Part shown: one piece after another, positions 1-40,806 of the stretch
How positions within the stretch are numbered: position 1 is the stretch's first letter
Layout: each line of letters begins with the position of its first letter
DNA from: a virus
Virus record (IMG/VR): IMGVR_UViG_3300034062_003602
Location: 1-40,806 of that record
Direction: 5' to 3' (one strand)
Length of the DNA: 40,806 bases
Notes under the pieces: model-generated
What the model saw: the letters and a program-made list of their open reading frames with translations, nothing else
The model's database searches: none
Told to the model about the DNA's origin: nothing
Made by a program: the position numbers and the translations under genes

Positions 1-673
1 ACGTTGAACCAGACCCGAGATCAAAGTTCAGGCTCAACCCAGCCGAATTGTCCGTTGCCCATGTCCCTGTTGTGTCTCCGGGGATTGTGACAGTTCGGTA
101 AGTCCAGGTGTCGGCTGAAGCAATGCTATAGGTAAAGGGGTACGACCTGTTGACAGAGCCGTTGCGAATAGAACCGCCGAACGTGCCGGTTACAGACGAG
201 CGGACCCAGAAAGACACGGTGATTGTAGCGGCAGATGCGGTGCCCCAGGCCAAGTCTCCAACATTAAGTCCTTCAATCATTTGCTGAGAGACAAAGATAT
301 CGGAAGAGCCAATGGTCGCCCCCGTGAGCGCCCGGAAAATGGTCGAGTTGTTGAAACCGGCAGGGGCCACCGTCGATTGCTGTACCTGCATGTTGTTGGC
401 AATCGTCGCCGTGTTTACCCAGCGATCAAGCCAATATGCGGCTCCGGCCCCGTAGGTGCCAGCCGAAGTCCCGTTCCGCTGGCTAATCCGCATGTCGCCA
501 TTGATGATGCGGTTCCGCAGGAAACTGCTGCTCGGCACCACCATGCCGGTCGAGGTCACGTTGCCGCTGGCCGTCACGTTGCCAGCAAAGGCTGCGTTGC
601 CCGAAGCGTCGAGGACGATGTTGTTCGAGACAGAGGCGGCGGACTTGATGTTGCTAGCTTGGATTGTTGACAT
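1..673 (-). CDS. Tail fibre / receptor-binding protein, partial (C-terminus beyond window)
   Basis: Reading leftward from an ATG at 673, the frame stays open to the window edge (about 224 residues, no stop). Residues 1-45 have the alternating 'ASGN' pattern of fibre shafts (LDASGNAAFAGNVTASGNV). Around residues 53-67 lies RNRIINGDMRISQRN, a signature seen in many phage tail-fibre proteins just before a beta-rich, carbohydrate-binding-like module. The start overlaps the stop of the upstream gene as TGATG, so the two are translationally coupled. The protein would sit at the virion tip and bind the host surface. The C-terminal receptor-binding part cannot be judged because it is cut off. Confidence 0.85.
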   Translation of the reverse strand, partial: MSTIQASNIKSAASVSNNIVLDASGNAAFAGNVTASGNVTSTGMVVPSSSFLRNRIINGDMRISQRNGTSAGTYGAGAAYWLDRWVNTATIANNMQVQQSTVAPAGFNNSTIFRALTGATIGSSDIFVSQQMIEGLNVGDLAWGTASAATITVSFWVRSSVTGTFGGSIRNGSVNRSYPFTYSIASADTWTYRTVTIPGDTTGTWATDNSAGLSLNFDLGSGST

Positions 674-912
674 CAGCCGGGCATCCCCAGTGCGGTCTTG
701 ATCTCGTCGGGCGTCGCCGCCGCGTCGATCTCGGTTTGCATCGCAGCGTACTTGGACCGAATTACAGCGCGAGCCGCTTCGGCTTCAGCTTCGACCGTGC
801 CAGGGATGCGCTTGGCGATGACTTCGTCGTGCGGCGCGAACTCAGCAGCACGGGCAGCCCGGCGCATGTCGTGCGCGATGGCTTTCGCCTTCTCGACGTT
901 CACGCGGATCAT
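673..912 (-). CDS. Small tail-associated protein of unknown function
   Basis: 79 residues from an ATG at 912 that overlaps the upstream stop (ATGA at 909-912). It is helical and charged, with an AEAEAARAV-type stretch and a C-terminus resembling a small helical cap (TPDEIKTALGMPG). The downstream fibre starts on its stop codon, so it is translated in one block with the fibre genes. Short helical proteins in this position often act as tail-fibre chaperones or assembly factors; that role is inferred from position only. A longer in-frame start at 1194 exists but would run through the two upstream genes and is not used here. Confidence 0.7.
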   Translation of the reverse strand: MIRVNVEKAKAIAHDMRRAARAAEFAPHDEVIAKRIPGTVEAEAEAARAVIRSKYAAMQTEIDAAATPDEIKTALGMPG

Positions 913-1112
913 TCGGCGTACTCCCAAGCAGCGCGGAAGGTGCGGTCGGTCGGGATGTCCTCGACGCTGACGATGCGCCAGGGCTTGCCCTCGGGCACGT
1001 CCTTGGCGGCAAGAGCCTCGATGCTGTTGCCCGGCTGGGCCAGCCACTCGGGCGCGGGGATGAGGACGGCAACGCCGCCTTCGTCTGTGGGGTAGATGAT
1101 GCGTTGGTTCAT
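909..1112 (-). CDS. Small protein of tail-fibre cluster
   Basis: 67 residues starting MNQRIIYPTDEGGVAVLIP and ending in RAAWEYAE. I recall small proteins of this type, with an N-terminal 'IIYPxxxGGVAVxxP' strand and a C-terminal 'FRxAW', next to tail-fibre genes in many phages; the resemblance is from memory. It lies 11 bases after the fibre-like gene at 1124-1768 and overlaps the next gene by four bases. A role in fibre assembly or as a tail accessory is likely but not shown by any catalytic motif. Confidence 0.75.
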   Translation of the reverse strand: MNQRIIYPTDEGGVAVLIPAPEWLAQPGNSIEALAAKDVPEGKPWRIVSVEDIPTDRTFRAAWEYAE

Positions 1113-1123
1113 TGAAGCGCCCC

Positions 1124-1768
1124 TTAGCGGAATACTGCGACGTTGACGTTATCGCTATCTCGCGCAACGCCGTCTTCGAAGTGCCTGACTTCAATAGAAG
1201 TTGTCAGATAGTTAATAGGGAACGTGTCTGAGCCATTATTTGAAACACTGGGCCGCATATCGACGAAAGCCGCGTAATTTGTATCTGTTAGGGAAGTTGT
1301 GAAATTGCACTGGTATATACCAACGCCCAAATCTGTAATGCTTGAAACATTTCCAGATGCACGGATCGCTACAGTGCCAATCCCACTGAAATGGACCCAA
1401 GCCCGGCAGCCGTAAGCTGTGGCGGCGGAGCCGTAGCCGCTGTTAAACAGGAAGTTGCCAGAGGCGTCGAACTCGCCGACCTGCACGCCGCCTTCGGCAA
1501 AGCCGATGCGGTCAGCGCCGGGGAAGTAAATGCCAGTGTTGGTGTCTCCAGTGGCCGTAATCGACGGCAAAGAGGCGGTGCCCAGAGTGTACTCAACCTG
1601 ACCACTCGCGTTGATCCGCATGACCTCCGTGCCGCCTTCGGCAAAGGCGATGGTGTCAGCCGCAGGGAAGAACACCCCGGTGTTGGTGTCGGTGCCCTGG
1701 AGGGCGGGCGTTGCGGCAGAGCCGTCCGTGCCCGAGATGCCGGTGCTTCCGGAAATGATTACGGGCAT
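1124..1768 (-). CDS. Tail fibre-like protein with tandem fibre repeats
   Basis: 214 residues. Two tandem copies of a roughly 40-residue fibre repeat are visible in the first half: DTNTGVFFPAADTIAFAEGG and DTNTGIYFPGADRIGFAEGG, each followed by a short strand ending in SG (INASGQ, FDASGN). This repeat is common in phage tail-fibre and head-fibre shafts. The second half is beta-rich and Ser/Thr/Asn-rich and resembles a small globular tip. The start overlaps the upstream stop as TAATG. It is probably a second fibre or a head decoration whose tip binds the host. Confidence 0.8.
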   Translation of the reverse strand: MPVIISGSTGISGTDGSAATPALQGTDTNTGVFFPAADTIAFAEGGTEVMRINASGQVEYTLGTASLPSITATGDTNTGIYFPGADRIGFAEGGVQVGEFDASGNFLFNSGYGSAATAYGCRAWVHFSGIGTVAIRASGNVSSITDLGVGIYQCNFTTSLTDTNYAAFVDMRPSVSNNGSDTFPINYLTTSIEVRHFEDGVARDSDNVNVAVFR

Positions 1769-1947
1769 TATCGAGCCTCCACAGCGTCAAGCTGTTCCTG
1801 CGTGGGGCGAGGCAGCATCGGGTGGTTCCAAGCGGCGATGTAGTCGCCCCGGCCATCGCTGTCGTTCTGAAGGCGGATGACGGTCAGGAAGTCCTGCGTC
1901 GTCAGCGTGGGGTAGATCGCCATGATGCGGTCGTAGAGGGTCATCAT
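1768..1947 (-). CDS. XkdW-like small tail protein
   Basis: About 59 residues, starting at one of two adjacent ATGs (1947 or 1944) behind a GAGGG ribosome site. The sequence MTLYDRIMAIYPTLTTQDF followed by a 'LQNDSDGRGDYIAAWNHP' segment matches small phage tail proteins of the XkdW type, in which a short helical protein ends with a 'P-T-x-E-Q-L' tail. It lies between two fibre-like genes and overlaps both stops, which supports a role in fibre assembly or as a tail accessory. Confidence 0.7.
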   Translation of the reverse strand: MMTLYDRIMAIYPTLTTQDFLTVIRLQNDSDGRGDYIAAWNHPMLPRPTQEQLDAVEAR

Positions 1948-2543
1948 GCTGCCCTCACTAGACAACCAGAAAACTGAATAATACTGGTAACGCCTCCAGC
2001 AGAACTAAATGTTGGAGTCCCGGAGGTTGTGTCACCATATCCGTATAGTTCAACATAATCGGACGTACCATTTAGGTACACCAAAGATGAAACAGAACTT
2101 ACAGTACCAGAAGAACCAACAATTGCAAACGAACCATAACAGTACAAAGAGCCATTTTTATAAATGGCGCTAACTCCGGCCGCCAAACTTCCAGTTATAT
2201 AAAGAGTTCCGTTAATTTGATAATAGCCCGCAACATTAGGGGTAAATCGGTAGTTTGTCACGTTGTCAAAGCAGGATGCCGTATCAAAGTTTTCAAGATT
2301 TAGCTGAACCTTTGTGAAAACTGCATCTGAAATCCCAGTCTGATCACTGGAGCGATACGCACTAAACGCAGGTCCGTTGCCCGCCACGCCGGCCGCCAGC
2401 ATCCCCTGCGTCACAGCAGCCGTGCTGCCCGTCGTGACCATGGTGCCAGCGTTGGAAGGAATGATAAGCGAAGTGGCAGTTGCGGTCGCGGGGACATCCA
2501 GCGTGACGGAGCCGCCGCCGGAGCTATTGAGCTTCACGGGCAT
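1944..2543 (-). CDS. Tail fibre-like protein with C1q-like C-terminal domain
   Basis: 199 residues starting MPVKLNSSGGGSVTLDVPAT. Residues 1-60 are low-complexity Ala/Thr/Gly shaft sequence, including the SLIIPSNAGTMVTTGS segment seen in phage fibres. Residues 65-199 resemble a C1q/TNF-like jelly roll (AFSAYRSSDQTGISDAVFTK; FDTASCF; FTPNVAGYYQINGTLYI), the fold used by many phage fibre tips. First gene of the fibre operon; a minus-strand promoter lies about 80 bases upstream at 2620-2648. Local base composition is more AT-rich than its neighbours, which fits modular exchange of fibre tips. Confidence 0.85.
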   Translation of the reverse strand: MPVKLNSSGGGSVTLDVPATATATSLIIPSNAGTMVTTGSTAAVTQGMLAAGVAGNGPAFSAYRSSDQTGISDAVFTKVQLNLENFDTASCFDNVTNYRFTPNVAGYYQINGTLYITGSLAAGVSAIYKNGSLYCYGSFAIVGSSGTVSSVSSLVYLNGTSDYVELYGYGDTTSGTPTFSSAGGVTSIIQFSGCLVRAA

Positions 2544-2619
2544 CTAAGTTAGTCTTTCCAGCCGCTGCCCGGCCGAAGAATCTGGGAAGCCATTTCCACC
2601 TATCCTAGATCAGCGGAAA

Positions 2620-2648
2620 AGTATAACATATGCGGGCAGGACAATCAA
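2620..2648 (-). promoter_or_regulatory. Sigma70-type promoter for the tail-fibre operon
   Basis: On the minus strand: TTGATT (2648-2643), 17-base spacer, TATACT (2625-2620). Transcription would start near 2613 and give a leader of about 70 bases before the fibre gene at 2543. Both boxes are close to consensus and lie in the gap between 2543 and 2686. Confidence 0.6.
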
Positions 2649-2685
2649 GGTAGCCCAGGCTAGCCGGGCCTTTCGGATCAGAGAG

Positions 2686-2937
2686 TTACTCGTCTGGGTC
2701 AGCTTCTGGAACATCATCGTCTCCAAAGACAGCATCGAACGCGGTGTCGACCATGCCCTTGATCAGGCTCCTAGAGAAAGGTATGGATGTCATGCCAAAG
2801 GACGTGTCGTCTTCCCAAGCAATGAGAACGGCGCGGGGCGACTTGGCTAAGACGCGCGAGATGGCTTCTAGAAGCCGCCTGTCGATGTCGGTAGCCTCTA
2901 GGAAGTCCTGAATAGCTGAATCCCGGTCGACAGCCAC
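2686..2937 (-). CDS. Hypothetical acidic protein
   Basis: 83 residues from a GTG at 2937. The GAGGAG formed by the last codons of the upstream gene serves as ribosome site, 11 bases ahead. The protein has a helical N-terminus (AIQDFLEATDIDRRLLEAISRVL), a short strand (AVLIAWEDD) and an acidic tail (GDDDVPEADPDE). No motif is recognised. It is probably co-transcribed with the gene at 2946-3170 from the promoter at 3203-3231. Confidence 0.65.
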   Translation of the reverse strand: MAVDRDSAIQDFLEATDIDRRLLEAISRVLAKSPRAVLIAWEDDTSFGMTSIPFSRSLIKGMVDTAFDAVFGDDDVPEADPDE

Positions 2938-2945
2938 GGCGCAGC

Positions 2946-3170
2946 TTACTCCTCTAGTTCGTCGAGGAATCCTTCGAGGGGGTCGGCTTCGTCGTCTTCT
3001 TCGTCTTCGGCTTCGGCGGCCTCCATGATCTCCACGATCAGGTCCTTGGCAGCAGCCTTAGCGTCCTCGATGTGGGCTATTTCGAACTCTTCGAGGTAGT
3101 CCGGCTCGTCATCATCGGATGCCACCGTGAAAACAAAGACGCCGTCGTCGTATTGCACCGTAAACTGCAT
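2946..3170 (-). CDS. Hypothetical strongly acidic protein
   Basis: 74 residues from the ATG at 3170 (MQFTVQYDDGVFVFTVASDD). A longer form from an ATG at 3224 is possible but would begin inside the promoter, so the shorter start is preferred. The N-terminal half alternates in a beta-like way; the C-terminal half is a run of Glu and Asp (AEAEDEEDDEADPLEGFLDE). Such acidic phage proteins can be DNA mimics or inhibitors of host nucleic-acid-binding proteins; this is speculation from charge alone. Confidence 0.65.
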   Translation of the reverse strand: MQFTVQYDDGVFVFTVASDDDEPDYLEEFEIAHIEDAKAAAKDLIVEIMEAAEAEDEEDDEADPLEGFLDELEE

Positions 3171-3202
3171 GGAATCGTCCCAAAAGCTGGAGGCCGATAG
3201 GA

Positions 3203-3231
3203 ATACTACCCTACCGGCCCCCATAAGTCAA
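3203..3231 (-). promoter_or_regulatory. Sigma70-type promoter for the two acidic small genes
   Basis: Minus strand TTGACT (3231-3226), 17-base spacer, TAGTAT (3208-3203). The -35 box overlaps the stop codon of the upstream DUF1289-like gene. It drives the genes at 2946-3170 and 2686-2937. Confidence 0.6.
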
Positions 3232-3443
3232 GCGTCTAGCGTGCGATTGGCTACTGCCCTGAGAACATTTGCCTTTTGCTCTTCAGAATAGGATCGCCAG
3301 CTAGCAATTTCTTCAAGACTACGCCTGCAACCAGTGCAAAAGTGACCAGCAGGGGTAGCAAAAGCACTACATTCTCCACAACACGGGCTCCTTACCTTAG
3401 CGGATGGGGCAGGCGCCGGTCGCGCACTCGCTTCCGGTGTCAA
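3228..3443 (-). CDS. DUF1289-like cysteine-rich small protein
   Basis: 71 residues. The core SPCCGEC ... FCTGCRRSLEEIASW ... EEQKANVLRAVANR fits the DUF1289 pattern (two Cys pairs, 'GC.R.L.EI..W', 'E...VL....R') of small proteobacterial proteins of unknown function that may bind metal or an iron-sulphur centre. The only start that keeps this core is a TTG at 3443. It is preceded by AGGAG at the right distance and overlaps the end of nrdJ by 47 bases. No ATG is available in frame. A metal-linked role beside the ribonucleotide reductase is possible but unproven. Confidence 0.7.
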   Translation of the reverse strand: MTPEASARPAPAPSAKVRSPCCGECSAFATPAGHFCTGCRRSLEEIASWRSYSEEQKANVLRAVANRTLDA

Positions 3444-5424
3444 TTTCGAACTCCTGCTCGTCCGTTTCGTCCCCTTCGGACCCCTGCGGAGCCCCTTCCA
3501 ACGGCTTTAGCGTGTCCGCGTAGGCCCGGAAGGTCTCTTCGTCCACCACTTCCTGCGGCAAATACAGGTAGCCGAGGTCCTTGGCGGTCTTGGTAGGGTC
3601 AGTCCGGTACAGAAAGCTGACGCCGACGTAGTTATCCCAGTTCTTATGCAGCCATTCCGCCGAAGCATCCGCCTCTTCAGGGCTGTAGCTGATGGTGACC
3701 GAGCAGTTATGGTCCACGTAGTTGTCCATCAGCAGCTTGTAGCGGTCCAACTGGGTGACGGCAGGCTCCAGATTCACGAACTTGCCATCGACTTCGTCGA
3801 ACTTGACGTTCTCATAGGCCACTGGGAACGTGACCAGAACGGCATCCGGGCTGGACGGGTCTTGGAAGACGCGATAGTTGGCGGCGATCAGCTTCTCGAC
3901 GTAGGGATCATGCTTGCTGAAGCGGACATTGTTGAAGATAAACTTGCCCAGCGGCTTATGCACACCCTCCGTAGTGTCCATGATCTTGGACAGGGTGCCC
4001 GACGGCTTGACCGTAGTGACCGCCTTGGGACGAGGAAGGCCCAGTTCGTCAGCCATATCGAACGCCGCAGAGCGTGCAGCATGTCGCAGTTCCGTCCAAG
4101 CGAGCGCGTCGTCAGCCCGATCCCACTCGGCCACGCCAGTCACGCCTACACCGCACAGGCGCAGGAACTCGTTGTTCTCGTGCCAAGCCCGCTGAAGCAC
4201 GCCGTCCACCAGATTGACGCAGGTCTGGCGGTAGTTGGCGCGAGCCAGAAGCTGCACAGTGCGCCACAACTTACGGAGGTTCTTGCCGTTGAAGTGGCTC
4301 AGATTGATTTCAACAAGGTTACAAAAGCCCTTGTTGGGCAGCAGGATTTCGGCGCAGGGATTCACGCCCGAAATCCACGGGGCGCGGCGCTTGCCTTCCA
4401 CCATGTTGATGAAGCCTGGCTCAGAGCCGCCAGCTTCCTGCATCAGGTCGAACAGGTGGGTGATGTCGGCCTGAGTGGGGCGCGACTTGAACATCACCGA
4501 GTTGTTGGACTGCTGCCGGTGGAAGTTGTTGTGGACCCAGAAGTCCTTCTTTGCCTTAGCAAACTCCACCCACTCTGGATCGCCATGCGGAACCAGTGCG
4601 ATTTCCGCCGAGCGACGTGAGGAGAGGGTCGTGCCGAGGTGATTGAGAACATCGAGGATGTCAATACGGCTGAGAAGCTGGCCTGCCCGCGCATTGAGGA
4701 TTTGTGCAAGTCGCTCAAGTGCCGGTGCAAAAGTCTCGTCGCCGCTCGAAATCCACCCGTACCCGGCAAGACGCTCGCCGGCCGGACGAATTTGGCTGAA
4801 GTCAAGTCGAAGCACATCAGCCTTCCGCTTGCCAGCCAGCACCTTACCCACCGACTTGGCCCAGGCTTCGGCGCTGTCACCAATACCAATAGTCCAGACG
4901 GTCTTACCGTGTTCCTGCGTATACGTCTCGACATTGGTTTCGCGGCCCTTCTTCTGCTCAAGCTGGGCCCGCTGGCTACGGACAAGCTCGATTTCCATGG
5001 GCGACGTGAAGCCGTTCAGGGTACCGACGACCGGCTCGAAGCCGACGCCGCAGCCCTGAAGAAGCAGCCAGAACGCATCGACGACGTCGTGGACGGTTTC
5101 GATCTTGGTGAAGGCGCAGTTGAACATCGAGGCTTCGCGCTTCTTGGCGACGGACGTACCGCCCAGCCACAGCGTGCGGCCGGACACCGATGCCGAGCGG
5201 TTCAGCAGGACTTCGCGCAGTTCCTCCAGTTCGTTCTCCTGTGCGGAGGTCAGCGGTTTGTCGCCAAGGGCACGCTGCCACAGCCAACGCTGGTGGCTAA
5301 CGACGCGACCCACAATGTCTTCCCACGACTCGAAGCCGCCAGCCGGCAGCGGCCGGGCATAGGTGCGACGGATAATGGTTGCGGCACGCGCGGACGGCGT
5401 ACGCATTTCGGGTGAATTGCGCAT
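3397..5424 (-). CDS. nrdJ: Class II (adenosylcobalamin-dependent) ribonucleoside-triphosphate reductase
   Basis: 675 residues, close to the usual length of monomeric class II reductases of the Lactobacillus RTPR type (about 740). It reduces ribonucleoside triphosphates to dNTPs using a B12-derived radical, so it works with or without oxygen. Visible active-site features: the first redox Cys in SMFNCAF (about 103), the radical Cys and Glu in NPCAEILL (357, 359), the second redox Cys in GFCNLVEI (368), and the C-terminal Cys pair CATGAC that re-reduces the site. Start ATG at 5424 with GGAG six bases upstream. It shares the arm with thyX, giving a nucleotide-supply unit. Activity would depend on host cobalamin. 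Confidence 0.95.
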   Translation of the reverse strand: MRNSPEMRTPSARAATIIRRTYARPLPAGGFESWEDIVGRVVSHQRWLWQRALGDKPLTSAQENELEELREVLLNRSASVSGRTLWLGGTSVAKKREASMFNCAFTKIETVHDVVDAFWLLLQGCGVGFEPVVGTLNGFTSPMEIELVRSQRAQLEQKKGRETNVETYTQEHGKTVWTIGIGDSAEAWAKSVGKVLAGKRKADVLRLDFSQIRPAGERLAGYGWISSGDETFAPALERLAQILNARAGQLLSRIDILDVLNHLGTTLSSRRSAEIALVPHGDPEWVEFAKAKKDFWVHNNFHRQQSNNSVMFKSRPTQADITHLFDLMQEAGGSEPGFINMVEGKRRAPWISGVNPCAEILLPNKGFCNLVEINLSHFNGKNLRKLWRTVQLLARANYRQTCVNLVDGVLQRAWHENNEFLRLCGVGVTGVAEWDRADDALAWTELRHAARSAAFDMADELGLPRPKAVTTVKPSGTLSKIMDTTEGVHKPLGKFIFNNVRFSKHDPYVEKLIAANYRVFQDPSSPDAVLVTFPVAYENVKFDEVDGKFVNLEPAVTQLDRYKLLMDNYVDHNCSVTISYSPEEADASAEWLHKNWDNYVGVSFLYRTDPTKTAKDLGYLYLPQEVVDEETFRAYADTLKPLEGAPQGSEGDETDEQEFEIDTGSECATGACPIR

Positions 5425-5453
5425 AAAGGCTCCAGATAGGGTGAAAGATGACT

Positions 5454-5462
5454 ACTATACCA
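5454..5462 (-). promoter_or_regulatory. Extended -10 promoter upstream of nrdJ
   Basis: Minus strand TGG followed by TATAGT (5462-5454), an extended -10 element (TGn-TATAGT). The -35 position (5482-5477, TAGCAA) is poor. It would start transcription about 20-25 bases before the nrdJ ATG. Confidence 0.45.
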
Positions 5463-5479
5463 GAGGGCGACCCAGATTG

Positions 5480-5650
5480 CTAGTCCGTCTCGCCCGGGAA
5501 GATTACCTTGGCAGCATCAAGAAGCTCGCCTCGCCGCTGCGATCTAGCCCCCAATTCGGAGGCCAGAAGACGCAGCGTGAACGCGATGCCTTCGGGGGTA
5601 TAGCCCTTCCGGCGCAGCATGACAATAAGGTTCTCGACAGGTTCAGCCAT
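5480..5650 (-). CDS. Small unknown protein between thyX and nrdJ
   Basis: 56 residues, beginning MAEPVENLIVMLRRKGYTPE and ending in FPGETD. The ATG at 5650 overlaps the last eight bases of thyX in another frame, and the stop lies 55 bases before nrdJ. It is mostly amphipathic helix with no Cys and no known motif. Tight coupling to thyX and normal codon use support a real gene. Its position between two nucleotide enzymes suggests a small accessory protein, but nothing in the sequence shows a function. Confidence 0.7.
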   Translation of the reverse strand: MAEPVENLIVMLRRKGYTPEGIAFTLRLLASELGARSQRRGELLDAAKVIFPGETD

Positions 5651-6278
5651 TGGTCAGCGCCTTCCACGAGAACGGGAACAGACGTTCCATGTCGGGCCCG
5701 ATCTTCTCGACGATGGCCCGGGTTTCGCGCTGGGCATCCGGCTTGACCCGCAGACCCCACACCCGCGCCCAGCCCAGCAGGGACCCGGTCCAGTGCCACT
5801 CAGTATACATGTTCTGGGGCAGGATCATGCGGGCCTGTTCGGCGCAGCAGCCTTCCGCTACCATGCGCTTGTAGTCCCACACCAGCGACCGGGCAGCCAC
5901 ATCGATGCGCTCCGTGACACCGAACTTGTCGTTCCACTGCTGGTCCGTACTGCCCTGCTTGATGTCGTCAGAGCCCTTGCGCCACTCCGGCGGCCAGTAC
6001 AGTTCCGGCGTGTCCTTGACGTAGCGCCTACTAATCTCGGACCACACGAAGCCGACCTGGTGCTTGGCCAGTTGACGGGCCACAAAGATTGGCGCCTTGA
6101 AGTGGAAGCTGACGTGGGGGTGCGCGAAAGGCAGTTCGTGCTTGTGGCGAGCCAGATAGTTCAGGAGGCGCGCATCCTTGTCAGGACGGAACTCCGAGAC
6201 CCGTTTACCGAACGACACGCGGGCCGCGTTGACCACGGACAAGTCCGTGCCCATGTGGTCCAAATAGGTCACATCCAC
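5643..6278 (-). CDS. thyX: FAD-dependent thymidylate synthase
   Basis: 211 residues from a GTG at 6278. The GAGGAGAG ribosome site just upstream decides this start; an ATG at 6320 lies 12 residues in front of that site and would read through it. It makes dTMP from dUMP using flavin and methylene-tetrahydrofolate. Family features: VVNAARVSF near the N-terminus, a His-rich LPFAHPHVSFHFKAPIFVARQ stretch split around residues 70-90, then KHQVGFVWSEISRRYV. The last corresponds to the ThyX signature RHRxxSxNExSxRY in altered form (KHQ for RHR). I recall similar variants in other phages. A consensus promoter lies at 6308-6336. Confidence 0.92.
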   Translation of the reverse strand: MDVTYLDHMGTDLSVVNAARVSFGKRVSEFRPDKDARLLNYLARHKHELPFAHPHVSFHFKAPIFVARQLAKHQVGFVWSEISRRYVKDTPELYWPPEWRKGSDDIKQGSTDQQWNDKFGVTERIDVAARSLVWDYKRMVAEGCCAEQARMILPQNMYTEWHWTGSLLGWARVWGLRVKPDAQRETRAIVEKIGPDMERLFPFSWKALTNG

Positions 6279-6307
6279 CGATAGCTCTCCTCGTTGATAG
6301 GAGAAGC

Positions 6308-6336
6308 AATCTAGTGCCACACTGGCAGTCTGTCAA
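6308..6336 (-). promoter_or_regulatory. Sigma70 promoter for thyX
   Basis: Minus strand: perfect TTGACA (6336-6331), 17-base spacer, TAGATT (6313-6308). Start near 6301 gives a leader of about 22 bases carrying the GAGGAGAG site for the GTG at 6278. Confidence 0.7.
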
Positions 6337-6532
6337 GAAGCAAGCCCGCACGGCATTGGGCCTGTCCTACCGGGATTCCACGACTCGGTTCCGCATAGCG
6401 TGAACGCTAAGTACCCAGCTAGGAAAGGGGCAGACCCTCACGCTTTAGGTCCGCGACGTACTGGCATCGCGACGGTCGAGCATTCCCAACCGTATCCAGA
6501 TCGTTGACCCCGCCAGATATACTAACGGGGGT

Positions 6533-6565
6533 GCCGTCGCCTATGAGGAGCCCAAGGGCGACGGC
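6533..6565. other. Strong hairpin in the divergent control region
   Basis: Perfect 9-bp inverted repeat GCCGTCGCC (6533-6541) / GGCGACGGC (6557-6565) around a 15-base loop that contains AGGAG. It is in noncoding DNA between thyX and the small RNA. It has no T-run, so it is not a standard terminator. It could be a protein-binding site or part of a transcript structure. The DNA between 6337 and 6530 shows no other clear element. Confidence 0.45.
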
Positions 6566-6598
6566 GTTGGGCTGGTATCCCAGTGGTAGGACCATCCC

Positions 6599-6641
6599 AA
6601 AAGAAAACCAACCCGTACTCCTTGCGGCGCAGAGGGGTTGG
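6599..6641 (-). terminator. Intrinsic terminator of the small RNA
   Basis: On the minus strand: CCAACCC (6641-6635), 20-base loop, GGGTTGG (6614-6608), then TTTTCTTTT (6607-6599). The hairpin plus T-run is a standard rho-independent terminator and lies about 120-160 bases downstream of the promoter at 6769-6797. Confidence 0.7.
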
Positions 6642-6762
6642 CCGAATTAGAAAAGGTGGGCGGGCCGCCGGCAACTAAGCTAGACGACCCGCCCTAGTTA
6701 AGTAAGGTAATTGTCCATATCTAGTAGGCTAGTCTGTCAGCACACTATCCCCCTGGCTGACA
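6600..6762 (-). ncRNA. Putative small noncoding RNA (about 160 nt)
   Basis: The unit has a near-consensus minus-strand promoter (6797-6769) and an intrinsic terminator (6641-6599), with no credible ORF between them; the longest with an ATG is six codons. Inside it, GGGCGGG (6694-6688) pairs with CCCGCCC (6664-6658) to form a GC-rich stem upstream of the terminator stem. It is expressed toward thyX but would end before it. It could be a free-standing phage regulatory RNA, or an attenuated leader for thyX/nrdJ when the terminator is bypassed. The target is unknown. Confidence 0.55.
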
Positions 6763-6768
6763 AGGAGG

Positions 6769-6797
6769 AATATAGTGCATGAGGGACCGTTTGTCAA
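6769..6797 (-). promoter_or_regulatory. Near-consensus sigma70 promoter for the small RNA
   Basis: Minus strand: TTGACA (6797-6792), exactly 17 bases, TATATT (6774-6769). It is among the strongest promoters in the window and points leftward, with a start near 6762. Confidence 0.7.
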
Positions 6798-6851
6798 GTG
6801 CGCTACGCGAGGGACCCGCCGGGAGCAGAGGGTGTGACAAAAATACCACAG

Positions 6852-6880
6852 TTGCATTCCAGCTAGACTTTTAGTACTAT
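6852..6880 (+). promoter_or_regulatory. Possible rightward promoter ahead of repeat element A
   Basis: TTGCAT (6852-6857), 17 bases, TACTAT (6875-6880). Each box matches four of six consensus bases. If used, it would transcribe through the GGTGAG element toward 7361. Confidence 0.35.
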
Positions 6881-6930
6881 GTAGTCTACCTTCCAGAAGT
6901 GCGCCCGAAATCCTGTAGCATAGTTGGATG

Positions 6931-7178
6931 GGTGAGGAAGGTGAGCGGCAAAATCGCATCCTCACCAACGGGGCCAGCTAAGTCATTGAAATCATTGAAG
7001 AAGTGAGAAAGGTGAGCGAGTGAGCGACTCGCGGGAAACTTTTCTTATATATTCTTCTTTCTTCCTTATAAAAGGTAGTCGCTCACCACCCTCACCATTC
7101 TCACTTTGGGCTTACGCCCTTGATATATAAGGCTTTTTTAGGTGAGCGTCCGGTGAGAATCCTTTTGAGACCCTCACC
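6931..7178. repeat. GGTGAG inverted-repeat element, copy A (candidate origin or operator array)
   Basis: About eleven GTGAG-type words occur in both orientations. The core is a long imperfect inverted repeat: left arm 7001-7028 and right arm 7078-7106. Read on the same strand both arms spell AAGTGAGAA-A/T-GGTGAG ... GTGAGCGAC. The 47-base centre is AT- and pyrimidine-rich (7036-7070), as in a DNA-unwinding element. To the right lie a GGGC-TTAC-GCCC hairpin, a T-run at 7134-7139 and two more GGTGAG words. A shorter relative is at 11160-11310. Iterons around an AT-rich core suggest a replication origin; an operator array with a terminator is the alternative. Confidence 0.7.
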
Positions 7179-7305
7179 GCCCGCCTACTGTAGCTTTCGG
7201 CACGTATCTTTTCATAGCGCGTAGCGTAAAGTAAGGCAAGTGACATTAGGGCTAGGCAATTGTCACCGGTTACTGGTCGTTACGAATACGGAATGAGTTA
7301 TGTGC

Positions 7306-7334
7306 TTGACGTCCGGGTAGGGCCCCGCTATAGT
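7306..7334 (+). promoter_or_regulatory. Sigma70 promoter of the rightward accessory operon
   Basis: TTGACG (7306-7311), 17-base spacer, TATAGT (7329-7334). It is followed by AGGAGGG (7347-7353) seven bases before the ATG at 7361. This is a clear rightward promoter just outside repeat element A. Confidence 0.75.
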
Positions 7335-7360
7335 TAGTGCAGTTTTAGGAGGGCGTAGCA

Positions 7361-7561
7361 ATGCTCAAATGGTTTAGGCCGGAATACCGGATTGTGCAGG
7401 ACTTCCTGTATGGGTACGAGGTGCAGAAGCGCGTGTGGTGGTGCCCGGTCTGGACACCGATTGGGTACAGTAATTCGCATTGCTCGGTGGAAGAGGCTGA
7501 AGACTGGCTTGCTAGGAAGCTGAAGCGGGAAGCCTGGTCGAAGTATTTGGGGCGGCTGTGA
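7361..7561 (+). CDS. Hypothetical small protein, first gene of the rightward operon
   Basis: 66 residues, rich in Trp, Tyr and Arg (RVWWCPVWTPIGYSNSHCS; LARKLKREAWSKYLGRL). It has a strong ribosome site (AGGAGGG) and promoter directly upstream. The stop overlaps the next start (TGATG at 7559-7563). It resembles the small basic early proteins phages make first, which often target host machinery, but no family is recognised. Confidence 0.75.
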   Translation: MLKWFRPEYRIVQDFLYGYEVQKRVWWCPVWTPIGYSNSHCSVEEAEDWLARKLKREAWSKYLGRL

Positions 7562-7713
7562 TGGCGATTCCGTTGCGGGTGATTCAGCGGTACAAGCTAG
7601 ACGAGCAGGATGAGATGGTTTGCACGGGGTATAAGCTCCAGGTGAAGACGGCCGAGGGCTGGGCGAACGTGCCGATTGTGTTTGTGAAGGAGGGGGAACA
7701 GGAGCCTGACTAG
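7561..7713 (+). CDS. Hypothetical small protein
   Basis: 50 residues, starting MAIPLRVIQRYKLDEQDEMV and ending EGEQEPD. The ATG overlaps the stop of the previous gene, so it is read by coupling. It has a beta-like pattern with an acidic tail and no motif. The structured region at 7762-7829 follows its stop. Confidence 0.65.
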   Translation: MAIPLRVIQRYKLDEQDEMVCTGYKLQVKTAEGWANVPIVFVKEGEQEPD

Positions 7714-7761
7714 GGGATTGTGGCAAAAGTGGGGCAAACTCCAAAAATACGCGCGAATCTG

Positions 7762-7829
7762 GTAGGGGTAGGCTGACTGACGAACAGCGCCGGCCACATT
7801 TTCCAGCCTCCCTGTGGCCTACCCCCTAC
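7762..7829 (+). other. Nested, mutually exclusive hairpins after the first early genes
   Basis: Outer pairing: GTAGGGGTAGGC (7762-7773) with GCCTACCCCCTAC (7817-7829), 12 bp with one bulged base. Inner pairing: GGCCACA (7792-7798) with TGTGGCC (7813-7819). The inner right arm shares bases 7817-7819 with the outer right arm, so the two stems compete at their junction. There is no T-run directly after. It may cap the 3' end of the short early transcript or act as a switch; this is inferred from pairing only. Confidence 0.45.
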
Positions 7830-7842
7830 AAAATATAGTATG

Positions 7843-8195
7843 CCGTATACGGTTCGGTTGCGTACCAAAGCTCCCCGTTCCGGTTCCGCAACATGCCGTC
7901 GCCGGAAGGTAGACCGCATACCGTATACAATGCCTGGCCGGAACATGCTGCTGCCGGAACGCGCCGGGCGCATATCGTTCTTTCTTCCCAACAAGCCGGT
8001 TTCGTTCTGATCCGGGTGCGGAATACCCCTTGACATGGAATATTTTCCTGGCGGTAGGCTTAAATGCCTGGCCATGGGTATTCATAAGCGGAAGTAATAA
8101 ATACAGGGTTATTCATTTGCCATTAGGTAACTACCTAGTTACTTGTCCTAAGCCTATTGACATCCCCGCATCCCTCACCTATGCGCGCGCGCGCG
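7843..8195. promoter_or_regulatory. Intergenic regulatory stretch with palindromes and a possible promoter
   Basis: This roughly 600-base gap (7714-8340) has no convincing gene. It holds a perfect palindrome CCGTATACGG (7843-7852), a second CCGTATAC (7921-7928), and two overlapping near-palindromes between 8124 and 8142 (TAGGTA-AC-TACCTA and GTAACTA-CC-TAGTTAC). A TTGACA (8157-8162) follows, with 17 bases to a weak TATGCG (8180-8185), then alternating GC (8182-8195). The palindromes beside a promoter look like operator sites. Confidence 0.4.
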
Positions 8196-8324
8196 TTCCT
8201 TCCTTATCACGCCGCAAACCCCATGCGTCCCCCGCATAGCTGCCATGCAAAAACAGCACTACCACCCCGCCCCGCCCCCGGGCTAGGTTTCTTTCACCGG
8301 CAAGGCATCCCGCCCCGCCCCTCG

Positions 8325-8343
8325 CATAAGGTTCCGCCCTATG
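8325..8343 (+). promoter_or_regulatory. Hairpin enclosing the start codon of the 8341 gene
   Basis: CATAAGG (8325-8331), loop TTCCG, CCCTATG (8337-8343). The left arm carries the AAGG ribosome site and the right arm ends with the start codon. The same arrangement occurs at 8698-8715 and 9618-9636. Confidence 0.5.
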
Positions 8344-8628
8344 TCCCTCGCTTCCCTGCTCGGCGCCCTAGCCCGCGAAGCTAACAGTGCCGCCATCATG
8401 GTAGAAGATGCCGGCGTTTCCCGTGTGGGATACTGCGCCCGCAAGGCTGAATTGTTCCGGCTTGCGGCCGACGGTTTCGCACAAGCCGCCGCCCACGAAA
8501 CGGAAAGCGATGCCGCCCGCCAAATGTGGCAGCACCGCGCCACTAAAGCCGCCGCAGCTGCCGCGTCATGGTCCAGTTACGCGGACCATTGGCTAAAGCA
8601 TGAAGCCGCCGCTTTCGAACCCGCCTAA
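8341..8628 (+). CDS. Hypothetical Ala-rich helical protein
   Basis: 95 residues, almost entirely helical and Ala-rich (LASLLGALAREANSAAIMVE; ATKAAAAAASWSSYADHW), with one Cys. AAGG lies nine bases before the ATG, inside a hairpin that also pairs with the start codon. No family is recognised. The next gene follows after the structured spacer 8629-8712. Confidence 0.7.
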   Translation: MSLASLLGALAREANSAAIMVEDAGVSRVGYCARKAELFRLAADGFAQAAAHETESDAARQMWQHRATKAAAAAASWSSYADHWLKHEAAAFEPA

Positions 8629-8639
8629 CATTCCGGCTT

Positions 8640-8715
8640 CCGGGTGGCTTGCCACCCGGTTTCCCGAGTGTTAGACCGCTCGCATCGCAACCCTTAGCAT
8701 AGGTGACGCCCTATG
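8640..8715 (+). promoter_or_regulatory. Three-hairpin leader of the GP88-like gene (copy 1)
   Basis: H1: CCGGGTGG-CTTG-CCACCCGG (8640-8659). H2: CGAGTG (8665-8670) with CGCTCG (8677-8682). H3: CATAGG (8698-8703) with CCTATG (8710-8715), which contains the start codon; the AGGTGA ribosome site lies in its left arm. A second copy at 9560-9636 keeps all three stems with different paired bases, so the RNA fold, not just the sequence, is conserved. Confidence 0.6.
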
Positions 8716-9393
8716 TCCCACATGATGACGGCCAAGGCTGCCGCCGATATCGCCGGTTCCCTAGGCTTCCCATCCAAGATGCCCGGCACCGCCTATGGCC
8801 TGCCCGCGCAAGCGTGCATCACGGGTGCCAAGCTGCACGCCGTGCCCGATACCGTGTGTTCCGATTGCTATGCCCTAAAGGCAAACTATCAATATCCTTC
8901 CGTAAAGAAAGCGCAGGCCACGCGCCTTGCCGCAATCGAAAACCCGCGATGGGTGCCGGCTATGGTATCAATGCTGCGCAAGGCGCATGGCCTCGACGGC
9001 GGCAAGCCTGCCCGCGCCGTATCCGATCCGGGGTGGCACCGCTGGCACGATGCCGGCGACATCCAATCTGAAGCGCATCTTCACGCTATGTGCGAGGTGG
9101 CACGTCAAACGCCGGAGATCGTCCATTGGCTGCCGACGCGCGAGGTCGGGATCGTTTCCGCCTTCTGGGCCGCCGGCCACAAGGAACCCAGCAACCTACG
9201 AATCCGCGTATCTGCAACCAAAATTGACGGGGCGCCATCCTCGCGCTTCCCCCTCACTTCAAGCGTGTATGACAAGGAACCTCCGCGCGAAGGCGCCTAT
9301 GTGTGCCCGGCCTACACGCAAGGTGGCAAGTGTGGCGATTGCCGCGCATGTTGGTCCCATGAGGTCGCCGAGGTCGCCTATCCCCGCCACTAA
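8713..9393 (+). CDS. GP88-like phage protein
   Basis: 226 residues. The pattern CSDCYALKANYQYPSVKKAQ ... TRLAAIENPRWVPAMVSML ... WHRWHDAGDIQSEAHL ... EIVHWLPTRE ... CPAYTQGGKCGDCRACW matches the phage 'gene product 88' family as I recall it: a conserved C-x2-C-Y near residue 50, an R-x-H/W-D-x-G-D-I-x-S core near residue 115, and a late Cys cluster (CPAY, CGDCRACW). These Cys suggest a metal or Fe-S site. The family's function is unknown. It is preceded by a three-hairpin leader that encloses its start codon. Confidence 0.8.
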   Translation: MSHMMTAKAAADIAGSLGFPSKMPGTAYGLPAQACITGAKLHAVPDTVCSDCYALKANYQYPSVKKAQATRLAAIENPRWVPAMVSMLRKAHGLDGGKPARAVSDPGWHRWHDAGDIQSEAHLHAMCEVARQTPEIVHWLPTREVGIVSAFWAAGHKEPSNLRIRVSATKIDGAPSSRFPLTSSVYDKEPPREGAYVCPAYTQGGKCGDCRACWSHEVAEVAYPRH

Positions 9394-9413
9394 CCCGAAA
9401 GGAACCCGCCCCA

Positions 9414-9548
9414 ATGGCCCGCGATATCTTTGTGTTCGAATTGTCAACCATGCTGGACATATGCGCCGGCCTAACGGAACGCGGCCACGGTTTCGAGGTG
9501 ACGTGGCACGATCACCAATGGCGCATCCGCCTAACCGGCGCCTTCTAG
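9414..9548 (+). CDS. Very small hypothetical protein
   Basis: 44 residues (MARDIFVFELSTMLDICAGL ... WHDHQWRIRLTGAF). AAAGGAA ends about ten bases before the ATG, and it sits in a 240-base gap between two genes of the same operon. It has an amphipathic N-terminal helix and a beta-like end, with no motif. Confidence 0.6.
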   Translation: MARDIFVFELSTMLDICAGLTERGHGFEVTWHDHQWRIRLTGAF

Positions 9549-9559
9549 CAATCCGGTTT

Positions 9560-9636
9560 CCTAGGGGCTTGCCCCTAGGTTCCCCGAATGCTAGTGCATT
9601 CGCTCGCAACCTCTCAGCATAAGGTTTCGCCCTATG
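9560..9636 (+). promoter_or_regulatory. Three-hairpin leader of the 9634 gene (copy 2)
   Basis: H1: CCTAGGGG-CTTG-CCCCTAGG (9560-9579). H2: CGAATGC-TAGT-GCATTCG (9585-9602). H3: CATAAGG (9618-9624) with CCCTATG (9630-9636), enclosing the ribosome site and start codon. Compared with copy 1, H1 and H2 show compensatory base changes while the CTTG loop and the joining sequences are kept. Confidence 0.6.
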
Positions 9637-9933
9637 TCCCTGTCAGCTACTGCGCAAGCCGCGCTTGCCGCCGCTCTCTCCACCCGTGGCCCCAACAAGG
9701 GCAAGCTCCTGCGCTCCGCGCCCAAATCCAACACGCATGCCTGTGCCGCGTGGCAGGGGGCCATGCTCTCCGTCAACCCTTACAAGGCTAGCATCTTCGC
9801 GCTGATCATGATGGACGACATCCAGCGCGCCATCTTTGGCGAGGTGCAAGCGCATTTCGACCGCATGCCAAAGGCCGAGCGCATCAAGTTTGATGCCGAC
9901 CGCGCCACCCTTGAAGCCTGCGGCGTTTGGTAA
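9634..9933 (+). CDS. Hypothetical protein
   Basis: 99 residues: a basic, Ala/Pro/Lys-containing N-terminus (LSTRGPNKGKLLRSAPKSN) and a helical C-terminus (IQRAIFGEVQAHFDRMPKAE). The start codon lies in the H3 hairpin of the leader at 9560-9636. It shares the MSL/MSH start context with the two other hairpin-led genes but not their protein sequence. No family is recognised. Confidence 0.7.
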   Translation: MSLSATAQAALAAALSTRGPNKGKLLRSAPKSNTHACAAWQGAMLSVNPYKASIFALIMMDDIQRAIFGEVQAHFDRMPKAERIKFDADRATLEACGVW

Positions 9934-9945
9934 GGAACCCGAACC

Positions 9946-10197
9946 ATGCTCGAACATGCAAGCGATGATGCGTCCGAGGCCATGCGTGATGCGCACGGTG
10001 CCGCCGAAAACGTGGCCCGCCTACTTGATAGGTATTGGGGCGACGCTGGGTCCGATCCCATTGTGGTGCGGGAGTGGCGCGAACGTCTTGTTGCGCTGGC
10101 CTTCGAAATCGAACGGGAGCTGGGCGAACCATCGGAACGCCTGTCTTGCGGGGGCCTCGTGAAGCGCAGCTACCTCGACATATACCGCCGAGCCTAG
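9946..10197 (+). CDS. Hypothetical helical protein
   Basis: 83 residues from an ATG 12 bases after the previous stop; AAGGAA lies in the gap. Mainly charged helix (MLEHASDDASEAMRDAHGAA ... LVALAFEIERELGEPSERL) with one Cys. No motif is recognised. It is in the same operon as the GP88-like and methyltransferase-like genes. Confidence 0.65.
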   Translation: MLEHASDDASEAMRDAHGAAENVARLLDRYWGDAGSDPIVVREWRERLVALAFEIERELGEPSERLSCGGLVKRSYLDIYRRA

Positions 10198-10231
10198 CCG
10201 CCAAGTTGTATACAAAACCAGGCAGCGGGAG

Positions 10232-10263
10232 ACGTGTGCCCGCGCCACATCTAGGAGACACGT
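10232..10263 (+). promoter_or_regulatory. Weak hairpin holding the ribosome site of the methyltransferase-like gene
   Basis: ACGTGT (10232-10237) pairs with ACACGT (10258-10263), placing CTAGGAG in the loop three bases before the ATG at 10267. A palindrome TTGTATACAA (10206-10215) lies just upstream. Confidence 0.3.
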
Positions 10264-10266
10264 GCC

Positions 10267-10815
10267 ATGCGTGTTCTGGTAGCCTGCGAATACAGCGGCG
10301 CTGTCCGCGATGCCTTCCGTGCCCGAGGCCATGACGCATGGTCCTGCGACCTGCTGCCGACCGAACGCCCCGGCCCGCATTATCAGGAAGATGTGCGCGA
10401 GGTGATCGCCGATATGCAATGGGACCTGATGATCGCCCATCCCCCATGCACCCACCTCGCCGTGTCCGGTGCCCGCTGGTGGAAGGATAAGCTATTCGAG
10501 CAGGGCGAAGCGTTGGATTTTGTGCGCTTCCTGATGGACGCACCCATCCCGCGCATCGCAATCGAGAACCCGGTTAGCAAGATCAGCACGGCCATCCGCA
10601 AGCCGGACCAGATCATCCAGCCATGGCAATTCGGGCATGGTGAAACCAAAGCCACGTGCCTGTGGCTCAAGGGCTTGCCCAAGCTGGTGCCGACTGATAT
10701 TGTAGACGGGCGCGAAGCCCGCATCCATAAGATGCCGCCCAGCGCAGACCGTTGGAAGGAACGCAGCCGCACCTATCAGGGCATCGCCGATGCGATGGCG
10801 GCGCAGTGGGGCTGA
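10267..10815 (+). CDS. DNA cytosine methyltransferase-like protein (short form)
   Basis: 182 residues. An N-terminal AdoMet-binding-like motif (MRVLVACEYSGAVRDAFRARG, then WSCDLLP) is followed by AHPPCTHLAVSGARWW near residues 58-73, the PPC catalytic motif of C5-cytosine methyltransferases, and IAIENPVSKIS, which matches the ENP/ENV motif. It lacks a long target-recognition region. Phages carry many such short enzymes; they may protect DNA from host restriction or be partly inactive relatives. AGGAG lies before the ATG. Cytosine specificity rests on PPC and ENP only. Confidence 0.8.
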   Translation: MRVLVACEYSGAVRDAFRARGHDAWSCDLLPTERPGPHYQEDVREVIADMQWDLMIAHPPCTHLAVSGARWWKDKLFEQGEALDFVRFLMDAPIPRIAIENPVSKISTAIRKPDQIIQPWQFGHGETKATCLWLKGLPKLVPTDIVDGREARIHKMPPSADRWKERSRTYQGIADAMAAQWG

Positions 10816-10836
10816 GAACGGAAGGAGAACAGGACG

Positions 10837-11157
10837 ATGGCAAAGCAGAAGCAGGTGAAGCCGCCCGAACCGGTGCCCGGCGAGGCGTTGCACGCGAAGC
10901 TGATGGAGGAAGCGTGGATGCTGCAATGGAAGGTGCGCGACGCGCAGCGGGAGGTGGAGCGGCACAGGGCGGCGCTGCCCAGCCAGCCCCACTGGAACAA
11001 GTTTGGCATGGTGCGGACCATCAGCCGGCTGGAAGTGGAGGCGCAGGTGCTGGAGCGGGAGGTGGCCCGGCGCTGGGGTGAGGTTGCGAGGATGGGCGAG
11101 GCGCTTGCAGCTCGACCCTCACCGCAAAAGCGTAAGAATTCCAAGGCGGTAGCCTGA
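10837..11157 (+). CDS. Hypothetical coiled-coil protein
   Basis: 106 residues, long charged helices (LMEEAWMLQWKVRDAQREVE; LEVEAQVLEREVARRWGEV) with basic ends, likely a coiled coil. AAGGAG precedes the ATG. It is the last gene before repeat element B; its 3' end already contains a CCTCACC word. No family is recognised. Confidence 0.7.
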   Translation: MAKQKQVKPPEPVPGEALHAKLMEEAWMLQWKVRDAQREVERHRAALPSQPHWNKFGMVRTISRLEVEAQVLEREVARRWGEVARMGEALAARPSPQKRKNSKAVA

Positions 11158-11159
11158 AA

Positions 11160-11310
11160 GGTGAGGAAGTGAGCGACGCGTCTAACCTTTTTCTATATCT
11201 TCTTTTTCTTGGTAGGAAAGATGGTCGCTCACCATTCTCACTTCCTCACCAGCGGGCCTAAGCCATTGATATTGCTGGGCTTTTGCGGTGAGAATCCCCG
11301 GTGAGAAAGT
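11160..11310. repeat. GGTGAG inverted-repeat element, copy B
   Basis: Same design as the element at 6931-7178. Left arm GGTGAGGAAGTGAGCGAC (11160-11177); right arm 11224-11250, whose reverse complement has the same words with one extra GTGAGAATG unit. The 46-base centre is AT- and pyrimidine-rich. It is followed by GGGCCTAAGCC-ATTGATAT (copy A has GGGCTTACGCC-CTTGATAT), a stem ending in CTTTT and two GGTGAGA words. The two copies bracket the 7.3-11.1 kb gene block as direct repeats. Confidence 0.7.
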
Positions 11311-11311
11311 T

Positions 11312-11363
11312 GTTGACACGCCGAATGCCGCCCAGCTAAAAGCACAGACGGGTGGCATAGTAT
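11312..11363 (+). promoter_or_regulatory. Possible rightward promoter next to element B
   Basis: TTGACA at 11312-11317 touches element B but has no good -10 at 17 bases. Further on TGG-CATAGT (11353-11361) resembles an extended -10. Either could start transcription toward the gene at 11453. Confidence 0.35.
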
Positions 11364-11410
11364 CAGGAGACTACATAGTGCCACGTGTTGCGTAGGAATT
11401 CAACCTTGGC

Positions 11411-11431
11411 GGGGGCCTTACGGCCTACCCC
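11411..11431 (+). other. Intergenic GC hairpin before the 11453 gene
   Basis: GGCC-TTAC-GGCC (11414-11425) is extended by a GGG/CCCC pairing around a TA bulge. It lies about 16 bases before the GGAGGG ribosome site. It resembles a degenerate form of the cUUCGg hairpins at 16280 and 19280. Confidence 0.4.
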
Positions 11432-11452
11432 ATACATGAAGGAGGGAAGCAG

Positions 11453-11656
11453 ATGATCGAACGTGATCCGCAGCTAACGTTGCAAGCGGTGGCCGACGAG
11501 CTAGGCTGGGACACTTCCAGCATGCTGCTGGTCACCCTGAATTTCATCGCATCGCTGGGGCATGAGCGCCGGCAAGCCTTCGCCATCTACCTTGACACCG
11601 TGCGTGAGGAGGAGATAGCTTTCAACACGTTGCCGCCCAACCACGTAGGAGCATGA
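11453..11656 (+). CDS. Hypothetical small protein
   Basis: 67 residues (MIERDPQLTLQAVADELGWD ... LDTVREEEIAFNTLPPNHVG). GGAGGG is correctly spaced before the ATG. The N-terminus could be a short helix-turn-helix (LQAVADELGWDTSSMLLVT), but it is too short to assign with confidence. The stop overlaps the following ATGs. Confidence 0.65.
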   Translation: MIERDPQLTLQAVADELGWDTSSMLLVTLNFIASLGHERRQAFAIYLDTVREEEIAFNTLPPNHVGA

Positions 11657-11658
11657 CC

Positions 11659-11949
11659 ATGACCGACAGCATCTTGCCGCCCAATCTGACCACGATGCGC
11701 TCGCATTACTTTCGTCGGGTTCGAAGCGAAGCTTTCGACGCTGTTCACAAGGCGTTGCAAAAGATGCGGGTTCTGGTCCCGTGCCCGGAACTTTATTACC
11801 CTGAGCATGAGGACCTCTTTATCGAGGCGGCCACTGCCAATGCAAAGCATGTTGTGTATCTAACTAACTTGCAAAGCGAACTCTATGCCTTGATGATGGC
11901 GACCGACAACTTCGATAGGGAAGAACGCAAGAAGGAAGGGGCAGGCTGA
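11659..11949 (+). CDS. Hypothetical helical protein
   Basis: 96 residues. Of two nearby ATGs (11653, 11659), the second is preferred because AGGAG ends seven bases before it. Helical, with one Cys, no motif (FRRVRSEAFDAVHKALQKMR ... LTNLQSELYALMMATDNFD). Same operon as its neighbours. Confidence 0.65.
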   Translation: MTDSILPPNLTTMRSHYFRRVRSEAFDAVHKALQKMRVLVPCPELYYPEHEDLFIEAATANAKHVVYLTNLQSELYALMMATDNFDREERKKEGAG

Positions 11950-11960
11950 CCCTCGCACCT

Positions 11961-11984
11961 GCAAGCTCTGGCATTGGGGCTTGC
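11961..11984 (+). other. Intergenic hairpin
   Basis: GCAAGC (11961-11966) and GCTTGC (11979-11984) pair around a 12-base loop, between two early genes. No T-run follows. It may stabilise the mRNA end or have no role. Confidence 0.3.
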
Positions 11985-12025
11985 ATAGCGAAGGCCAATC
12001 CCGGCTTTCGATTAGGAGACGAGAC

Positions 12026-12361
12026 ATGCTTCGCAGACACGACCTCGTTCGGCTTACCAGCTATGTCTACACGATACCCTATCAGGCCACCTATCAGGTG
12101 GTGAAGGGGCGCAAGGTGGCGCACATGGTTTCCAACTGGCCCTTCTGGATCAACACCAACTATCATGCGTGGAAGTTTGATCTGAGCCAGCTTGACGCGG
12201 CATCGATGGTGGACTTCCGCCTGACGAGCGAGGCCGGCGAGTGGCATGGGCGCATCCCGCGCCGCGATCTGCCCGCCAAGTTTGTCAGCTTCAACTGCAC
12301 GGGGGAGGGGTTCCTCAAGATGCGCGGGCGCTACTTCTCCTACTTCCGCAAGGTGGCCTGA
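12026..12361 (+). CDS. Hypothetical protein
   Basis: 111 residues from the ATG at 12026, chosen because AGGAGA lies just upstream; an in-frame ATG at 11981 has no ribosome site. Aromatic, beta-rich sequence (LTSYVYTIPYQATYQVVKGR; FSYFRKVA). No motif is recognised. A one-base gap separates it from the next ATG. Confidence 0.65.
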   Translation: MLRRHDLVRLTSYVYTIPYQATYQVVKGRKVAHMVSNWPFWINTNYHAWKFDLSQLDAASMVDFRLTSEAGEWHGRIPRRDLPAKFVSFNCTGEGFLKMRGRYFSYFRKVA

Positions 12362-12362
12362 C

Positions 12363-12458
12363 ATGGAAGGCATCGTCACGTACCTGCTGCTGGAGGTGGC
12401 CGTTGCGTCCATCGCTGGTGGCGTGCTTATCGTCTATCTGTTGAGCAGGAGAAGCTGA
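12363..12458 (+). CDS. Single-span membrane peptide
   Basis: 31 residues (MEGIVTYLLLEVAVASIAGG, then VLIVYLLSRRS). One hydrophobic helix with a basic C-terminus, so probably an inner-membrane peptide with the tail in the cytoplasm. It begins one base after the previous stop. Such peptides can be small toxins, anti-holins or membrane modulators; no evidence decides. Confidence 0.6.
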   Translation: MEGIVTYLLLEVAVASIAGGVLIVYLLSRRS

Positions 12459-12459
12459 C

Positions 12460-12558
12460 ATGACACCGCGCCCCTTCTTTGTGGTGCCCCGCATTCGAAG
12501 GGGCGCTTTGGGTTGGGTCTATCTGCGCTGGGGCCGTAAGCTCTGGCGCCTCTGGTAA
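12460..12558 (+). CDS. Very small basic protein
   Basis: 32 residues, rich in Arg and Trp (PRIRRGALGWVYLRWGRKLW). AGGAGA lies seven bases before the ATG. A compact, highly basic aromatic peptide that could bind nucleic acid or membrane. Too short for homology. Confidence 0.5.
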   Translation: MTPRPFFVVPRIRRGALGWVYLRWGRKLWRLW

Positions 12559-12569
12559 GGAGAAAGCAC

Positions 12570-12815
12570 ATGGCACGTGTGTCCATGCCGCCCTTCGCGG
12601 TGGTGAAGCGGTGGGAGAATGATCCCTACCGGCGCATGAAGTTGGAGATCGAAAGCCTGCTGGTTACGATCGATCAGGACTTCGCCAAGCTGCAAAAGAG
12701 TGGCACCGCCCTCGAATACAGGGTGGTGGCGTCGAAGCAGGCCGCTCAAGCCAGGCGTTTGCTGTCCACCCTTCGCGCCTGCGAAGCCTCGCGGTACGGG
12801 GACGACATCATATGA
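12570..12815 (+). CDS. Hypothetical helical protein
   Basis: 81 residues, AAGGAG before the ATG. Charged helices (RRMKLEIESLLVTIDQDFAK; ASKQAAQARRLLSTLRA). The stop overlaps the next ATG as ATGA (12812-12815). No family is recognised. Confidence 0.7.
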   Translation: MARVSMPPFAVVKRWENDPYRRMKLEIESLLVTIDQDFAKLQKSGTALEYRVVASKQAAQARRLLSTLRACEASRYGDDII

Positions 12816-13099
12816 CCAGAACGCAAGCCTTGCAGGTGTCATTCCCGCTGCGCTTGCATGATGGCACCGAGCATGACGTGGAAGGTACCGCCGTCGCTGT
12901 ATGGCGGGAATGGTACGAAGATGGCGAGGCCCTGATCGCACTCGAACAGGTGGCCTTGGTCAGCGCCGAGGTGGATGGGCTGCATCTGAACAACGAGCAG
13001 CTTCGTCTCTTTCAGGAACTCTATAAGCCGATGTATGAGGAGGCACTCGAATGGATGGCGTTGTCGCTGGTGGAGGCATCCGTCTCCGTCATCCACTAA
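12812..13099 (+). CDS. Hypothetical protein
   Basis: 95 residues. An N-terminal beta-like region (LQVSFPLRLHDGTEHDVEGT ... EALIALEQVALVS) precedes an acidic helix (LFQELYKPMYEEALEWMALS). It starts by overlap with the previous gene. No motif is recognised. Confidence 0.65.
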   Translation: MTRTQALQVSFPLRLHDGTEHDVEGTAVAVWREWYEDGEALIALEQVALVSAEVDGLHLNNEQLRLFQELYKPMYEEALEWMALSLVEASVSVIH

Positions 13100-13140
13100 G
13101 GGCAGATGTCAAGGCCCGGAAGTATTATCTCGGTTGCGTC

Positions 13141-13281
13141 ATGGTCCGACAGCTTGACGGCACCGTGAAAGTGTGGGCACCTGTCTACGGGGAGCGGCCT
13201 GCCCGGTGGGAGCTGGTCAAGGTTGCCTCCTCGATGAAGTCCGCACATAACTTCGTCCACAACACACGAGCAAAGGCATAA
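13141..13281 (+). CDS. Small basic hypothetical protein (start uncertain)
   Basis: 46 residues from the ATG at 13141 (MVRQLDGTVKVWAPVYGERP), or 76 if an upstream ATG at 13051 inside the previous gene is used. Neither start has a strong ribosome site. The C-terminus is basic. It ends five bases before the rIIA-like start. Confidence 0.5.
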   Translation: MVRQLDGTVKVWAPVYGERPARWELVKVASSMKSAHNFVHNTRAKA

Positions 13282-13285
13282 ACAT

Positions 13286-15442
13286 ATGCTTATGATGCGA
13301 GAGCGGGAGACTGTGGAGGCCGGCGGCCTTGGCAGCGGCGGCGCATTCACCATTGCGGCCAGTGTCAAGGCGTTCGAGGTTCTGTCCTCCAACCTCTACC
13401 AGAACAAGACGCTGGCGGTGATCCGTGAGATCACGTGCAACGCAGTGGATGCACACACGGCGGCTGGCCTGCCGATCAGCACCATCCAAGTCCACCTGCC
13501 CACCTACATGGAGCCGGTGTTCTGGGTGCGCGACTACGGGTCCGGCCTGTCCGACGAGGATGTGCTGTCCCTGTATACGACCTACTTCCGATCCACTAAG
13601 GATCAGGACAACAGTCAGATCGGCGGCTTTGGTCTTGGCTCCAAGTCCCCCTTCGCCGTGGCCGACCAGTTCACCGTCACCTCGTGGCACGGCGGGTTCA
13701 AGTCCACCTATGCCTGCTACAAGCAGGACGGCATGCCGCAAGTCAATGCGGTGGGCAAGGAACCTTGCGGCTCTCAGACCGGCTTCGAAGTGCGCGTGCC
13801 CCTGACTGCCCGCTCCGGCTCCATCGTGGACTGGCATACGCAGGCGCGCTCGCTGTTCCGCTGGTGGCCTGTGACGCCCGCCGTCACCCCTTCCGAGATC
13901 TTGGATGAAGGCTTCCTTTCCGAGGAGTTGCTGCTCACGTCCGACTATGAGGTGGGTGGCGCGCCGGGCTGGGCTATCTTCAAGCACGTGCATCAGAACA
14001 CGCTGGTCATGGGCAACGTGCCCTACCACCTGAACGAGACTGCCATCACGGGGTTGCCCGGTCCTGTCCTGCAACTGCTGGGCAAGATCAGGCTTGTCGT
14101 CCGGGTGCCGATGGGCAGCGTGTCCATCAGCCCGTCCCGCGAGACGCTGTCCTATGATGCGGCCACCAACAAGTATCTGGTGGACAAGCTGGCGCAGATC
14201 GGACGCGAGATCACGGCCAAGCTGGAGAAGGAAATCTCTGCCAGCCCAAGCCTGGCCGCAGCCCGTGAGCGTGTGCATGGCCGGGGCGAACACTCCCTGT
14301 CCCACCTGTTCGGTCGGCTCAAGGATATCGTGAAGCCGCGTTGGAACGGGAAGCCCGTGCCCGAGACGGTCAGCTTCAAGCTGCACACCGCCTTCTCGAA
14401 GCCGGCGCAAGCCTTCGACTACGTGAAGCCCGGCCACTGGTCCACCTTCCGCCGGGACTCCTACCCCGACACCGATCCGGTCTTCGAGCATGCCTTCCCC
14501 AAGTACGAGACCGTGGTGCGTCTAATCATGTGGACTGAGCGGGTCACGGCTGCGACCTTCCGCAAGCTCCGTCACCACTACCTGATGGGCGGCAAGCGGA
14601 TCGACGTTAAGTTGCAGGTGGTGTCGGGCATCCCGTATCAGGAGCTTGTGGACAAGTGTGCCGAGACCGGCATGCCGGTCCCCGTCAACATCGACACGGC
14701 GCTGACTGCCCCGCCTCCCATCACGTCCGCATCCACCCGCGTCCCGGCCACGCAGTTCTACGAGGTAACTGTGGGCGGCTACAACTACAACTACACGCTG
14801 GTGCGGGACACGCTCGACCTGTCGGGCGGCGGTGTGTACGTCCGCTTTGGCGATGGCAGGCCCATGGCCGCCAAGTTGTTGCACGTGATGGCCTGCCTGT
14901 TGGCGCAGCAGGCGATTGCTCCGGCGCGTGTCATCGGCCTGCCTTCCAGCAAGCTGGCTCCGAATGGCAAGCTGCTCAAGGCGCTGGCTGCCAACGGCTG
15001 GCAGGAACTGGATACCGACTACCTCCAGAACATGGTGGACATGCCGGCTCTCCTCGAAGGTGAGCGCCAGACTGCCATCCACCACCTCCTCTTCGAACAG
15101 TCCGGCCTGCGCCGTAGTCTTGTGCGGGTCGGCATGGAGGATGCCAATACAGGTGCAATGTGGAAGGGGTTCGCCCCTGTCCACGCTGCCCTTCAGCCGC
15201 ACTTCGCTTTGTACTTGAAGGCTGGCACCCAGCTTAGTCCTAATGTTCGCAGGCTGGATGCTGCAACGTTGCAGGACGTGCTGTCGCCTGCGCAGTGGAA
15301 ACAGATTGTGGATACGCTTGCAATCCGCCTCAACGTGATGCAAGCTGTCGAGGGTTTCTTGAAGCAGCATCCGCTGCTCGCCTATGTCAACGGTCCCGGT
15401 AAGCTCGACGTTGACGCTGTCCGTGAATACGTAAACCGCTGA
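13286..15442 (+). CDS. rIIA: rIIA-like protein (GHKL ATPase)
   Basis: 718 residues, like T4 rIIA (about 725). The N-terminal 200 residues hold the GHKL ATP site: N-box REITCNAVDAH (about 48-58), G1 motif VRDYGSGLS (about 80), G2 loop GGFGLGSKSPF (about 112-122). The remainder is a large unassigned region with Tyr/Gly-rich patches. In T4, RIIA acts with RIIB at the membrane to protect infection from the lambda Rex system and affects lysis; the same pair order occurs here. AAAGG lies ten bases before the ATG. Confidence 0.88.
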   Translation: MLMMRERETVEAGGLGSGGAFTIAASVKAFEVLSSNLYQNKTLAVIREITCNAVDAHTAAGLPISTIQVHLPTYMEPVFWVRDYGSGLSDEDVLSLYTTYFRSTKDQDNSQIGGFGLGSKSPFAVADQFTVTSWHGGFKSTYACYKQDGMPQVNAVGKEPCGSQTGFEVRVPLTARSGSIVDWHTQARSLFRWWPVTPAVTPSEILDEGFLSEELLLTSDYEVGGAPGWAIFKHVHQNTLVMGNVPYHLNETAITGLPGPVLQLLGKIRLVVRVPMGSVSISPSRETLSYDAATNKYLVDKLAQIGREITAKLEKEISASPSLAAARERVHGRGEHSLSHLFGRLKDIVKPRWNGKPVPETVSFKLHTAFSKPAQAFDYVKPGHWSTFRRDSYPDTDPVFEHAFPKYETVVRLIMWTERVTAATFRKLRHHYLMGGKRIDVKLQVVSGIPYQELVDKCAETGMPVPVNIDTALTAPPPITSASTRVPATQFYEVTVGGYNYNYTLVRDTLDLSGGGVYVRFGDGRPMAAKLLHVMACLLAQQAIAPARVIGLPSSKLAPNGKLLKALAANGWQELDTDYLQNMVDMPALLEGERQTAIHHLLFEQSGLRRSLVRVGMEDANTGAMWKGFAPVHAALQPHFALYLKAGTQLSPNVRRLDAATLQDVLSPAQWKQIVDTLAIRLNVMQAVEGFLKQHPLLAYVNGPGKLDVDAVREYVNR

Positions 15443-15462
15443 TCCAGAAGGAGACATCAGCC

Positions 15463-16269
15463 ATGGTTCCGTTCATCCTCTCTTCCGACTCGGTGTCCCT
15501 GTTCCCGTTCGGGCTGGCACCCATCACGCTCGACTCGTCGCACGTCAACTTCGCTGCGGTGGTCGAGGCCATCAAGGCGCGTGACTTCGACACGGCTATC
15601 GAACTGGCCTCCGTCGCATCCTTCGTCAACAAGGTGACTGAAGGTAACGTCACCGTGACCGAGGCCGGCGTCACCTTCAAGGGCAACCCCATCACCGGCT
15701 ACCTCGCCGACAAGATGGTGGTGTTCCTGCGCAACGGCCTGCCTATCGAACACTACTGCCGGTTCCTCGACAACCTCATGGCCAACCCGTCCATGACTAG
15801 CCGCAGTGAACTGTTCCTGTTCCTCGAAGCTGCCGACCTGCCGATCACGCCGGACGGCCACTTCCTGGCATACAAGGCGGTGCGCGGCGACTTCAAGGAC
15901 AAGCACTCTGGCACCTTCGACAACTCGCCCGGCCAGGTCCATGAGATGGCACGCCACGACGTGGACGACGACCGGAACAAGACGTGCAGCTACGGCTTCC
16001 ACGCTGCCGCCTACGAGTACGCACACAACTTCATGTCGCGCAGCACCGACAAGATGGTTGCCGTGAAGATCGACCCGGCCTGCGTGGTGTCGGTGCCCTC
16101 TGACTACGGTAACCAGAAGCTGCGCTGCACCAGCTACGAGGTGATGTTCGAGGTACCCGGCGCAGCCGATGTCTTCAAGGGCAAGGCTGTCTATGAGGAC
16201 ACGCACGCCCCCCTCGATGACGAGGATCGCGACTACCTGTTCTGGCTGGGTGAAGATGTGGTTGACTGA
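15463..16269 (+). CDS. rIIB: rIIB-like protein
   Basis: 268 residues (T4 rIIB about 312). The C-terminal half carries the family signature: LPITPDGHFLAYKAVRGDF, KDKHSGTFDNSPGQVHEMAR, then DVDDDRNKTCSYGFHAAAYE. The N-terminal half (residues 1-110) is divergent. AAGGAGAC lies before the ATG, 20 bases after rIIA. It is expected to partner RIIA in excluding or surviving defence systems. A cUUCGg hairpin follows its stop, which may set the mRNA end. Confidence 0.9.
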   Translation: MVPFILSSDSVSLFPFGLAPITLDSSHVNFAAVVEAIKARDFDTAIELASVASFVNKVTEGNVTVTEAGVTFKGNPITGYLADKMVVFLRNGLPIEHYCRFLDNLMANPSMTSRSELFLFLEAADLPITPDGHFLAYKAVRGDFKDKHSGTFDNSPGQVHEMARHDVDDDRNKTCSYGFHAAAYEYAHNFMSRSTDKMVAVKIDPACVVSVPSDYGNQKLRCTSYEVMFEVPGAADVFKGKAVYEDTHAPLDDEDRDYLFWLGEDVVD

Positions 16270-16279
16270 CCTGCTAGCG

Positions 16280-16301
16280 GGGGAGGGCTTCGGCTCTCCC
16301 C
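16280..16301 (+). other. cUUCGg hairpin after rIIB
   Basis: GGGGAGGGC-TTCG-GCTCTCCCC: 9-bp stem (one G-T pair) with the very stable UUCG tetraloop. It lies 11 bases after the rIIB stop and about ten bases before the GGAGG ribosome site of the next gene. No T-run follows, so it is more likely an mRNA stability or processing hairpin than a strong terminator. Confidence 0.55.
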
Positions 16302-16323
16302 TTCCCATCCCGGAGGCATGAAG

Positions 16324-16617
16324 ATGAGCGACGATGCGACTGATACACCTGCTGCTGTTCCTGTGGATAATCCTCCTGTTCTGAACCGGCTCACGAGGGC
16401 GCAGGTCTTTGCCCGTGACCCCGAGGAGACGACGCAGGAAGACATCGACTTCATCGTGGCCGAGCTTCGCAAGATTAACGAGCGCAACCGCAAGGCCCGC
16501 AAGGACGACGAAGCCATTGCCGAGGGCACGGCCAAGCTCAAGAAGGCCAACGCCGCAACCCGCAAGAAGAAGGGCACCGCCCCGCTTCCTGCCGATCTGC
16601 TGGACGCCAAGCTATGA
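16324..16617 (+). CDS. Hypothetical charged protein
   Basis: 97 residues from the ATG at 16324; GGAGG is seven bases upstream (an ATG at 16318 is too close). Flexible N-terminus (TDTPAAVPVDNPPVLNRLTR) and a highly charged Lys/Ala/Glu helix (ERNRKARKDDEAIAEGTAKL), ending Lys-rich. The stop overlaps the nuclease start (ATGA). Confidence 0.65.
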   Translation: MSDDATDTPAAVPVDNPPVLNRLTRAQVFARDPEETTQEDIDFIVAELRKINERNRKARKDDEAIAEGTAKLKKANAATRKKKGTAPLPADLLDAKL

Positions 16618-17501
16618 AGCTGACCAACAAGCTGCGGCTACCCGAGGCTATCGTCCGTGCAGTCAGCAACGATTCGTATACGAAAGGCGAGGCCGACATC
16701 TCGGTGACCGAACTGCTGGTCCCGCCGCAGATGCGCAGACTACGCCTTGCCCATGACCACGAGCTTGAGGAGGATGTGAGCGACCGCATCTATTCGTTGC
16801 AGGGCCAGTCGATGCACCACATCATCGAGCGCGCAGCGGATGGTGATGCCTTCGTCATGGTGGAGGCTACCCTGTATGCGGAGTATGCAGGCTGGAAGGT
16901 GAAGGGCCAGGTCGACCACCTGCTGCTGGCGACAGGCGAACTGCTGGACTTCAAGCTCACGTCCACCTACAAGGTGAAGCCGGGCCAGCCGCCTCGTGAG
17001 TGGGTCGAGCAGACCAACATCTACAGGCGCATGCTTGAACGCGAGAAGGGCATGAGCATTCCTGCGGTTGCCATCCTTGCGATCCTGCGCGACTGGTCCA
17101 AGAGCCAGAGCCGCCGGTCGCAGGACTATCCGCAGGCGCCCGTCATCAGGCTGGAGGTTCCGCTCTGGACACCGGAGCAGGCCGACGCTTTCATCGAGGA
17201 GCGTGTGCGTCTGCATCAGGCGGCAGAGCCTGCGTCCTGCACCGACGCTGATGTCTGGGCCAAGCCTGCCAAGTGGGCTGTCCACAAGCGGGGTGCTGCC
17301 AAGGCGATCCGGGTCTTCGACAATCCCGTCGATGCGGAACAGCTTGCCAGCACAGCGTCTTCGTTGTATGTTGAGTATCGGCCGGGTGAAGCTGTTCGAT
17401 GCCAAGACTGGTGTCAGGTGGCGCATCTGTGTCCGCAATGGCAAACAGATCCACGTAACATCCGCAAGCAATCCGCAGAGGAGATTTTGTTCGGTGGCTA
17501 A
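16614..17501 (+). CDS. Cas4/RecB-like PD-(D/E)XK exonuclease with Fe-S-type cysteines
   Basis: 295 residues. Nuclease motifs: an early conserved His region (LQGQSMHHIIERA, about 63-75), then VKGQVDHLLLATGELLDFKL (about 99-118) giving the catalytic D and D-x-K, then EQTNIYRRML (QxxxY motif, about 133). A C-terminal CQDWCQVAHLC (about 267-277) has the spacing of the Fe-S cysteines of Cas4/AddB-type nucleases. Such enzymes resect DNA ends. It is next to a Sak4-like ATPase and an SSB-like protein, so recombination-linked replication is the likely job. No CRISPR genes are present. Confidence 0.85.
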   Translation: MKLTNKLRLPEAIVRAVSNDSYTKGEADISVTELLVPPQMRRLRLAHDHELEEDVSDRIYSLQGQSMHHIIERAADGDAFVMVEATLYAEYAGWKVKGQVDHLLLATGELLDFKLTSTYKVKPGQPPREWVEQTNIYRRMLEREKGMSIPAVAILAILRDWSKSQSRRSQDYPQAPVIRLEVPLWTPEQADAFIEERVRLHQAAEPASCTDADVWAKPAKWAVHKRGAAKAIRVFDNPVDAEQLASTASSLYVEYRPGEAVRCQDWCQVAHLCPQWQTDPRNIRKQSAEEILFGG

Positions 17502-18294
17502 GTTCGAAGAGACGGCGCTCCCGCCTCGCATCCTGATCTGTGGCGAACCTGCGGCTGGTAAGACCGGCGCCCTGGCACAACTCGCCAATGCCGGCTACCG
17601 CCTGATGATCCACGACTTCGATAACAACAGCCGCGTCATCGGGTCCTACCTGAAGCCGGGCGCTGGCGAGGTCTACATCAATCCATATGTTGTCGCGAAG
17701 AGCACCACCGCAAACATTTTCGGGGACTCTGCTACGGCGACACGCGATGCCCATGCAGCAATGCTGCACTTCGGCAAGATGTTGTTGCACTGGAAGACGG
17801 CGACCGAGGATCTTGGCCCTTCCTCAAACATGACTTCGAAGGATGTCATCGTGGTGGACAGCGGCACCTTCCTTGGTGAACTGCTGCTGCTCGCATCCAA
17901 TGAAGATGCCGAGGTGAAGCGGGACAAGCGGTCGCTGTACAATGTGGCGGGCACTTACTACGGCGCGATCCTCGACCGGCTGACCGGGCCTAAGATCGGA
18001 GCTTCCGTTGTTCTGCTGACGCACATCATGCAGACCGGCGAGAAGGACGAACAGGGGAGGATCATGGGCAAGGCCCGTGACATCCCGGTCGGGGTGGGCG
18101 AGAAGTTCTCGAAGAAGATGCAGACCTACTTCTCTGACATCTGGCACCTCGAAGTCGGGCGCGATGGTAAGCGTACCTTCAAGACCAGCGCCACCGACAA
18201 GGCTTCGCTGCGTTCCTCCGTACCTAACCTGATCAAGCCCGTCGAGGAGTTCGACCTCGCGTCCATGCTTGATCGCCTGACCGGGAGTAAGTAA
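17494..18294 (+). CDS. Sak4/RecA-like phage ATPase
   Basis: 266 residues from a GTG at 17494, which overlaps the nuclease stop and has GAGGAG ten bases upstream; longer in-frame starts lie inside the nuclease gene and are not used. Walker A GEPAAGKT (about 17-24), Walker B DVIVVDSG (about 117-124), and a later VVLLTHIM motif with the conserved polar residues of the RecA fold. Sak4-type proteins act as single-strand annealing recombinases or ATPases beside phage SSBs. Gene order (nuclease, ATPase, SSB) supports that assignment. Confidence 0.82.
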   Translation: MAKFEETALPPRILICGEPAAGKTGALAQLANAGYRLMIHDFDNNSRVIGSYLKPGAGEVYINPYVVAKSTTANIFGDSATATRDAHAAMLHFGKMLLHWKTATEDLGPSSNMTSKDVIVVDSGTFLGELLLLASNEDAEVKRDKRSLYNVAGTYYGAILDRLTGPKIGASVVLLTHIMQTGEKDEQGRIMGKARDIPVGVGEKFSKKMQTYFSDIWHLEVGRDGKRTFKTSATDKASLRSSVPNLIKPVEEFDLASMLDRLTGSK

Positions 18295-18295
18295 C

Positions 18296-18508
18296 ATGCC
18301 GTGCATGCTTGAGTTCGAGACTACGCACAAGGCTCCGCTAAACGTCATCTACATCAATGCGAAGTCTATCCATACAGCCCAGCCACATCCTAAAGTTGAA
18401 GGCTTGACTGAGATCATCTACGGGCAAGAAAACCATGTGGTGGTGCGCGAGGAATGTAGCTCCGTTGTGGAAAGGCTTCGCCGCGCCTTCGAGATAGGAG
18501 AAGCATAG
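18296..18508 (+). CDS. Hypothetical small protein
   Basis: 70 residues, GGGAG ahead of the ATG, one base after the ATPase stop. Beta-rich start (LNVIYINAKSIHTAQPHP) and helical end (SSVVERLRRAFEIGEA). It has two Cys. It might be a small partner of the recombination module, from position only. Confidence 0.6.
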   Translation: MPCMLEFETTHKAPLNVIYINAKSIHTAQPHPKVEGLTEIIYGQENHVVVREECSSVVERLRRAFEIGEA

Positions 18509-18509
18509 C

Positions 18510-18716
18510 ATGCCGGTCGGTGGACCCCGGCTTCGTGAGGCGGGCCTTACCGTCAAGCGCCTCAACAACCTTGAAAAAAGTATTTATCAAAGGAGGAGTG
18601 CGAGCAACTGTGTGCTTGGCTCGATTCCGAAAAATCGCTTGGCCGAATTCACAAAGCACCAACTTGAGTCTGCGGGCATCAAGATTGGGCCGGGCGTGGA
18701 CCTGAAGATGAAGTGA
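18510..18716 (+). CDS. Hypothetical small basic protein
   Basis: 68 residues; AGGAG precedes the ATG and it starts one base after the previous stop. Basic, helical (LREAGLTVKRLNNLEKSIYQ; RLAEFTKHQLESAGIKIGPG). Codon composition is slightly more AT-rich than the neighbours. An internal AAAGGAGGAG at 18588 looks like a stray ribosome site. No family is recognised. Confidence 0.55.
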   Translation: MPVGGPRLREAGLTVKRLNNLEKSIYQRRSASNCVLGSIPKNRLAEFTKHQLESAGIKIGPGVDLKMK

Positions 18717-18735
18717 GATTTCTGGAGACATACGC

Positions 18736-18764
18736 TTGACGGGGCCGTACTCCAGATGTATCTA
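18736..18764 (+). promoter_or_regulatory. Possible promoter upstream of the SSB-like gene
   Basis: TTGACG (18736-18741), 17 bases, TATCTA (18759-18764), in the 92-base gap before the gene at 18809. The -35 is good; the -10 is weak. Confidence 0.4.
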
Positions 18765-18808
18765 TGCCCCGTCACCTCGTAGTGACAAACCCAAGATGGA
18801 GAATGCAA

Positions 18809-19267
18809 GTGGCTGATCTTTTCGACACCGTGATCGAGAACACCGCTTCGGAGCGTCCGGCTTTCCGGCAGGCCCCGGCGGGTGACTATCTGGTGACGGT
18901 CCAGTCCGTCAAGTTCGTCAAGGCGAACTCCGGTACGCAGGGCATCGAGCTTACCTTCACGGTGACGGAGCCGATGCACAACGAAGACATGGAAGGCGTC
19001 GAGCTTGCGAAGTGCCGCCTCCGCGATACCCAGTGGATCACGGAGAAGACTATCGGTTACGTGCAGGAGCGCCTTGCTCGTATCTCAGCCGACGTTGTGG
19101 GCGAGACGATCCGGGACGTGGCTGACATCCTGCCGGGCAATGACGTGGTGGTGTCTGTGTCGCACGAGACTTCCAACCGTGACGGCACGCCGCTGAATAC
19201 GCCGCGTCTCAAGGTGGACCGCTACTACTCGGTCGACTGGTACATGAACAACAAGAAGGCCGCCTAA
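18809..19267 (+). CDS. Phage single-stranded-DNA-binding-like protein (DUF669-type)
   Basis: 152 residues from a GTG at 18809 with GGAG seven bases upstream; an ATG at 18803 is too close to that site. The sequence ERPAFRQAPAGDYLVTVQSV ... GTQGIELTFTVTEPM ... NDVVVSVSHETSNRDGTPLN ... RLKVDRYYSVDWYMN resembles phage DUF669 proteins, OB-fold-like strand-binding proteins encoded with Sak-type recombinases. It follows the nuclease and ATPase, consistent with that set. A cUUCGg hairpin follows the stop. Confidence 0.72.
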   Translation: MADLFDTVIENTASERPAFRQAPAGDYLVTVQSVKFVKANSGTQGIELTFTVTEPMHNEDMEGVELAKCRLRDTQWITEKTIGYVQERLARISADVVGETIRDVADILPGNDVVVSVSHETSNRDGTPLNTPRLKVDRYYSVDWYMNNKKAA

Positions 19268-19279
19268 CGGCACGGGGAG

Positions 19280-19301
19280 GGGGTAGGCTTCGGTCTACCC
19301 C
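19280..19301 (+). other. cUUCGg hairpin after the SSB-like gene
   Basis: GGGGTAGGC-TTCG-GTCTACCCC: 9-bp stem with a UUCG tetraloop. It has the same size, loop and place relative to the next ribosome site (AGGAGG at 19313) as the hairpin at 16280, with compensatory changes (A-T and G-C pairs replaced by T-A and A-T). Confidence 0.55.
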
Positions 19302-19326
19302 TTTCCACTTTCAGGAGGGTACTCAC

Positions 19327-19476
19327 GTGATCCTCGAAGTCTTCCACACTGAGACCACCCCCGCACACGAGCTTCGCCGCAGGGTCACCGAGATCCTCGT
19401 GGCAGCCGGCGAGCCTGCTCCCCTCACCATCGAGGACTTCCAGGCTATGCGGCAGGAGAAGAAAGATGTCCGATAG
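19327..19476 (+). CDS. Very small hypothetical protein
   Basis: 49 residues from a GTG at 19327 with AGGAGG eight bases upstream. Helical, charged (TPAHELRRRVTEILVAAGEP ... FQAMRQEKKDVR). Its end overlaps the start of the next gene by 11 bases and provides that gene's ribosome site. Confidence 0.6.
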   Translation: MILEVFHTETTPAHELRRRVTEILVAAGEPAPLTIEDFQAMRQEKKDVR

Positions 19477-19696
19477 CGCAGTTGCGCAGGCCCGTCGCCT
19501 GTACATGCACTCCAAGAACGACGGCCGCATCACGGCTATGGATATGTCCCGCCTCGTCGCCTCGATGGAACTACTCCAGTCCGAGCGCAACCGCCTGTTC
19601 GCTGCCGTCAAGCTGGCCGAGGAAATGCTGCGCGATGCCGGCCTGACCCACGGCGCCGATGCCATGCTGGCCGCGCAGATGGAGACCGACACATGA
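19466..19696 (+). CDS. Hypothetical helical protein
   Basis: 76 residues; AGGAGA within the previous gene serves as ribosome site. Two charged helices (ITAMDMSRLVASMELLQSER; LFAAVKLAEEMLRDAGLT). The stop overlaps the next ATG. No family is recognised. Confidence 0.65.
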   Translation: MSDSAVAQARRLYMHSKNDGRITAMDMSRLVASMELLQSERNRLFAAVKLAEEMLRDAGLTHGADAMLAAQMETDT

Positions 19697-19773
19697 CATG
19701 GCCCGAGATAATCATCTTGACCGCCGCCGTAATCATGGCCGGCTTCATGATCTTCGGAGTGTCCGATGACTGA
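19693..19773 (+). CDS. Single-span membrane peptide
   Basis: 26 residues (MTWPEIIILTAAVIMAGFMI, then FGVSDD): one hydrophobic helix and an acidic tail. Its start overlaps the previous stop, and its stop overlaps the next gene. The tight coupling supports translation despite the size. Confidence 0.55.
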   Translation: MTWPEIIILTAAVIMAGFMIFGVSDD

Positions 19774-20104
19774 CGCCGAACGCGATCTGCTGCTGGCCGT
19801 AGCCAAGGCCGTCCTGATCGGGACGCATCCCCCGGACTACGACTATCGAGCGTCGGACCTGCTGTCCCAAGCGTGGCACGCAACAAGGAAAGCGATGAAT
19901 GAGGTCGAACGTGAGGTGGAAGCTAGGCGTGCTGACGCTGCTGCTCTGCTGGCTACCCTTGAAGGCGCATGCAAACCCCAGCCGCCAGATGGAATGTCTG
20001 GCGAAGGCAGTGTACTGGGAAGCGCGCAACCAGCCGTTCAATGCCCAAGTTGCGGTCGCCCAAGTTGTCCTGAACCGCGTCGAGGATGGTCGTTTCCGCT
20101 CTGA
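19766..20104 (+). CDS. Hypothetical protein with long out-of-frame overlap
   Basis: 112 residues from an ATG that overlaps the previous stop; GGAG lies upstream. Residues 1-70 look protein-like (ERDLLLAVAKAVLIGTHPPD ... MNEVEREVEARRADAAALLA). The rest, Pro/Gly/Ser-rich with three Cys, lies entirely inside the SleB-like gene in another frame (206-base overlap). The tail may therefore be dictated by the hydrolase sequence. No family is recognised. Confidence 0.55.
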   Translation: MTDAERDLLLAVAKAVLIGTHPPDYDYRASDLLSQAWHATRKAMNEVEREVEARRADAAALLATLEGACKPQPPDGMSGEGSVLGSAQPAVQCPSCGRPSCPEPRRGWSFPL

Positions 20105-20354
20105 CATTTGCGGCGTAGTCTTCCAGCGGGACTCGCGCGGCTGTCAGTTCACGTGGGTCTGCACCAACGCAACCCGCCGGCCTCGTGATCCGCTCCCGTG
20201 GCATGTCGCCCAAGTCGCAGCCTATGTGGCCGTCTTCGACTACATCGACATGGTGAACGGCGCGATCTTCTTCCATGACACGAGCGTTCGACGCTGGTCA
20301 CACATGGAACGAACTGCTAGAATCGGCGAACTCGTTTTCTACAGGGAGCGATAA
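19899..20354 (+). CDS. SleB-like cell wall hydrolase (exported)
   Basis: 151 residues. Residues 1-26 form a signal peptide (basic start, LGVLTLLLCWLPL core, KAHAN cleavage region). The mature part has the SleB/hydrolase_2 pattern: MECLAKAVYWEARNQPFNAQ with the catalytic Glu, VAVAQVVLNRVEDGRFRSDI, CGVVFQ and a CQFTWVC segment with Cys able to form a disulphide. These enzymes cleave peptidoglycan. AAGGAA precedes the ATG. It lies in the replication region, 7 kb from the GH108 endolysin, so it is a second wall enzyme. Confidence 0.85.
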   Translation: MRSNVRWKLGVLTLLLCWLPLKAHANPSRQMECLAKAVYWEARNQPFNAQVAVAQVVLNRVEDGRFRSDICGVVFQRDSRGCQFTWVCTNATRRPRDPLPWHVAQVAAYVAVFDYIDMVNGAIFFHDTSVRRWSHMERTARIGELVFYRER

Positions 20355-20355
20355 G

Positions 20356-20529
20356 GTGGGTAGGAACTACAGCCCGGCTGCAAGGCTGGAGATCGAACGC
20401 GAAAGGTGGCGGCGGGAGCAGGGCATCGAGGCGCCTGTCTCTACGTCGACTACGGATCGCCGCACCCAAGTTGTGATTGTGCCCATCCAGTTGGAGCTTC
20501 CCTTCGATGAAGACAGCACTGGTCGTTGA
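20356..20529 (+). CDS. Hypothetical small protein upstream of DNA polymerase
   Basis: 57 residues from a GTG one base after the SleB-like stop; AGGGAG in the end of that gene is the ribosome site. Charged helix (LEIERERWRREQGIEAP) then strand-like VVIVPIQLELPFDED. The acidic 'LELPF-D/E' end resembles a clamp-binding QLxLF motif in spirit, but this is only a loose likeness. Overlaps the polymerase start by 23 bases. Confidence 0.6.
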   Translation: MGRNYSPAARLEIERERWRREQGIEAPVSTSTTDRRTQVVIVPIQLELPFDEDSTGR

Positions 20530-21448
20530 TTGGCCCTCTGTCGATGCGGCTGACGGCAACGTCATGTCGGAGTGGGAGTGGCAGGTCACCAGCGAACTGA
20601 TGAAGCTGGCCGGCTTCAAGCCTGACATCATCACATTCGCGCACCCTGCCTACGTCCAGAAGTGGGGCACCCTGTTTGTGGGCGGGAAGGTCGGCGGGGA
20701 ACTGCTGCCCTTCGCCAAGGCGTCCCGAGACAAGCTGGTCGAGAGGCTGCGCGGTTGCGATGTGGTGTTGACGCTGGGTCCGCATGCCATGTTCTGCCTG
20801 ACCGGCGAGTACAAGATCGACACCTACCGGGGCACCCATGTGGACAGCCCCTTTGTCGAAGGCATGCAGGTGGTGCCGACCTACGCCCCAGCCCTGTACG
20901 CTAGGCTGGCGTGGAACGAGCGGCCCGTCGTAGTGTCAGCTATGCGTAAGGCGAAGCAGCGGTTCGTCGATAAGCCCCGGACCATCTACCTGCCGGACAC
21001 CATCGCTGATCTGTATGCGTTCTCGACGCAGCACATCGGCGACCAGATCGTCTTCGACGTGGAGACCAACAAGTCCTGCCGTATTACGGAGTTCTCGGTC
21101 TCGACCTCGTCGGACTGCTGTCTGTACGTGCAACTGGAAGACATGGCCTACCGGTCGCAGTGGTCCGAGCAGGACGAACTGGACATCTGGTTGTGGCTCC
21201 GCTTCCTCGCTGCCCGCAAGGATCTGGCGTGGGGTTTCCACAATGCGACCTACGACTTGACCTATCTCGACGCCTATAGTATACGACCGCGTGGCCCGAT
21301 CTTCGACACGATGCTTCGTCACCACGCATGGCAGCCGGAATGGGAAAAGAGCTTGGGCTTCCTAGCTTCCCTTCATATTCCGACTCGGGCGTGGAAGCAT
21401 CTACGGACCAAGGCCAAGAAGGACTTCAACAAGACAGGCGCCATATGA
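20507..21448 (+). CDS. DNA polymerase family A, N-terminal part: UDG-like and 3'-5' exonuclease (split gene)
   Basis: 313 residues from the ATG at 20507. Residues 1-140 resemble the uracil-DNA-glycosylase-like domain fused to some phage PolA proteins (LTLGPHAMFCLTG, DTYRGTHVDSPF, VVPTYAPALYARL). Residues 180-313 are the proofreading domain: ExoI FDVET (D184, E186) and ExoII GFHNATYDL (N246, D250). ExoIII is missing; it is at the start of the ORF at 21737. The ORF ends after LRTKAKKDFNKTGAI and its stop overlaps the next start (ATGA). Both polymerase parts are in the same reading frame, separated by 288 bases that contain stops. Confidence 0.85.
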   Translation: MKTALVVDWPSVDAADGNVMSEWEWQVTSELMKLAGFKPDIITFAHPAYVQKWGTLFVGGKVGGELLPFAKASRDKLVERLRGCDVVLTLGPHAMFCLTGEYKIDTYRGTHVDSPFVEGMQVVPTYAPALYARLAWNERPVVVSAMRKAKQRFVDKPRTIYLPDTIADLYAFSTQHIGDQIVFDVETNKSCRITEFSVSTSSDCCLYVQLEDMAYRSQWSEQDELDIWLWLRFLAARKDLAWGFHNATYDLTYLDAYSIRPRGPIFDTMLRHHAWQPEWEKSLGFLASLHIPTRAWKHLRTKAKKDFNKTGAI

Positions 21449-21771
21449 GCGAAGATGATGCGGCCCTGCGCCGCCTGTGGGCTAGCGTAATTATTCAGGC
21501 GCTGATCGATGCCACGGCAGTACCACACTCGCCAGTGGCAGCGGCTCACAAGCGGCAGGCCAGAGCCTGGCTTTCGGTTGAGTACGGTACGACAGCACAG
21601 AACTTCGACGAGGTTTGTCTGGCTGCCGACATCGAGCCGAGCAGGGTCCGCAACTTCTTTAAGGGATACGAGGGGCCGCCCTTGACGCTGCACGTCCTGT
21701 CCCGTATGCGAGACACCTTCCTGAAAGGTAACGTCAGTGCGAACAATCACCGACATGACCCCGACTCCTGA
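21445..21771 (+). CDS. Small protein inserted between the two polymerase ORFs
   Basis: 108 residues. Starts by a four-base overlap with the first polymerase ORF and ends 35 bases inside the second, so all three are coupled. The core AHKRQARAWLSVEYG ... FDEVCLAADIEPSRVRNFFK matches, from memory, a small helical protein found in several phages ('RAWL ... F..VC..A...P..VR'), possibly helix-turn-helix. No HNH, GIY-YIG or LAGLIDADG motif is seen, so it is not an obvious homing endonuclease. It may be a DNA-binding partner of the polymerase. Confidence 0.75.
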   Translation: MSEDDAALRRLWASVIIQALIDATAVPHSPVAAAHKRQARAWLSVEYGTTAQNFDEVCLAADIEPSRVRNFFKGYEGPPLTLHVLSRMRDTFLKGNVSANNHRHDPDS

Positions 21772-23176
21772 GAATCAGGAGATCGTCTACAACGCACTCG
21801 ATACCATGCAGACCATGGCCCTCAAGGAAATCTATGACGAGGGCCTTCTGCCTGCGTGGGCCAAGACCACCTACGAATACAGCGAACTGATGCTGGGTCC
21901 CATCATGACCATGATGCGGCGCGGCGTCCAAATCGACACAGCCAAGCGTGACCGTCTTGTGGCTGGCCTCCGTGCCCGTGCCGACAAGGTGCAGGCCAAC
22001 TTCGACTATGTGTGCGAGACGCTGTGGGGCACGACCATCAACCACAACTCCACGCCCCAGCTTATCTATATGTTCTACACGCTGCTCGCCATCCCGGAGC
22101 AGACCAAGTCCAAGAAGGGCGAGACCAAGGTCGGCACGGATCGGGAAATCCTTGAGCGCATCGCAGCCAACTACCCGCGCGGCGCCTTCTTCGCGAACCA
22201 CATCCTGCGTATCCGCGACCTCGAAAAGCAGGTCGAGTTCCTCTCGAAGAAGCTGTCGCCCACCAACCGCTTCCACGCATCCTTCAACATTGCCGGCACC
22301 GAAACGTTCCGCCTCTCGTCCAGCGAGCATCCCTTCCGCATCGGGTCCAACCTCCAGAACATCCCGAAGGAAGCCCGTTCCTGCTTCATCGCCGACCCCG
22401 GCTACATGATGTTCTACTCGGACCAGCAGGGTGCCGAGGCCCGCATCGTGGCCTACCTGTCCGGCGACGAGAACTACATCGCAGCCGTCGAGGGTGGTGA
22501 CTCCCATACGATGGTGGCCTCGATGGTGTTCGGCTTCCCGCCTGACCGCGAGCTTGCCGAGCGCGAGTACTACCGGGGCTACTCGTATCGGGACATCACC
22601 AAGAAGGGCGCCCACGGCTCCAACTACTATGGCAAGCCGTTCACTCTGGCCCAGCAGATGAAGGTCGAGAAGGAGGTGGCCGAGTCTTTTCAGGCGCAGT
22701 ACTTCAGGCGCTTCCCCGGCATCAGCGACTGGCACGTGTGGGTGGCCAAGCAGCTTCAGACCAAGGGCCATCTGATCACGCCCTTCGGCATCCGACGCAA
22801 CTTCTGGAACCGCCGTTGGGACGATGCTACCCTGCGCGAGGCCATTGCCTTTGTGCCGCAGCACTGCGTCGGTGTCCTCATGAACATCGGCATCTACCGG
22901 CTGTGGGAACGCTTCGAGGGGAAGCCGGGCGCTGATGTGCAGATCCTGCTGAACCTGCATGACGCGGTGCTGGGTCAGGTCCGCATCGACAAGGCCGACG
23001 AGTTGCTGCCGCAGGTGCTGGAGTGCTTGCACTTCCCGTTCCCGGTCGCCGACATCAAGGGCAAGAGCCGCGAAATTATTATTCCATTCGATGTGGAAGT
23101 CGGCTATAATTGGCTCAAGGCCAGCGATAAGAATCCTGATGGCCTCAAGAAGTGGAGGCCCAATGGCAAAGCATGA
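21737..23176 (+). CDS. DNA polymerase family A, C-terminal part: ExoIII motif and polymerase domain
   Basis: 479 residues from a GTG at 21737 with AAAGG at 21725-21729; an ATG at 21755 is the alternative. It opens with the ExoIII motif YNALD (Y18, D22), which completes the exonuclease of the previous ORF. Polymerase motifs follow: A, YSDQQGAEARIVAYL (about 227-241); B, DITKKGAHGSNYYGKP (about 286-301, with Lys and Tyr); C, LHDAVLGQV (about 407), with HDA in place of the usual HDE. Total with part one is 792 residues, a normal length for a phage PolA with a UDG-like domain. It replicates the genome. Confidence 0.9.
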   Translation: MRTITDMTPTPENQEIVYNALDTMQTMALKEIYDEGLLPAWAKTTYEYSELMLGPIMTMMRRGVQIDTAKRDRLVAGLRARADKVQANFDYVCETLWGTTINHNSTPQLIYMFYTLLAIPEQTKSKKGETKVGTDREILERIAANYPRGAFFANHILRIRDLEKQVEFLSKKLSPTNRFHASFNIAGTETFRLSSSEHPFRIGSNLQNIPKEARSCFIADPGYMMFYSDQQGAEARIVAYLSGDENYIAAVEGGDSHTMVASMVFGFPPDRELAEREYYRGYSYRDITKKGAHGSNYYGKPFTLAQQMKVEKEVAESFQAQYFRRFPGISDWHVWVAKQLQTKGHLITPFGIRRNFWNRRWDDATLREAIAFVPQHCVGVLMNIGIYRLWERFEGKPGADVQILLNLHDAVLGQVRIDKADELLPQVLECLHFPFPVADIKGKSREIIIPFDVEVGYNWLKASDKNPDGLKKWRPNGKA

Positions 23177-23372
23177 CTACCTGTCGGACCGGGCAGCGAA
23201 CTACAAGCTCATGTCCGACATCAAGAACTGGTGGCGCAAGCGTGGCTACGAAGTGAAGGTGTGGATGGAGCGGGCCATTGATCCGTCCAACGGCACCAAC
23301 ATCCACGTCATCAGGACCAACATCCATCAGGACGTCGAGAACGCGAGGACCCGCTATGTCACCGACCGATAA
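23163..23372 (+). CDS. Hypothetical small protein after DNA polymerase
   Basis: 69 residues; GGAGG in the end of the polymerase gene is its ribosome site, and the two overlap by 14 bases. Basic and aromatic (YKLMSDIKNWWRKRGYEVKV ... IHVIRTNIHQDVENAR). Short proteins of the 'W-x-x-R-G-Y-x-V' type are common downstream of phage polymerases; function unknown. Confidence 0.7.
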   Translation: MAKHDYLSDRAANYKLMSDIKNWWRKRGYEVKVWMERAIDPSNGTNIHVIRTNIHQDVENARTRYVTDR

Positions 23373-23643
23373 CATCGTCTCCTTCAAGGGGACTGCCCAG
23401 CCCACGGTCACCGAAGCCGAAGTAATGAGCGAGCGGGAGGAATCCATCGCGTATCTGGCGACGTTCCTGCTGGACAACAAGGACGCCATCAAGAGCTTCG
23501 TCTGCGGCATCTCCTTCCACGCTGACAGCGACGGCGACCAAGCGTTCCACATGCTGACTTCGCCCATCGACGTGGCCGAAATGGCGCTGACGCTGCGTCT
23601 CCTCGAAGATGGCTTCCGCCGGTATCTGCCCGGCCCGGAGTAA
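23356..23643 (+). CDS. Hypothetical protein
   Basis: 95 residues from the ATG at 23356; the in-frame start at 23278 lies inside the previous gene. Pattern EREESIAYLATFLLDNKDAI ... SFHADSDGDQAFHML ... DVAEMALTLRLLEDGF. It overlaps its neighbour by 17 bases. No motif is recognised. Confidence 0.7.
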   Translation: MSPTDNIVSFKGTAQPTVTEAEVMSEREESIAYLATFLLDNKDAIKSFVCGISFHADSDGDQAFHMLTSPIDVAEMALTLRLLEDGFRRYLPGPE

Positions 23644-23645
23644 AC

Positions 23646-24131
23646 TTGGCGAAGTATCCTAGGCGCCCGGCCCCCATTCGGCTGGGCTCTCCAGTTGTTG
23701 GGCGGTATGCTGACTACGTCCCCGAGTTCAGGAAGACGAAGCGGACTGCCGCCCAGCAAGCTGGCCTATCATTTGAGAAGGCCGTCCTCAAGAAACTCAA
23801 GGCGATCTACGGAACCGTCGAGGCTTCGCCCTGGCTCTACTACCAGACGCCCAAGCGCAGCGGCATCTGCCAGCCTGACGCCCTGCTGCGGCTAGCCGAC
23901 GATCACATCTGCATCGTAGAAATCAAGCTGTCTTGGATGCGCCCTGTGCGCCAGAAGCTGATGCAATTCTACGGCCCCGTGGTGGCAGCCATATACCCTG
24001 ACGCCAAGCTGTCCTACCTTCAGATATACAAGAACGCCAAGCCGTCCTCCCACAAGAAGTCCCTAAGCATTTATGGGCTTGACGCCATGCCACTCGGTAA
24101 GTATAAGGAATGCCAGTGGCTAGGCATATGA
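23646..24131 (+). CDS. PD-(D/E)XK-type nuclease
   Basis: 161 residues from a TTG at 23646 with GGAG five bases upstream. A conserved core FEKAVLKKLKAIYG (about 43) with its Glu, then CQPDALLRLADDHICIVEIKL (about 77-98), gives the PD ... E-x-K catalytic set; SWMRPVRQKLMQFYGPVV follows with a Q. This is the fold used by VRR-NUC and Holliday-junction-type nucleases of phages. It lies in the replication cluster just after the polymerase and may resolve or trim replication intermediates. Confidence 0.8.
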   Translation: MAKYPRRPAPIRLGSPVVGRYADYVPEFRKTKRTAAQQAGLSFEKAVLKKLKAIYGTVEASPWLYYQTPKRSGICQPDALLRLADDHICIVEIKLSWMRPVRQKLMQFYGPVVAAIYPDAKLSYLQIYKNAKPSSHKKSLSIYGLDAMPLGKYKECQWLGI

Positions 24132-24142
24132 TGGGAGACGCA

Positions 24143-24601
24143 ATGCAACCCACCGTCAAGTTCAAGAAGCTGGTGCCGAATGCGCTGCTGCCTATGAAGG
24201 CAACGCAAGGCGCGGCCTGCTATGACCTGTTCGCCTGTGACACCGTCTGTCTCGATGACATGCGGACGTGCAAGGTGATCGGTACCGGCATCGCCATCGA
24301 GTTGCCGCCCGGCTACATGGGCCTCGTCTGTTCCCGCTCCGGCCTCGCCGCGAGGGAAGGCGTCTTCGTGCTGAATGCACCGGGCGTCATCGACGAGGAC
24401 TATCGGGGCGAACTGAAGGTGATCTTGGGGCGCCTGCCCTACACGCCGCAGTGGCCCAGCGAAAAGTACACGATGATCGAGCCGGGCATGCGGATCGCCC
24501 AGCTTATGATCATGCCGGTCACATCCATCGCAGTCGAGGAAGTGACTGCCCTCACAACAACGGCTCGCGGCGAAGGCGGGCTTGGTAGCACAGGAGCCTA
24601 A
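24143..24601 (+). CDS. dut: dUTPase (trimeric)
   Basis: 152 residues from the ATG at 24143 (GGGAGA upstream; an in-frame ATG at 24110 lies in the previous gene). It hydrolyses dUTP to dUMP and PPi, keeping uracil out of DNA and feeding ThyX. All five motifs can be found: AACYDLFA, SRSGLA, GVIDEDYRGEL, RIAQLMI (motif 4) and RGEGGLGSTG (motif 5; the usual form is RGxGGFGSTG). With ThyX and the UDG-like polymerase domain, it suggests strict control of uracil. Confidence 0.93.
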   Translation: MQPTVKFKKLVPNALLPMKATQGAACYDLFACDTVCLDDMRTCKVIGTGIAIELPPGYMGLVCSRSGLAAREGVFVLNAPGVIDEDYRGELKVILGRLPYTPQWPSEKYTMIEPGMRIAQLMIMPVTSIAVEEVTALTTTARGEGGLGSTGA

Positions 24602-24602
24602 G

Positions 24603-24800
24603 ATGATTATCACGAAGATTGCATTCACGTCCGTCATCCTGCTGATCACGCTGGCCTTCGTGCTGGTGGCTTTCGAGGAAGACGTGCGTCCCCGTGGCTG
24701 GTCCAAGTTGAGCCGTCTCGACAAGGGTCTGGTCCTCCTCTTGGTCGCCGTCATGGTGGCGCTGTTCGTCGGCGTGCTTGCCCTGATCTGGGGGCTGTGA
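24603..24800 (+). CDS. Two-span membrane protein
   Basis: 65 residues from the ATG at 24603 with AGGAG upstream. Two hydrophobic helices (IAFTSVILLITLAFVLVAF; GLVLLLVAVMVALFVGVLAL) joined by a charged loop (EEDVRPRGWSKLSRLDKG). It begins just after dut and ends on the next gene's start. The hairpin topology could fit a holin-like or membrane-regulator protein, but the lysis genes lie 2 kb away. Confidence 0.65.
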   Translation: MIITKIAFTSVILLITLAFVLVAFEEDVRPRGWSKLSRLDKGLVLLLVAVMVALFVGVLALIWGL

Positions 24801-25192
24801 TGAACACGGCACTGGAGTTGCCGGACGGCAATCCCAAGACCATCTATGGGATGTCGAAGCCTGGCATCGAGGGTGTCCCGGTGGCACCCCTGTTTATGGT
24901 GGGCGAGGTCATGCGGCTGGGCATCCGTAAGTATGGCCTGACGAACTGGCGGCACGACCCGATCTCGGCGTCCGTCTATTACAATGCGGCGATGCGCCAC
25001 ATCATGACATGGTGGGACGGCGACAACGTCGACTTCGAAAGCCAGCAGCCGCATCTGGCCCATGCCGTGGCGTGCCTGCTAATCCTGATGGATGCTCGCC
25101 TGTCGGATGACCTGATCGACGACCGCCCCAGCGCCGGCCTTACGGCTTCTTATCTGGACAGTCAGGCCCGTCGCCGAGGAGATACGGCATGA
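24800..25192 (+). CDS. dATP/dGTP diphosphohydrolase-like protein (DUF5664 / MazZ-like)
   Basis: 130 residues (ATG 24800, overlapping the previous stop; a GTG one codon earlier is possible). The segments KYGLTNWRHDPISASVYYNA, AMRHIMTWWDGDNVD, ESQQPHLAHAVACLLIL and a C-terminal DRPSAG match the dATP/dGTP diphosphohydrolase N-terminal family, an all-helical MazG-like fold with a Glu/His/Asp metal site. In some phages a relative (MazZ) serves 2-aminoadenine genome synthesis together with PurZ. No PurZ is in this window, so a general dNTP-pool role is equally possible. Confidence 0.78.
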   Translation: MNTALELPDGNPKTIYGMSKPGIEGVPVAPLFMVGEVMRLGIRKYGLTNWRHDPISASVYYNAAMRHIMTWWDGDNVDFESQQPHLAHAVACLLILMDARLSDDLIDDRPSAGLTASYLDSQARRRGDTA

Positions 25193-25959
25193 CACCCAAG
25201 ACTGTACTGCTGATCCCCGACACGCATGCGATGCCGGGCGACAAGCTGGATCGGTTCGCCCGGATGATGGCGTTCTTGGAGGACCGCAACGTGGTGCTGG
25301 ACCGGGTGGTCCACATCGGCGATCTGTGGGACTTCGGCTCGCTATGCACCCACGACATGGATGATCCGCGCTGGTCGCATAGGTCTTTGCAGGAGGACAT
25401 CGAGGCCGGCTTTCAGGCGCTGGACTGGATAGCCTCCATCGCCGCAGCCTTTGGGGGTGCGCCTATCGACCTCAACGAGGGCAACCACGAGAACCGCTAC
25501 AACACGTGGATGGCTTCCGACAATCGGCTGCTGACGTCGGAGTTCCCGAAGACCATGAAGCAACTGGTGGCCCAGCGCCGGCCTACCTTCAACCTCAAGT
25601 ACCACCCGTTCCTGAAGCCGGTCACCATTTATGGGACTGTGTTCCAGCACTACTTCGTGTCCGGGGTCATGGGTCGACCGCAGGGCGGCGAGCATCACGC
25701 CAACAACCTGTTGAAGTCCCAGCACATCTCGTGTGTCTGTGGCCATTCGCACCTGCTGTCCACGGCTACCCGGACCAAGGCGGATGGTGCCAAGCTGCAT
25801 GCTCTGGTGGGCGGCTGCTTCGTGGACCCCGAGGGGGACTTCTCCTACGCCAAGGCGGCCAAGAAGCTGTGGTGGAACGGCTTCCACCTGCTGCACTTCA
25901 CGGCGCCCGGGGTCTTTGACGTGGAGTCCGTCTCCATTGAAAGGCTTTATAATCTGTGA
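25189..25959 (+). CDS. Calcineurin-like metallophosphoesterase
   Basis: 256 residues. Metal-binding motifs in order: PDTHAMPG (DxH), HIGDLWDFG (GDxxD), NEGNHENRY (GNHE), and GHSHLLST (GHxH). The start overlaps the previous stop (ATGA). Phage enzymes of this type can hydrolyse nucleic acids, cyclic nucleotides or phosphoproteins; the substrate is not clear. Last gene before the nearly leaderless promoter at 25937, which lies inside its 3' end. Confidence 0.88.
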   Translation: MTPKTVLLIPDTHAMPGDKLDRFARMMAFLEDRNVVLDRVVHIGDLWDFGSLCTHDMDDPRWSHRSLQEDIEAGFQALDWIASIAAAFGGAPIDLNEGNHENRYNTWMASDNRLLTSEFPKTMKQLVAQRRPTFNLKYHPFLKPVTIYGTVFQHYFVSGVMGRPQGGEHHANNLLKSQHISCVCGHSHLLSTATRTKADGAKLHALVGGCFVDPEGDFSYAKAAKKLWWNGFHLLHFTAPGVFDVESVSIERLYNL

Positions 25960-25965
25960 TATAAT
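25937..25965 (+). promoter_or_regulatory. Near-consensus promoter giving a leaderless transcript
   Basis: TTGAAA (25937-25942), 17 bases, perfect TATAAT (25960-25965). The next ATG is at 25972, seven bases after the -10, so transcription would begin at or next to the start codon. No ribosome site fits between. It lies partly within the phosphoesterase gene and would drive the late rightward genes. Confidence 0.7.
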
Positions 25966-25971
25966 AGGGGT

Positions 25972-26220
25972 ATGGCTAAGACCCCGGCATGGCAACGGGC
26001 CGAAGGCAAAGACCCTAAAGGTGGGCTCAATGCCAAAGGCCGTGCCTCCTACAATCGTGCGAACCCCGGTAAGCCGGGCCTCAAAGCTCCTCAACCCGAG
26101 GGAGGCCCGCGCCGGGATTCGTTCTGTGCCCGCTCTGCCGGCCAGATGAAGATGTGGCCGAAGGCTGCCAAGAATCCCAAGAGCCGTCTCCGGCTGGCGA
26201 GGAAGGCATGGAACTGCTGA
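25972..26220 (+). CDS. Small basic phage protein (DUF6321-like)
   Basis: 82 residues. LNAKGRASYNRANPGKPGLK, RDSFCARSAGQMKMWP and the C-terminal LARKAWNC match a family of small basic phage proteins ('GLxAKGRxxYNR...LKxP...SFCAR...LRxWxC'), recalled as DUF6321. Two Cys and many Lys/Arg suggest nucleic-acid binding or a structural role in the virion; neither is shown. The transcript appears leaderless. Its end overlaps the endonuclease start. Confidence 0.75.
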   Translation: MAKTPAWQRAEGKDPKGGLNAKGRASYNRANPGKPGLKAPQPEGGPRRDSFCARSAGQMKMWPKAAKNPKSRLRLARKAWNC

Positions 26221-26615
26221 CCTGCACCAAGTGTCAGGTAGCGAAGGGAGCTTCCCCCGCTTTCTTCCCGCCGCACAATAAAAAGAAGAATGGCTTAGAT
26301 AGTTGGTGCCGTTCTTGCCGCAGCGCCTATCGTTCTGATATTAGACGCGGTAAGTATCGCGATATGGGGTGCGACGATACCATCCTCAAAGAGCTTTTGG
26401 CTGGCGGCGAATGCACTATATGTGGCGACAAGCCAAGCCGGTTAGTTGTAGATCATTGTCACCAGACTAATCGAGTCCGAGGCATTCTTTGTTCCGAATG
26501 CAATCTCGGCCTTGGTAAGTTTAAAGACGACCCCAAACTACTTGAGTTTGCTAGGATTTATTTACTTGCTTCACAAGAAGTTCAAGAAGCTATTGACTAC
26601 ATAGGAACTGATTAA
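26208..26615 (+). CDS. HNH / recombination endonuclease VII-type protein
   Basis: 135 residues from the ATG at 26208. An N-terminal zinc-finger-like pair (CTKCQVAKG ... WCRSC) precedes the catalytic Endonuclease VII-type His-Me finger: CTICGDKPSRLVVDHCHQTN, then VRGILCSECNLGLGKFKDDP. The four Cys hold a zinc. It could be a debranching resolvase for packaging or a mobile HNH endonuclease. Base composition is visibly more AT-rich than both neighbours, which favours recent arrival. Confidence 0.85.
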   Translation: MELLTCTKCQVAKGASPAFFPPHNKKKNGLDSWCRSCRSAYRSDIRRGKYRDMGCDDTILKELLAGGECTICGDKPSRLVVDHCHQTNRVRGILCSECNLGLGKFKDDPKLLEFARIYLLASQEVQEAIDYIGTD

Positions 26616-26616
26616 C

Positions 26617-27108
26617 ATGTCCGACGCAGTCAAGCAAGCCCAAATGTCCGAACAGATGGCGGCCAACGCCTCGAAGGGCGCCCTAATCGAGAAGGTCGTA
26701 TTTGCGGCCATCCCAATCCTCTTTAGCTGCGTCGTCTACCTGATGACCTCCCTGTCTTCGGCCAACAACGAGATCACGATCCTCAAATCCCGTATTGCGG
26801 TCGTCGTCACGCAGGACAACCGGGCGATCCCGCCGCAGGGTACGACCATCGACATGGCCCAGATCCGCGAACATCTGTCCAACCGGATTGAACAGGTGGA
26901 GCGCGACGCTTCCATTGCCCGTGGCAACATGACGCTGGACCGTGAACGCAGCATGGCGGGCATCGAGCGTGGCCGACTTGAAATGGCTGCCGATGCGGCT
27001 TCTGCCCGCGCTGCAATCCGGGCCGACCTGACCCGCATGATCAATGAGCTTGACAGGCGCGTGGCCCTCTTGGAGTCCCGGAATGGAACCGCTCCTCAAT
27101 CTCGTTAG
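26617..27108 (+). CDS. Membrane-anchored coiled-coil protein of the lysis cassette
   Basis: 163 residues. One membrane segment near residues 27-47 (VVFAAIPILFSCVVYLMTSL) followed by a long coiled coil (ANNEITILKSRIAVVV ... RIEQVERDASIARGNMTLDR ... INELDRRVALLESR). The topology and its place directly before the holin and endolysin suggest a spanin-like or lysis-accessory protein. Its end overlaps the holin start by 26 bases. Confidence 0.7.
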   Translation: MSDAVKQAQMSEQMAANASKGALIEKVVFAAIPILFSCVVYLMTSLSSANNEITILKSRIAVVVTQDNRAIPPQGTTIDMAQIREHLSNRIEQVERDASIARGNMTLDRERSMAGIERGRLEMAADAASARAAIRADLTRMINELDRRVALLESRNGTAPQSR

Positions 27109-27601
27109 GACCGTAGCCCCGTCCATTGCGACTGCCGTGGGTGGACCACTGGCAGGCATGGCGACCCGTGCCATTTCTGAGGCCCTGCTGGGCAAGCCCG
27201 ATGGTACCGAGGCCGAGCTTGTCGAGGCGGCAGCCAAGGCGACACCCGAGCAGTTGCTGGCCCTGAAGAAAGCCGAGCAGGACTTCGCGGTGCAGATGCG
27301 CGAACTGGATGTCGATCTGGAACGCATCGCCAACGAGGACCGCAACAGCGCCCGCGACCGGGAGATCAAGACCAAGGACTGGACGCCCAAGGCGCTGGCG
27401 GGCCTGATCACCCTTGGGTATTTCGGGGTCCTGTTCTTCATGTTGCTGAATGGCCTGCCTACGACGGGCGGCTCCGAGGCTATGCTGGTTATGCTGGGTA
27501 CGCTTGGCACGGCATGGGGTGGCGTGGTTGCCTATTACTTTGGCAGTTCCGCCGGCTCCAAGGAAAAGAGTGACGCAATGAGTAAGATGGTGCGCAAGTG
27601 A
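27083..27601 (+). CDS. Holin, three-transmembrane GTA type
   Basis: 172 residues from the ATG at 27083 (GGAG upstream). N-terminal MEPLLNLVRTVAPSIATAVG ... GGPLAGMATRAISEALLG and C-terminal TLGTAWGGVVAYYFGSSAGS match the holin family first described in gene-transfer agents. Membrane segments lie near 15-35, 105-130 and 135-160; a charged helical region lies between. It opens the inner membrane for the endolysin encoded next; the stop overlaps the endolysin GTG. Confidence 0.82.
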   Translation: MEPLLNLVRTVAPSIATAVGGPLAGMATRAISEALLGKPDGTEAELVEAAAKATPEQLLALKKAEQDFAVQMRELDVDLERIANEDRNSARDREIKTKDWTPKALAGLITLGYFGVLFFMLLNGLPTTGGSEAMLVMLGTLGTAWGGVVAYYFGSSAGSKEKSDAMSKMVRK

Positions 27602-28107
27602 AAGACAACTACGCCAAGTGGCTGGCCCTGATTCTAAAGCATGAGGGTGGCTACGTCGATCACCCAGAGGACCCGGGCGGCGCCACCATGAAGGGCATCA
27701 CGCTCGCTACCTTCTCGGCCTTCAAGGGCAAGCCCATGAGCAAGGACGAGTTGCGCGCCATCTCTGACGCCGACGTCAACACCATTTATAAGGACCAGTA
27801 TTGGGATGCGCTGCGCTGCGACGAACTGAAGTCGGGCGTGGACCTGCTGGCCTTTGACATGGCCGTCAACAAGGGCGTTCGCCGGGCAGTCAGGCTGATG
27901 CAACGGGGCGCCGGAGCCGTGGAGGACGGGGCGCTTGGCCCTAAGAGCATGGCCGCCATCAACGCCGCCGACCCTGCCGACCTGATTGCCAAGGTGTCCG
28001 AGGAGCGTCGCGACTTTTATAAGAGCCTGAAGACGTTCCCGACTTTCGGCCGTGGCTGGCTGCGGCGTGTCGACGAAACTGAGAAGGAAGCTCTCCATGC
28101 CGCTTAA
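27598..28107 (+). CDS. Endolysin, glycoside hydrolase family 108
   Basis: 169 residues from a GTG overlapping the holin stop. [20 protein letters not shown] (about 12-31) is the GH108 catalytic motif, with the Glu of HEGG as acid. The second half ([35 protein letters not shown]) matches the peptidoglycan-binding part usual in this family. No signal peptide is present, so it depends on the holin. It cleaves the peptidoglycan glycan chain at the end of infection. Confidence 0.9.
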
Positions 28108-28237
28108 GAAGGGCACCTCGCAGAAGACTATCTCGGAGAATATTCGCCGCGAAATTAGAAGCGGTCGTCCCCAAAAACAAGCCATCGCCATCGCCCTGAG
28201 TGCGGCCGGCAAGTCTAAGAAGGAACCCAAGAAGTGA
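28097..28237 (+). CDS. Small basic phage protein
   Basis: 46 residues ([20 protein letters not shown] ... [17 protein letters not shown]). AAGGAAG is upstream. 'MPLKKGxSQKTISxNI ... PQKQAVAIAL' is a small domain I have seen in many phage genomes near the lysis or virion genes; its function is unknown. It overlaps the endolysin end and the next start. Confidence 0.75.
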
Positions 28238-29220
28238 AGCGCAAAGTCAAATTCCAAGAGGGCGGCACCGTCGAAGAGCCCGCTCGCCGTCCAGCACCCC
28301 GCTCTCGCCTGTCCCGTATGAGCGAGGCTGCCCGCAACCGCTTCTCGGAAGCCCGCGCCGCTTCCCAGCGCGAAGTCGAGCGTCTGAATGCGATGCGTGA
28401 CGTCGAAGAATTTAATCGGAGCCGGCAGGTAGCCGAGGCCAATCGTCGTGCGGGCCTAGCTTCGTATCCGGCTCCGGGCAGCCAAGACTTTACGACTGAC
28501 ACCCGAGGCACGACGCGCCGTGGCGCTGCTACGGGCCGTGAGGTTGTGCCCTTTCAGGAGCCCGGTATGCCCGCTACGCAGGGTGGTCGTGAAGTTGGAC
28601 AGCCCCGCCCGTCCGCTAGCCGCGCCCTTGCCAATGTTGCTACGCCCCGCCAGATTCCGCTTGGAAGCACGCGTCCCCCGGTCGGCGGCAACATTGCCAC
28701 AACGGCTCTCGGCCTCGCAACAGGGATTGCCGAACCCCTCGTCGAATACGGTCGTGGGTACATGGACCGTCGGGCCGAAGAGCGTGCGCTTGCAAACGTC
28801 CGTCGTGAAGTAGAAGCCCGTAACGAAGCGCCTGCCGCCGCGCCTGCTCCTGCTCCGGCTCCTGCCCCCACTCCGGCTCCGGTTCGTCGTCCTGCTGCGC
28901 CGGCTCCCAGCGAAATTTCGGCAGAGCGTCTGAACCAACTGGCAGACGGTGCCGAACCGATGAATCGCCGTGAGCGCGATATTCAGATGCGGATAATGGA
29001 TCGCCGCCAAGAACTTGAGGGCCGGGGCGTGGCTTTCAAGAAGGGTGGCATGGTGAAGCCGAAGCCGGTTGCTAAGAAGGCGGGCGGTATGGTAAAGTCC
29101 GCTCCGAAGAAGATGATGAAGGGCGGCATTGTCGCCAAGCCCAAGTCTAAGGCGAAGCCGTCCGGTAAGCCTATGCCCGCTTTCAAGAAGGGCGGCATGA
29201 TTAAGAAGGGAAAGAAGTAA
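28234..29220 (+). CDS. Low-complexity protein with C-terminal KKGGM repeats
   Basis: 328 residues from a GTG. It begins [20 protein letters not shown], has a long Ala/Pro/Arg-rich middle (including an alternating AP run near residue 205) and ends in repeats [33 protein letters not shown] and [12 protein letters not shown]. Such Lys-Gly-Gly-Met repeats occur in several unrelated phage proteins. High positive charge suggests DNA, RNA or acidic-protein binding. First of a tandem run of related small genes. Confidence 0.7.
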
Positions 29221-29534
29221 TGCCTGGTATGATGAAGAAGGGTATGATGTATCAAGAGGGTGGCCCGGTGCGGTCGCCCGGTAAGCGCCGGATCATGGAA
29301 GGCGGGCCGAAGGGTCTGCCGATGATGACGCCGGAGCAGCTTCGTCAGGCCCGCGAGGGTATGACGCCGGAGGAGCGCCGCGACTATCAGCGTGCCCCGA
29401 CTGCCGAAGAGGCTCGTCGCATGGGCAGCGCCATGAAGAAGGGCGGCATGGTCAAGGCCAAGGCTCCCGCGATGAAGAAGGGTGGCGTGGTGAAGAAGGC
29501 CAAGGGCGGCATGATCGGTAAGGGGTGCAAGTGA
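29220..29534 (+). CDS. KKGGM-repeat basic protein
   Basis: 104 residues; start overlaps the previous stop (TAATG). MYQEGGPVRSPGKRRIMEGG at the N-terminus and MKKGGMVKAKAPAMKKGGVV, KKAKGGMIGKGCK at the C-terminus share the repeat with the gene before. A helical linker (TPEQLRQAREGMTPEERRDY) separates the two parts. Function unknown. Confidence 0.7.
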   Translation: MPGMMKKGMMYQEGGPVRSPGKRRIMEGGPKGLPMMTPEQLRQAREGMTPEERRDYQRAPTAEEARRMGSAMKKGGMVKAKAPAMKKGGVVKKAKGGMIGKGCK

Positions 29535-29710
29535 TGATGCGTTCGAACATGGGCAAGCAGGTTACGCAGGGCCCGATGAAGAAGAAGACCGGCGGCAAGG
29601 TTGCTGCCGGTAAGGCGGTCAAGATGCAGAAGGGCGGCAAGGTGCCGTGCGCGCAGTGCCCGAACCCGGCGGCATGCCGTAAGGCTGGTCGCTGCCTGAT
29701 GGCTGGCTAA
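29534..29710 (+). CDS. Small KKTGG/KGGK-repeat protein with Cys cluster
   Basis: 58 residues; start overlaps the previous stop (TGATG). MKKKTGGKVAAGKAVKMQKG is followed by a Cys cluster CAQCPNPAACRKAGRC, a possible metal site. It continues the tandem set of basic proteins. Confidence 0.65.
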   Translation: MMRSNMGKQVTQGPMKKKTGGKVAAGKAVKMQKGGKVPCAQCPNPAACRKAGRCLMAG

Positions 29711-29895
29711 TGGCCAAGAAGCCCGAAAGTCGGGTGAACGAAGCGGGCGTCTACACGAAGCCCGGCATGCGTAAGTCCTTGTTCGAACGCATCAAAGCGG
29801 GGGACAAGGGCGGCAGGCCGGGTCAGTGGAGCGCCCGCAAAGCGGGCATGCTTGCCAAAGAGTATAAGGCTAAAGGCGGCGGTTACCGTGATTAA
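29710..29895 (+). CDS. Small basic phage protein
   Basis: 61 residues; start overlaps the previous stop (TAATG). KPGMRKSLFERIKAGDKGGR and GQWSARKAGMLAKEYKAKGG resemble a conserved small protein seen in many podoviruses and pelagiphages ('KPxLRxxLxxxIKAGxKGGxxGQWSARKAQxxxxxYxxxGGGY'). Function is not known; probably virion-associated or DNA-binding. Confidence 0.75.
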   Translation: MAKKPESRVNEAGVYTKPGMRKSLFERIKAGDKGGRPGQWSARKAGMLAKEYKAKGGGYRD

Positions 29896-29913
29896 GAGCG
29901 GCTGGAAAGACTA

Positions 29914-30396
29914 GTGGAGTCCGATACCAAACGCTGCACTCGGTGTGACGCTGTCAAGCCGAAGACTGAATTTCGTTCGCGTGGCGGCACCATGAAGCAT
30001 CTGCTCAAGTCGTGGTGCAAGTCTTGCCATTACGCGGATCACAAGAAGTGGTGCCTTGATAACGAAGACAAAGTTAAGGATTACAGAGGTCGTGATCCGT
30101 GGACACTAGCGAAACGCTGTGCGCGACGAGGTATTTCGCCGGCAGAGTTTGTTACTGCATATGAAACTCAAGGCGGCAAGTGTTTGATTTGCTGCGATCC
30201 TATCTCTCAGATGGACAGCGCAATCGACCACAACCACCAGACTGGCGACTTTCGGGGCATCCTATGTAAGACTTGCAATCGTGCTCTAGGATTGCTGCGT
30301 GATAATCCGACTGTCCTGCGGCGTGCAGCAGAGTATCTTGAAACGCGAGGAAGTTACGGCAATGTCATTGAAGCCGACACAAAAATCGCTAGTTGA
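29914..30396 (+). CDS. HNH / recombination endonuclease VII-type protein, second copy
   Basis: 160 residues from a GTG at 29914 with GGAAAG upstream. N-terminal Cys pairs (CTRCDAVKPKTEF; WCKSCHYADHKKWC), then the Endonuclease VII motif: CLICCDPISQMDSAIDHNHQ, TGDFRGILCKTCNRALGLLR. Zinc Cys and His-Me finger are intact. It differs from the copy at 26208 but has the same organisation and is also more AT-rich than its neighbours, interrupting a run of coupled basic-protein genes. A mobile element is likely. Confidence 0.85.
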   Translation: MESDTKRCTRCDAVKPKTEFRSRGGTMKHLLKSWCKSCHYADHKKWCLDNEDKVKDYRGRDPWTLAKRCARRGISPAEFVTAYETQGGKCLICCDPISQMDSAIDHNHQTGDFRGILCKTCNRALGLLRDNPTVLRRAAEYLETRGSYGNVIEADTKIAS

Positions 30397-30613
30397 TTGG
30401 CATAAGCAGAAGTGGCGCACCAAGTCTGGCAAGCCCTCGACGCAGGGACCGCAAGCTACTGGCGAACGGTATCTGCCCGAGGCTGCCATCAAGGCTATGC
30501 CGGCTGCCACTTATGCGGCGAGTAGTGCGGCGAAGCGGAAGGCGACGAAGGCTGGCAAGCAGTTTTCACAGCAGCCTGCCGGCGCCGCCAAGATTGCGAA
30601 GAAGTTCCGTTAA
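30362..30613 (+). CDS. Small basic phage protein (DUF5872-like)
   Basis: 83 residues from the ATG at 30362, inside the end of the endonuclease gene (35-base overlap); GAGGAAG is upstream. LKPTQKSLVDWHKQKWRTKS, GERYLPEAAIKAMPAATYAA and KRKATKAGKQFSQQP match a family of small basic proteins of marine and freshwater phages (recalled as DUF5872). Its TAA shares bases with the TAA of the convergent gene (TTAA, 30610-30613), so no terminator space exists between the arms. Confidence 0.75.
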   Translation: MSLKPTQKSLVDWHKQKWRTKSGKPSTQGPQATGERYLPEAAIKAMPAATYAASSAAKRKATKAGKQFSQQPAGAAKIAKKFR

Positions 30614-32754
30614 AAGGGATACTCCGTCGGCGCCTTGTAGTTGTTGACTGTCTGTTCCCAGATGGCAGCGCCAGCGCCCTCACCGTGGAACGTTACGTTG
30701 ATGCGGTTCTCGACCAGCCAGCGGTTCCACTGTCCCAAATCCTGCATCGCAGCCACCAGTTCGCCGGTCGTCAGGTAGGACTTCTGATCGGCGCCCAAGT
30801 TGACCCGCATCAGCGACTGCTTCACGGTGTCCTTGTCGGTGTCCTCCGGGTAGAAGAAGTCGTAGCCGTAGAACTCGAAGCGGCGGAACCCCATCACAAA
30901 AGCCAGCATAGGAATCCGGGTCGCCGAGCAGGTGCCGCCCGCCACAACCATGCCCGTATCAAAGGATGCCGGCTTGGCTGCGAGCGTGGCCTGCGTGTGG
31001 GCGTGCCAGCCAAAGATCTGGGCGCCCTTCTCTTCGAGGACCTTGCGCACCGAGGGATGCGTCATGGTCGCAAAGAGGAACTTGTCCTCCGGCCCCACGT
31101 CCTTGAACAGGTCAGTGCGGACCACGCCATGCGTAGACTTGCCGTCGACGGGACGCGGGTCTAAGATCACCGTCCAGTCTGGCGTAATGCCGGCCGCCTT
31201 GAGGACTGGCAGCGAATGCTTGACCGCGAAGATCACAGCACCGGCAGCCTGCTTGGCCCTGATGTCCTCCAAGAAGGACGGCAACGTGGGACCGGCGCTG
31301 ACCAGCAGGGCAGTCTTGGTGTGTGCCTGATAGGAGCCAATCCAAGTCGGAATGGCGGCAGCGTTATCCGCAATATGCTGTAGTTGTTCGCCCTTGTCAA
31401 CGGAATCGACCGGCTTTACCTGAATGCGGGTCTTGAGTTCCGGCATCTTGTGGCCGTCGCGGACCACGAGGCCGAAGGAAATGGTCTGCTTCAGGCCCGC
31501 ATAGCCGTCGCCGCTGGTGATGACCCGCTTCTGACCGCCGACTTCCTTCATGACACGGCGCGGACCTTCCGGCGAACCCTCTTCCTCGTTGACGATCACG
31601 TCATCGAACACTACGAAGGGCACATGCTTTAGGCATTCGTAGTCCGACTTGGTCGTCTCGTAGCTGTGGCCACCGTCTATGTAGGCAAATGTGCAATCTG
31701 CTACAACGTCGGCCGAGGCGGGCAGGGTCTTGAGCGTGTTGCCCTTTACGAGCGAGAAGGCGAAGTTCAGGCCCTTGCGGGACATCAGCCTGCTATAGTT
31801 ATTCAGGCGATTGGTCACGACCCACGAGTCGGCATGCGGCTTGGTGTGGCCCTCATATTCCCGGTCGTTACCGCCCTCGAAGGTGTCGAAGCCGACATAG
31901 GACACGGACTTGACGCCGGTTGCGAACGCGGCCTCTGCCATCTGGATCGCGCGACTGCCGTTCCAAGTGCCGACCTCGACGATGCGTGCGTGTCCGGTGT
32001 CGACAATGGATGCAGTGAGCAGTTCGCATAGAGTCTCGTATCGGGCAGGGGCGCCGAGTGCCGGGTTGGCAATGGTCTGCTTGTCAGGCCCCTTGTAGTG
32101 GATCATGTAGGCGCCAAGCAGCGACTGGTGAAAGGCGTCCAGCCCGAGGCAACCCGGCGACAGGTCCTTGACTTGCAGGCCGTGCGCTTGGTGCAGCAGC
32201 GTGATCCGGTCAAGGATGGCGTTGTCGTGGGCCTTCTTGTAGTGGAAGGCTTCGAGCGAGTTGTACAGGCCCCAGTAGTCGGCCAGCAGGGAGGCGCCCT
32301 TGACGGTGGCCAAATTAAAGGCGAACCAAGAGCCCTCGCTTTCCTTGACGGAACGCCGATACAGGTACGTCAGGTGGTAGCGGTCGTCGAACAGTTCGCT
32401 CAGTAGTTCGGGGTCTACCGGGCGCATAGTCTCGGTGTCCGCGTCGAGGAAGCCGATCCAGTCAAGGTCCGGCGTGACAGCGGAGGCGAGGGCCACAGCC
32501 TTGAAGCAGTACTCTAGCGACGGGCCATCCTTGGCCTTGGCACCTAGGTGCGCCTTCAACTTCTGGAAGGACGGCGTCTCTTCGAGCGCCTTGAAGGTGA
32601 TGCCCGGAAAAGAAGGCACGTTGCCTTCGAGGTCGTGGTGCCAGATTTCGAGGTCGATGTTGTCGGGCCAGAACTTCTTGAAGGACTCGGCAAAGCGCAG
32701 GCCGTACCGTTCCCACGAGGTCGGGCCAATGGTGGTGATAATCTTAGCGCGCAT
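30610..32754 (-). CDS. Three-domain glycosyltransferase / methyltransferase / DUF115 (Maf/MptE-like) protein
   Basis: 714 residues from the ATG at 32754, which overlaps the upstream gene by 11 bases; a longer in-frame ORF lies in that gene's shadow. Residues 1-235: glycosyltransferase-like, with FLDADTETM (DxD at 104-106). Residues 250-430: class I AdoMet methyltransferase of the cephalosporin-hydroxylase/MT24 kind, with IVEVGTWNGS (258-267), FDTFEGG and YIDGGHSYE (358-366), DD at 384-385. Residues 478-714: DUF115-like, LLVSAGPTLPSFLEDI, FAVKHSLPVLKAAGITPDW, LDPRP, as in Maf flagellin glycosyltransferases and MptE. Probably builds or decorates a glycan on the virion, host surface or DNA. Confidence 0.8.
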   Translation of the reverse strand: MRAKIITTIGPTSWERYGLRFAESFKKFWPDNIDLEIWHHDLEGNVPSFPGITFKALEETPSFQKLKAHLGAKAKDGPSLEYCFKAVALASAVTPDLDWIGFLDADTETMRPVDPELLSELFDDRYHLTYLYRRSVKESEGSWFAFNLATVKGASLLADYWGLYNSLEAFHYKKAHDNAILDRITLLHQAHGLQVKDLSPGCLGLDAFHQSLLGAYMIHYKGPDKQTIANPALGAPARYETLCELLTASIVDTGHARIVEVGTWNGSRAIQMAEAAFATGVKSVSYVGFDTFEGGNDREYEGHTKPHADSWVVTNRLNNYSRLMSRKGLNFAFSLVKGNTLKTLPASADVVADCTFAYIDGGHSYETTKSDYECLKHVPFVVFDDVIVNEEEGSPEGPRRVMKEVGGQKRVITSGDGYAGLKQTISFGLVVRDGHKMPELKTRIQVKPVDSVDKGEQLQHIADNAAAIPTWIGSYQAHTKTALLVSAGPTLPSFLEDIRAKQAAGAVIFAVKHSLPVLKAAGITPDWTVILDPRPVDGKSTHGVVRTDLFKDVGPEDKFLFATMTHPSVRKVLEEKGAQIFGWHAHTQATLAAKPASFDTGMVVAGGTCSATRIPMLAFVMGFRRFEFYGYDFFYPEDTDKDTVKQSLMRVNLGADQKSYLTTGELVAAMQDLGQWNRWLVENRINVTFHGEGAGAAIWEQTVNNYKAPTEYPF

Positions 32755-33514
32755 CGGCGTAAGCTCCGAGGAGTTCGTTCGTCCAGAATTCATCGAAAGG
32801 CGTAGGCTCACGGTCGACCATGCCCGGGACCGGCGGCCCATAGGTGAAGTGGACAGCGTTGATGGGGAGGTGGAGATTGTTGGCTTCACCCAAGATGCCG
32901 TTGGCAGTGGTCGGACTGTAGTTGGGAATCCAGTGCCACGACTCAGAGAGGAAGCCGATGTCAGACTCGTCCAGCCACTCGAAGCCATGCAGGTAGCTGC
33001 CGGGAGCGGAGTTCACCATCTCGAAGGACGGCAGCTTCTTGGACTTGAGGTTCCACAGCATGAGCGCCGACCACATCTTACGGTGGTAGCGGGACTGCTT
33101 CTGCCCATCCATCTTGACGGTGGTCGTCGGGTTGAAGTTGTGGGGCACGACCATGACCGTCTTGGACGGGTCGGCTTCCTTGAGCAGCTTGTGGATGTCG
33201 TCGAGCCACAGCCAGTCGCAGTCCGTGAAAAGCGCCCAATCGGTGACGCCTTCAGACTGTGCGACAATGGGTGTCAGGAAGCGGGTGTGCGAGAACTGGA
33301 CACTGAACGGCCTGCCGTCTCGTTCGTCGAGGTAGGAGCCGTCCTCGCAGATGCGCCATGGCCGGTCAAAGAACTGGCGGCGGCGCAGGTCCAGATGCTC
33401 CAGATGCCTGATTGTCAGCGGCTTGCTGGCATAGGCACGGGCCGAGGATTCGGTGACGCGCAGAGCCTCCGGTTCACGGTGGTCCACGCCGATGTAATAG
33501 GCGAAGTTTGTCAT
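32744..33514 (-). CDS. Glycosyltransferase-like protein
   Basis: 256 residues from the ATG at 33514; upstream in-frame codons lie inside the promoter. FAYYIGVDHREPEALRVTES at the N-terminus and LFTDCDWLWLDDI (DCD 98-100) fit a GT-A fold nucleotide-sugar transferase; HFTYGPPVPG near the C-terminus fits the usual His/Gly region that closes over the donor. No membrane segment or signal peptide. It is read before, and overlaps, the three-domain gene, so the two form an operon. Confidence 0.8.
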   Translation of the reverse strand: MTNFAYYIGVDHREPEALRVTESSARAYASKPLTIRHLEHLDLRRRQFFDRPWRICEDGSYLDERDGRPFSVQFSHTRFLTPIVAQSEGVTDWALFTDCDWLWLDDIHKLLKEADPSKTVMVVPHNFNPTTTVKMDGQKQSRYHRKMWSALMLWNLKSKKLPSFEMVNSAPGSYLHGFEWLDESDIGFLSESWHWIPNYSPTTANGILGEANNLHLPINAVHFTYGPPVPGMVDREPTPFDEFWTNELLGAYADAR

Positions 33515-33524
33515 GGGGCGTAGG

Positions 33525-33553
33525 ATACTATTCCGCCCCGCGACTGTCAACAA
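33525..33553 (-). promoter_or_regulatory. Promoter of the glycan operon, nearly leaderless
   Basis: Minus strand: TTGTTG (33553-33548), 17 bases, TAGTAT (33530-33525); a perfect TTGACA overlaps at a too-short 14 bases. Transcription would begin within about four bases of the ATG at 33514 and there is no ribosome site. It lets the glycan genes be expressed apart from the virion genes upstream. Confidence 0.5.
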
Positions 33554-33563
33554 CTAAGTTAGG

Positions 33564-36500
33564 CTATTCTTGGGTGCCCATGGTCCGCTCGAACATGCGG
33601 CGGATTTCTTCGCGCTGGGCGACCGGGGCACGACGCAGGAGAACGTCCAGAGAACCACGGCCCAGCAGGTCTTGACGCGCGCGGTCTTCGATGGCACGCC
33701 TGTTGATGCGGACACGGAATTCTTCCGGCTTACCTGCCTGTTCGGCATTGATTTCGCGCTCGCGAGCCAAGTATTCTTGGGCGCGGGTACGGGCGTCTGC
33801 CGTGCGACCCTCGATTTGGGCTTCGTACATACGGAGCAGAATGAGGGATAGTTCGCGATTGGCCTTCTCAGTGTCACGCTGAAGGGGCTCGCGCATTTCT
33901 TGGGCACGGCGAACAGTGCGACGGATGTCAGCGAACTCTGGCGGCGCAAAGCCAATTGCTTGACGGAGAGCCGGGGGAACGAAGGCTTGTTCGGAGGCGG
34001 CTTGCACTTGCTCGGGCGTGATGATACGACCGCCGGCCCGCGTCCACTGCTCGCCAGTGATGCCGATCTGGGCGCCCTTGAGGACGTTGGCGAGGGAGGT
34101 CGGCAGCAGGGCATAAGCAACACCCATCCAGTCGTCCTTGCCGTAGGCTTCCGCAGCAACGACACCCTTCTCGACGAGGCCGCCGACCGGACCAAAGACG
34201 GAGAAGACGTCCCACTCGGAGATGGAGCCTTGCGGCAAGACGTCGATCTTCATACGTTCGCTAAGGGTTGCGATGTTCAGGGCGTGGGGCAGGCCGTAGT
34301 TCAGGGCAGCAGCGAGGACGCTGGGAATGGGCAGCTTCTCGATTTCCTGTTCGAAGTCGATCTCGACATCGAAGGCTTTGCTGAGAACGAACTCGGTCAG
34401 TTCCTTGAGGCGGTCTGCGAAGGGCAGCGACCAGAGGCCGGCGAACATGACCTGCATGCCCATCATCAGGCCGAACATGGCGGCGCCTGCCTTGGCCATG
34501 GTTGGGTCGGACGTCTTCAGGCCGTTGACAACGAAGGCGGCACTGCGGGCAAACAGTTCAAGGAACTTGAAGGACGGGCTCAAGAACTGCGTCATGACCT
34601 GGGCGACCGGGTGGAACCGGGCAATCAGGGGCTGGTCTTCAGGGCCACCGACGAAGTTGGTTTCATTCGCAACCGACACCGCATAATCGTAAGGCGTAGC
34701 GTAGGTTGTGTTGTCGAGCTTGCCTGCACGCGACATAACTTCCGGCCGGGCCTTCGCGAGGCGGTAGCCAGACAGGAGAGCAATGACGCGGTTGGTTTCG
34801 TCCACCGTGCTAAGGAAGCGGAACGACAGATCCAGCAACTTGTTGAGGCCGCTTGCCATTCCAGTGGCAGATTGGTCAGCGATGCCGAGGGAGCGGAAAT
34901 CGTCAGCGTCGAATTGGCCCCGGATGTTGACGATAGTGGAGGGCTTGACGACGCCGTCTTCGATGGCCTTCTTCAGGACAGCAACTTCGTCAGGCGAGAA
35001 TCGCTTGCTCTTGGCGACGTTCTTGCTGTATTCTAGTTCGCCGCCAAGAACCTTGAGCGTGTCAGCGGTGCTATAGACGTTGGTGGCGGTGCGGATATAG
35101 ATGCCAGAGCCGACAGTGCCGGCGCCGTCGCGAGCAAAGCGGGCAGGCAGCGTGACCGGGTTCTGGGTAAGCTGCATGAGGGCGGTGCTGACGTTGCCGC
35201 CGAGGAACCATGCACCGGCAAGAGCGCGGCCTGCGCCAAGGGCTTCGACCGGAGTGCTGTTGAAGTTCAGCCAGCTATTCCAGTAGTCTTTTTCTTCGTT
35301 GTTAAGGCCGCGCTGCGCCCGAGCGAAGTCGTCTTGAATGGCGAGGCGGGCTTGGATGTTGGCCAGCGCAAGGTAATAGTTGGGCAGCGTTTCGCGCGCG
35401 TAGTCGACCGCGTTCCAAGGGGTGACAGCGCGAAGCTGGTCCTTGTTAGGCTTGAAGAATTGGTCCATCTTCGCCTTGTCGATCTGCTTGGACAGGCGGT
35501 CGATGACACGCTGGGCTTCGGGGCCCGATACCCTCTTGAGTTCGTCGAGGTAGTTGGCGATAAGTTCGCCGTCGCGCTTCAGATTGAGACCTTGGCCCTC
35601 TTGGTCGGAGGTGGCCTCAATGCCCCGCTCCATGATCTCGAAGCGGTTGCGGTCGGGGAACTCCTCGCGCAGGGCCTGAACAGACAGGGCCTCGAAGTCA
35701 CGCTGGGCACCGGCGCGGAGACGCTGCCGCTGACGCCAGTTGAGCGGATTGTAGAAGTAGATGCGGACCAGCTTCTTCTTGCCGCCCGGCTTGCGCTCAT
35801 AGGCCGCAACGAAGTGAGAGCCAGTTGCAACCTGCGGCATATAAAAGGGATTGCGGCGGCGGTTCAGGTCGCGGACTTCGCGGGCACCGATATCGGAGAT
35901 GGCGCGCAGGTCAGCATCGCTGAAGGAAGTGATGAGGCGTTCGCCCTTGGTGCGCTGGAAGTTTTCAAGGCGCGTGCGTTCGGCCGGCGTCTTGGCCCTG
36001 TTCGGGTCGAAGTACCTGCGCGTATAGGCGTCAATCAGATAGTCAAGGCCGCGCTGACCTGCTGCGACCACGCCATCCATAGCAGCATTTTCTTCTGCTG
36101 TAAAGGCATCGCGGTTCCACGACTGGCGGCGGGCGCTAGATTCTTGCAGCGTCAGAGCAACGCGGGCCTGCGACTCCGGCGACAAGGTGCGCAGCGGGTC
36201 GAGCATTTCGGCGAAGTCAGCGGTAGCGCGGTACTTGCGGGCCACGCCTTCCTTACCGACACCGGCAACCTCTTGGTGTTCGGGCTGACGCGAAAGGCCG
36301 GTCAGCGGCGAAGCGAGGATCTTGCGCGTCTTGCCGCCCGCAAAGACGTCCCGGTACTGAGCATCGAGGATCTTGCGCTGCTCTTGAATGGGCGTGTTCT
36401 TGGGCGTATTAAGCAGGGCTTCTTCAGCGGTGCGGGTCGTCTCGCCTGCGCCCGAGGCCGGATCAAGATCGGCAGCAGCCTTCGCCAGTTGTTCTTCTTT

Positions 36501-39071
36501 CGGCGTGGGCGGGGCAGCACGCATCTCGTCGACGGTCTGCTGCAACGTCTCGGGCGTAGTCTCGCGTCGAACGCCATTCACTTCGACGGTGGTACGTGCA
36601 GTCGGCTGGGCAGGTGCGGTGCGTGTAAGTTCGGTAATAGAATTACCGGGGTGGAAGCTGCGATACGCTTCACGTCCGTCGATAGTTTCAGGGCGCCAGA
36701 ACTCAATCGGGTTCAAGCCGACGGCGGGCTGTGTTTGAAACGGAAGTTCACGTTGCGAAGGCGACACGCCCCACCGACCATCCGGCCGTTGCGTAATAAG
36801 GCTGACTGTGCCATCACCGACAACAAAGCGCCAATTCGTATCGGCTGGCACGGCCAGCGCGCGGGCAACGTCAGGCGTCACATAGACAGTGCGTGTGGAA
36901 CGGGGCTTTGGGCCGGAGTCGCCAGGATGTTCGGGGCGGGCAGCCTTTACGCGCGTAGTCGAGCCGTCCCCGAAGCCGGTGTAGGAACTGCCCTTGGAGG
37001 TCTTAAATGTGAACTGTTCCGCGTCGGGAGCAGCAGCAGCAGTCGGCTGGGCAGGAGCAGCAGGGGCTACTGGCGGGGGGTTTGCAGCTTCCCACGCTCT
37101 GCTTGCGGCTGCACGCTTTTCCCGTACCTGCGCTACGCCCGGCAAAGGAGAGCCGGCATCGCGCATGTCTTCCATTAGCAGCAGGCTGCGTTCGTCCGGG
37201 GTTAGCGCGGCATTTCCAGCGGCGTTGCGACGGGCTTCCCACTCTGCGGATGTGGTTTGCGGGACAGTTTCGGGAGCCGTGCGGCGAAGCTGGTCAGCAG
37301 GGACGTAGCTGTCGCGACCTTCGTAGTTTACCCGCTGGTAGAGGCGCCCGTCGGAACCTTGCTGCGGGGCTTCCGGCAGGACGCGGACGGGAATGTCGGC
37401 GTTAGGTCCTTGCCAAATTGCCTCTCCGGCGACCGGCGGGGCAGCCTGTGCTGGCGCAGCTTGCGGGACCGCCGTCCCTTGGGTGGCCGGGGGAAGGGGG
37501 CCAGTTGTTGGGGCAGCGGCCTCTGGCGTGGGTGCCGTCGTGGGTGCAGGCTGCGCCGTGGCAGGGGTGCCGAAGTTGACTGCATACGTGGTCTTGCGCC
37601 TCTTGACCTTCTTGCCCTTTTCAGTGGAGGTAGTCTCGGTTACGTTGCGGCGAATAACGCCCGTCTCTGCGAGCGCGTCAAGTTGGCGGGAGGCGGCGCG
37701 GACTTGGTCCGGCGTAACAGTGTCGGGGTCAATGTCACGGGAGGCGAGGGCCGCACGAGCAACGGCATTGGGCGAAAAGGAATTCGGGTTCAGTTCACCC
37801 CGACCGGCAGCTTCTGCAATGTTGCCGAGGGCAGCATCGGTGGAGACGCGCTGGGTGCCTGGGGCACGCGGGAAGAATTCGTCAACGGCCTGTGTCTTGG
37901 TTTCGGCAGTGGACTGTTCCCAAAGACCGACGCGGGCAGCGTTTACGAGGTTGACGTAGGCCGTGGGATTGGCTGCGGCAGAGATGGGCGGGGCGCGCCT
38001 TTCCGGGTCTTCGGCAACGAAGGCTTCGGCTTCCTCACGGGTCGTGAAAGGATCGGGCCGCTCGGGCAGCGTAAGGGGAGCAGGGCCTGTAGGGGCAGCT
38101 TCTGCGGCCGGAGTCGGCGCGGGTGTGGGAGCAAAGGCGCCTTCAGGAATGGTCGGTTCGGCAGTGGGTGCGCCGGGAGCAGGGCCCGCACGACCGGCAA
38201 TACGGAGACCAGCGCCGACGCCGCCGCCTGCAATGCTGCCCACAATGCCGGCTTCACCAACACGGCTTGCGCGTTCGGCCAAGTCAAGTTCGCCGGTTGT
38301 GGCAGCGATGACACCTTGACGTGCGGTTTCGCCCAGCATTTCACCGCCGGCACCGAGGGCCGCAGTCTGACGAACGCCGCCAGCACGGCCGCCCACAAGC
38401 CGCGAAGCAATGCGATCCACGACAGCGTCGCTGATTTGGTTGCCCATGATCCGCTTAATAACAGGACCGAGGGCTGCCGCTTCGCCTGCGCCAATAGCGG
38501 TGCCGAAGGTGGTGGCAATTATGCCAGCCTGTTGCGTCGGGATGCCTTCTGCGACAAGGCCCTGATACAGTTCGTCCACGCTACCAAGGACAGCGCCGCC
38601 GAATAGACCAGCGGTTGCGCCGGTAGCTGCGCCGCCCGGACCGCCGACCGCAAAGCCAATGCCCGCGCCTGCGAGAGGGGCTGCTACGCCGCCGACAACA
38701 GCGCCTGCTGCTTGACCCGCAAATGCGGTTAGGGCATCAATGGGATTGCGGATAACGTCGCCGAGTTCGGGAGCGCGGGTGCGGAGGTTCCGGTCGCCGG
38801 GCGCGACAAACTCGCGGACACGACCGAGGGCTTCGGCAGTTTCGGGGGCACCGACAGCGGCAGCAGCAGCCTGACCAGCGCCGGGAATGGAGCCGAACTG
38901 ACCACGGAACTGCTGACCAAAGCTTTCGCCGAAGCCTTCGATGGGCGTCTGGCGGCGCAGCGTCGGCCACTGTGTATCCATGAAGGCATATGCTGCCTCT
39001 TGGGAGGGAGCGCCCTCCACACGGATAACACGTCCGTCGGGAAGAGTGAAGTCGAAAATCCCGTTGGCCAT
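33564..39071 (-). CDS. Very large putative internal virion / polyvalent protein
   Basis: 1,835 residues. Residues 1-60 contain FTLPDGRVIRVEGAPSQEAA. Residues 105-295 are Gly/Ala-rich, membrane-like (AGAVVGGVAAPLAGAGIGFA; GPGGAATGATAGLFGGAVLG). A Pro/Ala/Thr-rich linker region spans about 300-900. The C-terminal 900 residues are helical and charged, including VMTQFLSPSFKFLELFARSA and FGLMMGMQVMFAGLWSLPFA, probably membrane-active. Large linear proteins with Gly-zipper segments near the tail and virion genes are typical DNA-ejection or 'polyvalent' proteins delivered into the host. No catalytic motif could be named. Stop TAG 33564-33566; start ATG 39071. Confidence 0.75.
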   Translation of the reverse strand: MANGIFDFTLPDGRVIRVEGAPSQEAAYAFMDTQWPTLRRQTPIEGFGESFGQQFRGQFGSIPGAGQAAAAAVGAPETAEALGRVREFVAPGDRNLRTRAPELGDVIRNPIDALTAFAGQAAGAVVGGVAAPLAGAGIGFAVGGPGGAATGATAGLFGGAVLGSVDELYQGLVAEGIPTQQAGIIATTFGTAIGAGEAAALGPVIKRIMGNQISDAVVDRIASRLVGGRAGGVRQTAALGAGGEMLGETARQGVIAATTGELDLAERASRVGEAGIVGSIAGGGVGAGLRIAGRAGPAPGAPTAEPTIPEGAFAPTPAPTPAAEAAPTGPAPLTLPERPDPFTTREEAEAFVAEDPERRAPPISAAANPTAYVNLVNAARVGLWEQSTAETKTQAVDEFFPRAPGTQRVSTDAALGNIAEAAGRGELNPNSFSPNAVARAALASRDIDPDTVTPDQVRAASRQLDALAETGVIRRNVTETTSTEKGKKVKRRKTTYAVNFGTPATAQPAPTTAPTPEAAAPTTGPLPPATQGTAVPQAAPAQAAPPVAGEAIWQGPNADIPVRVLPEAPQQGSDGRLYQRVNYEGRDSYVPADQLRRTAPETVPQTTSAEWEARRNAAGNAALTPDERSLLLMEDMRDAGSPLPGVAQVREKRAAASRAWEAANPPPVAPAAPAQPTAAAAPDAEQFTFKTSKGSSYTGFGDGSTTRVKAARPEHPGDSGPKPRSTRTVYVTPDVARALAVPADTNWRFVVGDGTVSLITQRPDGRWGVSPSQRELPFQTQPAVGLNPIEFWRPETIDGREAYRSFHPGNSITELTRTAPAQPTARTTVEVNGVRRETTPETLQQTVDEMRAAPPTPKEEQLAKAAADLDPASGAGETTRTAEEALLNTPKNTPIQEQRKILDAQYRDVFAGGKTRKILASPLTGLSRQPEHQEVAGVGKEGVARKYRATADFAEMLDPLRTLSPESQARVALTLQESSARRQSWNRDAFTAEENAAMDGVVAAGQRGLDYLIDAYTRRYFDPNRAKTPAERTRLENFQRTKGERLITSFSDADLRAISDIGAREVRDLNRRRNPFYMPQVATGSHFVAAYERKPGGKKKLVRIYFYNPLNWRQRQRLRAGAQRDFEALSVQALREEFPDRNRFEIMERGIEATSDQEGQGLNLKRDGELIANYLDELKRVSGPEAQRVIDRLSKQIDKAKMDQFFKPNKDQLRAVTPWNAVDYARETLPNYYLALANIQARLAIQDDFARAQRGLNNEEKDYWNSWLNFNSTPVEALGAGRALAGAWFLGGNVSTALMQLTQNPVTLPARFARDGAGTVGSGIYIRTATNVYSTADTLKVLGGELEYSKNVAKSKRFSPDEVAVLKKAIEDGVVKPSTIVNIRGQFDADDFRSLGIADQSATGMASGLNKLLDLSFRFLSTVDETNRVIALLSGYRLAKARPEVMSRAGKLDNTTYATPYDYAVSVANETNFVGGPEDQPLIARFHPVAQVMTQFLSPSFKFLELFARSAAFVVNGLKTSDPTMAKAGAAMFGLMMGMQVMFAGLWSLPFADRLKELTEFVLSKAFDVEIDFEQEIEKLPIPSVLAAALNYGLPHALNIATLSERMKIDVLPQGSISEWDVFSVFGPVGGLVEKGVVAAEAYGKDDWMGVAYALLPTSLANVLKGAQIGITGEQWTRAGGRIITPEQVQAASEQAFVPPALRQAIGFAPPEFADIRRTVRRAQEMREPLQRDTEKANRELSLILLRMYEAQIEGRTADARTRAQEYLAREREINAEQAGKPEEFRVRINRRAIEDRARQDLLGRGSLDVLLRRAPVAQREEIRRMFERTMGTQE

Positions 39072-39074
39072 TGT

Positions 39075-40016
39075 TTACTGCTGCGGGCGCGGATACTGAA
39101 GCGTCTGGCTCGGCTGCGCACCACCGCCCGTCGTGGCAGTTCCAGCTCCACCAGCCGCTGCTGCCGGAGGCTCCATTCCCAGCAAAGCGTACTGAGACTG
39201 GATGTACGTGCGCTCGATTTGCGTACGGCGTTCGCGGCGTTGACGTGCCAGTTCAGGAGTGTCGGCTGTTGCCTCCGGCGTTCCGGCGCGGGGCTCGGGG
39301 ACTTCGCGCAAAGCATACTCGCGCGCCCGATTGCCGATGCCCAGAACACCCTGCGGGGTGAGTGTGCCGCGACCTTGGCCCGGGCCGCCTGCGCGATAGT
39401 AGCCAGCCTGCTCAAGAGCGGCTAGTGTCTGCGCAGCGCGGAGCGGCACGGCAGAGGCTTGTTCTTCGCCACGGAGACGAAGCTCTTCTTGACGGCGGGC
39501 CTCTTCAACGTCGAGGGCGCGCTGCTGCCGTTCGGATTCGGCCGCTTGACGGAGGCGTTCGGTGCGGCTACGAGTGCCTTCTTCGGCGGCAGCTAGGCCC
39601 GCGCCCAAGTTCTCAAAGAAGTTAGGGCTTCGCGACCTGAGCATACCAATGCCGATTTCGCGGAGGCGCTGGTCGCCCTCTTCGGCCATCTGGGTCTGAA
39701 CGCGCTGACGCAGGGCTTCGAGCAGGCCGCCGGACTGGGACTCTTGTCGGGGTGCCGGCGAAGCGGGCGGGCGCGCTTGGAAGTTGGCGAGAAGCTGGCG
39801 CAGCGCCTCGATGGTTTCGCGGGTACCGGGCGCCGCAGCGGCAGGAGCGGGAGTGGCAGGGCGCGGTTCGGCAGCCGGAGTACTGGCAGCATTCGGCGTG
39901 ACCGCCGGAGTAGTCGGCTGCGTCGGGGCGACAACGGGAGGAGCCGGGCGCGCAGCAGGCTCGGGCGCGGGAAGTCCGTCTAGTCCAAGCGAAGAGGGGT
40001 CAATTGTAAAGGCCAT
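39075..40016 (-). CDS. Putative virion / internal protein with coiled coil
   Basis: 313 residues from the ATG at 40016 (AGGAAA upstream). Residues 1-75 are Pro/Ala/Thr-rich; 80-210 form long charged helices with Arg and Gln (LLEALRQRVQTQMAEEGDQR; AAEEGTRSRTERLRQAAESE; RQQRALDVEEARRQEELRLR), and a flexible Gly/Pro tail follows. FENLGAGLAAAEEG resembles small internal proteins of podoviruses. It ends three bases before the giant gene starts, so they are one operon. Confidence 0.7.
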   Translation of the reverse strand: MAFTIDPSSLGLDGLPAPEPAARPAPPVVAPTQPTTPAVTPNAASTPAAEPRPATPAPAAAAPGTRETIEALRQLLANFQARPPASPAPRQESQSGGLLEALRQRVQTQMAEEGDQRLREIGIGMLRSRSPNFFENLGAGLAAAEEGTRSRTERLRQAAESERQQRALDVEEARRQEELRLRGEEQASAVPLRAAQTLAALEQAGYYRAGGPGQGRGTLTPQGVLGIGNRAREYALREVPEPRAGTPEATADTPELARQRRERRTQIERTYIQSQYALLGMEPPAAAAGGAGTATTGGGAQPSQTLQYPRPQQ

Positions 40017-40030
40017 GTCGGTTTCCTACT

Positions 40031-40806
40031 TTAGAAGCCGAAGGGATTCTGGCTGATGCCGCCGGTTTGCGGAAGGGGCTGGAAAGTACCGGGACCGCCA
40101 CCCGTGCCGCCTCTGAGGAAGCTTAGGCCAAGTGTGCCAAGCGAGGAAAGGCCGCCCATGATAGGACCGCCAAGACCCGCGCCGAGGGCCGTACCGGCAA
40201 GTCGGCTAATGAGGTCGGGGCCAGGCTCGGTACGGTTTTCGGTGGTGGTGGAGCCGATGCCGAGAACTTGAGGCGACAGGCCGAGGCTGGCACGGAGGAC
40301 TTCGATGCCGCGCAGCGGGAAGTCGCGTTCCTGTTCGAATTGCGAATAATCAAAGTCAAGTCCGGCCTGTTCAAGCGCGCGTTGTGCGCCGCCAGTCTGT
40401 AGGAGCGGGTTGACTTCGGTGCCGAGGCGAGCCGCCGTTTGGGCAATGCCAGTGCCGACATTGGCGAGGGCGCCCCTGTACAGGTCAGGAATCTTTTCCT
40501 GATCAAGGCGGAATTGGGCGAGGGCTTGGTTGTAGGCTTGCTGGCGTTGCTTGGCAGACTCTTCGCCGATGGTGCGCTGGGTGCCACGCTCAAGTTCGGA
40601 CTCGGCGATGGCTTGACGGGAGCCGCCAAAGGAACCAGTCCTAGCCGATTGAGAGCCAAGACGGAGGCGTTCGCGGGCAGCCCGCTCTTCGATATCGCGG
40701 ATAGCAGGGTCGAGGACGGCCTGCGTGTAGGGCGACATGTAGCCGGTAAGGTCGGTATCGGGCAGGCGGGTGGCAAGGCCGCGAGCGGCAGCAACGCCTT
40801 CACCAA
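40031..40806 (-). CDS. Putative virion structural protein, partial (N-terminus beyond window)
   Basis: The frame is open to the right edge (about 257 residues seen). LTGYMSPYTQAVLDPAIRDI, then SQSARTGSFGGSRQAIAESE, then long Gln/Ala/Arg helices and a Gly-rich C-terminus (TALGAGLGGPIMGGLSSLGT). 'YMSPYTQxVxD ... GxFGGSRxAI' recurs in large structural proteins of several podoviruses, as I recall. The ATG at 40738 is internal to that motif, so the true start lies outside the window. Confidence 0.75.
   Translation of the reverse strand, partial: GEGVAAARGLATRLPDTDLTGYMSPYTQAVLDPAIRDIEERAARERLRLGSQSARTGSFGGSRQAIAESELERGTQRTIGEESAKQRQQAYNQALAQFRLDQEKIPDLYRGALANVGTGIAQTAARLGTEVNPLLQTGGAQRALEQAGLDFDYSQFEQERDFPLRGIEVLRASLGLSPQVLGIGSTTTENRTEPGPDLISRLAGTALGAGLGGPIMGGLSSLGTLGLSFLRGGTGGGPGTFQPLPQTGGISQNPFGF

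Follow-up and report, generated by a model that had tools for sequence, protein, structure and literature searches.

The window, by which we mean the whole 40,806-base stretch analysed here (IMG/VR virus record IMGVR_UViG_3300034062_003602), belongs to a phage whose family-A-type DNA polymerase finds its best cultured match, at 33%, in Caulobacter phage Kuura. Opposite the RNR and ThyX genes begins a rightward operon, and at its start lie three genes whose start codons each fall in a short shared hairpin, here called the start box, together with two copies of a larger upstream structure, here called the cassette (Table 1). These are two separable RNA modules, and they recur across one clade of uncultured phages. 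Elsewhere, at 13286-15442, the window encodes a RIIA-like protein (PHROG 612), in a small phage with a family-A-type DNA polymerase.

Several conserved features surround the box genes. The noncoding stretch between the divergent operons (7840-7935) carries repeated inverted motifs, CCGTATACGG / CATACCGTATAC. Downstream of it a GTAACTA-CC-TAGTTAC palindrome precedes TTGACA (8157-8162), 17 nt and TATGCG (8180-8185), an arrangement upstream of the first box gene that is largely conserved in four relatives, and positions 8126-8190 are probably the promoter of the box-gene operon with an operator or activator site. A simple consensus scan of 7600-10300 returned no sigma70-like match, the TTGACA/TATGCG pair being missed because its -10 element is poor. 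The leader of the first gene (8215-8341) holds a conserved CCCCGCATAGCTGCCATGCAAAA and, just before the box, GGCA..CCCGCCCCGCCC in several relatives.

An earlier note on this DNA had described two leaders with three stems each and a third gene, at 8341, with the last stem only, and all of these stems lie where it placed them. Start box and cassette are, however, distinct modules. A repeat search revealed that the first stem of that note is the tip of a longer inverted repeat, whose outer helix, P0, it had missed; P0 encloses the described stem, holds the stop codon of the upstream gene and competes with the second stem. The initial leader fold could not show P0 because it began inside arm a, one of its strands. 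The downstream proteins had been called unrelated, in agreement with our searches, in which only the second of the three matches Pfam/PHROG (GP88). Relatives were collected by way of the GP88-like protein, the start-box pattern, the 99-aa protein and the cassette pattern; all records are metagenomic, from uncultured phages, and many are fragments.

Table 1. Start boxes, cassettes and genes at the head of the rightward operon (positions in the window)
Feature	Position	Strand	Remarks
Start box 1, GCATA-A-GGT..GCC-C-TATGT	8324-8344	+	Start codon 8341-8343 in stem; no cassette upstream
Small orphan gene, 95 aa, family 7	8341-8628	+	Stop 8626-8628 inside arm a of cassette 1
Cassette 1, arm a of P0, CTAACATTCCGG	8625-8636	+	Pairs with 8663-8674
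Cassette 1, P1, CCGGGTGG/CCACCCGG, 8 bp, CUUG loop	8640-8659	+	
Cassette 1, arm b, CCCGAGTGTTAG	8663-8674	+	Pairs with arm a (P0) or 8677-8682 (P2)
Cassette 1, alternative hairpin P2, CGAGTG/CGCTCG	8665-8682	+	
Start box 2, GCATAGG-TGACGC-CCTATGT	8697-8716	+	Start codon 8713-8715
GP88-like gene, 226 aa, Pfam PF17338, family 2	8713-9393	+	
Small ORF, 44 aa, without start box	9414-9548	+	Stop 9546-9548 inside arm a of cassette 2
Cassette 2, arm a of P0, CTAGCAATCCGG	9545-9556	+	Pairs with 9583-9594
Cassette 2, P1, CCTAGGGG/CCCCTAGG, CUUG loop	9560-9579	+	
Cassette 2, arm b, CCCGAATGCTAG	9583-9594	+	P0 or P2
Cassette 2, alternative hairpin P2, CGAATGC/GCATTCG	9585-9602	+	
Start box 3, GCATA-A-GGT..GCC-C-TATGT	9617-9637	+	Start codon 9634-9636
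Small gene, 99 aa, family 1	9634-9933	+	Start box kept in 10 phage records

The start box, GCAUA(A)GG…CC(C)UAUGU, is a conserved predicted hairpin with the start codon in its stem, and 42 copies of it (27 distinct sequences) stand ahead of 14 protein families, as defined by blastp, in 15 IMG/VR records comprising the window and 14 relatives. All 42 lie on the coding strand, each exactly on the ATG that starts a predicted protein; reversed, the pattern had no match in the 18 records searched. Within the window the string CATA...CCCTATG occurs three times where 0.08 occurrences are expected, a number reached by 0 of 100 shuffles. For each of the 27 distinct versions the predicted fold, of -4.2 to -9.2 kcal/mol, places the start codon in the stem, and the predicted probability that the start codon is unpaired is 0.00-0.05 (mean 0.02) for the three box genes of the window against a mean of 0.47 for its 26 other genes, a few of which are also low. 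The loop varies in length and sequence while the stem is kept, and the pair above GCAUA may be A.C, A-U (CCTTATG in G018) or G-C. A further pairing, of an AACC linker with a GGTT after the Shine-Dalgarno sequence, was considered by eye and dropped, as many boxes read GGCT or GGAT.

The outer pairs GCAUA/UAUGU are almost invariant, so that covariation neither proves nor excludes pairing at these positions. Their sequence is held more tightly than pairing requires, and for that reason we suspect a recognised site: the start hairpin would lower or gate initiation and would probably be bound by an RNA-binding factor of the phage or its host. The involvement of a trans-acting protein, suggested in the earlier note, is possible. 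A regulator was sought as a gene restricted to box-bearing phages, and none was singled out among records whose box-free members are partial or distant. The translation control that the earlier note proposed is well supported by position, because the Shine-Dalgarno sequence and the start codon both sit within the start box.

The near-palindrome GCATAGG...CCTATGT, usually present in two to four copies per record and confined to one short region, could also be read as double-stranded DNA, that is, as an operator for a phage repressor or activator comparable to stoperators or dyad repeats. Half-sites at a fixed spacing would then be anticipated, whereas the gap between the arms takes every value of 9, 10, 11, 12, 13 and 14 nt, a range that turns the half-sites around the helix and favours RNA over a dimeric DNA operator. 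Also at odds with an operator are the exact placement of every copy on the ATG, in the orientation of the gene only, and the linked cassette, which covaries as RNA with more G.U than A.C in P1. An operator of this kind is therefore highly improbable in our judgement, and we are confident, short of certainty, that the start box is an RNA start-hairpin element.

As a short hairpin that holds a Shine-Dalgarno sequence and a start codon, the start box resembles the operator of MS2: in the commonest version of the box, a GG/CC upper stem likewise stands over a 5-bp lower stem, with an unpaired A (here opposite a C). The MS2 operator is the 19-nt TR hairpin at the start of the replicase gene and is bound by coat protein (PMC4751978). 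About half of the distinct start boxes, however, lack the unpaired A, the loop is free in length and sequence, and the box stands at several genes per genome in a DNA phage; the likeness is one of architecture, and we claim no membership of that class.

Upstream cassettes were read out and checked against the sequences in 22 copies from 14 records. In the cassette the hairpin P1 is enclosed by the outer helix P0, with a 3x3 internal loop between them, and arm b, one strand of P0, is also the 5' strand of P2, in which it pairs with arm c downstream. Because both use arm b, P0 and P2 are mutually exclusive, and the covarying RNA structure thus has two alternative predicted folds, P0+P1 or P1+P2. 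Across the 22 cassettes 175 of 176 P1 cells are paired, with compensatory changes in seven of the eight columns, five G.U and no A.C, in counts that near relatives enter many times. For P0+P1 (17 sequences), 10 pairs have changed on both sides, and the covariation score is 0.400 against 0.136+-0.016 in shuffled alignments (0/500) and at most 0.154 for slid partners; for P1+P2 (11 sequences), 98.2% of positions are paired and the score is 0.415 against 0.156. RNAalifold returned P1+P2 from the 58-column alignment that includes arm c, and P0+P1 from the 50-column alignment that leaves it out. The two full leaders of the window fold at z -3.0 and -3.9 relative to shuffles.

P0 is imperfect and weaker than P1, its column 4 mispairing in 6 of 17 sequences, and part of its conservation could come from the arms acting as a recombination joint. 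When P0 is forced in one prediction and arm a masked in the other, the energy gap between them is no more than about 6 kcal/mol in 14 of 19 cassettes, and the P0 state is predicted to be the lower in energy in 14 of 19. A conserved C.C mismatch within P0 finds its explanation in P2, which the same C closes; in three cassettes that lack P2 it is replaced by a G that pairs in P0. The clearest case is L126, where changes at two positions of arm b are answered by matching ones in both arm a (CTAGGG) and arm c (GCTCG).

A covariance model built from 17 of the 22 cassettes recovered exactly these 22 in 363 kb, the five on which it had not been trained scoring 51.8-60.1 bits, against a best background match of 20 bits in 595 kb of other viral and bacterial DNA; sense-strand scores lay well above those of the antisense images. 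The earlier note named a lack of further covarying homologues as grounds for its own rejection; 20 more cassettes and 39 more start boxes turned up, P1 covaries strongly, and P0 and P2 are also supported. The element is thus larger and commoner than that note stated.

The upstream stop codon occupies a fixed place in the proposed P0 helix. In all 18 cassettes with a readable upstream ORF it stands at arm-a positions 2-4, although the ORFs that end there belong to about eight unrelated families, and one further cassette has TAG at this position behind an ORF that runs off the contig. Three cassettes at the operon head carry TGC or TAC instead and form no good P2 while keeping P1 and P0; since the three share one leader, the joint absence of stop and P2 counts as roughly one evolutionary event. 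In G013, G004 and G010 (about 3780-4120 in L205; also L198 and L209) the first box gene is preceded by another conserved noncoding leader, of about 300 nt, which ends in a P2-less cassette; Rfam did not match it in L205, and no tRNA was found in these three relatives.

The established footprint of a ribosome is such that one terminating at the arm-a stop would cover arm a. It may thus melt P0 and free arm b to form P2, and the choice between P0 and P2 would report on translation of the upstream gene. Being complete before arm c is transcribed, P0 would be the default state, and translation of the upstream gene would shift the balance away from it. To such a switch, gated by the stop codon, we give an even chance of being correct.

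Another reading would make the cassette a structural insulator or 3'-end stabiliser that works through P1 only, the P0/P2 alternative being incidental. Indeed, P1 is the best conserved helix and belongs to both predicted folds, several copies have mispairs in P0, and the cassettes at the operon head, which have no P2, retain P1 with P0. Yet P0 and P2 both covary, the change in arm b of L126 is matched in arms a and c alike, the mismatched C of P0 doubles as the closing base of P2 and has gone only where P2 is absent, and the position of the stop codon inside P0 is fixed, so that we consider a purely structural role for P1 unlikely, if far from negligible.

The same arms could also be taken for a transcription terminator or attenuator, with P0+P1 as the terminator and P2 as the competing fold. 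Classical transcription attenuators have three arms that pair 1:2 or 2:3, with arm 1 in the footprint of a stalled or terminating ribosome, and the cassette shares both this logic of pairing and an arm 1 that a ribosome would cover. It differs from them in that the stop codon in its arm 1 ends a full upstream gene and not a leader peptide, and in that it is intergenic within an operon and without a terminator U tract. In none of the copies is P1, P0 or P2 followed by a U tract, and a terminator scan found nothing at the cassettes; intrinsic termination is unlikely for this reason, and the terminator reading as a whole very improbable.

As the likeliest output of the stop-codon-gated switch we propose RNA processing, in which the stem, 3x3 internal loop and stem of P0+P1 might serve as an RNase III-type processing hairpin; this is the weakest step of the scheme. 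A cut there would give the upstream message a protective 3' end, P1, and arm b could then form P2 at the 5' end newly made on the downstream message. In the R1.1 site of T7 early mRNA, a lower stem is followed by an asymmetric 4/5 internal loop and an upper stem. R1.1, an RNase III signal of 60 nt, contains an internal loop (PMC6121014), and the cassette, an intergenic hairpin of 50-60 nt, has the same succession of lower stem (P0), internal loop and upper stem (P1). Its internal loop is, however, 3x3 and not asymmetric, its lower stem holds the upstream stop codon, and one strand of that stem has an alternative partner. By analogy with such signals, RNase III processing is a possible output of the cassette, albeit a rather doubtful one.

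Searches beyond the clade located neither module. Rfam (release 15) gave 0 matches at gathering score in the window and 0 at E<=1 in window 7700-9960 and L205 3500-5600, and the cassette has no conserved unpaired core; the small-molecule ligand that the earlier note had entertained as an alternative to a protein thus finds no support. Nor were tRNA or tmRNA genes found. The leader had no blastn match in 50,697 phage records (INPHARED), the cassette pattern had 0 matches in GTDB genomes, and Caulobacter phage Kuura has no cassette and no convincing start box. The start-box pattern matched four unrelated bacterial contigs in GTDB, two of which were inspected and have no leader context, and these matches are read as chance; a start-box-like match in another virus (L098) was dropped because its strand carries no plausible gene. 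In other phages, genes homologous to the downstream ones have no start box, and the cassette model had no match in those that were searched. The modules therefore belong to the phage clade and not to the genes that they precede.

Within the clade, the genes behind the modules change from phage to phage. Across the cassette between the first and second slots, families 6 and 7 upstream are each found both with family 2 and with family 3 downstream (7-2 in G000, 7-3 in G007, 6-2 in G004 and 6-3 in G010), and recombination across cassettes has therefore shuffled these genes. The second slot (8713-9393 in the window) holds one of several large genes in the relatives (families 2, 3 and 5), of which family 2 is Pfam GP88 and families 3 and 5 look GP88-like by eye, as if functionally equivalent versions were exchanged at one place. 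The mobile regulatory cassette suggested in the earlier note survives in this restricted sense, as position-specific joints in one gene-shuffling region, and not as copies scattered through genomes.

Might boxes and cassettes then be mainly recombination joints, linkers for the swapping of small genes with no regulatory role? The four combinations of families across one cassette are what such a role would leave behind, as is the contrast between many backbone genes, shared at 80-98% identity, and box genes whose presence varies. A homology joint, however, needs identical sequence, whereas P1 diverges freely and still pairs in 175 of 176 cells, the loops and arm gaps of the start boxes vary while the stem is kept, and the modules occur apart, start boxes without cassettes and cassettes without start boxes (L126, L006b). 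When the cassettes were compared with integron attC sites (RYYYAAC...GTTRRRY), arms with both AAC and GTT were found in only 2 of 22, the remaining cassettes having AGC/GCT or other bases in the arms. Joints without regulation are, on balance, an improbable account. We instead think it reasonably probable that the start boxes and cassettes are a two-module family of cis-acting RNA leaders that controls the translation of promoter-proximal, frequently exchanged phage genes.

The closest described kind of element is the start-associated sequence (SAS) with its extended form (ESAS), known from Cluster K mycobacteriophages (PMC3203893, Pope et al. 2011) and Cluster EF Microbacterium phages (PMC7302621). 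The SAS is a short conserved motif at the ribosome binding sites of several non-structural genes that are unrelated to one another, and its orientation is nearly always the same. A subset of copies has an upstream imperfect inverted repeat with a variable spacer; the SAS is thought to act in translation initiation (PMC3203893, PMC7302621). The two-part layout is the same here, with 42 boxes before 14 protein families and 22 cassettes. The mycobacteriophage motif, GGGATAGGAGCCC, is 13 bp long, asymmetric, and ends 3-7 bp before the start codon (PMC3203893), whereas the start box takes the ATG into its hairpin and does not contain that consensus. Pope et al. found that changes in the ESAS do not support RNA pairing and favoured a DNA-binding site (PMC3203893); in the present cassettes the evidence for RNA pairing is strong, and the repeat includes the stop codon of the upstream gene. 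The ESAS of Adephagia contains a putative SigA promoter (PMC11373665), in contrast to 7600-10300 of the window, where the simple scan gave no sigma70-like match. The likeness is thus one of layout without shared sequence, and we claim neither homology nor a common host.

Taken together, the modules point to an undescribed way of coordinating the translation of neighbouring phage genes. In its fullest form, which we put forward tentatively and with more doubt than belief, a stop-codon-gated bistable hairpin would set the processing of the message and the initiation of the next gene and, combined with the shared start hairpin, would make up an RNA regulon in which one factor controls a whole set of exchangeable early genes. 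Actinobacterial phages have provided examples of start-associated sequences since 2011, but no mechanism for them; here an unrelated phage lineage presents the same two-part layout with clear evidence for RNA folding and with a stop codon in the fold, so that reporters can put the role of start-associated repeats to a direct test. Should one RNA-binding factor act as the regulator, any small gene brought in behind a box by recombination would fall under phage control immediately, and such a factor would, if real, explain how early genes can be exchanged without loss of regulation.
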